A DNA stretch of 64,000 nucleotides from Clostridia bacterium (lineage in GTDB: Bacteria; Bacillota; Clostridia; Acetivibrionales; JAFADI01). The stretch covers positions 1-64,000 of the forward strand of contig JAOAAU010000056.1 of NCBI GenBank assembly GCA_026418695.1, read 5' to 3'. Numbering within the stretch: position 1 is the stretch's first letter; the number at the start of each line of letters is the position of its first letter. Under the pieces are notes generated by a model, which searched no databases, was not told where the DNA came from, and worked only from the letters and a program-made list of their open reading frames with translations. This document shows, one piece after another, positions 1 through 64,000 of the stretch. A program made the translations under genes and the position numbers.

Positions 1-11
1 GAATAAACTTT

Positions 12-1220
12 TTGCCGCTGCTGATGGGCTCACTTTTTTTAAGTGTGCTGGTCGGCATTTCTTTCAACCTGCTTTCAAAGTATGTTCTCGGTAAAAACAT
101 GGTCTCAATAGATATGTTAATAAACTACACTTCATTGGGCATTCTTCTCTTTATGTTTTTAGTTTTTATGTTGTACGGCAACCTTAAAAACTTGCTTTTG
201 GTGAAAAGTGTTCAGGAGTACGAATTAAGTAACTTCAGAGTGTTTACCGACGCGCTTCACCGTTCAACCTCCGATCTGGAGATCTATGAGGTTCTCCAAA
301 AATATGTAAGCCAAGTGCCCGGTGTAAGTCATTCAACCCTGCATTTTCTCTGCGACAAGACTGCAGATAGCGGGTTCTGGAGGAGAATTTCCAACGGGAA
401 GATTCCGCTATGCGACATGAATCCTAGAACGTGCCCAACTCTTCGTTCAGGCAAGGAGTGTGTTGTCCGCAGTATTGGCAATGACATCAAATGCGCATAC
501 CAGCTTTCCGAATACACGCATGGCAGTTACGTATGCTTTCCCATAACGATTTCCGATAATATCCAGGGTATCCTGCAGGTATACAGCCGCAGTGAGTTTT
601 CAATGGATCAGACGATGATTTCCAAAGTCCGTTCCTATGTTGAAATCTGTAAATCTGTCACCAGCAACAGGAAAGCTTTGACCATTCTGGACAAAAAAGC
701 ATCTACGGATAAGCTGACGAAGTTGTATAATCGAAGCTTTTTGGATCCTTACCTTGAAAACCAGATCGAGACTGCGAACCTTACAGATCAGCCACTGAGT
801 ATTATTCTTCTGGACATCGACCACTTCAAAAAAGTGAACGATACCTACGGTCATGCTGCCGGAGACCACGTTTTGGTCGTCTTTGCAGAGATTCTCATGA
901 AATGCACCAGAAAAACGGACCTCGTGGCCAGATTTGGCGGCGAGGAGTTTATTGTCGTACTTCCTTCAACCACCATCGAGACAACCTACTCGATCGCCGA
1001 CAGGATCCGGCGAACCACCTCCAATACTGTGATTCCCTCTCTTGATGGTGTATCCATCCCGAAAATCACATGCAGTTTAGGAATCGCGGTTTACCCTGTG
1101 CACAGCCAGGATAAACTGGAATTAATCAAGGCTGCCGATACTGCTCTATATGAAGCGAAGCAATCCGGCAGAAACTGCATTAAAATCTTTAACAGTACCC
1201 ATAATGTATCCAAGGAATAG
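12..1220 (+). CDS. Membrane-anchored diguanylate cyclase (TM segments, GAF-like region, GGDEF); probably 5'-truncated by the window edge
   Basis: ORF translation has hydrophobic N-terminus, LSIILLDIDHFKKVNDTYGH and RFGGEEF motifs; the frame stays open to the left edge of the window and the ORF-track start is a TTG. Confidence 0.93.
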   Translation: MPLLMGSLFLSVLVGISFNLLSKYVLGKNMVSIDMLINYTSLGILLFMFLVFMLYGNLKNLLLVKSVQEYELSNFRVFTDALHRSTSDLEIYEVLQKYVSQVPGVSHSTLHFLCDKTADSGFWRRISNGKIPLCDMNPRTCPTLRSGKECVVRSIGNDIKCAYQLSEYTHGSYVCFPITISDNIQGILQVYSRSEFSMDQTMISKVRSYVEICKSVTSNRKALTILDKKASTDKLTKLYNRSFLDPYLENQIETANLTDQPLSIILLDIDHFKKVNDTYGHAAGDHVLVVFAEILMKCTRKTDLVARFGGEEFIVVLPSTTIETTYSIADRIRRTTSNTVIPSLDGVSIPKITCSLGIAVYPVHSQDKLELIKAADTALYEAKQSGRNCIKIFNSTHNVSKE

Positions 1221-1932
1221 GTGCTTCCGCCTCCATTTCCTGCGGTTAAATCTGTTTTTATCCATGTCAAACTTATAATTATATGTTTAATATACTCTTT
1301 TCAAGATCTGGATTTAGGACCCTTTCTTCATTTATACAGCTGTGCTGAAGAGTTTTGTCAAATACCCCTTCGTAGCAATAACCAAGCTCTAAGGTATCTG
1401 TTTTACGGCAAGTAAAATATAGAATTAAATTTTTCTTGGTTTCCACAGCTTAGAGCTTCGTTGATGATTACTTTGATTTCTATATCTTTTAGTATTCGTT
1501 ATCGATATAAAGTATAAATATAGCATTACTACTCTTTGTAAACTTATCGTTTAGGAAATAAATCGTGTTCGACAAATATTACTGTACTTTTTCGTAAAAA
1601 TAGCAATAATGTATAGGGTAACCCTTGATACAGGAAATTTTTATACACCATTTTGAATTAAAACTTTTATCCGGTGAAATATTAAAACGGCACATTCCGC
1701 AGGTACATTGTTGTTGTATATTACATGAGAATCATATAAGATTGAATAAACCAGGTTTTTACCAACCTAGCATTGGAGTGGACATAACGCAATCGTCAAA
1801 ATGATTTTACATGGAAGAACTGAATTTTCACGATGAAAAACAAGGAAATTGAAGCGCGATGAAAACACTTAACCGCGTTCAATATAGATTAAGAAATTGG
1901 GGCAACCCACAAAAACTAAGGTGGTAGAAAAT

Positions 1933-4176
1933 ATGAACATAACAGCGAACGCAGACGATATTTTAAAAATTGTGCATGGTGAACACTATGACCCTTTCTG
2001 TTGCTTGGGGATTCATCCGATTTGCAACAAAGAGGATGAAAAGAAAGGATTCAGCATCCGGGCTTTTATGCCGAATGCCAAGCTGATGAAAGTTATCTCA
2101 CTGGACAGTAATACCGTCTACGATATGAAAAGAATCAACGAAAGCGGATTCTTTGAAGCGATCATCGAGGACAAGACCGAGTTTTTCCCTTATAAATTTG
2201 AAGTAACCGATTTTAACGACATCAGCTTTTCTACATATGACTCCTATAGCTTCTGGCCTGTGCTTACCGACTTTGATCTCCATCTTTTCAATGAGGGAAA
2301 TCATCACCGGATTTTTGACAAGTTGGGCGCCCATGTTATGACCATTAACGGGATCGAGGGCACACTGTTCTGTGTCTGGGCTCCTTGTGCGAAGCGTGTA
2401 AGCGTGGTAGGACATTTCAACCAATGGGATGGCAGAAGGCATCAGATGCGTCAATTAGGCTGTTCAGGCGTTTGGGAAATATTCATTCCCGGGATAGGCC
2501 AATCAGAAGTATACAAGTATGAGATCAAAACACCAGCCGGGGAAATCTATATTAAGGCAGATCCCTATGCATTTTTCTCTGAGCTTCGCCCAAATACCGC
2601 TTCAATTGTTTATGATTTGAACAAATATGTATGGAATGACAATGAATGGATTCAAAATAGAGACAGCAGCAATATATTTGAAAAGCCTGTCTCCATCTAT
2701 GAAGTTCATCTGGGTTCATGGTCGAGAGTCCCTGGCGAAACCGGGCCGGGCGGCGAGGAAGACGGGGGCGGCAGATTTTTAACTTACAAGGAATTTGCTG
2801 ATAAACTGGTTTCTTACGTTAAGGAAATGGGTTATACCCATATTGAGCTCCTCCCTGTTGCAGAGCACCCATATGACGGTTCCTGGGGATACCAGATTAC
2901 CGGTTATTATTCTATTACCAGCCGGTATGGAAAGCCTGAAGACTTTATGTATCTGATCGATTTATGCCACCAGAATGGCATCGGCGTAATCATGGATTGG
3001 GTTCCGGCTCACTTCCCTAAAGACGGACATGGACTTGCCCGATTTGATGGAACCGCAGTCTATGAACACGCAGATTCCAAGCAGGGAGAGCATCCGGATT
3101 GGGGCACCCATATTTTCAATTACGGGCGTCATGAAGTTAGAAACTTCCTGGTTTCCAATGCGATTTTCTGGTTTGAAAAATATCATATCGACGGTTTGAG
3201 AGTGGATGCCGTTGCCTCCATGCTTTATCTGGATTATGCCAAAAAAGAAGGCGAGTGGATTCCCAACAAATGGGGCGGCCGGGAAAACGTTGATGCCATT
3301 GAGTTCTTGCGCCAGTTGAATTCAACAGTATACCAGTACTTTCCGGGCGTTATGATGATCGCTGAAGAATCCACCTCATGGCCATTGGTATCAAAACCGC
3401 CTTATCTTGGAGGTCTCGGGTTCTCCTTCAAGTGGAACATGGGCTGGATGAATGATTATTTAAAATATATCAGCATGGATTCTATTTATAGAAAATACCA
3501 CCACAATCTGATAACATTCTCTATGATGTATGCCTTCTCTGAAAACTTCACCCTGGTGCTTTCCCATGACGAGGTGGTCCATGGCAAATGCTCCATGCTC
3601 AGCAAAATGCCGGGGGATTACTGGCAGAAATTTGCCGGTCTACGAGCAAGCTATGGGTATATGTATGGACATCCCGGAAAGAAACTGATGTTTATGGGCA
3701 GTGAATATGGTCAATTCATCGAGTGGGATTATAAGAAGAGCCTGGATTGGTTCCTTCTGGATTATGATATGCATAAGAAGATGCAGAATTACGTAAGAGA
3801 CCTGAATCACCTGTACACCACTGAGAAGGCCCTCTATGAAGTGGATTTCCATTATGACGGGTTTGAGTGGATTGACTGTAATGACTCTGAGCACAGCGTT
3901 GTATCCTTTATACGTAAGGGCAAAGACTGGCATGATTCGCTGATCTTCGTTTGCAACTTTACACCGGTGGTTCACGACCATTACAGGATCGGTGTTCCAT
4001 TTGACCTTTTTTATAAGGAAATCTTCAATAGTGATGCTGAAATTTATGGCGGAAGCAATGTCGGAAACTGCGGCGGGCTCCAGGCCGAACAGATCCCTTG
4101 CCATAACAAGCCTTATTCGTTGGGTTTGCGTATTCCGCCATTAAGCGTTTTTGTTCTGAAACCTGTTTTTGAATAG
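1933..4176 (+). CDS. glgB: 1,4-alpha-glucan branching enzyme
   Basis: GH13 branching-enzyme motifs (EVHLGSWSR, GLRVDAVASMLYLDY, AEESTSWP, LSHDEVVHGKCSM); start moved to ATG 1933, preceded by aaggtgg. Confidence 0.96.
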   Translation: MNITANADDILKIVHGEHYDPFCCLGIHPICNKEDEKKGFSIRAFMPNAKLMKVISLDSNTVYDMKRINESGFFEAIIEDKTEFFPYKFEVTDFNDISFSTYDSYSFWPVLTDFDLHLFNEGNHHRIFDKLGAHVMTINGIEGTLFCVWAPCAKRVSVVGHFNQWDGRRHQMRQLGCSGVWEIFIPGIGQSEVYKYEIKTPAGEIYIKADPYAFFSELRPNTASIVYDLNKYVWNDNEWIQNRDSSNIFEKPVSIYEVHLGSWSRVPGETGPGGEEDGGGRFLTYKEFADKLVSYVKEMGYTHIELLPVAEHPYDGSWGYQITGYYSITSRYGKPEDFMYLIDLCHQNGIGVIMDWVPAHFPKDGHGLARFDGTAVYEHADSKQGEHPDWGTHIFNYGRHEVRNFLVSNAIFWFEKYHIDGLRVDAVASMLYLDYAKKEGEWIPNKWGGRENVDAIEFLRQLNSTVYQYFPGVMMIAEESTSWPLVSKPPYLGGLGFSFKWNMGWMNDYLKYISMDSIYRKYHHNLITFSMMYAFSENFTLVLSHDEVVHGKCSMLSKMPGDYWQKFAGLRASYGYMYGHPGKKLMFMGSEYGQFIEWDYKKSLDWFLLDYDMHKKMQNYVRDLNHLYTTEKALYEVDFHYDGFEWIDCNDSEHSVVSFIRKGKDWHDSLIFVCNFTPVVHDHYRIGVPFDLFYKEIFNSDAEIYGGSNVGNCGGLQAEQIPCHNKPYSLGLRIPPLSVFVLKPVFE

Positions 4177-4191
4177 AGCTGAACGTTCAAA

Positions 4192-4222
4192 AGGGCTGCT
4201 TCAGATTTTCTGAAGCAGCCCT
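4192..4222 (+). terminator. Perfect 13-bp hairpin just after glgB (no strong U-tract)
   Basis: AGGGCTGCTTCAG-ATTTT-CTGAAGCAGCCCT. Confidence 0.7.
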
Positions 4223-4329
4223 CCGATTTATATCCCTCAATTATTCACCAGTCGGTACAACATCGCATTACCTGACTGTGACCCTGTGAAACAGCCGTCT
4301 ACCTTTAAATAGCTATTTTATTCGTTTTT

Positions 4330-6312
4330 CTATTGAAGCGTTGCCGCTTGCAAAGTAATGTTTCCATAACTTGAATCATACGCTTGATCGATTACATATT
4401 TTACAGTCAGCGTTTGACTGCTGGATGCGGCTTTAAAATTAATGCTGATCACTTTGCATGTTGTTCCCGAGGATGAGTCTATATAGCTGTTATACTCTGT
4501 TGCACTTCCGTCACTTAGGGTTGCAGTCACCTTTCCTTTTGCCTTCCATGCACCTAAATATAGCCTAAGGGTCTTTTGTGTCGTATCCGCAGGTACTGTA
4601 AGCTGAAAGCCGTTTCCTTCTCTTGTGACATAGATCCCGGTTCCACTATTGCTAACAGTATCGTTTGGGGTTCCTCCTGTCCAGGAGAACAGTACTGGAT
4701 TGTCTGCAAACCAGTTTACGGAACCGCTGCCAATTCTTGAATAGTTGCCGATCTGTTGGGTTACTCCGTTTTTATGGTTAAACTTTGATTCACCGTCGAA
4801 TCCCCAATGTGCCCAGTCCTTGGTCCCTTCATTGCTCAGATTGACTGAATATGCAGGTGCTGCCGCACTTCCGGAAAGTGTTCCGGTCAATGCTGAGATC
4901 CTTGCCAGCGTGATATAATCAAGATTTGCATATCCTGTATCATTTGAATCATACTTATAGGCAATAGTATTGTTTCCTGCACTCAAAGACAGCCTCTCGG
5001 TAGCGTCGGACCAGTTGTCCCAGCTGGCAAGGTTTGCAAGGGAGATCTGTCTTACCCTGGTGCCATTTACGTAAATTCCCAGTGTTCTGGTAGTTCCGGT
5101 CGCATTGGAATATCTGAGCTTTACGTCATACTCCCCTGCTGTATCCACATTGACCGTAAAGGTTGCTGTTGCTCCTTGATTCCATAATCCGCTGACAAAT
5201 CCGTTTCCTGAGTAACCTGAATGATTGGTGCTGATTGTTGCACCGTTGGATAAGGACGCATTTTCGGCTTCATATCCGTTAGCAGGGTTTACAGTACTGC
5301 TTCCGCTATACACTTCAAACTCATATAGGGAGTATCCGTAGTTGGTAGCTCTGGCCGTGGCATACATCTTCACATATCTTGCATCGGTCGCTGCAAATAC
5401 GATATTGTCGGTTCCGCCATCCCCGGAGTTGGTGGAGTAAATCTCGGTCCAATTGCTTGCATCACTGGACTTATAAAGCTTATACTCCTTGGCATAGGCA
5501 GCTTCCCAGATTAGTTTCACCTTATTGATACTTTTTACACTTCCAAGATCAACAAATATCCACTGCGGATTGCTTCCATATTCACTGGACCAACGGGTAG
5601 ACGTATTCCCATCCACTGCCTTTTGGGCGCTGTAAGTTGAGTTATAGTCGGAAGAAGATCTGATTGACTTATTTAAAGCGAGATTTGTGCCGGTGCTGGT
5701 ATTATTGTCATCATCCTCTTCATCGTCATCCCCGTCTTCAATAATTACTGAACCGGTCTCTTCATCCCATTCTACTTTTTGATGGAATTTCTCAGCGATG
5801 AACCTCACCGGTACAACAATTCTGCTGTTTTCCGATCTTGCCGGTACATCGATTCTATATTCCTTTCCGTTTACTATTACAACATCGCTGCCCAGTTTGA
5901 TTTTAATCACTGTATCGCCTTTGGTGATGGTTGCAGTCCCTGTTGCTTCGTTCCACTCTACTTTCGCTCCGAGTGCTTGTACAATAGCCCTGATAGGTAC
6001 GAGTACACGCCCTTCCTTGAGAACGGGAGGTACATCCGTCTCAACTTCTTCGCCATTGATAAAGATCACATTTGCCTTAATATTATATTCGTTCTTGATG
6101 TTCACAATCTGTTTCACGTATTCCTGTCTTTCACTTTTACCTTTTCCATTATCCTTGTTTTTGTCCTTTTCCTTATAATAGTCCTTTAATTTCTGCTTCC
6201 AGTATTTCATCTCGTCTTCTTTATCTTTCTTGTTTGGCTTCGCATAAGCGACAGAAAAACTTGTTGTTAAAACCAGCATCAATGAAATGATGATGCATAT
6301 CATTTTTTTCAT
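4330..6312 (-). CDS. Secreted protein: copper-amine-oxidase N-like (stalk) domain, F5/8-type C (discoidin) domain, CBM6/35-like domain
   Basis: Signal peptide MKKMICIIISLMLVLTTSFSVAYA; duplicated VFINGEEVETDVPPVLKEGRVLVPIRAIVQALGAKVEW-type repeats; discoidin-like SIRSSSDYNSTYSAQKAVDGNTSTRWSS; YEAENASLSNGA CBM-like. Start moved to ATG 6312 (SD aaggagggg). Confidence 0.85.
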   Translation of the reverse strand: MKKMICIIISLMLVLTTSFSVAYAKPNKKDKEDEMKYWKQKLKDYYKEKDKNKDNGKGKSERQEYVKQIVNIKNEYNIKANVIFINGEEVETDVPPVLKEGRVLVPIRAIVQALGAKVEWNEATGTATITKGDTVIKIKLGSDVVIVNGKEYRIDVPARSENSRIVVPVRFIAEKFHQKVEWDEETGSVIIEDGDDDEEDDDNNTSTGTNLALNKSIRSSSDYNSTYSAQKAVDGNTSTRWSSEYGSNPQWIFVDLGSVKSINKVKLIWEAAYAKEYKLYKSSDASNWTEIYSTNSGDGGTDNIVFAATDARYVKMYATARATNYGYSLYEFEVYSGSSTVNPANGYEAENASLSNGATISTNHSGYSGNGFVSGLWNQGATATFTVNVDTAGEYDVKLRYSNATGTTRTLGIYVNGTRVRQISLANLASWDNWSDATERLSLSAGNNTIAYKYDSNDTGYANLDYITLARISALTGTLSGSAAAPAYSVNLSNEGTKDWAHWGFDGESKFNHKNGVTQQIGNYSRIGSGSVNWFADNPVLFSWTGGTPNDTVSNSGTGIYVTREGNGFQLTVPADTTQKTLRLYLGAWKAKGKVTATLSDGSATEYNSYIDSSSGTTCKVISINFKAASSSQTLTVKYVIDQAYDSSYGNITLQAATLQ

Positions 6313-6315
6313 AAT

Positions 6316-6364
6316 AAAAACCCCTCCTTGATGAATGTTTACTATATACATTCGAGGGGTTTTT
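6316..6364 (-). promoter_or_regulatory. Hairpin overlapping the SD of the downstream stalk gene; also terminator-like for the upstream gene
   Basis: AAAAACCCCTC (6316-6326) pairs with GAGGGGTTTTT (6354-6364); inner GAATGT (6333-6338)/ACATTC (6348-6353); on the minus strand followed by TTTTT. Confidence 0.75.
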
Positions 6365-6379
6365 TATTATTTTAGGGTA
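6342..6379 (-). promoter_or_regulatory. Candidate SigI-type promoter of the stalk/CBM gene
   Basis: Minus-strand TACCCTAAAATAATAAAAAACCCCTCGAATGTATATAG; same layout as 7399-7436. Confidence 0.5.
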
Positions 6380-6426
6380 CAATTTCATTTTTTTCTAAAT
6401 TTCATGAACAAAATTATGCTTTTTAA

Positions 6427-7278
6427 TTAGTTTGTTCCTGTTGCACCGTCAGTTATGCCTGAACTTGTTGTTGGTGTTGTTGGTTCTGTTGTAGTGGTTG
6501 GTGTTGTTCCGGTATCAGTACCAGTTCCAGGACTGGTTGTAGTATCTGCGCCAGTGCTTGGGGTAGTTCCAGTATCCGTACCTATAGTTGGAGTAGTCCC
6601 TGTACCTGTGGTTGTATCTGTACTTGTTCCATCTTCGATAATGACAGTTCCGGTTCCGGGATCATACTCAACCTGCTTTTTAAAGGTTTCAGATATAAAT
6701 CTAACCGGTACAATCGTCCTACTGTTATAAAGTTCTGCAGGAACATCCAGCTTAACTTCCTCACCGTTTACTTTTGCAGTTGTATTTCCCAGTACAATCT
6801 CAATTACTGTTCCTTCCTTGGTAATTGTAACGGTGTTTGTTGCCGCATCCCAGGCTACTTCTGCACCAAGGGCATTGGTAATGGCCCTCACAGGAATAAG
6901 TGTTCTTCCATATTTCAATACCGGCGGAACGTCTGAAACAACTTCCTTTCCGTTAACAAATATCATTTTTGACTCTTCCTTGTTCTGCTTTTTCAATTCA
7001 TAGATTTGTTGAATCAATTCTTTTCTTGTTTCCTTGTTGCTGTGCTGTTCCTTCAGCTGCGCTTTCAAGGAATCCACTGTTGGCTTTGGAGTTTGTTCAC
7101 CTGTTGCAGGAGTTGTTGTATCGGTTGTGTCCGTAACCTGAACCGTTGTACTGCTCTTACTTTCGGATTTACCGCTGGAGTCCCCTGATTTACCTTTTCC
7201 ATTGTCTGCATATGTAACCATGAAGCCGGCTGATAAAACGATTCCTGTAGTAAGTACCGCACACAATAGTTTTTTCAT
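6427..7278 (-). CDS. Secreted copper-amine-oxidase N-like (stalk) domain protein with Thr/Pro/Gly-rich C-terminal tail
   Basis: Signal peptide; MIFVNGKEVVSDVPPVLKYGRTLIPVRAITNALGAEVAWD and SRTIVPVRFISETFKKQVEYD; Thr-rich linker. Confidence 0.85.
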   Translation of the reverse strand: MKKLLCAVLTTGIVLSAGFMVTYADNGKGKSGDSSGKSESKSSTTVQVTDTTDTTTPATGEQTPKPTVDSLKAQLKEQHSNKETRKELIQQIYELKKQNKEESKMIFVNGKEVVSDVPPVLKYGRTLIPVRAITNALGAEVAWDAATNTVTITKEGTVIEIVLGNTTAKVNGEEVKLDVPAELYNSRTIVPVRFISETFKKQVEYDPGTGTVIIEDGTSTDTTTGTGTTPTIGTDTGTTPSTGADTTTSPGTGTDTGTTPTTTTEPTTPTTSSGITDGATGTN

Positions 7279-7398
7279 AATATTACCCCCAGATTTTTAA
7301 TATAGTGGATTTCTTAAGCCGATCATCCATCAGGAACTATTGATTGTCCAAGTTGATTTCCTCTTCCCGCCTGACTTTCTCGGCTTTTCCTTATTATA

Positions 7399-7436
7399 CT
7401 ATATTATTCGACATTCCCTGGGATAATTTTGGGGTA
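7399..7436 (-). promoter_or_regulatory. Candidate SigI-type promoter upstream of the 6427-7278 gene
   Basis: Minus-strand TACCCCAAAATTATCCCAGGGAATGTCGAATAATATAG: ACCCC...CGAA layout; lies between rsgI and the stalk gene. Confidence 0.5.
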
Positions 7437-7470
7437 GTTAGAAAAACTTTATCAAATTTTCACAAAAAAA

Positions 7471-7492
7471 ATCGCCTCTACCTGAGGCGATC
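7471..7492 (-). terminator. Intrinsic terminator of the sigI-rsgI operon
   Basis: GATCGCCTC-aggta-GAGGCGAT followed by T8 on the minus strand. Confidence 0.85.
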
Positions 7493-7529
7493 TTCTTTTT
7501 ACTTATAGAATCTTCCTATGTATACAATA

Positions 7530-8654
7530 CTATTGATCCTTTTTACTGTTTTTCCGCTTATCCTGCTTTTCGTTTTTGTCACTTTTATCTTTTGACTCAT
7601 GACGATCCCTGCTGTTGTTCTCTTTATCATCCTCTATTTTTTCACTGTTTTTTTTATCCTGCTGCTCTGTTTTTCTATTATCCATATGCTGGCCGTCCTG
7701 TTTTTTCTCACTCAACTGTTTTTCATCGCGCTCATTGGATTTGCTGTCCTTCCGATCCGACTTTTTTGAACTGTTTCTGTCTTCTTTTCGATCTTCTTTA
7801 TCTTTGCCCTCTATTTTTTTATCCTCAGTCTTTTTATTTGCATCCGTTGAATCAGTCTTCTCATCTGTTTTGGCTGAGTCTGCTTCGCCCTGCTGATCTT
7901 TTGTTTCTTTCTTTTCGTATCGTTCCTGCTTTTTGCCTTCCTTAATGTGCTTCATGATCTCTTTTACGGGTGCGTTCTTATACTCTTCCATCTTCGCTTG
8001 TGGATTTACTTCCTGCAGCCTTTCGATCAGGAGCATCTTTCCTGGGGAAACGCCTGCCTTGCGTGCGTCATCGTGTCTTTGGATATTCACATTTTCCACC
8101 ATGACTTCCGCTTTGACCTTTTCTGTCTGAAGTTCGGTCTTTGCGCTTTCCTCAAGCTTTTTCCTTATTTCTGTAGTCTTTTCATCACTCTTCCCGGAAA
8201 CGGTAATGAGTACATCGTTTTTTGCCTCTCCTGTCAGGTATCCTTCCTCTGCAGCCCTGTCCAGAATGAGGTCGACACCATCTTCTATGGATTTATTTTC
8301 AAAGACAACTTCCTTGATAATTTTTTGCCCATCCTCATTTAATGCTTCTATCCGGATGATTCTGTTAAAGATATTCGATGTAATCTCAACGCTGGGATTG
8401 ATATCAATGTTGATATAGCTGTAAGGGGTATAGTAGCCATAGACGCCAAGTCCAAGACTCAAAAACAGAAGGACTGCCGCTGCCAGCGACGAAACCTTTT
8501 GCCACGAGTTTATACTGATTACAGACCTTGCAGCAGGCAAATCAATTTCGTTTCCGACCTTCAAATTGCCGCTGTTTCTAATCTTGATGAAAGCCCCATT
8601 TTTATCGAGAGCTACTGCATATTGATTTTTAATTTCTACGATTACCGCTTTCAT
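7530..8654 (-). CDS. rsgI: RsgI-like transmembrane anti-sigma factor with a very charged C-terminal tail
   Basis: N-terminal MKAVIVEIKNQYAVALDKNGAFIKIRNSGNLKVGNEIDL (RsgI_N-type), one TM, YINIDINPSVEITSNIFNRIIRIEALNEDG; start moved to ATG 8654. Confidence 0.9.
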   Translation of the reverse strand: MKAVIVEIKNQYAVALDKNGAFIKIRNSGNLKVGNEIDLPAARSVISINSWQKVSSLAAAVLLFLSLGLGVYGYYTPYSYINIDINPSVEITSNIFNRIIRIEALNEDGQKIIKEVVFENKSIEDGVDLILDRAAEEGYLTGEAKNDVLITVSGKSDEKTTEIRKKLEESAKTELQTEKVKAEVMVENVNIQRHDDARKAGVSPGKMLLIERLQEVNPQAKMEEYKNAPVKEIMKHIKEGKKQERYEKKETKDQQGEADSAKTDEKTDSTDANKKTEDKKIEGKDKEDRKEDRNSSKKSDRKDSKSNERDEKQLSEKKQDGQHMDNRKTEQQDKKNSEKIEDDKENNSRDRHESKDKSDKNEKQDKRKNSKKDQ

Positions 8655-8658
8655 CCCT

Positions 8659-9363
8659 TCACCCCCATTGCACATAACTGCTGATATACTGATAATCCCC
8701 TGTTCGGATGATCACCACCGCTAATATATATTTTCGCATTCGCTCAATATTTTTTCGGGGTAACCCTAAAGTTTTTTCAATTTCTGCTATCGGAAGCACC
8801 CTTTTGTCTTTGATCTGCCGGATCAGATCGTGCCTGGACAGGAGAAATCCAATAATCTCCATGCACATTTTCCGGGTCTTGTCATGCTTGGGTGAAACCT
8901 CTGCCAGTTCAAAAAAAGAAATGCCCCACGCATCCAGCTCCTTCTTTAACTCCTCTATCTCAAGCTTTCTGTATTCGCTAACCTTTTCCTCTGAGTAGCT
9001 TTCAATAGACTTTTCCGCACTTAAGTCCCGTTCATTCTCTTCATCCTCGGTATGGTATTCACTGATCGAAACCACACCGGCATGCTTTTTTTCTTTTCTA
9101 TAATAATCAATCAGCCTTCGTTTAATAACGTTTTGTGAAAATGAAAGGAAGTTTCCTTTAAACAAGTTATAGGAATTGACAGCCTCTACAAAAGCCAGCA
9201 ATCCGATGCTCAATTCATCATCCTCACCGTACCGCATATAGCGCCCGGTAGATTTTTCAACGCATGAAGCGATAAAGGGCTTGTATTCTTCTACAAGCCT
9301 GTTGATTTCTTCGTTATTCCCTTTTATTTTTTTTACCCTGTCATTGATGGAATTAAATTGCAT
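8659..9363 (-). CDS. sigI: RNA polymerase sigma-I factor
   Basis: SigI-type LVEEYKPFIASCVEKSTGRYMRYGEDDELSIGLLAFVEAVNSYN...FLSFSQNVIKRRLIDYYRKE; C-terminal LPRKNIERMRKYILAVVIIRTGDY; start moved to ATG 9363 with SD gggagg. Confidence 0.95.
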   Translation of the reverse strand: MQFNSINDRVKKIKGNNEEINRLVEEYKPFIASCVEKSTGRYMRYGEDDELSIGLLAFVEAVNSYNLFKGNFLSFSQNVIKRRLIDYYRKEKKHAGVVSISEYHTEDEENERDLSAEKSIESYSEEKVSEYRKLEIEELKKELDAWGISFFELAEVSPKHDKTRKMCMEIIGFLLSRHDLIRQIKDKRVLPIAEIEKTLGLPRKNIERMRKYILAVVIIRTGDYQYISSYVQWG

Positions 9364-9508
9364 CAAGATCCTCCCTGGCAAGGATATTCCCTGTATATGA
9401 GTACGATTATATCATCAAGAAATACAAAAAACAAATTCCTTGGGGTAGTGCTCTACAATGCCTTAAGCAGCCCAATATTCCTGATTATTCAATGGTTCTT
9501 TCCGGATT

Positions 9509-9739
9509 TTAAGGAGGACTCAGGCGGTTATCCTCTATGTACCGTGTGATACGGTCCACTCTGATCTTAAATATTTTTGAGAGTTCAAAAGCGTTTGTTC
9601 CCGGATGATCGATGAGGAAATCCCGCATCTCTTTGTACAGTCTTTGTTCTTCCTCCCCGCACGCTTTACAAAAGATGTCTCCAAATCCACTGGAGAAAAA
9701 GGGTTTGCCGCATCGTTTACAGTTCTTGATCTCATTCAT
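9509..9739 (-). CDS. Small zinc-ribbon protein with C-terminal HTH-like region (flagellar-operon protein type)
   Basis: CKRCGKPFFSSGFGDIFCKACGEEE plus NAFELSKIFKIRVDRITRYIEDNRL. Confidence 0.65.
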   Translation of the reverse strand: MNEIKNCKRCGKPFFSSGFGDIFCKACGEEEQRLYKEMRDFLIDHPGTNAFELSKIFKIRVDRITRYIEDNRLSPP

Positions 9740-9907
9740 TGTTGTGTACCCCCTTATACATATAATTCGAATGGCGGATACAGAAAAATGGGGTGCTTTT
9801 TCTCAAAAAAAATGAGATGCTTTTGGAAATTTTTCCGGACCAGCACCTCATCTTATTTGTTTTATTGAAAATACTTAACAATCGAAATCTTAAGTTGGCA
9901 TTTTGCC

Positions 9908-11113
9908 TTAACTTCTTCCAAACAATACCTTTAGGGGAATAATGGCCGCTCCCAGGGCAGACGCCTTCTCCCCCAGTGAAGACTGAACGATATCGAGTCT
10001 GGATGCCGGATACTGCAAGGCTCTGCGTGCAACAATGCTTTTAATGCTTTCAAGCACAAGATCGGCATATTTTACAAAATCCTTGCCGATGACCACTTTT
10101 TCAGGATTCAGGGTATTCACAAGACTGGAAATTGCAATCCCAAGGTACCTTGCGGCTTCGGCAAGCACTCTTCCTGCCTCTTCATCCCCATTTCTTGCCG
10201 CTTCGGTCACCTGATCAATCGTGATATGATCAATGTCTTCCAGCAGGTTTAAGCAGGAAGCCGATCCCTGCCGTACCACTTTGATGGCCTGCTCAACAAT
10301 TCTGCCGGTGGATGCCATGGTTTCCACGCATCCATAATTTCCGCAGCCGCACTTCGGCCCGTTTTCATCTACGACAATATGCCCGATTTCACCGGCACTT
10401 CCTGCAACTCCGCGATAAGGCTTGCCATGGGTGTAAATCCCGGCGCCGATCCCAGACCGAATATTGATACATACAAAATTATCGATTCCCTGGCAGGCTC
10501 CCACCCATCCTTCACAGATTGCAGAAGCCATGGCTTCATTTTCCACTTTGACAGGAACGCCGTGAAGCCTGTTAAAATGCGACGGCAAATCAACATCCGA
10601 CCACCCAAGATTCGGAGCAAGCACCACTTTCCCGGAGATACTGTCGATAATACCCGGGATGGAAATTCCAATTCCCAAAAGCTTGTCATGGCTGATCTTA
10701 AATTCTTTCATAATCGAAATCACAGTCTCTTCGATTCTGGTTACCGTCTTTTCAAAATCGTCGTTCTGCGGCATGTTCATTGCTTTTTCGAAGAGGATTT
10801 CACCGGTAATATCGATTAGCAGCACATTCATGTAATCCACATCCATATCAATGCCAATGGAAAAAAACGAATGCGGTTTCAGTTCAAGCAATACCGGCCT
10901 TCTTCCGCCCTTGGATTCTCCCGTCCCGGTCTCATGGATATAGCCCTTTTCCAATAGACTCGCTGTGATAACCCCTGCTGCAGTAGGTGAAAGTCCGGTC
11001 ATCTTCGCCAAATCCGCTTTTGATATACCTTTATGGATCCTGATCAAATCCAGGAGGATGGCTTGATTGAATTCTTTCAAAAATTTATTGTTTCCTGCAC
11101 TGTTTTGTCTCAT
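9908..11113 (-). CDS. ROK family transcriptional regulator / sugar kinase-like
   Basis: N-terminal wHTH (GISKADLAKMTGLSPTAAGVITASLLEKG), ROK signature GEIGHIVVDENGPKCGCGNYGCVETMAS. Confidence 0.93.
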   Translation of the reverse strand: MRQNSAGNNKFLKEFNQAILLDLIRIHKGISKADLAKMTGLSPTAAGVITASLLEKGYIHETGTGESKGGRRPVLLELKPHSFFSIGIDMDVDYMNVLLIDITGEILFEKAMNMPQNDDFEKTVTRIEETVISIMKEFKISHDKLLGIGISIPGIIDSISGKVVLAPNLGWSDVDLPSHFNRLHGVPVKVENEAMASAICEGWVGACQGIDNFVCINIRSGIGAGIYTHGKPYRGVAGSAGEIGHIVVDENGPKCGCGNYGCVETMASTGRIVEQAIKVVRQGSASCLNLLEDIDHITIDQVTEAARNGDEEAGRVLAEAARYLGIAISSLVNTLNPEKVVIGKDFVKYADLVLESIKSIVARRALQYPASRLDIVQSSLGEKASALGAAIIPLKVLFGRS

Positions 11114-11243
11114 AATTCCTCTTTACAGATCTGTGCAATACCGTTGCTTTATATGTTGTATTCCAGTCTGCCACATCACTTATTAATATCTTATTACAAA
11201 GTATACGCCTATCCGTCTAAAATAGCAACAGTAAACTGCATGG

Positions 11244-11417
11244 TTATATCGTCGTATATGTTTTTTCCATTATTAAAAGGCGATTTAACAATGTATCCAG
11301 TTCCGTACTCAGATTCACCAGTTCAGGGGCTGTAATCCGTTCGTATTGGACAATCAGCTGGTTAATCAGTGATTTTTTATCCATGATTTCCTTTTTGAGA
11401 GAATAGAGACTATCCAT
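11244..11417 (-). CDS. Spo0E-family aspartyl-phosphate phosphatase-like protein, 57 aa (absent from the ORF track)
   Basis: Manual translation of the minus strand: MDSLYSLKKEIMDKKSLINQLIVQYERITAPELVNLSTELDTLLNRLLIMEKTYTTI*; LVNLSTELDTLLN matches the Spo0E S-x-E-L-D core. Confidence 0.75.
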   Translation of the reverse strand: MDSLYSLKKEIMDKKSLINQLIVQYERITAPELVNLSTELDTLLNRLLIMEKTYTTI

Positions 11418-11676
11418 GATCTTAACCTCACTACGATTTATCTTTGGTTTGATAGGAGCGAGTGGAACAAATGTACAATAATGTCAAATTTGTTATGTTA
11501 CTGTTAATTTTACACAAATATTATCATAAAAACATTATATTTGCAATGATTTTGTTACTTTTTAAGTATTTATGTTATATTTTTGTCATTTTGCGACCCA
11601 TTATTACATATTACGTGTAATATTGACATTTTATTTTACAAACTTTATAATAAATCTATCACAAGGAGAAAATTGA

Positions 11677-12429
11677 ATGAAAAGTGATCGCAAAAAGGCT
11701 ATTCTATCATTCATACAGCAGGAGGGACAAGTACGCCTCAACAGGCTCAGAGACGTCTTTCCCGAGGTTTCTGAGATGACGCTGCGCAGGGATTTGGATG
11801 CTCTTGAAGAGGAGAACCTTGTCCTGAGAACTCACGGCGGTGCGAAAGCCCTCCCAGCAACAAGTACAGCCAATAGACCTTTGCCATTAGCTGCGGGGTT
11901 CACCTCTTCGACTTCTATTGCCAGGGGTGCTTTAGGTTTTCTTGAAGAGGACCGGTCTGTTTATCTTGACGGCGGAAGTGACCTGTTGCCTTTTATTGAC
12001 TCCATGCCGGACATCCGTCTTTTTGCCATTACCAATGCTCCTCACATAGCAATCGAATTGATGAAAAAGCAGCATGCGGAAGTCATTCTATTAGGCGGCT
12101 CCATGAACAGGAGCACGATGTTGTCTACCGGGCCGAGCGCAACAAATATGGTGGATCTGTTGAATATCGATATCGCGTTTATGACGGCTGCCGGGTTTTC
12201 TGTCGAATCCGGTTTTACATATCCCTATTTCAACGAGTCCGAGCTGAAACGAAAGATTATAAAGACTGCAAAGAAAGTAATTATGCTGCTAGACAGCACT
12301 AAATTCAATCGTGTATTGCCTTTTTCCTTTGCAGCTTTGGAAGATGTGGATGTAATTATTACGGACAAGAAGCTCCCTGATGAGATTATGAATGAAGCAT
12401 CCAAACATGGTGTAAAGGTGGTTTGGTAG
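11677..12429 (+). CDS. DeoR/GlpR family transcriptional regulator
   Basis: N-terminal HTH VRLNRLRDVFPEVSEMTLRRDLDALEEENLVLRTHGGA and DeoR sensor domain. Confidence 0.92.
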   Translation: MKSDRKKAILSFIQQEGQVRLNRLRDVFPEVSEMTLRRDLDALEEENLVLRTHGGAKALPATSTANRPLPLAAGFTSSTSIARGALGFLEEDRSVYLDGGSDLLPFIDSMPDIRLFAITNAPHIAIELMKKQHAEVILLGGSMNRSTMLSTGPSATNMVDLLNIDIAFMTAAGFSVESGFTYPYFNESELKRKIIKTAKKVIMLLDSTKFNRVLPFSFAALEDVDVIITDKKLPDEIMNEASKHGVKVVW

Positions 12430-12555
12430 GTTTTTTACAATAGATGGAGTCGTATTACAAGCAAGTGATTAGGTACGATACGGTTTATCAATTTTATTTT
12501 CACTTCACAGAGAAACATTGTTTGAAAAGTCGAATTCCTAAGAGTAAGAGACGAC

Positions 12556-13134
12556 TCAAATACCGTCTCCATTGTGTTTGACTGCTTTCTTCCTTTTTCC
12601 TTTTGTTTCTGATAGACGTGAAGCAATAAAAATGCTTATAAAAACTACCAGCCAGTTTATGTCAATAAAAGGGAAGTTCTTTCCAAAGAAATAATCATAA
12701 ATTGAAGGTATTGTTTTTCTCCAATATACATAAATGATGATTTCCATAAAAATACTTACCGATAGTGAATACACACCTAAAAACAATGCTTCCCTTAAAT
12801 AATTCTTCACCAATACTTTTTTGAAATATAGAGAATTCGCAAAATAAATATATACTGCAGGCGTAATTACTATAAATGATAACAACCAATAAATCCACAA
12901 ACCACTTCCTGTCAAGTAAGTAATGCCATTAATTTTTACCGGTTTAAATACAAAGTAAAGTGGAAAGAGAACCAATCCGCCAACAACATAGGAAATGGTT
13001 GTAAAGTTATTAGCATGGCATATTTTCGATACAAATCGATTGCTTTTGGATGCCCAAATATTCACTAAAACGGATAACAGAAATATTGTCAATGGGAACA
13101 TGATAATCTGAACAAATACGATCACTACTTTCAT
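12556..13134 (-). CDS. Four- to five-TM membrane protein of unknown function
   Basis: Hydrophobic segments; downstream of and same strand as the tetR gene. Confidence 0.65.
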   Translation of the reverse strand: MKVVIVFVQIIMFPLTIFLLSVLVNIWASKSNRFVSKICHANNFTTISYVVGGLVLFPLYFVFKPVKINGITYLTGSGLWIYWLLSFIVITPAVYIYFANSLYFKKVLVKNYLREALFLGVYSLSVSIFMEIIIYVYWRKTIPSIYDYFFGKNFPFIDINWLVVFISIFIASRLSETKGKRKKAVKHNGDGI

Positions 13135-13172
13135 AAAATTACCCCTTCGGAATTACTATTGATATTTAAAAT

Positions 13173-13811
13173 TTACATTGATTCATCCTTGTTTGATTTT
13201 TGCATTCTTTCAAAATATTTGGTTTGGGTTTGCCTATAGATTTCAAAGAACTTTTCAGATAACCGGTCGAAAGCGATACTATAGAATTCTGAAAACTTGT
13301 TTCGGGAAGTAACAAAAAGTGCAATGGGCATAATGTCAAAATAAAAAAATTCAATGATAGATTTCTCTCTATCTGCAATTTCCCTTCCCATACCCTGTGT
13401 TTTCATGCTGATAGATTCAAAAAGAGGGCTGAATAACTCAAAAAGAGAAAAATCATTAGAGGAGCCTTTGAGCATTTCTATGAATACGATTTTTAAAATA
13501 CTTTCTTTTTTCTCAAAAAAGTAAGCTAAATGATCAATAAGCTGTTCAAAGGCCTGTTTGCTATTCAGCGTGTTCCTGTCAAAAGTTTTATGGATGATAT
13601 CCACTGCTTCGTCGATATGCTTTTTAACTAATTCCTTAAGAATATTTTCTTTACTTCCATAGTAATAGAACAATTGAGACTTATTAATGGCGGCTTCTTT
13701 TGCAATTTCTTCAACTCTTGCTCCATCATAGCCTTTATCTACAAAGACTTTCTCTGCTGCGTTCATAATTCTCATTTTGGGGTTATTGGTATCTATACTG
13801 TTCGAATTCAT
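13173..13811 (-). CDS. TetR family transcriptional regulator
   Basis: RIMNAAEKVFVDKGYDGARVEEIAKEAAINKSQLFYYYGSKENIL; start ATG 13811 with SD aaaaggagaaaagg. Confidence 0.93.
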   Translation of the reverse strand: MNSNSIDTNNPKMRIMNAAEKVFVDKGYDGARVEEIAKEAAINKSQLFYYYGSKENILKELVKKHIDEAVDIIHKTFDRNTLNSKQAFEQLIDHLAYFFEKKESILKIVFIEMLKGSSNDFSLFELFSPLFESISMKTQGMGREIADREKSIIEFFYFDIMPIALFVTSRNKFSEFYSIAFDRLSEKFFEIYRQTQTKYFERMQKSNKDESM

Positions 13812-13833
13812 ACCTTTTCTCCTTTTCAACTAT

Positions 13834-13855
13834 TTGGTTGAACCAACCAGTTGGT
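13834..13855. promoter_or_regulatory. Two overlapping palindromes, likely TetR autoregulatory operator
   Basis: TTGGTT-G-AACCAA (13834-13846) overlapping ACCAAC-CA-GTTGGT (13842-13855). Confidence 0.7.
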
Positions 13856-14089
13856 CTAATTATATTGTGTTTAGAAATAAATGTCAATTAATTCAAACAT
13901 TTTTTTGATTCAATCTATCTTTAGCCTTTTCCAACCAGACCATCATCATTCATCACCTGAGTCTACATCACTTCGGTTCTAGGCTGTCTGCTTGTTTTAC
14001 CTTAAGTGGCAAACCTCAAGGCTTTTGCATCTTCCAATACATCAGTATTCTTACCAAAGAATCCATGAGTTACTGCAAACAAACAAAAA

Positions 14090-14117
14090 GACCGTATACA
14101 CCAAAGTGTATACGGTC
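14090..14117 (-). terminator. Intrinsic terminator downstream of the cimA-orf unit
   Basis: Perfect 12-bp stem GACCGTATACAC-caaa-GTGTATACGGTC; T5 on the minus strand. Confidence 0.88.
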
Positions 14118-14130
14118 CAAATTCTATTTA

Positions 14131-14394
14131 TCAATCCGGCTCCAGCCGCATCTCAAACCTGTCAAAATCTATCCTCTCAAGAAACTGATCCGCTGTAAAA
14201 AACGTGAATCGGTAAGCCCCAAATTCCTTGGAGTTCTTCTTTAACCACAGGGGTACCGGAATATCCAGATCGCTGCAAAGCTTCAGGAAGCATTCCTCCA
14301 GAAGGTCCCTATAGTCCGCCTTGTCGTCTCTTTTTTCAGCAACAGCCGCTTTGACCGTTTTTGTATCCTTCACAAGTTTGCCTATCAGTTTCAA
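14131..14394 (-). CDS. Conserved-looking small protein of unknown function
   Basis: 87-aa ORF between cimA and the terminator, same strand. Confidence 0.6.
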   Translation of the reverse strand: MKLIGKLVKDTKTVKAAVAEKRDDKADYRDLLEECFLKLCSDLDIPVPLWLKKNSKEFGAYRFTFFTADQFLERIDFDRFEMRLEPD

Positions 14395-14461
14395 TTAAAT
14401 TCTCCCAGCTTTCCTTATTCTTAGGTTGAAAGCATCCGATGATAGCTCTGTCACATCTTCA

Positions 14462-16030
14462 TCAAATGCCTTGTTCCTTGATGAGCTTATACTCTATGGA
14501 ATCAACAAGTGCTTTCCAGCTGGCATCAATAATGTCGGTAGACACGCCAATGGTCGTCCAGACTTCCTTTCCGTCTGTGGATTCAATGAGAACCCTAACC
14601 TTGGCAGCCGTCGCCGATGCAGAATCCAGCACCCTAACCTTGTAGTCCGTCAACTTCATTTCTTTGATGTTCGGATAAAATCTTTCAAGCGCTTTTCTGA
14701 CCGCTCTGTCAAGGGCATTGACAGGCCCGTCTCCTTCCGCCGCAGTGATCTCTTCCAATCCATCTACCTTAATCTTTATCATTGCGGAAGAATTTATTCC
14801 TTCCAAAGACGGTTCATTGACGATTACCTTAAATTCCCTCAACTCGAAGAACGGATGGTATCTTCCCAGAACCTTGCGGATGACCAGTTCGAAGGACGCT
14901 TCCGCACCTTCGTATTGGTAGCCCTCAAATTCCATCTCTTTGAGTTTTCCAAGAATAAGTTTAGTCTCCGGAGAATCTTTTGTCAATGAGCGATCGACTT
15001 CATTGATATAATTTAACACCGCACTGCGCCCGGCAACCTCAGACATGAGGAAAATTCTTTCATTGCCAACTATACTGGGATCCACATGCTCGTATGCAGT
15101 TGTGTTTTTATTGACAGCATCCGCATGCATTCCTGCTTTATGTGCAAAAGCGCAGTTTCCAACATACGGCGCCCTTTCTTCGTGGGTTACATTGGCAATT
15201 TCACTTACATACCTTGCAATGGAAGTGATCTTATCCATGCTCTCCTGCGGTATGCAGTTGTAATCCATTTTCAACTGCAAATTGGGAATGATGGTACAGA
15301 GGTTCGCATTTCCACACCTTTCCCCGAAGCCATTCATTGTTCCCTGGATCTGTGTCGCCCCCGCTTCAACAGCAGCGATCGATCCTGCTACGGCCATGCC
15401 ATTGTCATTGTGGCAGTGGATTCCTACGGAAACATTGAATGTTTTGGCTACCATCCCGGTGATTTCATTAATATAGGACGGAAAGCATCCGCCATTGGTA
15501 TCACAAAGGCATAGACAATCCGCTCCGGCATCATAAGCTGCCTTCAATGTCTTCATTGCATATTCCGGATTGGCTTTATAACCGTCAAAGAAGTGCTCTG
15601 CATCGTATACAACTTCCTTGCCTTTATTTTTAAAGAAGCTGATGGTATCATAGATCATTTTCAGGTTTTCATCCAGTGTGGTCTTTAAGATCTCCTCCAC
15701 CTGAAAGTCCCACGTCTTTCCGAAGATAGCAACGGCAGGGGTATCCGCCTTTAACAGCGATTTCACATTGGCATCCTCACCCACGCTCATATTGACCCTT
15801 CGAGTACTGCCGAAAGCGATGATCTTTGCATTCTTAAACTTGATCCTGTTCACTCTTTCAAAGAACTGCAGGTCTTTTGGATTCGATCCCGGATTCCCCG
15901 CTTCAATATATTTCACACCCAACCGATCCAGGGCCTCAACAATCTTCAGCTTATCCTCTACAGAAAAGGAAATTCCCTGAGCCTGCGCTCCATCCCTGAG
16001 CGTTGAATCGTATATTACTAATTCCTTCAT
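14462..16030 (-). CDS. cimA: (R)-citramalate synthase-type protein
   Basis: LVIYDSTLRDGAQAQGISFSVEDKLKIVEALDRLGVKYIEAGNPGSNPKD (CimA-type rather than LeuA-type), LeuA-dimer C-terminal domain. Confidence 0.88.
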   Translation of the reverse strand: MKELVIYDSTLRDGAQAQGISFSVEDKLKIVEALDRLGVKYIEAGNPGSNPKDLQFFERVNRIKFKNAKIIAFGSTRRVNMSVGEDANVKSLLKADTPAVAIFGKTWDFQVEEILKTTLDENLKMIYDTISFFKNKGKEVVYDAEHFFDGYKANPEYAMKTLKAAYDAGADCLCLCDTNGGCFPSYINEITGMVAKTFNVSVGIHCHNDNGMAVAGSIAAVEAGATQIQGTMNGFGERCGNANLCTIIPNLQLKMDYNCIPQESMDKITSIARYVSEIANVTHEERAPYVGNCAFAHKAGMHADAVNKNTTAYEHVDPSIVGNERIFLMSEVAGRSAVLNYINEVDRSLTKDSPETKLILGKLKEMEFEGYQYEGAEASFELVIRKVLGRYHPFFELREFKVIVNEPSLEGINSSAMIKIKVDGLEEITAAEGDGPVNALDRAVRKALERFYPNIKEMKLTDYKVRVLDSASATAAKVRVLIESTDGKEVWTTIGVSTDIIDASWKALVDSIEYKLIKEQGI

Positions 16031-16122
16031 GAAAAACCTCCTCACTTATTCCAGCCTATCGGCCCCTTTTTGAGCCAATGGCACCTCTACATTATATCCT
16101 ATCTATATCAATGATCTATAGT

Positions 16123-16698
16123 TTAAGCCTTCAGCTTTTTCAACAGCCACGCCATATTCTGCCCAAGAACCCTCATGGTTCTTACACCTTCTTCATCCTT
16201 TTCCACATCTCCGGCATTGAGTCCAACCGCAATATTCCAGTAGCTTGAGCCGGGGATGACCATCTGACTGATCAGGAAAAACTGGTTGATTGAATTGAAA
16301 ACATGATCCGCTCCACCCCTGCGCGCTATTACAACAGCTGCGCCCACCTTATGTTTGAACATGTCACCGTTCATTTTTGCAACAAATCCTGCTCGATCTA
16401 TCAGGGCCTTCATTTCGGTGGTCATATTTGCGAAATAAGTTGGTGAACCCAGAATGATCCCATCCGCCTCAACCATCTTATCTATACAGTGGTTAATAAT
16501 CTCGTCTCTAACTGCACATTGCTTATCCTGATTGGTGCCGCATCTTCTGCAGGCAATACATCCCCGAATCTGTTTTCCTGCCAGTTCAACAAGTTCACAC
16601 TCAATGCCCTCTTTCTCCAGCTCTTCGAATACATAGCGAATCAAAGCGGCCGTATTCCCGCCTTTTCTTGGACTTCCGCTGAACGCAACAACTTTCAT
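16123..16698 (-). CDS. NAD(P)H-dependent FMN reductase / iron-sulfur flavoprotein family
   Basis: VVAFSGSPRKGGNTAALI, CIACRRCGTNQDKQCAVRDE, LGSPTYFANMTTEMKALIDR. Confidence 0.88.
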   Translation of the reverse strand: MKVVAFSGSPRKGGNTAALIRYVFEELEKEGIECELVELAGKQIRGCIACRRCGTNQDKQCAVRDEIINHCIDKMVEADGIILGSPTYFANMTTEMKALIDRAGFVAKMNGDMFKHKVGAAVVIARRGGADHVFNSINQFFLISQMVIPGSSYWNIAVGLNAGDVEKDEEGVRTMRVLGQNMAWLLKKLKA

Positions 16699-16744
16699 CT
16701 CCTCCACCTCACTCCGTAATAAATAAAAATCCGCAGATATGAAA

Positions 16745-16773
16745 AAAAGTAGCCCGATAAACGGGCTACTTTT
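16745..16773 (-). terminator. Intrinsic terminator after leuA
   Basis: AAAAGTAGCCCG-tttat-CGGGCTACTTTTTTT on the minus strand. Confidence 0.88.
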
Positions 16774-16785
16774 ATCAATAACCCG

Positions 16786-18315
16786 TTAGCTACTAATTAT
16801 AATTTCACCCAGTTCACTGATAGCCCTGTTAATGGCATTCAAATATGCCTTCACACTGGCCTCAATGACGTCTGTGCTTACGCCTCTGCCTACAAAGTTC
16901 TTGTTATCCTTTGAAACTCTCACGGTAACTTCACCCAAAGCGTCCTTTCCTTCGGTAACCGCTTTCAAGCTATAGGCTTCCAATTCCATGTTGAAGCCTG
17001 CGGCTCTTTCCATCGCATTCAGCGCTGCATCTACCGGACCGTCTCCAGTTGCCGCTTCTGTAATCAACTCACCGTTTCTCTTCAAACTAACCATGGCTGT
17101 TGAAATGACTTTGTTTCCGCTGCTGATCTGGAAGCTATCCAATTCAAATATTTCGGGAACTTCTGAAACCTTTTCCTTCACCAGTGCTTCAATATCTCCG
17201 TCCAAAACAACCTTTTTCTTGTCTGCCAGGCTCTTGAACTTTTCAAACGCTGTATTAATTTCTTCCTGAGACAGGGTGTATCCCAATTCCTTCAATCTAT
17301 CCTCAAAGGCATGACGACCGGAAAGTTTCCCCAGAACCATTCTGTTGGTCGGTAATCCCACGGATTCAGGAGTCATGATTTCGTAAGTGCTCTTTTCTGA
17401 AAGCACCCCATGCTGATGAATACCAGACTCATGTGCGAAAGCATTGGCACCGACAATCGCCTTGTTGCGTTGAATATCCACACCGGTGAGACTGCTTACA
17501 AGTTTGCTCGCTCTGTAGATTTGTGTTGTCTCGATTTTATGCTGAACTCCATAGAAGTCTTTTCTTGTGTTAATGCCCATGATGATTTCTTCCATGGCTG
17601 CATTTCCGGCTCTTTCCCCTAAGCCGTTGATGGTACATTCCAACTGGGTAGCGCCATTTTCCATAGCAGCCAGTGAATTTGCCACGGCCAACCCCAGGTC
17701 ATTATGGCAGTGAACGCTGATATCTACCTTATCAATATTGCTGACATTGTCCCGGATTCCCTTGATCAGCTTTCCAAATTCAATGGGGGTCGAATATCCT
17801 ACTGTATCCGGGATATTTACTACAGTGGCTCCTGCCTTGATAACTTCCTCTACGATTCTATATAAAAATTCTACTCTGGTTCTGCTGGCATCTTCCGCTG
17901 AAAACTCAACGTCTTCACAGTAATTCTTGGCATACTTCACCATAGCGACGGCTCTATCCAAAACTTCCTGCTCCGACATTTTCAGCTTATACTTCATATG
18001 GATGTCTGAAGTTGCTATAAATGTATGAATTCTAGGCCTTTCAGCGCTTTTAACCGCTTCCCAGGCTCTGTCTATATCTTTCTCAACCGCCCTGCACAGG
18101 CTGGCAACGGTAACCCCTTTGATATTTTCTGCAACTGCCTTTACAGCTTCAAAATCACCGGGAGATGCAATGGCAAATCCGGCCTCAATGACGTCCACTC
18201 CCATTTTTGCGAGTTGACGGGCAATCTCCAGTTTTTCATGGATGTTGAGGTTAACGCCCGGAGTTTGTTCTCCGTCTCTTAATGTAGTATCAAAGATCTT
18301 GATTTGTCTTGACAT
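16786..18315 (-). CDS. leuA: 2-isopropylmalate synthase
   Basis: [57 protein letters not shown]; start moved to ATG 18315. Confidence 0.95.
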
Positions 18316-18547
18316 GCCTGAAACCTCCTTTTCAGAAGAGGACCTTCCTTCCTGCCGGCATTTATCCACAATCAGCAGGAGTATCCTCTGTCCCTGTTAT
18401 CAATCTCATATTCATAGATATCTAAAAATAAATTGCCTTGGGTAGAGCAGGCCTCAAGCCTGCCCTAGCCCCGGCATCATCGGACAGCTATCACGAGCCG
18501 TCTCGATATTCTCTATATTTTTATCCTTTATTTTGTCTGGTAAACCA

Positions 18548-20061
<1,514 letters not shown>

Positions 20062-20127
20062 AAATTTCTCCCCTTTCCGGAAATACACCTTTACCTCTTT
20101 ATCATGGTTATCTACAATCAAATGAAC

Positions 20128-21756
20128 CTACAATGTCGGTTCCTCAGGATCAACAATGCACTCTATCAAATAGGCTTCGTCATTCTCCAGCATTCTCTGA
20201 AGTGCATCCTTTACCTGCAGGTTGGAAGTAATTCTTTCCCCTTTGAAGCCATAGGCCTCAACCAGCTTTACAAAATCCGGATTTTCCTCAAGGAAGACCT
20301 GCGAGTACCGGCCGCAATATCTTTGCTTCTGAATCTCCCGCACCATTCCGAGTCTTGAATTATTGAAGATGACGATCTTCACCCCAAGTTTGTTCTGCTT
20401 GATGGTTCCCAGCTCATTCATGGACATCTGGAAGCTGCCGTCTCCGCAAACTGCTACGACGGTTGCTTCCGGCTGGCCAAACTTAACTCCGACCGCTGCG
20501 GGAAGACCGTATCCCATGGTCCCCATCCCCCCGGATGTAATAAAGGTTCTGGGTTTTCTTACTTTAAAATAGTTTGCCGCCCAAATCTGATTCTGACCTA
20601 CCTCTGTGGCTACAAAACCGTTTTCTCCCATCATATCGGACAAAGTCCTTAAAAGATATTGGGGTTTCACAGTTCCGCATTCTGTTCCTTCCATATGCTT
20701 CAACGGATGTTCCGCTTTGACTTTTTCTATATTTGCAACCCACTCGTCAACATTGCCTTTTGTTACGATAGCCAGTAAATCCTGAAGCACCAGCTTTACA
20801 TCTCCGACAACAGGAATGGTGGTTCCGATGTTCTTACCGATTTCTGCAGGATCGATATCTACATGGATGATTTTTGCCTTCTCCGCAATTTTGTTGGCCG
20901 TTCCCATAGCCCGGTCTCCGACCCTTGCCCCCAGGATGATAATCAAATCCGCATTATGCAGTGCATAGTTTGCAGCATAAACCCCGTGGGAGCCAATCAT
21001 TCCAAGATTCAATTCGTGTGCCGTAGGCATGGAACCAATCCCCATCAAGGTTGTAATCACAGGGATCCTGCACTTTTCTGAAAGCTCGCAAAGTTCCTCT
21101 GTTGCATAGGCATTTACAACGCCTCCGCCGGCACAGATGACCGGTGCTTTTGCTTTGGCAATTGCCTCTGCAATCTTTTTTATCTGCAGCGAATGTCCCT
21201 TGTAAGTAGGTTTATATCCCTTTATATCAATACTTTTTGGATATTCGAAGTTAAATTCCTTATTCTGAATGTCTACCGGAATATCAATCACAACAGGTCC
21301 CGGACGTCCAGTAGAAGCAATATGGAATGCTTCCTTGATGACTCTTGGAAGTTCCTTTACATCCTTCACCAGATAGTTATGCTTGCAAAACGGCGCTGTT
21401 GCACCAGTAATATCCGCTTCCTGAAATACATCCCTTCCAATCAGTTCTGAAGATACCTGACCGGTAATGGCTACTATCGGAATAGAATCCATATAGGCCG
21501 TTGCAATTCCGGTGATCATATTGGTAGCACCCGGGCCTGAAGTAGCTACGCAGACTCCGGTTTTCCCGGTTACTCTTGCATAACCGCTGGCTGCATGCAC
21601 CGCACCCTGCTCATTCCTTGTAAGAATATGATTGAGCTTTGATCCGAGCAAGCTATCATAGAACGGACAAATCGCCGCCCCGGGATATCCGAAGATGATA
21701 TCCACCTTTTCATTTTCCAATGCTTTTATAATGGCCTGAGCGCCTGTCAGTTTCAT
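20128..21756 (-). CDS. ilvB: Acetolactate synthase large subunit
   Basis: ThDP enzyme: IFGYPGAAICPFYDSL, GPGATNMITGIATAYMDSIPIVAITGQV, GDGSFQMSMNELGT. Confidence 0.97.
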   Translation of the reverse strand: MKLTGAQAIIKALENEKVDIIFGYPGAAICPFYDSLLGSKLNHILTRNEQGAVHAASGYARVTGKTGVCVATSGPGATNMITGIATAYMDSIPIVAITGQVSSELIGRDVFQEADITGATAPFCKHNYLVKDVKELPRVIKEAFHIASTGRPGPVVIDIPVDIQNKEFNFEYPKSIDIKGYKPTYKGHSLQIKKIAEAIAKAKAPVICAGGGVVNAYATEELCELSEKCRIPVITTLMGIGSMPTAHELNLGMIGSHGVYAANYALHNADLIIILGARVGDRAMGTANKIAEKAKIIHVDIDPAEIGKNIGTTIPVVGDVKLVLQDLLAIVTKGNVDEWVANIEKVKAEHPLKHMEGTECGTVKPQYLLRTLSDMMGENGFVATEVGQNQIWAANYFKVRKPRTFITSGGMGTMGYGLPAAVGVKFGQPEATVVAVCGDGSFQMSMNELGTIKQNKLGVKIVIFNNSRLGMVREIQKQRYCGRYSQVFLEENPDFVKLVEAYGFKGERITSNLQVKDALQRMLENDEAYLIECIVDPEEPTL

Positions 21757-21880
21757 AATAAAACCCCTTTTTCAAGTGAATGGCAAAATCCCATTCCGTA
21801 TGTAGTTTTTACTTGTTTACCCGGCCAGCACTCATCAATTCTTCCCTTGAGGATTCGAACAACATCCCATCCTCCGGGTA

Positions 21881-22175
21881 TAAAAAAACCCTCGAGCCTG
21901 CACAAAATATTTTGCAGGGACGAAGGGATCCTGTACTTCTTCGCGGTACCACCCTGATTCAATGCATCCGGTTAAGGATACATTCTCAGTAGGAGCAGAG
22001 TCAAACTCATACACCTGGACTGTAACGTGGTCAACGTCATCATCTACTGTTAAGTTTCAATGATGCAGCTCCGGAACGAGTTATTCATATGCTTCATGGT
22101 TCGGTTCACACCCTCCACCGACTCTCTTGACCAATCCTACACATCTTAATTCCATCATTGCTTTCGTAAATTAGA
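21881..22175 (-). promoter_or_regulatory. T-box riboswitch leader of the ilvB-ilvN-ilvC-leuA operon
   Basis: Minus strand carries the T-box AGGGTGGTACCGCG (21942-21955), AGAGAG...GGTGGAGGGTGTGAACC Stem I elements, and the terminator CCCTTCGtCCCTGCA...TGCAGGCTCGAGGGTTTTTTT (21881-21928). Confidence 0.95.
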
Positions 22176-22310
22176 TACAATTTTAATTTATTTTATCAAC
22201 GTGAAAAGGCCCTGTCAATAAATAAATTTTCAAAAGACAGAAAAGCGTAAAAAGGACCAAGCCGGATAGTAAAAAACATGAGTATGGAGAAAATTATACA
22301 GATAGTAAAA

Positions 22311-22604
22311 TTATAAATAGATCTTATTGTTGGTACGGCCCTCTATCTTCCCTATTCCGTACCCATAACAAAAAGACTGATACATACTGGAGACAATCAA
22401 TGCACTCAAGAACTCTCTTTCATCCTTATCCAATCCCTTGTCCATAGCCTGCATGAATTCCTTTGTTTTATCCTTGGCGATCAGCTTGATGGCCTCTCTG
22501 GTTCCCTGAAGCTCCTTATCCAGCTTTTCTTTCCCCTGCTTTAGGTATTCTCTGATCGCGTTTTCAAAATTATCCGTTTCGTGAAACTTCTTAGTCGATG
22601 CCAT
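22311..22604 (-). CDS. Small soluble protein of unknown function
   Basis: ORF with ATG 22604 behind cggaggg SD; charged helical sequence. Confidence 0.6.
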   Translation of the reverse strand: MASTKKFHETDNFENAIREYLKQGKEKLDKELQGTREAIKLIAKDKTKEFMQAMDKGLDKDEREFLSALIVSSMYQSFCYGYGIGKIEGRTNNKIYL

Positions 22605-22687
22605 TCCAAAACCCTCCGAAGTAACTAATGCTATCATTATTGCCAAACGGACAGCTCGACTATACCTCCTTGGAAATTTTCCACTTA

Positions 22688-23488
22688 TTATGTTAAAAAG
22701 GTTGAAATCAACGCAACGAAAATGTTAAAAGCGGCATGTGTAAATATTGAAGCGCCAACTCCGTATTTTTTGCAAAGATAACCGAGACATAATCCAAAAG
22801 GAAATGTATCTGCGAATCGGACCCATTCGATATTCAAGTCGTTGGCATGTGCAATAGCCCATAAAAATGCAGTAAATACGATGGAGATCCAATACTTCTT
22901 CCCTTCAAGGTTGAACACTTTGGAGATAAAGCTTTGAATTCCCAGGCGAAAAACGATTTCTTCATTTAAAGCAAATTCTATTGAACTGGCAATGCCTATG
23001 GTCAGCACATAGAATTTGCTGTAGAGCACCTGTGTCTCCGGTGTTATAGCTATCTCTGCAGGAACCAGCATCTGAAGGAAAATCGAATACAGGCAATACC
23101 CTCCCAGAACTGCCAAAACGGATAAAGTCAACCCTTTTGAGCTGAATCTCTTTGGAAAGGAACCTCTAAATATTTTTCTGAGGAAAGGCACTCCCCTATG
23201 GTTTAAGCTAGCGCAGCAATAAAGGCCCGAACAAGCAAATACAACCATGTTCATAAAAAGATACGCATTTCCAATCCATGACTGGGTAAATAATATTCCG
23301 GAAAACAGCTCCAGGATAAGGACGAGTACTGCAAAAACTAACGCATACTTGATATATTGATTAGCCCTTTTGAAATGACAAAAATAAAAAATATAAATGG
23401 AGATGCTGAGAATAATAAATAGGCCTAAGTAGCAAACATAAAGCGGGTTCCCCGCCGATGAAAAAAAATGATAGATTCCTACAAACAT
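22688..23488 (-). CDS. CPBP-family intramembrane protease (CAAX protease-like)
   Basis: Multi-TM; NEEIVFRLGIQSFI (EExxxR) and HAAFNIFVAL motifs. Confidence 0.85.
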   Translation of the reverse strand: MFVGIYHFFSSAGNPLYVCYLGLFIILSISIYIFYFCHFKRANQYIKYALVFAVLVLILELFSGILFTQSWIGNAYLFMNMVVFACSGLYCCASLNHRGVPFLRKIFRGSFPKRFSSKGLTLSVLAVLGGYCLYSIFLQMLVPAEIAITPETQVLYSKFYVLTIGIASSIEFALNEEIVFRLGIQSFISKVFNLEGKKYWISIVFTAFLWAIAHANDLNIEWVRFADTFPFGLCLGYLCKKYGVGASIFTHAAFNIFVALISTFLT

Positions 23489-23635
23489 CTAAACCCCCAT
23501 GACCACACTCTCAAGACTATTCGCCGAAAAATATATCCTTTTATGCTCCAAAGTTCAAGCACCCTTCAAAATGAATCGCAATAATAAAACGGAAATATAA
23601 TATCATAATTTCTTTAGTCTTACAAATATGGTTGG

Positions 23636-25081
23636 TTATACCGTAAGCTCAATAATGAACCTGCAGCCGTTGGTATAAGATTTATCGAGTCGAATATCCC
23701 ATCCATGTTTTGCGATAATTCTTTTAGTTATGGAAAGACCCAAACCACTTCCCCCGGTTTTCGAGTTTCTTGCGGAATCCACTCTTATAAACGGTTTGAA
23801 TACATCCTCGGCAAGTTCCTTGGGGATTCCGATTCCATTGTCTTCTATGACAATTTGAATCCTGTTTTGCTTCTGTTTCAGCCTTACTGCAATTGTAGTC
23901 CCTGCATCATTGTATTTGATGGCATTGACGATGAGATTGCTAATCGCCCGGTCCAATTGTTTCGAATCAAATAATGCAAAAATACTTTCTTCGGGAATAT
24001 TCAGATCATACGAGATGCATTTCTCTTCTATCTGCGGAATGTATCCTGCAAGCAGTTCTCTCATAAACTCGCAAAGATCCATCTTCTTCAATGATAACGA
24101 GAAGTCTTCACTATCCAGCTTTGAAAACTGAAGCAAATCCTGGATCAGGTCATTCGCTCTTAACCCGTTTTCATAAATTACTTTGAGATATTTATTTTTG
24201 TCCGGCCCGGACAGATTTTCATTTTTCATCAGGTACCCTGCATAGCCTACGATGGACGCCAAAGGATTTTTCAAATCATGGGATACGCTCATAATTAGAT
24301 GTTTTCGTGCTTCTTCAGACTTTTGCCTGAGTAGAATTTCTTCCTGAATCTTCATGACCATATGATTGAATGCATCTTTCAATTGTCCGATCTCACTGAC
24401 TGATTTTAATGCTATTCTCACAGAATAATCGCCCGCTTGAATTTTTCTTACTCCCTGCAGGAGGGTTCTTAGTGGCTTTACCAGTATTCTGGAAGTAAGC
24501 TTTGAATATGCTAAAATACCAAGACCCAATATTATAATAAAAAAGGCAATTCCAGCAGCCATGGCTCGAATCCCTGCTTTCTCCTCCTCCTGAGTGATAA
24601 CCCGTACGTTCATATCACTCATGGAACCGTCATATCGAACAATTGTAATGCCTTCCTTATACTTGTTCAGCGGAACTGCGGAAAGTACGATGAATTGGTT
24701 ACCTTTTAAATATGCACTGCTGTAATAATACTCGCTCCCATCGTTGCTAAAAACAAGTTTGAAGAACTCTTCCCTGGAATAAGTATAGCCAATTTGCTTG
24801 CTTCCCCCGTAGGTTTTGACAACTTTGAAATTGCTGTCCAGCACTTCAACCCATCCGTCAATTTTTAGTACATCCTGTACCAACAGATCGTCTTCCCGTA
24901 TTACCTGGTTTGCAAACAGCCTGGGCTGCTCAATATTTTTTTGACTGTAGGAGACGATAAAAGACATAAATACAGCGGTAAGTATACTCACAAGTATAAT
25001 CAAAAAGAATAAAACCACATAGTTAAAGAACATATTATCCGACAAGCTTTTTCTTTTGAACCTTGCTAGAAAATTATACAT
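23636..25081 (-). CDS. Sensor histidine kinase (TM, HAMP, HisKA, HATPase)
   Basis: SVSHDLKNPLASIVGYAGYL H-box, DNGIGIPKELAEDVFKPF, GGSGLGLSITKRI. Confidence 0.95.
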   Translation of the reverse strand: MYNFLARFKRKSLSDNMFFNYVVLFFLIILVSILTAVFMSFIVSYSQKNIEQPRLFANQVIREDDLLVQDVLKIDGWVEVLDSNFKVVKTYGGSKQIGYTYSREEFFKLVFSNDGSEYYYSSAYLKGNQFIVLSAVPLNKYKEGITIVRYDGSMSDMNVRVITQEEEKAGIRAMAAGIAFFIIILGLGILAYSKLTSRILVKPLRTLLQGVRKIQAGDYSVRIALKSVSEIGQLKDAFNHMVMKIQEEILLRQKSEEARKHLIMSVSHDLKNPLASIVGYAGYLMKNENLSGPDKNKYLKVIYENGLRANDLIQDLLQFSKLDSEDFSLSLKKMDLCEFMRELLAGYIPQIEEKCISYDLNIPEESIFALFDSKQLDRAISNLIVNAIKYNDAGTTIAVRLKQKQNRIQIVIEDNGIGIPKELAEDVFKPFIRVDSARNSKTGGSGLGLSITKRIIAKHGWDIRLDKSYTNGCRFIIELTV

Positions 25082-25087
25082 GGGTTA

Positions 25088-25792
25088 CTATCCTTTCTCC
25101 AGCTTGTATCCTATGCCTCGGATAGTTTTCAGGAACACCGGATTTTTCGGGTCGTCTTCAATCTTGTCCCGCAGATAGCTGATATGAACCATTACCGTGT
25201 TGTCATCACTGTAGAAAGCGTCATCCCAGACCAGTTCATATAACTGTTTCTTGGTATATACCCTTCCGGCATTGGCCATCAGCAGTTCCATAATCTTATA
25301 TTCCTTCGCATTTAACGTGATTGCCTCTCCGTCTTTGAAGAGTGCGCACCCCTCCTTGTTCAGCCTTAAGCGGCCAACAACGATTTCATTTTTTATTGGA
25401 ATACTCGAATACTTTCTATATCTTCTGAGATGCGCCTGAATTCGGGCAATCAATTCCACAGGACTAAAGGGTTTTACGATGTAGTCATCGGCTCCAAGGC
25501 CGAATCCCAGAACCTTGTCCATATCATCTCCGCGAGCGGTCAAAAAAACAATGGGAACTTCACTGGCCTCTCTAATTTTTCTGGCCGTGTTGAAGCCATC
25601 CAGTTTTGGCATCATAACATCCAGAATCACCAGATCCACGCTTTTCATTTCGAACAGCCTTAAGGCTTCCATCCCATCTTCCGCCTTCAAAACTTCAAAG
25701 CCTTCCTCCATCAAGTGTAACTCGATCAGTTCCCTTATATCCTTTTCATCTTCCGCTACAAGAATTCGCATTTTGACCTCCGGATTCCCCAA
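25088..25792 (-). CDS. OmpR/PhoB-type response regulator
   Basis: ILVAEDEKDIRELI, VILDVMMPKLDG, C-terminal winged helix VWDDAFYSDDNTVMVHISYLRDKIE. Confidence 0.96.
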   Translation of the reverse strand: MGNPEVKMRILVAEDEKDIRELIELHLMEEGFEVLKAEDGMEALRLFEMKSVDLVILDVMMPKLDGFNTARKIREASEVPIVFLTARGDDMDKVLGFGLGADDYIVKPFSPVELIARIQAHLRRYRKYSSIPIKNEIVVGRLRLNKEGCALFKDGEAITLNAKEYKIMELLMANAGRVYTKKQLYELVWDDAFYSDDNTVMVHISYLRDKIEDDPKNPVFLKTIRGIGYKLEKG

Positions 25793-26005
25793 TCACATAT
25801 AAATCTACATTTTATTCTATCATTTTCCATTCACACTTCAAAGCAATGTGTTTTGATGCATTCCTTGAGGTTACAAAAGCCGTTATCAGGAATAACGGCT
25901 TTCACATCACTTTTTAGCTTCTCCGATTCTGCTTTGCAAGCAATTACTTATACACTAAAGCTATCTCTTTCTCTTGCACCGCAGAAGCAGGTAAAAAGCT
26001 TGTTT

Positions 26006-26890
26006 TTATTTCACAGAAACTCTTGTATTGGACATTTTAATGGGATTGTCCAGTGTTCCTTTAGGATAATACATCCATATAAAGATAAAGCCTAACAAGA
26101 TGAGCGCTGTGCCGATCAATCCAGCTTCCGGCCCATAGGCTCCTCCCGTGACGAGATTATCCTTGATCAGCTTCACTTTATAGACACTGGTTCCTTCACC
26201 ACCGCTGACTGCAAACCCATAAACCGGTCCTTGAAAGAAGTTCCATGCAATGTGGAAGCCGATAGGCAGCCAAATAGATTTTGTTTTCAAAAACATATAG
26301 GCAAAAAGTACACCCACCAGGAAAGTATTGATCAGCGCTACGATTCCTACATTGGGATTGCCTCCGTGCAGCAGTGAAAATAGGATGGAAGATACGATCA
26401 CCACGATCCACTTGTTTCCTGTTTGCCATAGTACCGTCATACAGTAGCCTCTTCCGAAGATCTCTTCAGCAAAACCAACAAAGATATAAAGCACCAGGCT
26501 TGTGATGATATCTCCAGTGATGTTGGGCTGTGACAGGCTGTTTTCTAAAGAATATGCTCCATAAGCCAGCAATGCGAAGAATATAACGGTTAATGACACT
26601 GTTCCCATGACAAGACCGGTCAGGAAGTCCTTGTGATACTCTTTATAGCTCGCAAGACCAATATCTTTTGCTTTCTTTTTGTCCACCACCTTTAGAACAA
26701 AAAATGTTGCACCTAAGATGCTCAGCGGCATCGTCAGACGAAAAAGAAACATTGAAAATGAATTTTTGGGCAAAACCATTCTGAACAGGATTTGAAGACC
26801 TATGACCATGATGATTCCTACAATCAAACAAAGGCTGATTTTCCATCCCGAACGAACCTGCCCGGACTTATTGATAAATATACTTTTCAC
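26006..26890 (-). CDS. CPBP-family intramembrane protease
   Basis: Multi-TM; AEEIFGRGYCM, LLHGGNPNVG, GFHIAWNFFQG. Confidence 0.88.
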   Translation of the reverse strand: MKSIFINKSGQVRSGWKISLCLIVGIIMVIGLQILFRMVLPKNSFSMFLFRLTMPLSILGATFFVLKVVDKKKAKDIGLASYKEYHKDFLTGLVMGTVSLTVIFFALLAYGAYSLENSLSQPNITGDIITSLVLYIFVGFAEEIFGRGYCMTVLWQTGNKWIVVIVSSILFSLLHGGNPNVGIVALINTFLVGVLFAYMFLKTKSIWLPIGFHIAWNFFQGPVYGFAVSGGEGTSVYKVKLIKDNLVTGGAYGPEAGLIGTALILLGFIFIWMYYPKGTLDNPIKMSNTRVSVK

Positions 26891-27002
26891 TGTAACACCT
26901 CCACTTTACTGTTTACTCCTAATTATATACTTTGCTGATTCATAATATCATCTCGATTATACGTCCTGCAATGCTGCTCATACTACAAATGATTCAGAAA
27001 AG

Positions 27003-27908
27003 TTACTGAGCTAAGCTAGAATAATTATCTGACAAAGAATACGCTTTTTCCTGTTTTCGTTTTTTCCATATTCCCCAGATACCTGCTGTGAGTCCCAGAC
27101 AGCAAACAATAAAAATAGCGCTGGTGACTGGGGAAGATACAGAGTAATGTGATATCTTGGCCATCGCTGCACTGGTTAAATTCAGGGAAAAATGTACAGT
27201 AATCGGGGCCCATAAGCTTTTTGTCCATATATACAACAAAGCAAAAAGGATTCCCAGAACAGATGCGTATACGCCCTGGAGAACATTCATATGATACAGA
27301 CCAAAGACAGCTCCCTGAAGGAGTATTGCCCACGTAACCGGAACGGACTTCCTGAATTCGTTAAATACCATTCCCCTGAATAATACTTCTTCAAATAAAG
27401 GAGCGGCTATAGAAACAACGAAAACAGTGAAAACGATATTATTTCCTGCCAGCAAGGAAGAAGTGACTTTTTCATGAGCTTCAAAAAACTTTTTCAGGGC
27501 TTCAAGTCCTTGAAGTGAAGACAAAACAATATTTAGTATAAAACTTGCAGATACGCCGACGATCGTCAAAAGGCCGATATCTCTCATACCCACTTTACTA
27601 AAGTTGCATAGTTTGATCAAGTTCTCTTTTTTCAGCTTAAAAATAAGCATAAAGATCAATGCTGCTGAAACAACTGCAATAAGCAATATTAAGTCCAGCC
27701 GCTGCATCACTTTTGCAGTAATATCCGCGGTTAACTTTGCCTGGTCCACTGCCTGGTTTTTTGAGGCAGCCGCAAACCCTTCCTTAACACCAATCACCAT
27801 TGCTACAATCATTCCGGACATTGCCTGACAAATGAATGCAACAAAAAAGTATAACGTAACCCATCCAATCGATTTAAAAAACTTTTTCATATTCTGAACC
27901 TCCCCCAT
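27003..27908 (-). CDS. CPBP-family intramembrane protease
   Basis: Multi-TM; FEEVLFRGMVFNEF, VFGLYHMNVLQG, VHFSLNLTSA. Confidence 0.88.
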   Translation of the reverse strand: MGEVQNMKKFFKSIGWVTLYFFVAFICQAMSGMIVAMVIGVKEGFAAASKNQAVDQAKLTADITAKVMQRLDLILLIAVVSAALIFMLIFKLKKENLIKLCNFSKVGMRDIGLLTIVGVSASFILNIVLSSLQGLEALKKFFEAHEKVTSSLLAGNNIVFTVFVVSIAAPLFEEVLFRGMVFNEFRKSVPVTWAILLQGAVFGLYHMNVLQGVYASVLGILFALLYIWTKSLWAPITVHFSLNLTSAAMAKISHYSVSSPVTSAIFIVCCLGLTAGIWGIWKKRKQEKAYSLSDNYSSLAQ

Positions 27909-28140
27909 AACGTCTATTTAATTTTGACTTTCTTTCGGCCGGACTCCTTCCTTTCACTTCCCGTAATTAATAGTAACGGGTATAACTTAAACTCACCTTA
28001 TTTAAACCTTAAATTTTCCTTAAACCTATCCGTCTGCTGTTTCTAGCTGCAAATACCTGAATCAAAAATAAAGTCTCGGGAGAAGCGCTCCCCCAAGACC
28101 TCACTCATTTCAATCTATTAAGCTTTGCACACTAAACTCG

Positions 28141-31100
28141 TTACTGTTTCAATGCGTTCATAATTTTTTCAAAGAGTTTTTCGTTTTCCTTGATCTTGTT
28201 TTCATTTCCAATAACAATGTAGTAGTCTTGTTTCATGATGCCGGAGACCATCTCTGCATAGTTTCTGATATCCTCAAGCTTGGTGGACAGGATTTCATTC
28301 CGTTCTTTCTGAATATCCTGCTGAGTCTTTCCCCTCAGGTAATTAAAGTCGGAAAGCTTTCCTTTTGAATCCGGACTCATCGGTGCATCCATCGTCCCAA
28401 TAGTGCTGATGATGTAATCGGTCATGGCTCTGTCATCCAGCTTCAAGTTCTTTAAAAATTCTCCGGCCTTTTTGAAAACATCGAGGGTTTCTGTCAGACG
28501 CGGATCTCTTATTGAGACAAACCCCATATTCCCTGTATCATTCAGTATTGCTGCACCGCCATAAGCCCCCCCGATGATTCGTACTTGCTTCGTCAGGTAC
28601 TCATTATCAAGGATATTTTTCAGCACCTGCATTTTCCCGCTGTATTGATGACCTAACTGCTTATAGCTGTAACCGGCTGCAACGCTTTGCACTTGTACGG
28701 GAGCCATGAAGCCCTCACTTTTAACCGAACCCGTAAATTTATAGTTCTGCTGTTTCTGTTCCGTGCTCTTCAATGTATCTACGAACGTCCCAAAGCTGTC
28801 CTTAAACAGCGGGTAATCGCTTTCATCTCCGGTAACGCTTGCAATGAGCCCGTTTTTATTAAATATCGCACCTTGAACTTCTTCAAGATTCTTCTTTATT
28901 TCAGCAAACTTGCTGTCAAAGTTTTTATCCAGATCGCAGATAAAATTATAGTATTCAATATTCCCCAGTTCGTTATATTTTCCGGCATTGCTCAGGTAGG
29001 ATGCCAGACGTCCCATTTCTACCCCCAACGGGTTGGACAGCATATAAGATTCCCGATCCTGTCTTATTTGCTTGATAATCTGCTTGATGGACGTTGAATC
29101 GTTAAATTTACTGGTGTTCAACACTTCACTGGTGATTTCCATAGCCTTCGGCAGATCCTGATAAAGGGTAAAGAAAGATACGGAAAATTGTGGAACGAAC
29201 TTATCGTAATCGTTGTAAGGAGTGTACGCACTAGGCGACAAGTACATCCCGCCCATGCTTCCGTTGATCTGTGTCGTGAGCTTGGAATGATCATATTTTT
29301 GGGTATCCATTTTCCCAAGCAGATCTGAGAGCAGGAACAGATAAGGCACCTTATCCTGGGAAACCGTGTTCGCATCAAAATAAAGATTCACATATGCAAT
29401 TTTATTGGTATAAATAGGATGGGACAGTACCTTCAGCCCTTTTTCCTGTTTTACAACCAGTGGTATTTCTTCTGCCTTGGATTCAATATCGGAGATATTC
29501 AGAGACGGAAGTTTTGCAACGGCCTCCAGTGAATCCGGCTCGGACTGCCATTTTTTAAATTCAGCAGTTTCCTTTGTCAGCTTGCTGAGTCCTTCTGTCG
29601 TCAACTTTGCCTTATAGCTGTCAAGGTACGCTTTTTCTGCTGCATCCTTCTTAGCTTGCAAGTCTTTTGCAGGTTTTAAAACCACCATGGAACTATAAGC
29701 GTTTTGAAGTATGTATTTATTGATCATGCCCTCAAGATATTTATCCGAGCTGGAGTTCCCGATTTTTGCAATCTCGGAATCAACACTTAAATACATTGTT
29801 GGGTCGGAATCATACAGCCATCCGTACATTACATAGTCATTATAGGCAAGACCACGGTAAGTATCCGATTTGCTCGCACGAATCCTTAATTCAAAAGCAT
29901 GAATCAATGATTGCAGGTATTCCTTATCGAACCCGTCCTTTACGATATTCTCCAAAGTCTGGCGTACGATCTTTTCAAACTTCTCTTTTTGAGACTCCTC
30001 TGCATTTTCAACAATGATGCTGAATACCGGCTGGCGCATGTAATCGTTGAATTGCGCATAAGCATTGGTCCCGATTCCATTGGCCAGAAGTGCCTCCCTG
30101 AGGGGTGCTCCCGGATGATTGACCAAAAGATCTCCCAAGCAGGAAAATGCCAGATCAGCTTCTTTGTTTGTTACCTGATCAATAACAAAGCTTAATGCAA
30201 GATATGTCTTTCCATTGGTTTGCGTATCCGCTGAAACTGGATATTCTGCAATCATTTCCTTTAGCCCGGTAAATGCTTTATGGCTGGGGATCGAGGAGTC
30301 TATCGCCTTTTTATCGAATTTCGACAGGTAGCTTCGGTCAATAAACTCCAGGGCCTTATTGATATCAAGATTTCCATAAAGGTAAATATAGCTGTTTGAG
30401 GGATGGTAGTACTTATTATAGGTTTCCTTTGCTTTTTCCCAGGTTAGTTTCAGCATATCTGCGGGCTCACCGCCGGAAGCCCATTTATATGTATTGTCAG
30501 GGAATAAGGATTCTTTGATTTTATTTGAAAGAATATTGCCGGGTTGGGACGTTGCTCCCTTCATCTCATTATAAACAACACCGTTATAGGTCAGGTTGGA
30601 TCCGGCGGCATCCAGCTCATAGTGCCCGCCTTCCTGCATGAAAATCCGCTGGTCCTTCAGCATATTGGGGTAGAATACGGCATCCAGGTAGATCCCCATG
30701 ATATTGAAAAAGTCTTTTTCATTCCTGCTCGCAACAGGGAACGTCGTCCTGTCATAGTAGGTAGCGGCATTGGCATAGGTGTTCAAGGACCGCTTACCAA
30801 GATCAAAGAATGGGGATTTTGTAGGATAATTCAGTGATCCGTCCAAGACGGAGTGTTCTATAATATGATTCACGCCGGTGTTGTCTGACGGCGGCGTTCT
30901 GAAGGTAATGGAAAACACCTTGTTGTCATCGTCATTTTTCATGTATAACAACCTTGCACCGGTTTTAACATGTTCATAAATCAGCACTGTGGATTTCAGC
31001 TCAGCGATACCTTTCTCCGACTTCAGCTCAAATCCGGAATAAATCTTTCCAACAGTCATGACATCTGCTGCAAGCACCTGTGCCGGAATGGACAGAAGCA

Positions 31101-31164
31101 CAATGCTGATAATCAGAAGCAGGCTAAATAGTCCTTTTAAATTTAGGTTTTTTTGTTTTACCAC
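28141..31164 (-). CDS. Exported M16C (presequence protease/insulinase-like) metallopeptidase
   Basis: Signal peptide; NHIIEHSVLDGS carries the inverted zinc motif HxxEH; M16C-like architecture. Confidence 0.92.
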   Translation of the reverse strand: MVKQKNLNLKGLFSLLLIISIVLLSIPAQVLAADVMTVGKIYSGFELKSEKGIAELKSTVLIYEHVKTGARLLYMKNDDDNKVFSITFRTPPSDNTGVNHIIEHSVLDGSLNYPTKSPFFDLGKRSLNTYANAATYYDRTTFPVASRNEKDFFNIMGIYLDAVFYPNMLKDQRIFMQEGGHYELDAAGSNLTYNGVVYNEMKGATSQPGNILSNKIKESLFPDNTYKWASGGEPADMLKLTWEKAKETYNKYYHPSNSYIYLYGNLDINKALEFIDRSYLSKFDKKAIDSSIPSHKAFTGLKEMIAEYPVSADTQTNGKTYLALSFVIDQVTNKEADLAFSCLGDLLVNHPGAPLREALLANGIGTNAYAQFNDYMRQPVFSIIVENAEESQKEKFEKIVRQTLENIVKDGFDKEYLQSLIHAFELRIRASKSDTYRGLAYNDYVMYGWLYDSDPTMYLSVDSEIAKIGNSSSDKYLEGMINKYILQNAYSSMVVLKPAKDLQAKKDAAEKAYLDSYKAKLTTEGLSKLTKETAEFKKWQSEPDSLEAVAKLPSLNISDIESKAEEIPLVVKQEKGLKVLSHPIYTNKIAYVNLYFDANTVSQDKVPYLFLLSDLLGKMDTQKYDHSKLTTQINGSMGGMYLSPSAYTPYNDYDKFVPQFSVSFFTLYQDLPKAMEITSEVLNTSKFNDSTSIKQIIKQIRQDRESYMLSNPLGVEMGRLASYLSNAGKYNELGNIEYYNFICDLDKNFDSKFAEIKKNLEEVQGAIFNKNGLIASVTGDESDYPLFKDSFGTFVDTLKSTEQKQQNYKFTGSVKSEGFMAPVQVQSVAAGYSYKQLGHQYSGKMQVLKNILDNEYLTKQVRIIGGAYGGAAILNDTGNMGFVSIRDPRLTETLDVFKKAGEFLKNLKLDDRAMTDYIISTIGTMDAPMSPDSKGKLSDFNYLRGKTQQDIQKERNEILSTKLEDIRNYAEMVSGIMKQDYYIVIGNENKIKENEKLFEKIMNALKQ

Positions 31165-31544
31165 GTCTTTGCCTCCTTGAATTCATAAACTTTTGATTTA
31201 TATATTGGGCGCGCTATGTATTAACCTAGATCGCCCCAAAATCCTTGATTTATATGGAATTAATTCCTTTCCGGCAGAAACGGCCTGGCACGATTGATAC
31301 AGTTGTATGAAAGCATCCCTCAGTTGAAGATCTTAATAACAACTATACAATTTTAACCAATTTTTGTTTTAATTTCTACATGTATTTTATTTCTCACGCG
31401 TCTGCCATTTATCAGAAGTGTCAAAATATTCTCAGAATCATTCACTTGAGCCCCTATGAACTTTCAAATCCCATGGTACGGTACTCTTTTTAAATACACC
31501 TTAACGGAATCTTAAATTTATCATAAATATCTATACAAATAAAA

Positions 31545-31573
31545 AAAGAAATCAGGTTCTCCCGATTTCTTTT
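31545..31573 (-). terminator. Intrinsic terminator of htrA
   Basis: AAAAGAAATCggg/cctGATTTCTTTT stem with T-tract on the minus strand. Confidence 0.75.
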
Positions 31574-31594
31574 CCTTATAGAATTTGATTTGTC

Positions 31595-32785
31595 TTACCG
31601 GGTGATCAACCCATCCTTCTCTTTTGCGGCCAGCTTAATTGACAACAACTCCGCCTTGCCTCCTGAAACGTGCGTAACATTGATGGCGTCTCCAGGCTTT
31701 TTAGTATACATATATTCCCTCAAGTCCATCATGGTGTTCATGTCTTTCCCGTCTACCTGGGTAATGACACACCCTACTTTTATTCCTGCCTTGGCAGCCG
31801 GCCCGTTGTCGTCTACATTGACCACATAAATACCTTTATCAATCTTGAGGTTCCCATCCAGGTAAGGAATTGCTTCTTTGTCGTAAGCAAAGACACCCAA
31901 ATACGGCTCAACAAAATCTCCGTTATTGCTATACTGCTTAATGATTGGAATAGCTACATTGATGGGCACTGCAAACCCAATTGCTTCTGCGCTTGCAACC
32001 TTGATGGTATTGATTCCGACCACCTGTCCCCTTGAATTCAGAAGCGGGCCCCCGCTGTTCCCAGGGTTAATGCTGGCATCCGTCTGAATTAAGTCCTCCA
32101 TATAGTTGGAACCTTGTTCCGTATCGATTTTAATCGTTCTGTTCAAAGCGCTGACGATTCCCGAGGTTACAGTTCTCTGAAATTGCAGCCCTAATGGATT
32201 CCCAATGGCGATGGCCGGTTCCCCGACCTGAAGGGTTTTGGCATCTCCGATTGGAATCGTCGCAAGACCGGTCAGGTTGACTTTCACAATGGCAAGGTCA
32301 AGCACCGGGTCCGCCCATACGGTTACACCGTCTACATTCCGTCCGTCCATCAGTGATACGACAATTCTTTTATTCCTTCCTCCGGCCACATGGTTATTGG
32401 TAATAATATATCCGTTTTGAGTCACGATGACACCAGACCCTACTCCCCACTTTTGGGCAGTGTCCTTGTCGAATATGGATTTGCCGTCTACCTTTAGTAC
32501 GGATATGCCCACAACTCCGGGGGATGCAGATTTTGCAACTGCTGCAGATATAGAGTTGTTTCCTGGTGCATCCATTGCAAGCTGCTGCGGAAGCGGTGCT
32601 TGAGGTGAAACATTGGTACCGTCCCTCTGGGGAGTATTTTGCTGAGGGTTATTCCTGCCTATGTAACCCGACATCAATGCGAATAAAAGCACCCCGACAC
32701 CTAGTGATGTTATAATTGAAGTAAAAAACGTTCTCCAAAAAGTACCCTTGCTTTTTTCTTCAAACATTTTATCATCCTTTGTCAA
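31595..32785 (-). CDS. htrA: HtrA/DegP-like serine protease with TM anchor and PDZ domain
   Basis: Catalytic contexts NNHVAGG, LDLAIVKV, GNSGGPLLNSRGQVVGIN; C-terminal PDZ. Confidence 0.95.
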   Translation of the reverse strand: MTKDDKMFEEKSKGTFWRTFFTSIITSLGVGVLLFALMSGYIGRNNPQQNTPQRDGTNVSPQAPLPQQLAMDAPGNNSISAAVAKSASPGVVGISVLKVDGKSIFDKDTAQKWGVGSGVIVTQNGYIITNNHVAGGRNKRIVVSLMDGRNVDGVTVWADPVLDLAIVKVNLTGLATIPIGDAKTLQVGEPAIAIGNPLGLQFQRTVTSGIVSALNRTIKIDTEQGSNYMEDLIQTDASINPGNSGGPLLNSRGQVVGINTIKVASAEAIGFAVPINVAIPIIKQYSNNGDFVEPYLGVFAYDKEAIPYLDGNLKIDKGIYVVNVDDNGPAAKAGIKVGCVITQVDGKDMNTMMDLREYMYTKKPGDAINVTHVSGGKAELLSIKLAAKEKDGLITR

Positions 32786-32858
32786 TAAATTTTAATTCTA
32801 TTATTTCTTTGTGCCGTACAAAGCATGCAAAGGATTCATATTTTGTTTTCAAATGCAA

Positions 32859-32897
32859 GAAGGGACCATTCTTCAAGGTATAGAGAACAGTCCCTTC
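32859..32897. repeat. Imperfect inverted repeat with GGGAC..TTCT / AGAA..GTCCC arms
   Basis: GAAGGGACcaTTCT...AGAAcaGTCCCTTC; resembles the repeat at 59515-59566. Confidence 0.6.
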
Positions 32898-32942
32898 TTC
32901 AAGATAAAACCCGGATTGAACTTTACAGTTCAGCCCGGGTTT
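32898..32942 (-). terminator. Long hairpin overlapping the stop codon of the DUF951-like gene
   Basis: Minus strand GATAAAACCCGGGCTGAAC-tgtaaa-GTTCAATCCGGGTTTTATC; the TAA lies at the loop. Confidence 0.7.
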
Positions 32943-33153
32943 TATCTTCACCGTTTGCCTGATTCAAATTCGATTTTATGATTTTCTTTACACTCTTTTC
33001 AAACTTGGTTCTGGGGAGCATGAGGGAGTGTTCACATCCAAGGCATTTGATCCTGAAATCCGCTCCTGTCCTCAGCACCTCCCATTGCTTGCTTCCGCAG
33101 GGATGCTGCTTCTTTAACTCTACAATGTCTCCTACACTAAACCTGTCTGCCAA
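32923..33153 (-). CDS. DUF951-like small protein
   Basis: DRFSVGDIVELKKQHPCGSKQWEVLRTGADFRIKCLGCEHSLMLPRTKFEK; likely TTG start 33153 with SD ggaggtg, not the track start. Confidence 0.8.
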   Translation of the reverse strand: MADRFSVGDIVELKKQHPCGSKQWEVLRTGADFRIKCLGCEHSLMLPRTKFEKSVKKIIKSNLNQANGEDKTRAEL

Positions 33154-33169
33154 TTGAATCCACCTCCGC

Positions 33170-34009
33170 CTAAGACTCCTTTTCCAGTTCAATCTTGTTC
33201 TTATCAAAAAATTCAATTCCGGATTTGCTGAATGCTTCCTTAATCCGTATTCTGATTTTACGTTCTACTTCCCACTGCTCATTGGGAAGGGTTTTCGCTG
33301 TGATCCTCAGGTTGAGGCTTTCCTTACCCAGATCTGTGATTCCCAGGACTTTCAGCGGTTCTACAATCGTCGTAAATTCTTCTCCCACAGCAGCACAAAC
33401 AGTTTGGGCAACCTCAATGGCTTTATTGATGTCTGCGCTGTAGGCAATAGGTATGTCCACGTTCACAGCCTTGTTTCCTCTGGTGTGATTGGTTACTTTC
33501 TTGATTTCGCCATTGGGTATGATGAACAAGTCCCCATTGAAATGACGCATCTTGGTCACTCTAAGCTCCATTTCCTCAACGGTTCCCGTCATATTATCAA
33601 TGGTGATCAAATCACCGACTACAAACTGGTCTTCCATCACGATAAAGAACCCGGAAATTACATCTTTTATCAGGCTCTGCGCTCCCAAACCCACTGCAAT
33701 ACCGCCGATTCCCGCGGCGGCAAGAACAGATTTCAGCTGGAAAACGTCGGAGAGGATCACCACCCCGGCCACAAGATACGTCATATATCTAAAAACGCTT
33801 ACCAGCAGTGTAGACATCGTATCCAGCCTTTTAGCGCTGATACTGTATTTAAACCCTTTTTGCTTTTCAAATATTTTCTTTATGATGATACTGCCGATTT
33901 TAACTACAATGATGGAGATGACAATGATGCTGATAATCTTCAAACCATTGATGACGGGACTATATAAGTCCCCTAAAACCGAATGAAGCTTTGCTGCCAG
34001 ATCCCGCAA
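33170..34009 (-). CDS. MscS-family mechanosensitive ion channel
   Basis: VLAAAGIGGIAVGLGAQSLIKDVISGFFIVMEDQFVVGD, IIPNGEIKKVTN. Confidence 0.95.
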   Translation of the reverse strand: MRDLAAKLHSVLGDLYSPVINGLKIISIIVISIIVVKIGSIIIKKIFEKQKGFKYSISAKRLDTMSTLLVSVFRYMTYLVAGVVILSDVFQLKSVLAAAGIGGIAVGLGAQSLIKDVISGFFIVMEDQFVVGDLITIDNMTGTVEEMELRVTKMRHFNGDLFIIPNGEIKKVTNHTRGNKAVNVDIPIAYSADINKAIEVAQTVCAAVGEEFTTIVEPLKVLGITDLGKESLNLRITAKTLPNEQWEVERKIRIRIKEAFSKSGIEFFDKNKIELEKES

Positions 34010-34318
34010 TCCTAATTCACCTTCCTTAGTATGTTCAAGTACCCGTTAACAGAATTTCCTTCGAGAGCAATGCAGGCACAATATCACTGAAGTACATTTT
34101 TAACACTCTGAATGGCTAGAAGTCTGTTGTGTTAAAAAGCACCAGCATATTGTACTTTGATAAATTTTATCACAGTCCGCAAATATAGACAATGCGCTAT
34201 ATTGAACACAATAAACATTTAACCTCAGAATTTCCAGTCACTTTGAACCCCATGATATCTTAACAATAATTTATTACTCATTGATAATTTATTTCACGGC
34301 TTATATTCAGGATTATTA

Positions 34319-35038
34319 TCATTTCCCGCAGTTCTCAATAAAATCTTTAAAGAGTTCAAGGAAGGATTGATCCTTTTCCCACATCAATTCCGGATGCCAT
34401 TGCACACCAACTGCAAAAGGGTGGTTTCTGAATTCAATCGCTTCAATCATCCCGTCCGGTGAGCTTGCAGTTATTTCAAAACCATCCGCCACGTCTTTAA
34501 TGGCCTGGTGGTGAAATGAATTAACCCGGACACTTTCTTTTCCATGGGCTTTCCATACCTTTGAACCTGATTTAACTACAACTTCATGGGTAGGATACCA
34601 CCTGGGCGCCTTCTGAGAGTGTTGAAGAAGGCATCGGTCCCTGATCTGGGAATAAATGTCCTGGTAAAGAGATCCCCCGATGGCTACATTCATCATTTGA
34701 ACACCCCTGCAGATCCCGAGTACCGGCTTTCCCTCCTCCAACACCTTCCTTGCCAGAAAAAGCTCCATTCTATCCCTATACGGCGAGATCTCTCCATTAC
34801 AAGGGAGATTCCATTCTCCAAAGTGCACAGCATCCACATCGTCCCCGCCGGATAGAAGTATCCCATCGATTTTTTCATAGATATCCTGCAATATTTCTTC
34901 ATCCCCGGTCAGAGGTAATACAACTGGAATTCCGCCAGCTTTTATAATTCCTTCGCAATATCCGCCTTTTATATAGGTTAGTCTTTTCTCTTCATCGTAC
35001 CACGGGCTGATTCCAATCAGCGGCCTTTTTATACTCAC
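34319..35038 (-). CDS. Class I glutamine amidotransferase, gamma-glutamyl-GABA hydrolase-like (peptidase C26)
   Basis: DGILLSGGDDVDAVHFGE, PVLGICRGVQMMNVAIGGSLYQD, GVQWHPELM; probable GTG start 35038. Confidence 0.9.
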   Translation of the reverse strand: MSIKRPLIGISPWYDEEKRLTYIKGGYCEGIIKAGGIPVVLPLTGDEEILQDIYEKIDGILLSGGDDVDAVHFGEWNLPCNGEISPYRDRMELFLARKVLEEGKPVLGICRGVQMMNVAIGGSLYQDIYSQIRDRCLLQHSQKAPRWYPTHEVVVKSGSKVWKAHGKESVRVNSFHHQAIKDVADGFEITASSPDGMIEAIEFRNHPFAVGVQWHPELMWEKDQSFLELFKDFIENCGK

Positions 35039-35144
35039 AATGATCTCCCCTTTAAACCTCTGTATAAAACGAAAGCACAATATAATTATATTATATTGTG
35101 CCGTTTTTTGATTTGAGCTTTTCTGAACATCTTCTTTTTTATTC

Positions 35145-35720
35145 TTATATATCGTATGCCAGAATAATCGCTTTTGCAATCTCTTTCATTGGAATTCCTT
35201 TATCCATGCTTTGCTTTTGGATCCGTTTGAAGGCTTCCGCTTCTGAAAGGTTGAGATTCTTCATGAGGAGACCTTTGGCCTTTTCAACTTCCTTCCTGGT
35301 ATCCAGGGTCATCCTTAGCTCCTCAATTTCCTTCTCCAGCTTCTGGATTTTCCTCCGGTTCTTGATCATAAGGTCAATGGTACTAACCAGTGCAATCTTG
35401 TTTAAAGGTTTTGACATAAAGACAAAACCGCACTCGTCCGCAATCTCATTCACCATATTTCTCTGTGTATCCGTCGAAATAAGGATGACGTCACATAATT
35501 TATCTTCTATAGCAATTTTCGCTATGTCATAGCCCCCCATCAACGGTAAGTCATACTCCAGCAGTGTGAGATCCGGTTTCAATGCCCTCATCTTTCTCAA
35601 ACATTCATGACCGTCCCTTGCACAATCGACAACAATATAGCCGCTTTCAGTAAGTATAAACTTCAATTTATTGATGGATGTGTCATTACTCATAGCAACA
35701 AGTATCCTTACCGCTTCCAT
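35145..35720 (-). CDS. ANTAR-domain response-regulator-like antiterminator (NasT/NitR type)
   Basis: C-terminal LDTRKEVEKAKGLLMKNLNLSEAEAFKRIQKQSMDKGIPMKEIAKAII is a canonical ANTAR; receiver-like N-terminus. Confidence 0.93.
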   Translation of the reverse strand: MEAVRILVAMSNDTSINKLKFILTESGYIVVDCARDGHECLRKMRALKPDLTLLEYDLPLMGGYDIAKIAIEDKLCDVILISTDTQRNMVNEIADECGFVFMSKPLNKIALVSTIDLMIKNRRKIQKLEKEIEELRMTLDTRKEVEKAKGLLMKNLNLSEAEAFKRIQKQSMDKGIPMKEIAKAIILAYDI

Positions 35721-35734
35721 ATGAACACCCCAAT

Positions 35735-35965
35735 TAAGGAATTAAACTAAGAATTAAGAGTGAAGAAAGATGAAAGAAGAATTGAAAACCTAAAATGTCC
35801 CGTTATTGATCCCAAAAATTCTTCTGTCATAAGCTTAATCTTTCATATATATTTCTTAGTAAATCTACTCTTTATTTCTTAATTCCTATTTCCTTTCTTG
35901 CTTTATATAATTACAACGAATCGTATCTTTTCCCTGAATCCCACATTCTTCGTTCTTCATTCTTC
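35735..35965. repeat. Purine/pyrimidine-biased intergenic element with imperfect inverted arms
   Basis: Left GGAATTAAACTAAGAATTAAGAGTGAAGAAAGATGAAAGAAGAA; right, as reverse complement, TAGTGAAGAATGAAGAACGAAGAATG and GGAATTAAGAAATAAAGAGTAG. Confidence 0.4.
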
Positions 35966-35966
35966 A

Positions 35967-37301
35967 CTAATATTTTGTAAGGTACTGGTCTACTTCCCAT
36001 TTACTGATCATTGTTGTATATTCAAGCCATTCTTCATTCTTTGCTTCAATATATTTTTCAAAAATATGTCCGCCTAAAACATCCTTGGCGAGGCTGCTTG
36101 CCTTCAGTTCCTCAAGGGCTTCCTTCAAGCTTCCCGGCAAGGAATCGATGCCTTCTGCCTTACGCTGATCTTCACTCATTTGGAAGATATTCTTGTCTGT
36201 TGAAGCAGGAGGATTCAACTTATTCACAATACCATCCAATCCGGCTTCCAGAATTGCTGCAAGCGCGAGATATGGATTGCAGGAAGGATCGGGGCATCTG
36301 AGTTCCAGTCTTGTAGCTTCTCCTCTGGCTGCAGGGATTCTAATGAGAGGGCTTCTGTTTCTTGCAGACCATGCAATATAAACCGGTGCTTCGTACCCGG
36401 GAACCAGACGCTTGTAAGAATTCACAATGGGATTTGTGATCGCTGCAATGGACCGCATATTTTTCATCAGTCCCCCGATAAACCAGTAGGCTTCCTCACT
36501 TAATTGCAAAGTATCATTTTCTTTATAGAAAGCATTTTTCCCATTTTTAAACAAAGAAACATTGGTATGCATTCCGGACCCATTGATACCGAAAATCGGC
36601 TTCGGCATGAAAGTTGCATGTAAACCATGCCTTTGCGCAATGGTTTTTACAACAAGCTTAAATGTCAGAATGGCATCCGCCGTTGTCAACGCATCGGAAT
36701 ACTTAAAATCAATTTCATGCTGTCCGGGTGCTACTTCATGGTGAGATGCTTCAATCTCAAATCCCATTTCTTCCAATGCAAGGCACATATCCCTTCTTGC
36801 ATTCTCTCCCAAATCTACTGGCCCGAGATCAAAATACCCGGCGTTGTCATGAGTAATCGTGGTCGGATTCCCTTCATTATCTGTCAGGAAAAGGAAAAAT
36901 TCACACTCCGGTCCCACATTGAACGTCTCATATCCCATGTCATTGGCCTTCTTCAACGCTCTTTTGAGGATATATCTTGGGTCTCCTTCAAAAGGAGTTC
37001 CATCCGGATTATATACATCACAAATCAATCTTGCCACCTTACCGGTCTGCGGTCTCCAGGGGAATATAACGAAGGTGTTGGGATCGGGCCTTAAATACAT
37101 GTCGGATTCTTCAATTCTTACAAACCCTTCAATGGAAGAACCGTCAAACATACACTTATTATCCAGCGCTTTCTCCAACTGCTCCGCCGTAATGGCAACA
37201 TTCTTTAGAATACCGAAAATATCCGTAAACTGAAGACGTATAAATTTTACATCCTGTTCATGGACAATTCTGACAATATCTTCTCTGGTATACTTTGGCA
37301 T
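35967..37301 (-). CDS. glnA: Glutamine synthetase type I
   Basis: [67 protein letters not shown]; start ATG 37301 (444 aa). Confidence 0.97.
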
Positions 37302-37446
37302 ATGCAACACTCCTTTTAATTCATTTTTATAATGCCCAGGATTGCCGATATTAAATTCATCTTTTAAAAACATGAATTTGTTTTGATATTGGGTGTACTG
37401 CTTGTAAACTGGCAGTTTCACAACATGAGCAACAATAAATCAAATC

Positions 37447-37499
37447 AAAAAAGACGCACTCAAGCAAGGTTATCAACCTGTCTGAGAACGTCCTCGTTC
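37447..37499 (-). promoter_or_regulatory. glnA leader attenuator: intrinsic terminator with an overlapping alternative hairpin
   Basis: Minus-strand RNA ...GAACGAGGACGTTC (alternative hairpin 37486-37499) overlapping terminator GACGTTCTCA...TGAGTGCGTCTTTTTT (37447-37492). Confidence 0.75.
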
Positions 37500-37532
37500 C
37501 AAATCATAAAAATCCAATTAAGTTTCACTATC

Positions 37533-37560
37533 ATTATAGCATAACCCAGGGAATATGCAA
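37533..37560 (-). promoter_or_regulatory. SigA-type promoter of glnA
   Basis: TTGCAT - 16 nt - TATAAT on the minus strand. Confidence 0.8.
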
Positions 37561-37633
37561 TAAATTTTTGATTTTTTTGCAGGATGGCCTTCTCATTCCT
37601 GCAAATTTTGTACACTCCATTGCGTACATAAAC

Positions 37634-37978
37634 TTACTGCAAGGAAATCTTGTTGAGGGCTTCACTTTCATTGCTGTAAATCTCAATAAACCGGTTCAGT
37701 CTTGTAACCTCAAAGAGATTCATGATATCGGGGAGCAGATTGCAAAGTACAAGCCTTCCATTGGCTTCCTTAAACTTTTTATAGGTATCAATAATAATTC
37801 CAAGGCCTGTACTATTCATGTAGATGATACCGTCCATATTAATGATCACTGTCTGACCCTTGCTGTCTCTCACCAGGTCATCAAGAATATCCTTAAAATC
37901 ATTTTGTGTTGATATTCTTACCTGCCCAACCAGCCTTAAGACCTTGATACCGTTTAGTTCCTTTGTTTCTACCTTCAT
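37634..37978 (-). CDS. STAS-domain anti-anti-sigma factor-like protein
   Basis: VIINMDGIIYMNSTGLGIIIDTYKKFKEANGRLVLCNL; start ATG 37978. Confidence 0.88.
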   Translation of the reverse strand: MKVETKELNGIKVLRLVGQVRISTQNDFKDILDDLVRDSKGQTVIINMDGIIYMNSTGLGIIIDTYKKFKEANGRLVLCNLLPDIMNLFEVTRLNRFIEIYSNESEALNKISLQ

Positions 37979-38472
37979 TTTGTACCCCCCAAGGTTTTTC
38001 AGATACCTATCCGTATCGGATTTCAGCCGAAATGACTCAGTTACACGCTGCAACTATGATTTCCAGATGGTTTAAGCACAGTAACATTATCATTATATTC
38101 CCGAAAGAAAACATAATGAATTTCAATCAAATCCATCTTTGCAAAAGCAATGCACCTATCCTGTCAGCATTCGCTCACGAAAATGAACTGCCAACAGGTA
38201 TTTTCTCCGTACAGATGTATTCATTTGACAAAATGGTGTAAAATCTTGAAAAGTAATCTACCGTATTCTGCTTAAATCAGCTTCTGTTGATATTATATCC
38301 TAAATTCAACCTAGTTTCAATATTTTATTCCGCCCCTGAAAGCGCCTGATTTTAGTTTGGTAACATAAAAAGTGAATCAGTTCATCCGGTAAATATAAAG
38401 ACATCTCTGTTTTTTGACGATATCTATAATATCAAAGGATTGGATGTCTTCCAAAGGATTGGAGTGATCAAG

Positions 38473-38619
38473 ATGTTTAATGCAGGAGAGAAAATTGAGA
38501 TTTTCGACATGAATGCCATTATCCTAGCAAGCAATGAAGACGAGGTACTGCTCTACTTCGAAAAAGGTTATGTAAAATGGCTGAAAAAGTCCCTTATTCA
38601 GTTGATGAAAGCCAGTTAG
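38473..38619 (+). CDS. Candidate 48-aa small protein (absent from the ORF track)
   Basis: MFNAGEKIEIFDMNAIILASNEDEVLLYFEKGYVKWLKKSLIQLMKAS*; followed at once by a hairpin terminator (AGCCAG ttagt CTGGCT TCGTTTTTTTT). Confidence 0.55.
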   Translation: MFNAGEKIEIFDMNAIILASNEDEVLLYFEKGYVKWLKKSLIQLMKAS

Positions 38620-38650
38620 TCTGGCTTCGTTTTTTTTAGACCAAAACAGC

Positions 38651-38680
38651 AAAAGAGGTGATTTCTCATCACCTCTTTTT
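38651..38680. terminator. Bidirectional hairpin terminator
   Basis: AAAAGAGGTGA-tttc-TCATCACCTCTTTTT. Confidence 0.8.
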
Positions 38681-38830
38681 AATGCTTAGGAAACATGCTC
38701 CTACCTTGATGAATGAATTTCCGATAAAAAAACTTCATCAAAGTCTTCATTTACAATCCTTCTAAAGGTTTTGATCTATACCGTTTCCTTCTGCTAAGTA
38801 CAATTCCGTACCCATTCACCGGACTCAGGG

Positions 38831-38989
38831 TTACGCTTTTTCAAACATATCTTTGGAAACACCGCAAAGTGGGCATACCCAGTCTTCAGGAATATCCTCA
38901 AAGGCAGTTCCGGGTGCGATTCCACTGTCGGGATCTCCCTTTTCCGGGTCGTATACATAGCCGCAAGCTGTACAAACGTACTTATCCAT
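38831..38989 (-). CDS. Rubredoxin, 52 aa (absent from the ORF track)
   Basis: Manual translation: [52 protein letters not shown], with both CxxCG knuckles. Confidence 0.97.
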
Positions 38990-39374
38990 AACTCATCACT
39001 CCTGTAAAAAATTTTGGACTGCAATTCTACAAAAAACAAATTGTTCCTTACGGATATTATACTACCCATTTGAAAGACCTATGTAACAATCAATTGGAAA
39101 AGTTTTTTCGAAGATGTTCACAATTTCGACATTCATTTTCAACCGGACATAATCATCGTCAAAGCGCCTGTAACATCAAAAATTCACATATCCATCTTTT
39201 GAGAAATATGTTCTAATTCTTGCTGTATCTTCGACGCTTTGACCTCAATGCCCTTTTTGCCGACTTTTTATGTTTGAGCAGCTTCTGTTTCAATATACTT
39301 TCTTCACACATGGCCCAGCAATCCCACATTAAAAATCCCTGATATATCATAATGCTGCCCGTAGCTGAATGGTG

Positions 39375-39905
39375 CTAAAATTCCTTGTCTTTTCTGTCAT
39401 TTTTAATCATGATGGCAACACCAAGCAGGATGAGTACCAATGGCAGTATCAGCTTGTTGATTCCAAATCCGAACAATTCTCTGAATGAAATGGTGGTGAA
39501 GAAGATAATGGATAAGCCACCCAAAATCGTCACAGGAATCAGCAAACCTCTATCTCTTGTTCCAAACAGATAAAGTTCAAAAAGACCGATGGCTACCGCC
39601 ATAATAAATCCTGGCCACATCACTCCCCAGATATCAAAGAACATCGACAACTGACAGGTTACACCTACTCCTAGCAAGATTCCGCCGGGAACCAAAATGC
39701 CTGCATCCCTGTTTCTTCCTGAAAAATAGCTCAGATGCATGATGAAACTCGGAATGAGCAGGAACAGTGTAGGCCACATATTTGCAATGATATTGCCGAA
39801 ATCGAACATATCAAATACATTGAAAATATTCAAATTTCTTAGTAAAAACAGTACCCCAAGCAGTACGAAAACAATCCCAATCACCATGTTACTTCTCTTA
39901 TACAC
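39375..39905 (-). CDS. LiaI/LiaF-like (DUF5668-type) membrane protein
   Basis: MVIGIVFVLLGVLFLLRNLNIF; four to five TM. Confidence 0.65.
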   Translation of the reverse strand: MYKRSNMVIGIVFVLLGVLFLLRNLNIFNVFDMFDFGNIIANMWPTLFLLIPSFIMHLSYFSGRNRDAGILVPGGILLGVGVTCQLSMFFDIWGVMWPGFIMAVAIGLFELYLFGTRDRGLLIPVTILGGLSIIFFTTISFRELFGFGINKLILPLVLILLGVAIMIKNDRKDKEF

Positions 39906-40061
39906 GGCTTGAACCTCCTTAAATATGGCTTCATATATAGATTATAAACCGCATAGCTTCCGATCATCACCAGTTTGTTTTAAAGGATCATCTCTCTATG
40001 CTCATGATATTATCTACATAATAATATATGGTTTCTATTAAAAAAAGTCTGATCATATTCA

Positions 40062-40577
40062 TTAGAAGTCCAAGCTATCGATCAACTTTTTTAATCCCTT
40101 AAAACAATTTAACTGCTGATCATAGGGCATCCTGTTCAATCCGCTCGGAGAACTGCAGACATAATCAACAATACCCGAAACCTCAGATTTTTCCTGTCTT
40201 CCCGGGTTAACCACCTTAGTCCCTGTAAACATCCTATAGACACCAATTCCCATATAGCAGGCTATCTTCGGTTTGTATAACTGCAAAAGTGTTTTTAGAC
40301 GGTCAGAACCTTCCCTGAATTCTTCCTTCTTAATCTCGCTGGCACTCTTTGTAGGCCTGCTTACAATATTGGTTGACCCATATCCCAACTCCAGCAGCTT
40401 CCGGTCTTCCTCCGGCTTAAATCGGTAGGGTGTCAGTCGTGATTCATACAGAAGCTTCCAAAACCCATTACTTGGACCTGCGTAGTGATGTCCTGTCTCT
40501 GCGGTCTTCATCCCCGGGTTGTATCCAATGAAGACTACTTTTAAATTATGATCGATAATATCCGGAAGTAAGTCCAT
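40062..40577 (-). CDS. mug: Mismatch-specific uracil/thymine DNA glycosylase
   Basis: VVFIGYNPGMKTAETGHHYAGPSNGFWKLLYESRLTPYRF. Confidence 0.88.
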   Translation of the reverse strand: MDLLPDIIDHNLKVVFIGYNPGMKTAETGHHYAGPSNGFWKLLYESRLTPYRFKPEEDRKLLELGYGSTNIVSRPTKSASEIKKEEFREGSDRLKTLLQLYKPKIACYMGIGVYRMFTGTKVVNPGRQEKSEVSGIVDYVCSSPSGLNRMPYDQQLNCFKGLKKLIDSLDF

Positions 40578-40675
40578 TCGTTCTCCTCTTGGTTAAATGA
40601 AAAATCAAGCGGTAAGATTCCTTTCCCACCCCTTGATTTCCTGTCTGATTGATTCACTTATTCCCGCTGCCGCTT

Positions 40676-41281
40676 TCAGGCATCCCGATAATTTGTTGCT
40701 GTAAAGGCGGTAGGGTCATTGCTGATCTTCCATAATACATATCGGATGCTCATGGAGATAATGTCCGCCATTTTCATTACAATACTCAAGCGGGTATTCT
40801 GGAGCACAAGAAAATCCATGAATCCCCCAAAATTAACGATCCCCGTGATATGTCCATGCCCAACGGGCTCAAGGTCTTTATTCACACCTGAACCAGGCTT
40901 TATCGGACCTTCCCCCACCGTGATATACCCTACATGGTCCATCCGGCCAAGGCAGGCATCAATCGCGATGATGTATGGATTCTCATACCGCTCAAATACA
41001 TTTTTCATTGTCTGTTGAAGATTTTTTGCATGAACGGGTTCATCCAATGTGCCAAAGAAATAGAAGTTTTTATATTTGAGGCCATTAATCTTGTATCCGA
41101 TCAGCGGCCCCAGGCTGTCCCCCGTAGATCGATCCGTTCCAATACAGATAAACACCACAGATTTGTGCCCTGCACCAATTCCTCTCTGCAGCATGGCGAA
41201 TAACTCATCCGTCAGATTTTTAAGGGCAGCAGGGCTTTCAGCGTTGATGTATTCTTCTTTGGGCCGCGTTTTAAACAGCAT
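40676..41281 (-). CDS. yyaC: YyaC-family spore protease-like protein
   Basis: VVFICIGTDRSTGDSLGPLIGYKI, AIDACLGRMDHVGYITVGEGPIKPGSGVNKDLEPVGHGHITGIVN. Confidence 0.9.
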   Translation of the reverse strand: MLFKTRPKEEYINAESPAALKNLTDELFAMLQRGIGAGHKSVVFICIGTDRSTGDSLGPLIGYKINGLKYKNFYFFGTLDEPVHAKNLQQTMKNVFERYENPYIIAIDACLGRMDHVGYITVGEGPIKPGSGVNKDLEPVGHGHITGIVNFGGFMDFLVLQNTRLSIVMKMADIISMSIRYVLWKISNDPTAFTATNYRDA

Positions 41282-41410
41282 CTGTTGTAAACCTCTCGCA
41301 TTTTGTTTATTACTATATTATTGCCGATGGGCTCACTTTTATTACTCTTTAGGTACTTTTTCCTATGTATTGCTATAGGGGTGGCAGTTTGTTATGATTA
41401 GGTATATAGA

Positions 41411-42571
41411 ATGTATCTCAATGTAAAAGGGGCTTTCATGATGTGTACTGACAGGAATCCGCTCAATCTTGGGAACCTCCCGGCCGATGCCAGGTTTATA
41501 GAAAACATTATCAACGGAATGTATGATTGGGTCAGAGTATTGGACCGGGATGACAATATCCTCTACATTAACAAAGCAATGGCAGAAGCCGTAGGCGATA
41601 ACCCGGTCGGAGTGAAATGCTATAAGGCCATCGGCAGGTCCTCCCCCTGTGAGAATTGTACTTCCAGGCAGGCAGTCTTTAATGGATCTCCCCAGGAAAA
41701 AGAGGAAATCATCCATGACAAGATTTATTCCGTAATGAGTTCCCCCATCAAGAACGATCAGGGTGAAATCGTTGCGGTGGTGGAAGTACTTCGGGATGTG
41801 ACACAGACAAGGAAACTTCAGAAGCTGCTGCTTGAGCAAAACAAACGCCTTAAAGATGATCTGGACATGGCAAAAAAGCTTCAGTGCAGTCTTCTTCCCA
41901 AAGAGATTCCTGAAGACAAGATGAAGTTCTCTTTTTTATACAAACCTTGCGAGACCCTGGGTGGGGATTTCCTGGATATCTTCATGGTTGATAGGGATCA
42001 TGCCGGCATTTACATTGCTGATGTATCCGGCCATGGCGTACCAGCCTCCATGTTGACTGTTTTTCTCCGCTCCACCTTCAATAAGAAAACGATCTCTCCT
42101 GCACAAGCGTTAAGGGAGCTTTACTACGAATTTAACAAAAGTCATTTTGATCGAGATTTTTATATCTCGGTATTTTATGCCGTGATTAATCTGGAAAGCA
42201 AAACTGCAGTTTACTCAAATGCAGGGCTCAACGTCTGCCCCATTGTATTTAACACGGACAAATTCGAAATCTTAATGACCCCGGGTATTCCTATCAGCAA
42301 CTGGGTAGAACAGCCCGAATACATTGACAGAACAATTTCTCTGAAGAGCCTGGATAGAATATTTTTATATACGGATGGTGTTATTGAGTTGAAAAATTCC
42401 TCAAATGAACAATACGGAGAAGAAAGACTCCTGAATATCCTTCTCAAGGATACTTCCGACCCTGCAGGGACCCTTCTACACATTATGGACAGTGCTTGCG
42501 AATTTGCCGGTATCAGTAATACCCGATCTATTCCCGATGATATCACCCTTGCACTGATTGAACTAAAATAG
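41411..42571 (+). CDS. PAS domain plus PP2C-type SpoIIE-like phosphatase
   Basis: PAS-like ENIINGMYDWVRVLDRDDNILYINKAMAE; KKLQCSLLP, GGDFLDIFMVDRDHAGIYIADVSGHGVPASM, YTDGVIELKN. Confidence 0.92.
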   Translation: MYLNVKGAFMMCTDRNPLNLGNLPADARFIENIINGMYDWVRVLDRDDNILYINKAMAEAVGDNPVGVKCYKAIGRSSPCENCTSRQAVFNGSPQEKEEIIHDKIYSVMSSPIKNDQGEIVAVVEVLRDVTQTRKLQKLLLEQNKRLKDDLDMAKKLQCSLLPKEIPEDKMKFSFLYKPCETLGGDFLDIFMVDRDHAGIYIADVSGHGVPASMLTVFLRSTFNKKTISPAQALRELYYEFNKSHFDRDFYISVFYAVINLESKTAVYSNAGLNVCPIVFNTDKFEILMTPGIPISNWVEQPEYIDRTISLKSLDRIFLYTDGVIELKNSSNEQYGEERLLNILLKDTSDPAGTLLHIMDSACEFAGISNTRSIPDDITLALIELK

Positions 42572-42614
42572 CAGTACCTTGAGAAGTGGTTACCTTACAA
42601 AGGAGATTGATAAT

Positions 42615-43787
42615 TTGATTAAAAGAATCATCCTGCTTTTACTAATATTAGCCCTTTTTGCCAGTCTTTTCGGATGTACATCGAATACTCAGGAAAAGAA
42701 GGCAGAAGTTCGGTCCATCGAACAACAGCTTGCATCCAGCGAAAGTAAGCCCGCTGAAAAAAACACGGCTTTATCGAAACCTGATGTATCCAATAATACA
42801 GCAGTCTCGTCTGCCAGTAATTCAAGCGAAAATCCCCAAGCTGCACTTGCAAACAAGACCGTTTCAGATTCGGAACCAGCCCAGCCCAAAGATACACCCA
42901 AAAGCGCCAAGCCCGGTGAGACCCTCAGATTCATTGTGATGGCGGACAGCCGTGGCGTAGACAAGGGTGTAAATTCCAAGATTGTAAAGCAGACATTGGA
43001 ACAAATCAAAAAGCTCTCTCCTCAGCCTAAGTTCGCTGTCCTCCCAGGAGATTTGGTTGATGGAGCTGCTACTTATGCAGAAGTGAAATCCATGCTTCAA
43101 TATTTTAAGAAAATCACAACGGCTTACTATCCCTCAAGTTTCTTCTTTCCAGGCTTCGGAAACCATGAAGCAAGAGCCAAGCTGGATGGTGAAAAGGCAT
43201 TTTCCGAAGTATTCAATGATTTCAAGGCGAATTTCATGCCGAATACCAACCGGACGGTTTATTATTTTGATTCAGGAAACACAAGATTCTACATGTTGAA
43301 TTCCAATCACCCGGGAGAAACCCATACGATCTCCGATAAACAACTGGAATGGGTCAAATCGAATTCCGACGGATCCCAAAAATACAATATGTTCTTTTTT
43401 CATGAACCGGCCTACCCTACAGGCTCTCATGTAGGAAGCGCCCTCGATTCCAACAGGCTCCAAAGAAACAAGCTGTGGCAGCTGATCGACGGCTTCAAAA
43501 GCCCAATGGTCTTTGTCGGTCATGAACACAACTACACAAGGCGGCACATTGATTCTTCCTTCAATGAGACTGTTAAAGGGACCAGTTTTAAATTCACCAA
43601 GAGCATTTATCAGGTAACCGTTGGGAGTTTTGGCGCTCCCCTTTACAACAAGTATACCAGCACAAAAAATGTAGATGTACCCCCGGTGACACAATATCAC
43701 TATTCTGTCGTTGATATTGATGATAAGGGAATCAAGGTTACCGTTTACAGTGTAGATGGTAAGATCATCGACAGCTTCGCACAATAA
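42615..43787 (+). CDS. Lipoprotein metallophosphoesterase
   Basis: Lipobox ASLFGC; MADSRGVDKGVN, LPGDLVDGA, GFGNHE, VFVGHEHNYTRR; probable TTG start 42615. Confidence 0.88.
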   Translation: MIKRIILLLLILALFASLFGCTSNTQEKKAEVRSIEQQLASSESKPAEKNTALSKPDVSNNTAVSSASNSSENPQAALANKTVSDSEPAQPKDTPKSAKPGETLRFIVMADSRGVDKGVNSKIVKQTLEQIKKLSPQPKFAVLPGDLVDGAATYAEVKSMLQYFKKITTAYYPSSFFFPGFGNHEARAKLDGEKAFSEVFNDFKANFMPNTNRTVYYFDSGNTRFYMLNSNHPGETHTISDKQLEWVKSNSDGSQKYNMFFFHEPAYPTGSHVGSALDSNRLQRNKLWQLIDGFKSPMVFVGHEHNYTRRHIDSSFNETVKGTSFKFTKSIYQVTVGSFGAPLYNKYTSTKNVDVPPVTQYHYSVVDIDDKGIKVTVYSVDGKIIDSFAQ

Positions 43788-43791
43788 ACCC

Positions 43792-44952
43792 CTACCGGTT
43801 TGCCGTTGAAAGTGCCCATAATGCCGTTAAATTGTCAAAGGAATAAAAACTGCGTGTATTTTCGTCTCCATAGCCGCCAAGGAATGGAGACTTTTCATTA
43901 GTTATCATAAATTGAAGCATTTTTTCGATTAAATCCCTGCTGAGTTCCTTTTCACCGACCTTATCGGCATAAATGGCTGCCAGCGCATATACGGCAGTAC
44001 TTTCCATCTGATTTGAGGGCTCTCCGGTGTTTGGATTATACCACCCATATATCCTGCCTTTTTCATTTTGCTCTTTAAGCCATTCTGTAAAGAAACCGGT
44101 ATCTTCATTCACCTCAGCCAGGTGCAGAACGGTATACAACGTATAGGTCAGGCAAATTCCCCTGCTTTTTGAATATTCCTCATCAGGGAAATATTCTCCC
44201 TTGATATAATCGTAATATTTATAGAAAAACGGGGACGTATCACTATATCTGCCGTTCTTGATGATATCCAGCCCTCTGTTGGCGACTTCTCCCCAGCCCT
44301 CATTGAACACACTGATTCTATCAATGGTATACAGATCAAAGTAACAGAGCGGGCTTCTGTTCATGGCCTTGTCAGTTTTCCAATCATAGAATTCAAAGAA
44401 GTCTCCCTGATTTACCTGAAGCCTATAAAGGCTCTCCTGCATCACACCCGCCATATTCAGGCAGTCCTCATCCTGCCATAGATTATATGCCTCCAAAAGT
44501 GTTCTTATAATCCTCAGATCATCTATAGCCGCATTACACCCCGCCGCTCCCTTTGAGACCTTCCATCGGACCAGATGATTCTCCGTGAGCATCTTCTCTT
44601 TTAAATAGTCCAATTCCTTGTAAAAAAGCTCTTTATCCCCTTTAAGAATTGCATAATCCATCAATAAACCGATGGACTCAGAGAGGACTACAGGTTCCTT
44701 GCTTATTGCCGGAGGAGTGCTGTAAACTGCTCCGCTATCGCTCACAAAATGATTCATGACAAACCTGCTCAACAGGGTTTCCTGTTCTGGAAACGGTTTT
44801 TTTACTGCGAGAAAACTTTCATCCTGAATAAAAGCAGTCACCGAAGGAGTTTTCATAATAGGGATATTCAAAAAGGCAGTATAGAATAGGATATAGAAAG
44901 CAAAGTAGCCGACGAGCAGCACCAGCAAAGCTATAACAATACGATTTCTCAT
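43792..44952 (-). CDS. Membrane-anchored glycoside hydrolase family 8-like protein
   Basis: N-terminal TM; VVLSESIGLLMDYAILKGDKELFYKELDYL and NAAIDDLRIIRTLLEA resemble GH8/YdaJ-type proteins. Confidence 0.6.
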   Translation of the reverse strand: MRNRIVIALLVLLVGYFAFYILFYTAFLNIPIMKTPSVTAFIQDESFLAVKKPFPEQETLLSRFVMNHFVSDSGAVYSTPPAISKEPVVLSESIGLLMDYAILKGDKELFYKELDYLKEKMLTENHLVRWKVSKGAAGCNAAIDDLRIIRTLLEAYNLWQDEDCLNMAGVMQESLYRLQVNQGDFFEFYDWKTDKAMNRSPLCYFDLYTIDRISVFNEGWGEVANRGLDIIKNGRYSDTSPFFYKYYDYIKGEYFPDEEYSKSRGICLTYTLYTVLHLAEVNEDTGFFTEWLKEQNEKGRIYGWYNPNTGEPSNQMESTAVYALAAIYADKVGEKELSRDLIEKMLQFMITNEKSPFLGGYGDENTRSFYSFDNLTALWALSTANR

Positions 44953-45024
44953 AGGTATTTCCCCCTGTCAGCAATACCACATGTAAGGGACACTTTAACG
45001 TTTTACAGCGCTCACCAAAACAAA

Positions 45025-45059
45025 AAAAGGTGATGAACTATTCCTATTCATCACCTTTT
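45025..45059 (-). terminator. Intrinsic terminator after hypB
   Basis: AAAAGGTGATGAA...TTCATCACCTTTTTTT on the minus strand. Confidence 0.88.
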
Positions 45060-45090
45060 CATTATATGTTGGACTGCCTGTTGCACATTC

Positions 45091-45735
45091 CTATTTCACC
45101 TTATTTCCCAGCCACTCAACAAATGCCGGTAAGCCTTCACCTGTCTTGCAGGAAATCTCAAACACGGGAACAGTCTCGTTCAGCGCCCGAATTCCTTTGT
45201 AGAAACTGTCCCGGTCAAAATCTATATAGGGCATCAGATCCATTTTGTTTAAAATGATCACATCCGCTTCCTGGAACATGGAAGTATATTTAAACGGTTT
45301 GTCGTGTCCTTCCGGCACACTGGCAATCACCAACTTGATTCCTTCTCCAAGATCAAAGGAGGATGGGCAGACCAGGTTTCCTACGTTTTCAATGAACAGG
45401 ATGGAGTTTTCCTCCAACTTTAAATCGTCTGCAACGGTCCTGATCATGTTGGCATCAAGATGGCATCCTCCGCCGGTATTGATTTGAACTACGGATATGC
45501 CAAGCTTGTCTATTTTTTCTGCATCAATGCTGGAAGCAATGTCCCCTTCAACAACACAGATATTTACTTTATCCCTTAAAGCCTCAATGACTTTTAAGAT
45601 CGTGCTGGTCTTTCCAGCTCCGGGTGAAGCCATAACGTTCACCGCTACGATATTTCTTTCCTTGAAAAACTTTCTGTTTTCTTCCGCCAATTGTTGATTG
45701 GCATGCATAATATTCTTTAAAACCTTGATTTCCAT
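45091..45735 (-). CDS. hypB: Hydrogenase nickel incorporation GTPase HypB
   Basis: VNVMASPGAGKTSTILKVIEAL, VVEGDIASSIDAEKI, NTGGGCHLDANM, LFIENVGNLVCP, ILNKMDL. Confidence 0.96.
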   Translation of the reverse strand: MEIKVLKNIMHANQQLAEENRKFFKERNIVAVNVMASPGAGKTSTILKVIEALRDKVNICVVEGDIASSIDAEKIDKLGISVVQINTGGGCHLDANMIRTVADDLKLEENSILFIENVGNLVCPSSFDLGEGIKLVIASVPEGHDKPFKYTSMFQEADVIILNKMDLMPYIDFDRDSFYKGIRALNETVPVFEISCKTGEGLPAFVEWLGNKVK

Positions 45736-45752
45736 TCCAATCTCTCCACTTA

Positions 45753-46382
45753 TCAGTTTTGCACTCCGGTATCTTCACTTTTTGGTTTTATCACCGGCAA
45801 ATTCAAATTGTAATACATCGAAACCATCCGAATCGCAAAGGTTACAAACACGCAAAGGTAAATGTTTACCTGCAAATTTATTAAACCATATAAAAAGTAA
45901 AACATCAATGCACCAATGATGGATGCCAATGCATAAATCTCACTTCTAAATACAAGCGGCACACTCCGTACCATCACGTCCCTCAGCACACCGCCGCCAA
46001 TTCCTGTCAGCATGGCTGTAAAAATGATGCCGATCAGCGGCATGTCAAATTTCATGCATTTATAGGCGGAAAGCACTGTAAACACGCCCAGCCCGATGGC
46101 ATCAAAAACTCTGATAAGTGTCGCCATCTTCCCCATATACTTCAGACACACGCATATGGCTGCTGTAGAAATAATAATGGAAATGAGATACTTGGGCTGC
46201 GAAAAAAACGCAGGCCAGTAGTCCCCAATGATCACATCCCGCATCAATCCTCCGCCGGAAGCAGTTACTACTGCCAGCACAAAAATACCAAACAGGTCCA
46301 GCCTGTTCTTGATTCCCACCAACGCTCCGGATATAGCAAAGGCAGCCGTACCTGCAAGATCAAGCACGTCAATAACCAGCAA
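45753..46382 (-). CDS. UPF0126 / trimeric intracellular cation channel (TRIC)-like membrane protein
   Basis: LAGTAAFAISGALVGIKNRLDLFGIFVLAVVTASGGGLMRDVIIG repeated as ...GIGGGVLRDVMV; likely TTG start 46382 right after the hypA stop. Confidence 0.92.
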   Translation of the reverse strand: MLVIDVLDLAGTAAFAISGALVGIKNRLDLFGIFVLAVVTASGGGLMRDVIIGDYWPAFFSQPKYLISIIISTAAICVCLKYMGKMATLIRVFDAIGLGVFTVLSAYKCMKFDMPLIGIIFTAMLTGIGGGVLRDVMVRSVPLVFRSEIYALASIIGALMFYFLYGLINLQVNIYLCVFVTFAIRMVSMYYNLNLPVIKPKSEDTGVQN

Positions 46383-46383
46383 C

Positions 46384-46725
46384 TTATTCCACCTCAATGC
46401 TTTCGATATAGAATTCCCTTCCTACGCCTGTGGGAGCTCCCATTGCCCCGCACTGCGGGCAGTCAAATCCCTTTGCAGGCTTATTAAATTCGATGCTGCA
46501 GGCTTTACATTGGAAAACAGCAGGTACTCTTTTAAACACCAGTTTTGCTCCATCGGCAATGGTCTCCTCGGTCAAAAAATCAAAATACATTTGAACCGAC
46601 TCATCAATGATGGTAGATAAATCCCCTATCACCAGCCTGATTTCAATAATCTTTTTCGCTCCTGCCTTTTCGGCTTCTTCCAATGCTACTGCCAGCATAT
46701 TCTTAGTAACAGCATATTCGTGCAT
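46384..46725 (-). CDS. hypA: Hydrogenase nickel metallochaperone HypA
   Basis: MHEYAVTKNMLAVALEEAEKAGAKKIIEIRLVIGDLS, two zinc CxxC pairs (CKAC, CPQC). Confidence 0.96.
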   Translation of the reverse strand: MHEYAVTKNMLAVALEEAEKAGAKKIIEIRLVIGDLSTIIDESVQMYFDFLTEETIADGAKLVFKRVPAVFQCKACSIEFNKPAKGFDCPQCGAMGAPTGVGREFYIESIEVE

Positions 46726-46763
46726 ATTCTATCTTATCACCGTTTTCTTTTCTCCTCTTTAAG

Positions 46764-46789
46764 TCCTTCTCCCAAGCCTGGGAGAAGGA
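46764..46789. repeat. Hairpin-forming repeat TCCTTCTCCCA-agcc-TGGGAGAAGGA
   Basis: Perfect 11-bp stem between echF and hypA. Confidence 0.7.
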
Positions 46790-46807
46790 TTTATGATGAG
46801 GGTTGTA

Positions 46808-46848
46808 ATAAAAACAATAGTCGTGGCTCCCACGACTATCGTTTTTAT
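46808..46848 (-). terminator. Intrinsic terminator of echABCDEF
   Basis: ATAAAAACgATAGTCGTGG-gag-CCACGACTATtGTTTTTAT on the minus strand. Confidence 0.85.
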
Positions 46849-46869
46849 GCAAAATTCAAATTGTCCGTA

Positions 46870-47283
46870 TTAAGCACTTGCCTGTTCGCCATTATCTGTT
46901 GATTTGGGCTGCTGTACATGCTTTGCCTTTTCCTTGGTGTAGGCTGCATCCGTATAGTTTTCGCTCATAAACAAACACTTCTTTGGACAAACCTCAGTAC
47001 ACACGCTGCAAACAACACATTTAAAGCGGTCCACTTCCCAGGATTTTTCCGCCTTGTTGACTACAATGGCATCTGAAGGACACTTTCTTGCACAGATCCC
47101 ACAGAAGATGCATGCATCAATGTCGATTCCGCCCAATTGCCCTCTTGCATCCTTAAAAGCCTCGCGCTTTTCAAAAGGATACATACGGGTTGCCGGCTTT
47201 GAGCCTAAGTTTTTAAATATATTTCCAATCATGTCAAACATGCTTTTCACCTCACTTCTATTCACCACATACATTCCGCCCAC
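46870..47283 (-). CDS. echF: Ech hydrogenase subunit F (2x[4Fe-4S] ferredoxin)
   Basis: CIFCGICARKCPSDAI and CVVCSVCTEVCPKKCL; position in operon. Confidence 0.92.
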   Translation of the reverse strand: MGGMYVVNRSEVKSMFDMIGNIFKNLGSKPATRMYPFEKREAFKDARGQLGGIDIDACIFCGICARKCPSDAIVVNKAEKSWEVDRFKCVVCSVCTEVCPKKCLFMSENYTDAAYTKEKAKHVQQPKSTDNGEQASA

Positions 47284-47318
47284 TCAATGGGAGTGCTGAA
47301 ATGCGCATCTATTTTTTC

Positions 47319-48395
47319 TTACCTTTCTGTACAGCTGATACATGGGTCGATGGTCAAAATCAACACCGGAACATCTGCAAGCTGGCTTCCTGGAAGCATG
47401 TGCAGCAGTGCAGGTATATTAGCAAAAGTTGGTGTTCTGATTCTTAATCTGTCGAGAGTCTTTGATCCATTTGCCCTTAGGTAGTATAACACTTCTCCTC
47501 TAGGCTGTTCAACCCTGGATACAACCTCTCCGTTCGGGTTGCCCTTCACAGGAACAACGATTTCGCCTTCAGGCATTTTTGCAATACACTGCTTGATCAG
47601 GTTAATGGACTGGTAAACTTCCTTTAACCTTACAACCGTTCTTGCGTAGCTGTCGCCATCCTGCTCAATGATTGGTTCAAAATCCAATTCTCCATAAGCA
47701 GAATAGCCGGTCATTCTCAAATCCTGCTTGATTCCGCTGGCTCTTGCCATCGGGCCAGCAGTACCGAGAGCATAAGCATCTTCCTTGGTCAGAACGCCGA
47801 CTCCAACAAGTCTGTGCTTGACAGTATAATCGTTGAAGAAAGCAGCTTCAACCTGCTTCAAATCTTCTTTGATTTCATCGACAATCACAGAAATCTTGGT
47901 CAGCATCTCTTTGGAGATATCTCTTCTTGTACCCCCAACAGTATTGACAGAGATAATAACTCTGCTGCCCGCAGTTTCTTCCATGATATCCATAACCTTT
48001 TCTCTGTTTCTCCAAACCTGCATGAACAAGCTTTCAAAACCGAAAGCATCCGCAAGCAGTCCAAGCCAGAGAAGATGGCTATGTATTCTATGAAGCTCAG
48101 CCCAGAGAACTCTGAGATATTTCGCTCTATCCGGAATCTCGATATTCATTAGGCTTTCTATGCCCTGGCAGTATGCCAGCGCGTGCATGCAGCTGCATAT
48201 TCCGCAGACTCTTTCAACAACAAATGTATTTTGTGTAAATTCCTTGGTCTCTGTCAGCTTTTCCAGACCTCTATGCACATACCCGATGGCAGGGATCGCA
48301 TCCACGATGATTTCATCCTGCATCACAAGCTTCAAATGAAGAGGCTCGGGAAGTACCGGATGCTGGGGTCCAAAAGGTATTACTGTTTTACTCAT
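47319..48395 (-). CDS. echE: Ech hydrogenase large catalytic subunit
   Basis: ERVCGICSCMHALAYC (N-terminal CxxC) and C-terminal DPCISCTER* nickel ligands. Confidence 0.96.
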   Translation of the reverse strand: MSKTVIPFGPQHPVLPEPLHLKLVMQDEIIVDAIPAIGYVHRGLEKLTETKEFTQNTFVVERVCGICSCMHALAYCQGIESLMNIEIPDRAKYLRVLWAELHRIHSHLLWLGLLADAFGFESLFMQVWRNREKVMDIMEETAGSRVIISVNTVGGTRRDISKEMLTKISVIVDEIKEDLKQVEAAFFNDYTVKHRLVGVGVLTKEDAYALGTAGPMARASGIKQDLRMTGYSAYGELDFEPIIEQDGDSYARTVVRLKEVYQSINLIKQCIAKMPEGEIVVPVKGNPNGEVVSRVEQPRGEVLYYLRANGSKTLDRLRIRTPTFANIPALLHMLPGSQLADVPVLILTIDPCISCTER

Positions 48396-48397
48396 AA

Positions 48398-48793
48398 CTA
48401 TTTAGCCCCCTTTTTCTCAACAATGGTAATTTGCTGTTTGGCCATCGGTGATTCCAGCTCTTCATCGGAGAGCAGCATGTGACCGCCATAGTCCACAGCG
48501 ATATCTGTAATATTGATCCCGAACAATTCCTTCATTTCATTCTCTACCAGGAGTGCGCAGAAATAAATCTTTGAAACACTGGGTAATTCTTCACCCTTGC
48601 CCACTCTTAGTTTAAGATGCTTCATTTCCAAGTCTTTATCAAAATGATAGATTACGTCGCATCCATCATCTCCCAATGAAACACAGGATGCAGTCACAAA
48701 TCTGTAATCCTCGTATTTCATTTTCTGAGTTTCACTCAATAGCTGGCTTATAGCTATTTCGGTCATATTTTCTATCATATTTACCTCCGTCAC
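48398..48793 (-). CDS. echD: Ech hydrogenase subunit D (NuoC-like)
   Basis: VENEMKELFGINITDI; operon position. Confidence 0.92.
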   Translation of the reverse strand: MTEVNMIENMTEIAISQLLSETQKMKYEDYRFVTASCVSLGDDGCDVIYHFDKDLEMKHLKLRVGKGEELPSVSKIYFCALLVENEMKELFGINITDIAVDYGGHMLLSDEELESPMAKQQITIVEKKGAK

Positions 48794-48838
48794 AAAAATA
48801 AACGTGGAGACTATTCTCGATATATTATTCTCAAATCT

Positions 48839-49312
48839 CTATACTTTAACTGATTGATTCGCCTTTTTCTTTTCTTCCTTCATCTTTTTTGCCTTTTCAT
48901 CCAGCTTATCCATTGCCAGTACAATCCCGTCAATGATTGCTTCAGGTCTTGGACAGCAGCCGGGCACAAAAACATCTACCGGAAGAACATTTTCAACACC
49001 GCCCAGGACATTGTAGCATTCCTTGAAGATGCCGCCTGTACATGCACAAGCGCCCACTGCTACGACTGCCTTTGGTTCCGGCATCTGATTGTATATATTC
49101 TTCAAAACCCTTACATTACGCTTATTGACTGAACCTGTAACCACCAGAACGTCTGCATGCTTTGGGTTACCAACATTGATGATCCCGAAGCGCTCAACGT
49201 CATACATTGGGGTTAAGCAAGCCAGTGTTTCTATATCACAGCCATTGCAGCTGGTGCAATCGTAATGTATAACCCAGGGTGATTTTTTTCTTGATTTACT
49301 GATAACTCCCAT
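48839..49312 (-). CDS. echC: Ech hydrogenase small subunit C (NuoB-like)
   Basis: CTSCNGCDIETLACLTPMYDVERFG, ACACTGGIF, VPGCCPRPEAIIDG. Confidence 0.96.
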   Translation of the reverse strand: MGVISKSRKKSPWVIHYDCTSCNGCDIETLACLTPMYDVERFGIINVGNPKHADVLVVTGSVNKRNVRVLKNIYNQMPEPKAVVAVGACACTGGIFKECYNVLGGVENVLPVDVFVPGCCPRPEAIIDGIVLAMDKLDEKAKKMKEEKKKANQSVKV

Positions 49313-49327
49313 TGATTTTCACCCCTC

Positions 49328-50203
49328 CTATACTTTCATTTTTAAATAGAGCCACACAATGTTGATCATGGCAGCTCCGATACCTATGAGCCAAGTTGCT
49401 TTGATCATCCATCTCCAGGTCACTCTGGCGCTGATATTGTCAATGACCAGTTCAAGGAAATAGCTGACTAATGCAATGATAATCCCTACCCAAATCGGCT
49501 TTGCAAAGAACAGTGTGATCAGTCCCAAAAGAATGATCAAGTCATACCAGTGAGTTAATTCTATCAATGCAAGCTGAGGCCCGGAAAACTCTGTTGTCAG
49601 TCCCTTGATCAATTCCTGATGACCATGGTGGGAAGTGGAAAAGTCAAAAGGTGACTTCCTGAGTTTGATGGTCAGTACGTATAAGAAAGCGAAGAATACC
49701 AACGGCAGATTGTAAAGCAAAGGTCCTGTACTTTCACTGAATACGCTTGAAATCATAAAACTCTTTGTAGTTAAATATACCCCAACAACCATCAGGATTA
49801 ACACAGGTTCATATGCCATCATCTGGATGATTTCTCTCTGTGCACCGATCTTGCTGTATGGTGAACGGACACTCATCGCTCCCATTATTAGTGATACGGT
49901 TGAAAAAGCAAGGATGAACATCAGCATCAGCAAATCCTGCTTAAGAACCAGCATCACAAGGCTTGCAATTGCAAAGAACAGGTGGCCCATCACATAAACC
50001 ATCTGAGTCTGGTTCACTGTGATTCTTTCTTTCCCCAACAGCTTAAAGAAATCATAAAAGGGCTGCATGATCGGGGGGCCGAATCTGTTTTGCATCCTTG
50101 CCGTAATCTTTCTGTCTATACCGCTCAAAATTCCACCCAATATAGGTGCGGCAACGATCCAAATTACTGCTATTATAATATTTTGAACTAAGTTATTTCC
50201 CAT
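49328..50203 (-). CDS. echB: Ech hydrogenase membrane subunit B (NuoH-like)
   Basis: GIDRKITARMQNRFGPPIMQPFYDFFKLLGKE; multi-TM. Confidence 0.95.
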   Translation of the reverse strand: MGNNLVQNIIIAVIWIVAAPILGGILSGIDRKITARMQNRFGPPIMQPFYDFFKLLGKERITVNQTQMVYVMGHLFFAIASLVMLVLKQDLLMLMFILAFSTVSLIMGAMSVRSPYSKIGAQREIIQMMAYEPVLILMVVGVYLTTKSFMISSVFSESTGPLLYNLPLVFFAFLYVLTIKLRKSPFDFSTSHHGHQELIKGLTTEFSGPQLALIELTHWYDLIILLGLITLFFAKPIWVGIIIALVSYFLELVIDNISARVTWRWMIKATWLIGIGAAMINIVWLYLKMKV

Positions 50204-52177
50204 TTATATCACCACCCCGAACATTACTAAAATAATTGCTCCGGCTAATGCGTTGCACCAGAGTGTCAGGTTACCTTCACCGAACATTCCGGTCAGGTAA
50301 TAGTTGCGAACTACCACAACATCTACTTTATCTGCAGGACTGATAAATTGAAGTCCTCTTACATCGTTATCTACATTCTCACCACAAAGGTAAGGAGGCT
50401 TAATCCTCTCCGCCTTTGTCTTTCTCATGAAGTAAGGGATCAAAAGCATTAAGGCAAAAAGAAGCAAGAATACCGGGATTGCCGCAAAACCACCTGTAGT
50501 AATGTTGCCAACTCCCTGCAGCCATACACCGCCGTTGCTTCCTGCCAATCCCGCCGCCTTATCTGCAAGGTTGAGGGAGTTGATATGCGGAGCAATGAAA
50601 ATGTTATATAGCGGCATAATCAATACACTTGCGGCCAACGCTCCAACCAATAAGAGTGAAAGAGCGCTTCTTACTGAGAAATCCAACTTCTCGGCTTTAT
50701 AACTATTCTTATAGGACATTGTAAGTATAATTCCGATCCATTTGGACCAAAATACTACTGTAAATGCACTTCCCAAGACGATGCACAACAGCACCAGCGG
50801 GGAGTTTACAGAAGCCTCAATTGCAAGCCACTTGGTGATCAGTACACCAAAAGGCGGCAGCAGCATGGAGATCATACCAACAACAATAACAAAGGTAGTG
50901 AAGGGCATTCTCTTTGCAAGGCCCTGCATATCTTCGATATCCCTGCTTCCGATTTCCTGTTCGATCGTACCCACGCAAAGGAACAGTAAACCTTTGGATA
51001 CGGCATGGAATATCATCAGGAGTATCGCTGCACCAATAGCAACCTTGCTTCCGATCCCTGCACAGCAGATGATCAAGCCCAGGTTTGCAATCGTTGAATA
51101 AGCAAGAACTCTTTTACCGTTACTCTGACTGATAGCGATTGCTGATCCTGCCAGGAATGTAAATGCACCAACAACTGCAACGATATTTGCAAGCATTGTA
51201 TTTGCATAAGCTGGAGCAAACCTTACAACAAGGTAAACACCGGCTTTAACCATCGTACTTGAGTGGAGCAGTGCTGAAACAGGCGTAGGAGCAACCATGG
51301 CACCCAACAGCCAGCTCTGGAATGGGAACTGCGCTGATTTTGTAAATCCAGCGAAACATAGAAGCCCAATCGCTAAAGGAATAATTCCTACAAAGCCTCC
51401 GGTTTTTGTCTTTTCAATAATTTCTGTTATGGACAAGCTTCCGTATACGCTGTATATCGCAATAATCGCGGATATAAAAGCGACACCGCCTGAAAGGTTG
51501 ATCCATAAAGCTCTTAATGCGTTCTTTACAGATTCGCTGTTGCCATCATGTGAAATCAGCAGGAATGAGCAAAGTGTCGTTACTTCCCAGAAGAAATACA
51601 TCCAGGAAATATTGTCCGTCATCACCAGCGCATTCATCGCAGCAAGGAATATGAAAAGGATCATAAAGAACCTTGGCTGTTTTGATTTTTTCAATCCCAG
51701 GTGATGCTCATGTTCTTCCATGTAACCAGTGGCAAAAATCGTAATGATCGGACCGATAATGGAAACCAAAAGGATCATGATGAGTGAAAGATAATCAATT
51801 ACAAATGCAATTTCACTCTCGTGAGGAGTTCCAAACAATAGTCCACCTTCAAACAGGATCAAAGGGATCAACTGAAGGAAGGTTAAAACAACAACCAGGT
51901 ATTTTCTCAGGGTAAACCCGATATAGAGGATATATCCCATAAGAAGCAGGTCAAGTACTTTGATAACCCATCCTATGATGTGTGCGTCAACACCAATCTT
52001 TAGTGTCCCCCCGGATGCAAGCAGAAGGTTTACAAATCCTCCCGCAACTCCGAACATTGCCAGAGACGTTAAAACAACAATAAAACTACGAACTGCCTTG
52101 TTCCTAAGTGCATAGCAGAGCAAAGCGCTGAAAGCTGGTAGTAGTATTGCTACAGTTAGTAATAGATACTCGTTCAC
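50204..52177 (-). CDS. echA: Ech hydrogenase membrane subunit A (NuoL/antiporter-like)
   Basis: Proton_antipo_M-type sequence FAGFTKSAQFPFQSWLLGAMVAPTPVSALLHSSTMVKAGVYLVVRF; probable GTG start 52177. Confidence 0.95.
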   Translation of the reverse strand: MNEYLLLTVAILLPAFSALLCYALRNKAVRSFIVVLTSLAMFGVAGGFVNLLLASGGTLKIGVDAHIIGWVIKVLDLLLMGYILYIGFTLRKYLVVVLTFLQLIPLILFEGGLLFGTPHESEIAFVIDYLSLIMILLVSIIGPIITIFATGYMEEHEHHLGLKKSKQPRFFMILFIFLAAMNALVMTDNISWMYFFWEVTTLCSFLLISHDGNSESVKNALRALWINLSGGVAFISAIIAIYSVYGSLSITEIIEKTKTGGFVGIIPLAIGLLCFAGFTKSAQFPFQSWLLGAMVAPTPVSALLHSSTMVKAGVYLVVRFAPAYANTMLANIVAVVGAFTFLAGSAIAISQSNGKRVLAYSTIANLGLIICCAGIGSKVAIGAAILLMIFHAVSKGLLFLCVGTIEQEIGSRDIEDMQGLAKRMPFTTFVIVVGMISMLLPPFGVLITKWLAIEASVNSPLVLLCIVLGSAFTVVFWSKWIGIILTMSYKNSYKAEKLDFSVRSALSLLLVGALAASVLIMPLYNIFIAPHINSLNLADKAAGLAGSNGGVWLQGVGNITTGGFAAIPVFLLLFALMLLIPYFMRKTKAERIKPPYLCGENVDNDVRGLQFISPADKVDVVVVRNYYLTGMFGEGNLTLWCNALAGAIILVMFGVVI

Positions 52178-52788
52178 AGCATCTACTCCTTTCTTTGTAT
52201 TATAATAATTTAAATCAGGCATGAAGCCTAAAAAAGCCAAAAAAAAATTTTCTATCTAAACCGCCTTTGGTTCAAACAGCTTTTAATCCGATATTTGCCT
52301 TTTAGGCATACTACCGCTCATACTCATTATATTTAGCACCAGGTAATAAGTCAAACGGCTAAAACCCATAAAAAGTTAAAGTTATCTCATTTAAGCTTTA
52401 TTATCTTAACATATTATCCATTTAGAATGCTATATAAAATTTTTTCTAAATACAATTTCTCAAAAGTTGCTTATATTGCGTATTTGAGAGTTTTATGAAT
52501 GAACTTTGTATACAACTTGCATCGTTTTGTGAATATATTTTTTCAAATTTTCAGAACGATTCTCCTCATGTTCCATACATAGCCACTCAACCTGAAATCA
52601 TTCAACAGCTTCCTTGCCAACCCTTAACCGGCTCAAGTTGTTTTTGCAAGTTTACCCCTTAAAAGCCTCATTTTAGCAGGCTTTAACCAAATAATCCCAC
52701 CTGAACGCCCTAAACATTTGTCTGCCCTTACTAAAGATATACCCGGATAATTTACATAAAATCATTATTCCTAATACATTTTTTTATT

Positions 52789-53715
52789 TTAGCTCTCTAA
52801 ATAACCGGATACAACTCGATCGAGTCCCGCCAGGTCTTTGAGAACACGAACACCGGAGTAGTGTGTGTCCATGATTTTCGAGACCGCCTCCGCTTGGTTA
52901 TATCCTATTTCAAAAGCTAAAAGCCCTCCCGGTTTTAAAAACCGAATCGCTTCCTCACAAATTTTCCTGTAAAAATGCAAACCATCCTTGCCGCCATCCA
53001 GGGCAGTAACCGGTTCATGGTCCCTGACACCCGGAGAAAGCTCTTCTATCACCTCTGTCTCAATATATGGAGGATTGGAAACAACGGCATCGAACCTTAA
53101 TTCCGAGTTGATCTGTTCAAATAAATTACTATGAACAAACTGTACACGATCATCCACAAAATTTCTGACTCCATTGGTTTTTGCAACTTCAAGGGCATTT
53201 TTTGAAAAGTCTACCGCAGTAATTCTACAGTTTTTTATAAAGTGCGCGAGACTAACAGCAATACAACCGGACCCGGTACCCATATCCAATATTTCAAAAT
53301 ATCCCTGAGCACCACCCACATTCGCATGGCTTTTATTTTGCAGTAACCTACCAGCATTAAAATGCTCCAAAACATGCTCAACCAGAATTTCTGTATCCTG
53401 TCTTGGGATAAGCACATCTTTTGTAACCACAAAGTCGAGGGACATAAATTCCTGGTGGCCGGTTATGTACTGCAGGGGTACCCCGTTACAGCGACGGTTT
53501 ATTCCATCAGCATAATTATCTGCTTTATCATTATCCACCGATTGGTTCCCATGGGTATACAAATAAGTCTTGTCGCAATCCAGCACATGACAAAGCATAA
53601 CCCCGGCTTCCAGCGCCGGGGCTTCAATATTTACTTCCTTCAGTTTTTGAATTCCTGTTCTCAGCAATTCATTAATTGTCATCTCTTCATCACCATTTGT
53701 CTGCTTCTTCGTCAT
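52789..53715 (-). CDS. prmC: Peptide chain release factor N5-glutamine methyltransferase
   Basis: DMGTGSGCIAVSLAHF, VSNPPYIETEVIEELSPGVRDHEPVTALDGGKDGLHFYRKI. Confidence 0.96.
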   Translation of the reverse strand: MTKKQTNGDEEMTINELLRTGIQKLKEVNIEAPALEAGVMLCHVLDCDKTYLYTHGNQSVDNDKADNYADGINRRCNGVPLQYITGHQEFMSLDFVVTKDVLIPRQDTEILVEHVLEHFNAGRLLQNKSHANVGGAQGYFEILDMGTGSGCIAVSLAHFIKNCRITAVDFSKNALEVAKTNGVRNFVDDRVQFVHSNLFEQINSELRFDAVVSNPPYIETEVIEELSPGVRDHEPVTALDGGKDGLHFYRKICEEAIRFLKPGGLLAFEIGYNQAEAVSKIMDTHYSGVRVLKDLAGLDRVVSGYLES

Positions 53716-54652
53716 TCACCAATACACTCTTAAAAGCTTCTATTGCCACTTCAATCTGCTTGTCATCGGGTTCTCTCGTAGTAAAATACTGAAATGCCAT
53801 CCCAGGCATATTCATCACTTTTATAATTGGATTTTCACAATGTCTTCCGGCAAACTTCAGCACCTCGTAGGAAAGCCCTGCAATCACCGGCACAAACAGA
53901 AGCCTTAATGCTAGGTTGATCCAAATATTGTGCCATCCTGTAAAAGCAAACACCAGGATACTGATAATCATTACAATAAACAAAAACGAAGTACCGCATC
54001 TGGGATGCTTGGTCGTAAACTTCCTGACATTTTCAACGGTCAGTTCTTCTTCATGCTCGTAGCAGTGGATGGTTTTATGCTCTGCCCCATGGTACTGCCA
54101 GACCCTTTGAATATCTTTTAATAGGGAAGTCAGCATGATATAACCTAAGAAAATCGCGATTCGTATGACACCCTCAAAGAGGTTGAAGTAAATGACCCCG
54201 CTGGCAGTGTTTTTATCAAAGTGAAGCAAGTTAGCCAGGAACTGGGGAAGAAGAAAGAATAATCCTACGGAAAAACCGATGGAAAGAATTACGGAGGTAT
54301 AAATCACCACATCCATCATTTTGTCCCCAAAGACCTTCTGTAAGAAGGTGTCGAACTTAGACTCCTTGCCGTCTTCCTCTTCTACATCTACAAATTCCGC
54401 TGAAAACATCAGCGCCTTCACACCGACGACCATCATCCTGAAGAATTCTATAACCCCTCGGACTCCGGGTACCTTTGTAAGTATATTTTTCTTAAACTTC
54501 AATTCCTTTTTTTCAAGAACTATTTCTCCGTCCGGTTTTCTCACCGCTATGGCAATGCTTTCAGGACCTCGCATCATAACCCCTTCGATCAGGGCCTGCC
54601 CCCCTATGGTTGTTTTCTTCATGGTGTCTCCCTTTCTAAAACGAACCTTCAC
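53690..54652 (-). CDS. yqhQ: DUF1385 (YqhQ-like) membrane protein
   Basis: TIGGQALIEGVMMRGPESIAIAVRKPDG; YHGAEHKTIHCYE; HPRCGTSFLF. Confidence 0.92.
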   Translation of the reverse strand: MKVRFRKGDTMKKTTIGGQALIEGVMMRGPESIAIAVRKPDGEIVLEKKELKFKKNILTKVPGVRGVIEFFRMMVVGVKALMFSAEFVDVEEEDGKESKFDTFLQKVFGDKMMDVVIYTSVILSIGFSVGLFFLLPQFLANLLHFDKNTASGVIYFNLFEGVIRIAIFLGYIMLTSLLKDIQRVWQYHGAEHKTIHCYEHEEELTVENVRKFTTKHPRCGTSFLFIVMIISILVFAFTGWHNIWINLALRLLFVPVIAGLSYEVLKFAGRHCENPIIKVMNMPGMAFQYFTTREPDDKQIEVAIEAFKSVLVNDEEADKW

Positions 54653-54838
54653 CTATCGGTTCAGGAATCTTGTTCGCAAAATAATAAGTACCTTTTGACT
54701 GCTATTTCAAAAACCTTGTTATAATACTTGGCTCAGAAATAAAATTATATTATTCTAAAGAAGCCAAGTATGAAATTCGCCTTGAGGTCACAATAAATCA
54801 AGGTGGAACAAGTGACCTCGCTCATTATAAAATAATAA

Positions 54839-54871
54839 AAGCTGAATGCAATACTTCTATCGCAATCAGCT
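54839..54871 (-). terminator. Probable terminator after rpmE
   Basis: AGCTGAtTGCgaTA...TAttGCAtTCAGCTTTTATTATTTT on the minus strand. Confidence 0.6.
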
Positions 54872-54913
54872 CCTATTTTATCATGTTTAAAAAGCCTTTT
54901 CAAACAATACCAA

Positions 54914-55120
54914 TTATTTGTCTTCGATACCAAACTTTTTCTTAAACTTCTCTACACGTCCGCCAACGTCAACCAACTTCTGCTTTCCTGTAAAGAAAGG
55001 ATGACACTTTGAACAAATTTCAACGTGCAAGTTTCCTTTTGTTGAACCGGTAGTAAAAGTTTCACCACATGCGCACTTTACAACGGATTCAGTATATTTT
55101 GGATGGATACCTTCCTTCAT
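54914..55120 (-). CDS. rpmE: 50S ribosomal protein L31 (zinc-binding C+ form)
   Basis: [64 protein letters not shown]. Confidence 0.97.
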
Positions 55121-55228
55121 TTCGACTTCACCTTCTTTCACTAAACCTATATGTCAATCTAATTTTTTCATGTCGATGTTTCGAGAGACAAAAAATATTC
55201 TAGCATAAATCATTTTCTTACGCAAGTA

Positions 55229-56947
55229 TTATTTTTCAACAAACGCCACATTTATACTGTCAACAAAGTCCTTGTTTGCTTTTGTCTGCATAAACCTGCT
55301 GAGAATCATCTCGGTTACTTCTGCCGTACCCATGTTGCTCATGGCTTTGCGGATTGCCCATACACCTTCGAGCTCCTTCTGGGAAAGCAGCAATTCTTCT
55401 CTTCTGGTTCCGGACTTGTTGATGTCGATCGCCGGGAAGATACGTCTTTCGGACAATCTCCTGTCAAGGTGAAGTTCCATGTTACCAGTTCCCTTAAATT
55501 CTTCGAAGATAACATCATCCATTCTGCTGCCGGTTTCAATCAACGCAGTGGCTAGAATTGTCAAGCTGCCTCCGAATTCAATGTTTCTTGCTGCACCGAA
55601 AAACCTCTTGGGTTTATGCAGCGCACCGGGATCCAAACCGCCGGAAAGCGTTCTTCCTGTAGGTGGGATGGTCAGGTTGTAGGCTCTTGCAAGTCTTGTG
55701 ATACTGTCGAGCAGAATTACAACATCCTTTTTCTGTTCTACCAGCCTCTGTGCTCTTTCAAGTACCATTTCAGCTACTTTTATATGATGTTCAGGCACTT
55801 CATCAAAGGTAGAGTAGATAACTTCTCCTTTAATTGAGCGCTGCATATCGGTTACTTCTTCAGGTCTTTCATCAATCAGCAATACAATGAGTTCGATTTC
55901 AGGGTAATTGGCAGTAATACTGTTGGCAACCTTTTTCAACAGAATGGTTTTACCGGCCTTCGGCGGAGAAACAATCATTCCTCTCTGACCTTTTCCAATC
56001 GGCGCAATCAAGTCAATTAACCTGGTTGACAGTTCTCTGGGAGCTGTCTCCAAATTGATTCTCTGATCCGGATAAATCGGAGTCAGGTATTCGAAAGGAG
56101 TTCTTCTTGCAGCCACTTCTGGTGGTTCACCATTAACGGATTGCACATATAAGAGTGCCTGGAATTTCTCTCCTTCTTTCGGAATTCTTCCCTTTCCTCT
56201 GATTTTATCCCCTGTCTTAAGACCAAACCTGCGAATCTGTGATGGAGAAACATAGACGTCTTTAGGACCTGACAGATAATTTTCACTTCTTAAAAAGCCG
56301 TATCCGTCCGGAAGTACTTCCAATACTCCTTCAACCGGATCATCACTTTCAATCTTTTCAAAATTATTAACAGGAGCAGGACTATCGGATTCTTTTCTGG
56401 TTTCGACAGTTCTTTCAGGAACCGAAGGTTCCCTCTTTTCAGGCTGGGCTTGAACTTGAACTCTTGCTGGTTCTGGAATTTCTGCAGGTTGCTGCGGTTC
56501 TTCCGCTTTTTCAGGTTCAGGAGCCGCCGCTGCAATCTCTGGCTTTTCTTCGGCTATCGCCGGCTTCTCTTCAGCAGGTTCCGCAGCTGCTTCACTCGGC
56601 TGTTCCTGCATTGCTTTCGCTGCTTTGCTAGGCCTTCCTCTTTTGGATTTGCGCAATATCAGAGGTTCCCCTTCACTTTTCTCGGGCTCCTTCGTTTCTT
56701 CCGCAACTGAAGGTTCTGCACCAGCAGCTTCTGCTCTATTTTCGGTCTCTGCCGCTTTGATTTCTTCTTTATCTTCAATGGCTTCAGGAGCTTCTTCCGA
56801 TTTAACACCGTTTGCTCCGTCTCCTGACTGCATGATTTTTTCTATCAGTTCATCTTTTTTTAGACGCGAAATATTCTTTATCCCCATCATTTTAGCAATA
56901 TAACGCAAGTCCTCAAGCGTTTTGCTTTGCAGGTTGATATCGTCCAT
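55229..56947 (-). CDS. rho: Transcription termination factor Rho with a long N-terminal insertion
   Basis: Rho_[94 protein letters not shown]. Confidence 0.97.
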
Positions 56948-57303
56948 ACTACACCACCTTATATTAAATAAATAATGTTATTCGCTGTTTAAACTGGGAT
57001 TTCTATTTAAACGACATAAAAATTAAACCCTACTTATCATTTTGGGAAGGTTAAAATGTTTAGAGGAGGATTTGGATATAGTACCCTTAGAAATTATATC
57101 ATTATAGACAATCTTTGTCAACCTTGATTCACGTGGCTTTTCCGAGAAGGGCGCACACTTCCGGCACATTCCTTGATCAATATTTTTTTCTATGAAGTCT
57201 AAATACCGCTATGAATATTTATTTGATCTTCATTTTCGCGAGATTGTCAAATGATGCCCCTTGCCGACGAAAAATACGATAAAAGATTTTTTCATGAACT
57301 TAA

Positions 57304-57927
57304 TTAAATCGTATTCTGAAGTCTGCTTAAAAAAATCTGCTGTACCTTTAAGATATCTTTCAGGTCTTCGTTGGAAGCTGCATGAATAACATTAATCCCC
57401 GGGCATTTGCTGCATTTCAGCTGGATTCTGTCTGATAGCAGTATAAGCTCTATGTCGCTGCAGCCACATTCACAAACAAGATTTCCCTGTTCGGCAATAT
57501 CATGGATCCGGTTTAGAGAATCGAACATCACCCTGGTATTTTTAAAATAACTCTCATACCCGAAGGTATCTATCATTTCGTCCAATTCTTTTTCAAGGGT
57601 GTCTATCTTCTGCCTCACAAGAATATCATTGCCAACAAAACACAATTGTATACCTGTGCGCGGACAGTAAAATACACCGATCCCTTTATTGATAAATTCT
57701 TTGGCGTCTATATCAAATACATGTTCATTTCCACAAGCAATGCAATGCATTCTCACGGATAGCTTCAAGTAGCCTTTTTCGGAAATCGCAATTCCAGACC
57801 TTTTGCAGCGGCATGTCAGACAGTAGTTTTTTTTTCGAGTAAGTCTGAAAAGAGATGCATTGAAGAATTCATAGGTTCCGCAGGATGAGCATTTGTAAGC
57901 GATGGTCATTCCGGTATCGATAATCAT
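57304..57927 (-). CDS. Multi-zinc-ribbon protein of unknown function (CpXC-like)
   Basis: CxxC pairs CSSC, CLTC, CIAC, CECGC, CSKC. Confidence 0.65.
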   Translation of the reverse strand: MIIDTGMTIAYKCSSCGTYEFFNASLFRLTRKKNYCLTCRCKRSGIAISEKGYLKLSVRMHCIACGNEHVFDIDAKEFINKGIGVFYCPRTGIQLCFVGNDILVRQKIDTLEKELDEMIDTFGYESYFKNTRVMFDSLNRIHDIAEQGNLVCECGCSDIELILLSDRIQLKCSKCPGINVIHAASNEDLKDILKVQQIFLSRLQNTI

Positions 57928-58241
57928 TTACCCCACCTCATTAAATAAATTCGCCAGACAACAGAAAAATCCTTCTTTAGTAAACCATAATCTGTTAAAA
58001 GTATTCTTGCATGAAATTCATTTTTTTAACCATTACCCATAATAAAATGCGCATTTTTTTATTTTTCATCGGATCATGCAGGCCTTGCGTGTATTATCAT
58101 ACCGTTTGATCCTTACAAGCAAAGGGAAGATTTATCCTTATAATAATTTACCGTTGATAATGAAAAGGAAGCCAAAACTAAATATCCGAGTATACAACCC
58201 ATTACATATACCAATTTCCCATATCCTCCAACCAAAAAAAA

Positions 58242-58271
58242 GAACGCATTATATATTTTTATAAAGCGTTC
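58242..58271 (-). terminator. Intrinsic terminator of the ABC importer operon
   Basis: GAACGC...GCGTTC followed by T9 on the minus strand. Confidence 0.75.
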
Positions 58272-58329
58272 ACTATCACTTAGTTTATTGCTCTTATTTA
58301 AATTTGAAATTATATTCTTTTATATTCCA

Positions 58330-58412
58330 GGCCAACTCCTCTCTTCTGATATGGGAGAGAAGTCAGGAGTGAGGATTATGTTTTTTTCTATGATCTTTTG
58401 TGATCATAGAAA
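58330..58412. repeat. Paired hairpins: CTCTCttctgatatgGGAGAG then TTTTTCTATGATC-ttttgt-GATCATAGAAAAA
   Basis: Second hairpin has a perfect 13-bp stem; arrangement parallels 46764-46848. Confidence 0.5.
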
Positions 58413-58421
58413 AATTCCTAT

Positions 58422-59456
58422 TTATTTAGTAGTCTCCATTGCTTTCCTTGCATAGCTGTTATCCACCAATTTTTCGTAGGGCGCCGCTTTTTTCAGTTCT
58501 CCCGCCGATTGCATTACTTTTTGCAGAAGTTCCAGGGATTCCTTTTTCATCATCGGATCTTTATTCCATGCATCCTGCTCTTTATACCGTTTTGCTACTG
58601 CTGTAAGGATACTTTCATCCGTGTCCGGGAAAGATGGTTTAATGGTCTTTGCTATTTCCTCCGGCGTATGCTGATCCACCCAAATCTGACCTTTGTAAAT
58701 CGCATTGGTGAATTTCTGGATGACTTCCCGGTTCTTTTCTATGTAGCTCTTCTTTGCAAAGTATGCAGTGTAAGGAATTTCTCCGCTTTCTTTACCAACC
58801 GAAGCCAGAACATATCCCTTACCCTCTTTTTCCAACATGGTAGCCGTCGGTTCGAACAATGTTACATAGTCCCCCTGACCTCCGGTGAAAGCTCCAGCCA
58901 TCAGCGCAAATTGGATGTTGGTATTGATGGTGACATCTTTACCCGGTGTAAGCCCTTTGCTCTTAAGAACATATTCCAATGTCATCTCAGGAACTCCGCC
59001 TTTTCTTCCTCCAATGATGTTTTTTCCCTTCAGGTTTTCCCATTTGAAATCCTGTTCAGGCTTTCTTCCTACAAGGAAGGAACCATCCCTTTTGGTCAGC
59101 TGCGCAAATACTACCGCATGGTCTTCCTTGCCTTCATTGTAAACATAAACTGCTGCTTCCGGCCCGGCAAAGCCGATATCAGATTGACCCGAAAGTACAG
59201 CAGTCATGACTTTGTCCGCACCTTGACCGTTTGTAAGCTCGATATCCAATCCTTCTTGCTTAAAGAGTCCAAGGTTCAGAGCCGCATACTGCGGAGCATA
59301 AAATACCGAGTGCGTCACTTCGTTCAATTTGACCTTAACCAGCTCTTTTTTCCCGCATCCCGTAAATGCAAACAGTACGGCAATCAGCAGAGCCAGACCA
59401 AGATACACTCTTTTCATTCCAAGCACCTCTTTCTTACTCAAAAATAGAATAGTCAC
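58422..59456 (-). CDS. ABC transporter substrate-binding lipoprotein (NMT1/ThiY/SsuA-like)
   Basis: Lipobox LFAFTGC; HSVFYAPQYAALNLGLFKQEGLDIELTNGQGADKVMTAVLSGQSDIGFAGPEAAV. Confidence 0.92.
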   Translation of the reverse strand: MTILFLSKKEVLGMKRVYLGLALLIAVLFAFTGCGKKELVKVKLNEVTHSVFYAPQYAALNLGLFKQEGLDIELTNGQGADKVMTAVLSGQSDIGFAGPEAAVYVYNEGKEDHAVVFAQLTKRDGSFLVGRKPEQDFKWENLKGKNIIGGRKGGVPEMTLEYVLKSKGLTPGKDVTINTNIQFALMAGAFTGGQGDYVTLFEPTATMLEKEGKGYVLASVGKESGEIPYTAYFAKKSYIEKNREVIQKFTNAIYKGQIWVDQHTPEEIAKTIKPSFPDTDESILTAVAKRYKEQDAWNKDPMMKKESLELLQKVMQSAGELKKAAPYEKLVDNSYARKAMETTK

Positions 59457-59514
59457 ATTTCAATATATTCAAGCATTCTGCAGGTGGTGAGAATTATCAC
59501 ATGACAATAAGGTT

Positions 59515-59566
59515 GGGGACGGTTCTTACTTTATAGTTTTAAAAAATAAAGTAAAGAATCGTCCCT
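59515..59566. repeat. REP-like inverted repeat with GGGGACGGTTCTT arm
   Basis: GGGACGGTTCTTACTTTAT / ATAAAGTAAAGAATCGTCCC. Confidence 0.7.
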
Positions 59567-59593
59567 GATTTACTTCGCACGGAATCCTTTGTT

Positions 59594-60418
59594 CTAATGG
59601 GAATGCGTATTGTTTTTGATTAAAACCTTTTCAACATAAACAACTCCCTGATACATCACAGCCGCAGCAACTGCAAGGATCAGCACGCTGGTCATAACAA
59701 GATCCAGCTGAAAGACCTGGCCTCCATAGACAATTAAATACCCGATTCCGGCTTTAGAAACAAGAAATTCACCAACAATAACACCGACCCAGGACAGGCC
59801 GACATTGATCTTGAGTGCATTCACGATGACCGGAAATGCCGAGGGAAGCACCACTTTCGTCAGAACCTGCCGCTTGTCGGCCCCAAAAGTCTTTACAAGC
59901 TTGATTTTTTCCTGGTCGACTGCTAGAAAGCCATTCAGAACTTCCAATACCGTAACAATGAGTGAAATTGCAAGAGCCATTACAATGATCGCCGTAGCCC
60001 CTGCTCCGATCCAAACAATAAAAATCGGTGCCAATGCGATTTTTGGCAGGCTGTTCAACACTACAAGGTAAGGCTCCGAGACCTTGGCAAGGAACTCGGA
60101 CCACCACAGAACGATTGCCAGGCCTGTACCCACGATGGTCCCCAATACAAATCCGATGATTGTTTCCAGGCATGTAACACCGATGTGCCTTAGCAAATTC
60201 CCCTCATTATATAGATTGACCAGGGTTTTTATAACTCTTGTAGGCTGGCTTGTGATAAACGGATCAATGACCTTGTACCGGGCAAGTACTTCCCACAAAA
60301 GAAAGAACAGAACCGCAATGATAATTTGGGTGAATAAGATGGATAACTTTGTTCTCCTTACTTTCTTTAAGTAATTAATATGATCCGGTGAAATTGCTTG
60401 ATTTTTAATTTTCGACAT
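59594..60418 (-). CDS. ABC transporter permease (BPD inner-membrane type)
   Basis: EPYLVVLNSLPKIALAPIFIVWIGAGATAII (EAA-type loop); start moved to ATG 60418. Confidence 0.93.
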   Translation of the reverse strand: MSKIKNQAISPDHINYLKKVRRTKLSILFTQIIIAVLFFLLWEVLARYKVIDPFITSQPTRVIKTLVNLYNEGNLLRHIGVTCLETIIGFVLGTIVGTGLAIVLWWSEFLAKVSEPYLVVLNSLPKIALAPIFIVWIGAGATAIIVMALAISLIVTVLEVLNGFLAVDQEKIKLVKTFGADKRQVLTKVVLPSAFPVIVNALKINVGLSWVGVIVGEFLVSKAGIGYLIVYGGQVFQLDLVMTSVLILAVAAAVMYQGVVYVEKVLIKNNTHSH

Positions 60419-61178
60419 GAACATCAAGCTCCTTCCATATTTCATTGAAATAAATCCTGAATTCAGGAGCTTCTCTAGAACATAGCGGGGTTCTGTTTTC
60501 ACAGCTCAGCCTGATTTCGTGAATGCTTTTGATGACCGCTGGCCTTTTGGTCAGCACAATCACCCGATCCGCCATGCTGATGCTCTCCGCAATATCATGC
60601 GTTACCAGGATGGCCGTCTTATTTTCCTTTTTGATGATTGAATAAATATCTTCAGTTACCGCAAGTCTTGTCTGATAATCAAGGGCCGAAAAAGCCTCGT
60701 CCAGCAGTAGAATTTCCGGTTTGACCGCAAGGGTTCTGATCAGTGCCGCTCTCTGCCTCATTCCGCCGGACAGCTGACCGGGGTATTTATCCTTAAATTC
60801 ATATAACCCATAGGTTTTAAGCAAATTGTATACATATTCCTTGTTCTCAGGTGTCATCCGGTTCCGGATTTCCAGCCCCAGAAGAACATTTTCCTTGATG
60901 GTCCTCCAATCAAAAAGGTGATCTTTCTGGAGCATGTATCCCACCTCTTCACTTGTTCCGTTGACTGTTCGTCCATTGATCCGGATTTCTCCCGAGGTCG
61001 GGACCAAAAGCCCTGAGATCATTGACAGCAAGGTAGATTTACCGCAGCCGCTGGGTCCGACAATACTTACGAATTCTCCTTCTGCTACAGAAAACTCAAT
61101 ATTTTCAACCGCATTGATTTCACCGTTCAAGGACTGGTATTTCATGCCAAGCTTATGTACTTCAACGATATTCCTCAT
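60405..61178 (-). CDS. ABC transporter ATP-binding protein (nitrate/sulfonate/thiamine-precursor type)
   Basis: Walker A GPSGCGKST, signature LSGGMRQRAAL, Walker B ILLLDEAF; start moved to ATG 61178. Confidence 0.95.
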   Translation of the reverse strand: MRNIVEVHKLGMKYQSLNGEINAVENIEFSVAEGEFVSIVGPSGCGKSTLLSMISGLLVPTSGEIRINGRTVNGTSEEVGYMLQKDHLFDWRTIKENVLLGLEIRNRMTPENKEYVYNLLKTYGLYEFKDKYPGQLSGGMRQRAALIRTLAVKPEILLLDEAFSALDYQTRLAVTEDIYSIIKKENKTAILVTHDIAESISMADRVIVLTKRPAVIKSIHEIRLSCENRTPLCSREAPEFRIYFNEIWKELDVHVEN

Positions 61179-61249
61179 CCTCTGCACCTCCCTTATATCC
61201 AATATATTCCCGGGATGTTCGCAGGGTGCCAGATTGAACACCTTCAAAA

Positions 61250-61283
61250 AAATAAGGCTGATGGATTCCCATCAACCTTATTT
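61250..61283 (-). terminator. Intrinsic terminator of prfA
   Basis: AAATAAGGtTGATGG-gaat-CCATCAgCCTTATTTTTTT on the minus strand. Confidence 0.85.
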
Positions 61284-61299
61284 ATAAACTGTATTAATT

Positions 61300-62382
61300 T
61301 TAATCCTCATCATCGGCTCCGCCGCTGCCAAGCTTTTCACTTTGATCCGTAGTAATCAAAGCATCCAGCATTTCCTCAATATCTCCGTCAAGCATCTCAT
61401 CAATTTTGTACAGGGTCAGCCCGATTCTATGGTCCGTGACTCTTCCCTGAGGATAGTTGTATGTCCTGATTCTTTCACTCCTGTCACCGGTACCTACTTG
61501 ACTCTTCCTAGTTTGGGCCAGTTCAGAGTTCTGCTGTTCCTGGGCAATCTCATACAGCTTTGATCTTAAGATCTTCATCGCCCTGTCTTTATTCTTGTGC
61601 TGAGATCTTTCATCCTGACAGTTAACAACAATTCCTGAAGGAATATGCGTAATTCTTATGGCGGACTCAGTCTTATTGATATGCTGTCCACCTGCACCGG
61701 AAGCGCGGTAAGTATCGATCTTCAAGTCGGCAGGATTGATATCCACATCCACTTCTTCCACTTCCGGCAGCACGGCTACAGTAACTGTAGAAGTATGAAT
61801 TCTCCCGCTGGCCTCAGTGGTAGGTACTCTTTGGACCCTGTGTACGCCGCTTTCGAACTTCAGACGGCTGTATGCTCCTTTTCCCTCCAACAGAAATACA
61901 ACTTCCTTGAATCCGCCGATTTCTGTAGCGTTGGCATCCAGAACCTCAACCTTCCAGTTCCTTCTTTCAGCATAGCGGGTATACATTCGGAATAGAACGC
62001 CTGCGAATAGAGCTGCTTCTTCTCCGCCGGCACCGCCGCGTATTTCAACAATAACATTTTTATCATCGTTGGGATCTTTCGGGATCAGAAGAATTTTGAG
62101 TTCCTTTTTGATCTCATCCAGCTTTGCCCTGGCTTCGTCGTACTCTGCCTGAACCATTTCCCTGAAGTCTTTGTCCAGTTTATCGTCCAGCATTTCCTTG
62201 GCATCTTCTATATCCTGATTGACCTTCTTGTATTCCCTGTATTTGTTTACGATTTCTTCAATCTCGGAGTGCTCTTTCATGAGCTTTCTGTATTCTTCCT
62301 GATTGGCAATCACCGTGGGATCACTTAATTTATGATTAATTTCTTCATATCTGTCTTCTGCAACCTGCAGTTTATCGAACAT
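61300..62382 (-). CDS. prfA: Peptide chain release factor 1
   Basis: GGQ motif [30 protein letters not shown]1-like N-terminus. Confidence 0.97.
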
Positions 62383-62485
62383 CTCGCACCTCTTAAAATT
62401 TCAATTGATTGTTACAGATACATAATATATCACAAAATTTCAGATTAATCCACAGGGTTCATTTTCATTTTCTAATTTTATTCAT

Positions 62486-62806
62486 TTACAGATCAATTTC
62501 AAATTTGAAGGGATCTTGAATAAACGGCCTCCAGATATCGATTCCGTGCATCCACACCATAAATAGTGCGATCACAAAAATAACGAGAATGATACTCCCT
62601 ACACTGACCTCTACTTTGTAACTCTCTCTTGCCCCAAAAATCAGATTAAGAAAAATGATTTCCAAACCGAACAGGATCAGCACCGCCGGACTATACAGCC
62701 ATAAGTCCTTGAAAATCCCTTGGCCGTAAAAAGTGTTGACCAGCATTAACAACCCGCATAAAATCATCGTAAGCGCCAAGGTATATTTTCCCGCCTTGAT
62801 TCGCAT
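62486..62806 (-). CDS. Small membrane protein, LiaI/LiaF-TM-like
   Basis: Three hydrophobic segments; directly downstream of the DUF4097-like gene. Confidence 0.6.
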   Translation of the reverse strand: MRIKAGKYTLALTMILCGLLMLVNTFYGQGIFKDLWLYSPAVLILFGLEIIFLNLIFGARESYKVEVSVGSIILVIFVIALFMVWMHGIDIWRPFIQDPFKFEIDL

Positions 62807-62917
62807 TGTTCCACCCTCCTATACACCTTATTTCATATTTTGAAACGCTTATGTAATTTTTTATTTCAATTTCATTCATTAGTTTATACGCACTACGTAA
62901 AAAAAGTCTGAAAACCA

Positions 62918-62952
62918 GAAAAACGGCAGGAAATCATTCCTCACCGTTTTTC
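62918..62952 (-). terminator. Hairpin terminator after the DUF4097-like gene
   Basis: GAAAAACGGtgAGGAA-tgat-TTCCTgCCGTTTTTC. Confidence 0.7.
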
Positions 62953-62973
62953 ATCGAAGCTGTTATCCTTGCT

Positions 62974-63999
62974 TTATTTTACGATCTCAATATATCCGTT
63001 GTTGGTTTCTGCATTGATGAATACTCTTTCTGCAAATCCCTGGTAGCCGTTGCTTTCCGCTTCAATAAAATTGGTGCCCGTGCCGTGCCTGTTTACATTA
63101 TAGTAAGTCATTTCAGGGATCAGCAGATTGATTCCGCCGTTGGTGGTCTTTGCTTTCACCTTGTAGCCCTTGTTGTCCATGTCGTTCATATTCACCTTGA
63201 TACCGCCATTGGAAGTTTTGAGATCCATCAGCACTTCAGGAGAGTTTTCATAGTTCTGCACATTCTCTACTGTAATTCTGCCGTTCATTGTGACGGCCTT
63301 AATCATCTGTGCCTTGATATGCTTGATGTCAATAACTGAATTATTGGTGTTGATGTCGATATCTCTTCCAATCAGATAGCTGATCTGAATCTTCGCGTTT
63401 TTGGTGCTTACGGAAATCCGATCACTATTGACTCCCATCAGCTCGATGTGGCTGTTCCTTGTAATCGCTTCAAAAACATCCGAAAGTGAATCTTCAACAT
63501 AAATCCTTCCATTCGTGGTTTCAAGTTTGATATTTTTAAACTTTACCGTGGGAAGGAAGATTTCATGGGACACACTGATGTTGCCAATCTTATTCAGAGC
63601 GAGTGTAGCAGCATTTCCCGTATTATTGAACATCAGGATCGCATCCGCATTTTCCTGAGGGCTTCTTACTCTGGTCTTGATAATCACCTTGTTATCCAAG
63701 TGTTTTTTTACGACGATGCTGCCATTCATACCTTCAACCGACAGATCCATGCCTTCCTGTACCTCTGCTTCAAAACTACGGTCGATCACCTGGTAGCTTC
63801 CAAACATATTGAATGCATTGGTATCTACATAGCTCCCCACAAAATCGATCATTTTGTCCACGATGCCAAACGTAGTGGTCGCCAGGTTCTTTCCTACCTT
63901 CTCTGCTTTATTTGCAAAGTCTTCTACCATACGGTCGAAATCCTTCTGATTGTAATTGTTTTTGATATCTTTTCTCCAATCATTGATTCTCTCACGCAT
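62974..63999 (-). CDS. DUF4097-like beta-repeat (putative adhesin) protein, possibly 5'-truncated by the window end
   Basis: Repeated SVEGMNGSIVV / ETTNGRIYVED / VTMNGRITVEN / KTSNGGIKVNM / KTTNGGINLLI units. Confidence 0.85.
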   Translation of the reverse strand: MRERINDWRKDIKNNYNQKDFDRMVEDFANKAEKVGKNLATTTFGIVDKMIDFVGSYVDTNAFNMFGSYQVIDRSFEAEVQEGMDLSVEGMNGSIVVKKHLDNKVIIKTRVRSPQENADAILMFNNTGNAATLALNKIGNISVSHEIFLPTVKFKNIKLETTNGRIYVEDSLSDVFEAITRNSHIELMGVNSDRISVSTKNAKIQISYLIGRDIDINTNNSVIDIKHIKAQMIKAVTMNGRITVENVQNYENSPEVLMDLKTSNGGIKVNMNDMDNKGYKVKAKTTNGGINLLIPEMTYYNVNRHGTGTNFIEAESNGYQGFAERVFINAETNNGYIEIVK

Positions 64000-64000
64000 C

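Follow-up and report, generated by a model that had tools for sequence, protein, structure and literature searches.

A candidate SigI promoter and a hairpin in a sigI-rsgI locus

We analyzed a 64-kb stretch of DNA (64,000 nucleotides; hereafter, the window) from a Clostridia bacterium, in which the minus strand carries a gene for the RNA polymerase sigma factor SigI, the anti-sigma factor gene rsgI, a stalk gene, and a gene for a secreted carbohydrate-binding protein (the CBM gene; Table 1). Direct reading of the sequence places a minus-strand stem-loop in the gap between the stalk gene and the CBM gene, with sigI and rsgI located 1–3 kb upstream of it. As sigI belongs to the same locus, the distance from it to the candidate SigI promoter of the CBM gene described below is about 2.3 kb. 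The RsgI of the window carries no CBM domain in a Pfam scan, and a separate secreted protein carries one. SigI-type sites also precede the sigI operon, both here (9794-9766, minus strand, ahead of a small Cys-rich ORF upstream of sigI that is zinc-ribbon-like by eye and starts with an ATG at about 9738) and in several relatives. Elsewhere in the window, a T-box leader (21913-22167, minus strand, 107.8 bits) is the only Rfam match.

Table 1. Positions of genes, promoter elements and hairpin segments, numbered along the window.
Feature	Position	Strand	Basis
sigI, RNA polymerase sigma factor SigI	8659-9381	-	NCBIfam SigI, 310 bits (cut-off 306)
rsgI, anti-sigma factor	7530-8675	-	RsgI_N and RsgI_M domains
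Terminator behind rsgI	7471-7491	-	
SigI-type promoter of stalk gene (candidate), ACCCC-N20-CGAA	7407-7435	-	Motif scan
Stalk gene upstream of CBM gene, 283 aa	6427-7278	-	Cu_amine_oxidN1
-35 region of SigI-type promoter (candidate), ACCCT	6374-6378	-	Sequence; consensus PMC4711584; motif in homologous loci
A-tract of -35 element, AAAA	6370-6373	-	Sequence; A-tract motif PMC6056542
Hairpin 5' arm: ATAATAAAAA (6370-6361), unpaired A (6360), CCCCTC (6359-6354), GAATGT (6353-6348)	6348-6370	-	Folding
-10 element (candidate), CGAA; C and GAA also part of hairpin 5' arm	6351-6354	-	Sequence; numbering PMC10575876
Hairpin loop, 9 nt	6339-6347	-	
Predicted transcription start range, about 6340	6338-6345	-	Inferred from CGAA at -14 to -11
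Hairpin 3' arm: ACATTC (6338-6333), 6-nt bulge ATCAAG (6332-6327), GAGGGG (6326-6321), TTTTTATTAT (6320-6311)	6311-6338	-	Folding
Shine-Dalgarno sequence of CBM gene, AAGGAGGGG	6321-6329	-	Sequence; GAGGGG part paired in read-through RNA
CBM gene, secreted, 660 aa	4330-6312	-	Cu_amine_oxidN1, F5/8 type C, CBM35/CBM6

We confirmed that the hairpin is real and that its sequence features are as described in the original prediction. The 63-nt hairpin RNA folds at -21.1 kcal/mol (z = -5.4), a value equalled by none of 200 dinucleotide shuffles, and in a 141-nt context its z-score is -3.2, with 1 of 200 shuffles doing as well. The bulge of the proposed 17-bp stem is present, but the stem itself was underestimated and comprises up to 22 pairs. 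As had also been proposed, the 3' arm holds most of the Shine-Dalgarno (SD) sequence of the CBM gene, whose GAGGGG pairs with the CCCCTC of the 5' arm, and the pairing runs into the AUG of the CBM gene (6312-6310). A simple terminator scan of the window did not list this hairpin because the scan permits loops of 3–8 nt only and no bulge. We found no further copies of the hairpin DNA in the genome, where it is thus present as a single copy and not as a repeat.

The 5' arm overlaps a sequence that resembles known SigI promoters. The promoter descriptions that we drew on give the consensus as ACCCCC--AA-N15-CGAA----T in Bacillales and as CCCYYAAA-N13-14-CGWA for SigI3 of Clostridium thermocellum (PMC4711584), and present the A-tract as a general SigI promoter motif (PMC6056542). 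The CBM-gene site, ACCCT-AAAA-N15-CGAA-TGTAT, fits this published consensus in having a C-rich -35 region followed by an A-tract (ACCCT-AAAA, 6378-6370) and a CGWA at -10 with a T five bases on (CGAATGTAT; consensus CGAA----T). The distance between A-tract and CGAA matches the N15 of Bacillales, and the overall spacing (ACCCY-N19-CGAA) is one base under the N20 seen at almost every related site. The arrangement of TACCC (6379-6375) and CGAA (6354-6351) from which the SigI reading had started is present, together with AAAA at 6373-6370. Structures of SigI open complexes have CGAA at -14 to -11 (PMC10575876), which places the predicted +1 at about 6340, 11 bases past CGAA, and predicts a leader of 28 nt. 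The whole 5' arm is excluded from any RNA that starts at least 6 bases after CGAA. With the predicted +1 beyond the entire arm, the published numbering is in line with the earlier expectation that RNA from the CBM gene's own promoter would lack it.

Recurrence of the promoter motif in related genomes

We scanned the sigI loci of order-mates for ACCC(C/T)-N20-CGAA (the CBM-gene site of this genome and the G016 site have N19). The motif, with a spacing of N19 or N20, precedes genes of the stalk/CBM type in 12 genomes, namely this one (two genes), G001, G010, G008, G021, G028, G019, G005, G033, G011, G037, and G016, of which G011, G037 (contig 75), and G016 (contig 41) provide non-independent support because they were chosen through motif-search matches. 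The leader from the predicted start measures 24–35 nt in most of these genomes. The scan did not detect the strict pattern ahead of the stalk-type gene in G003, G017, G030, G002, and the sigI locus of G016. It should be kept in mind that motif counts do not rise above reversed-pattern controls, as in this genome TACCC-N19-22-CGAA is rarer than the same pattern reversed (64 vs 156) and a stricter pattern that includes an SD is near control across the order (14 vs 13), so that the evidence lies in the placement of the motif beside sigI and rsgI and not in its count. Together, the sigI and rsgI genes in the locus and the motif ahead of equivalent genes in relatives strengthen the earlier SigI-type reading and support the CBM-gene promoter as a candidate SigI-dependent promoter. 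This genome (G000) holds two more SigI-type motifs, at C78 and C125; one precedes the gene of a 354-aa protein that looks secreted, the other a 391-aa ORF resembling a histidine kinase.

A related-locus search with SigI returned one family-mate, G001, whose SigI is 71% identical to that of this genome and whose CBM protein is 62% identical over residues 1–473. In G001, the SigI-type promoter is kept and comes immediately after rsgI, and the hairpin is of a different sequence (TCCCTCC/GGAGGGA).

In addition, we observed a SigI-type motif (ACCCC-N20-CGAA, 8761-8733, minus strand) within the 3' end of sigI itself, ahead of rsgI. Of 25 sigI genes scored, 17 have the same motif in the sequence coding for IPRKxIERxRKY at the sigI 3' end. 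The CGAA is formed by the second Arg codon of this peptide, which is CGA in 24 out of 25 instances, compared to 62 out of 437 Arg codons across these genes (a count that includes these sites and is uncorrected for kinship and coding constraints). This codon use suggests that a SigI promoter has been selected for ahead of rsgI, and the motif is possibly an intragenic promoter for the anti-sigma gene.

Predicted Shine-Dalgarno pairing and termination, and alternative explanations

For 70 SD/start sites belonging to window ORFs that encode 100 aa or more, we compared the energy needed to open the SD (mean 3.9, sd 2.3 kcal/mol). In read-through RNA, the SD of the CBM gene costs 12.3–12.5 kcal/mol to open, the highest value of all 70 sites (next 8.1), whereas in RNA from the predicted start the folding model gives 2.8 kcal/mol. 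The corresponding modeled values for G001 are 13.2 and 5.7 kcal/mol. Among nine homologues, opening costs 1.3–5.9 kcal/mol in read-through RNA and 0.2–5.0 kcal/mol in start-site RNA, with a milder gap in G037 (5.9 vs 1.4) and a weak comparison in G033, where the SD that was picked is poorly placed. Base-by-base folding predicts nearly complete pairing of GAGGGG in read-through RNA, and the proposed blocking of the SD thus holds in silico. Its counterpart, a free SD in the short RNA, is too strong a term: the SD is easier to open there, but the models show GAGGGG partly paired with early coding sequence, strongly so in G001, where the SD is least free.

On the minus strand, the hairpin has the shape of an intrinsic terminator, with a G+C-rich stem (CCCCTC/GAGGGG) followed by a T-tract (TTTTTATT). 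The original prediction had pointed to this shape and to its TTTTT, but the T-run is unspecific, because T-rich spacers between SD and start codon also occur in homologues without the hairpin. This makes the gain of the anti-SD arm the likely evolutionary step. On the plus strand (6311-6370), the hairpin likewise ends in GAGGGG-TTTTTT, and it could therefore stop antisense RNA from the plus-strand ORF at 1897-4176.

The hairpin might be a compact element that merely ends the upstream gene and has been fused with the promoter and SD of the next gene for space, both genes being switched by SigI. There would then be almost no read-through RNA, and the SD masking would be a by-product without regulatory weight. 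In line with this, the G+C-rich stem and T-tract are accompanied by no other terminator-like structure from the stop codon of the upstream gene to the -35 region at either hairpin locus (this genome and G001), and the stalk gene has a SigI-type site of its own. Of 10 other sites, five (that of this genome's stalk gene and those in G021, G028, G005, and G033) have a terminator ahead of the -35 region and none that overlaps the promoter; the scan found no terminator at the remaining five, one of which (G010) has a stem without a good T-tract. Counting against it, the pairing takes in the SD itself and extends to the AUG. Moreover, the 6-nt bulge and the 9-nt loop are atypical for an intrinsic terminator, and the bulge may weaken termination, making some read-through plausible. 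Overall, we regard this explanation as possible but rather unlikely.

We consider it very improbable that the hairpin is a leader attenuator or RNA thermometer, in which a main sigma-A-type promoter (TAGAAA-17-TAAAAT, 6397-6369) would place the full hairpin in the RNA, to be opened by a signal or heat. Such a role would suit the 9/12 sigma-70-like match at this position and the cover of both SD and AUG by the hairpin, but sigma-70-like matches occur at chance level in the window (35 found vs 34.1 expected), and no Rfam family of known riboswitches or thermometers matched at the gathering threshold near 6300-6400. At 65 °C, 8.4 kcal/mol would still be needed to open the SD of the read-through RNA, and the gap between the two RNAs persists, which counts against a simple thermometer. 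Furthermore, the SigI motif and not a leader structure is conserved across homologues.

The hairpin is found in only two genomes, this one and G001, which are related by ancestry; nine other homologues keep the promoter without a significant hairpin (promoter-to-start folding z of -1.4 to +1.2). A pattern search for the anti-SD layout in 391 genomes of the class (a sample without G001) gave nine matches, spread over eight other genomes, and none of the nine was convincing by eye. Relative to the stem of this genome, that of G001 has U-A in place of one C-G pair and G-U in place of the A-U pair next to it on the outer side, which we take as modest evidence for maintained pairing. A neutral accident, in which the ancestor shared by the two genera acquired a functionless anti-SD within the promoter spacer, a stretch free to vary, would agree with the nine homologues that manage without a hairpin and with its restriction to two related genomes, but it seems hardly credible given pairing maintained despite changed arms and the strongest SD masking among the 70 window sites.

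A proposed composite insulator with an embedded promoter

The best reading of these observations, and in our judgment probably the correct one, is a composite insulator that combines a terminator with SD masking and has a SigI promoter embedded in it. The fold, the SD-opening energies, the sigI-rsgI neighborhood, the recurring motif, the hairpin kept with altered pairs in G001, the lack of another terminator at the two hairpin loci, and the T4 precedent described below speak for it; the N19 spacing, the restriction of the hairpin to two genomes of shared ancestry, the T-tract of hairpin-less homologues, the SD pairing in the short RNA of G001, the bulge, and the motif counts speak against it. 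The hairpin, the motif with its recurrence, and the difference in SD-opening energy come directly from computation, whereas the start site, termination, masking of translation, and SigI dependence are predictions. We propose that the 3' half of the terminator would be the CBM gene's own SD and T-rich spacer, while the 5' half (CCCCTC and flanks) would be shared with a SigI-dependent promoter, falling within its spacer and -10 region. RNA from the upstream gene would contain both halves and fold, and would then either end at the T-tract or proceed with the SD buried. RNA made by SigI polymerase, predicted to start at about 6340, would come without the 5' arm and with a short, more accessible leader. 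The original interpretation is thus partly supported. It had suggested that expression would be strictly dependent on the gene's own promoter; the upstream stalk gene, however, has the SigI-type site at 7435-7407, so that strict dependence may not hold and both genes may switch together in this genome. It may be mostly transcripts begun at other promoters that the element insulates against; in G001, the CBM gene would be kept apart from the sigI-rsgI transcript.

Related strategies exist in mobile elements and phages. In the transposase genes of IS10, IS50, and IS200, fold-back RNA reportedly conceals the ribosome-binding site (RBS) in transcripts entering from outside, and the present locus would resemble this read-through protection in hiding the RBS in incoming RNA, the gene here being an ordinary secreted-protein gene and not part of a mobile element. 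A hairpin with an internal promoter is a known arrangement in phage T4, where I-TevI, I-TevII, I-TevIII, segB, soc, and e have a promoter within an RBS-sequestering hairpin (PMC2988022). In these late and homing endonuclease genes, the RBS is buried in upstream-initiated RNA and RNA from the dedicated promoter cannot form the hairpin (PMC2988022), as is predicted for the CBM gene. Unlike in T4, the arrangement here, which is a prediction only, belongs to a bacterial chromosome, with a SigI-type instead of a phage late promoter and a hairpin that also resembles an intrinsic terminator. The targets of SigI/RsgI regulons in Bacillus and C. thermocellum include secreted carbohydrate-binding proteins, and the locus shares with these regulons the C-rich -35 region, the A-tract, CGAA, and a nearby sigI-rsgI pair (PMC4711584; PMC6056542). 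The overlap of promoter, terminator, and SD is a feature of the present locus that goes unmentioned in the portions of these accounts that we drew on.

More tentatively, we speculate that the locus represents a chromosomal device in which the initiating sigma factor decides translatability. The spacer of a SigI promoter would have evolved an anti-SD, such that SigI-initiated RNA is translated and other RNA is terminated or masked. Should the composite reading hold, the logic of T4, a promoter inside a masking hairpin, would operate on a bacterial chromosome, its building blocks being an SD, a T-rich spacer, and a SigI promoter's variable spacer. This would suggest that such sites escape terminator finders restricted to short loops, as in the scan used here, and that tightly packed genes may be insulated with almost no extra DNA.
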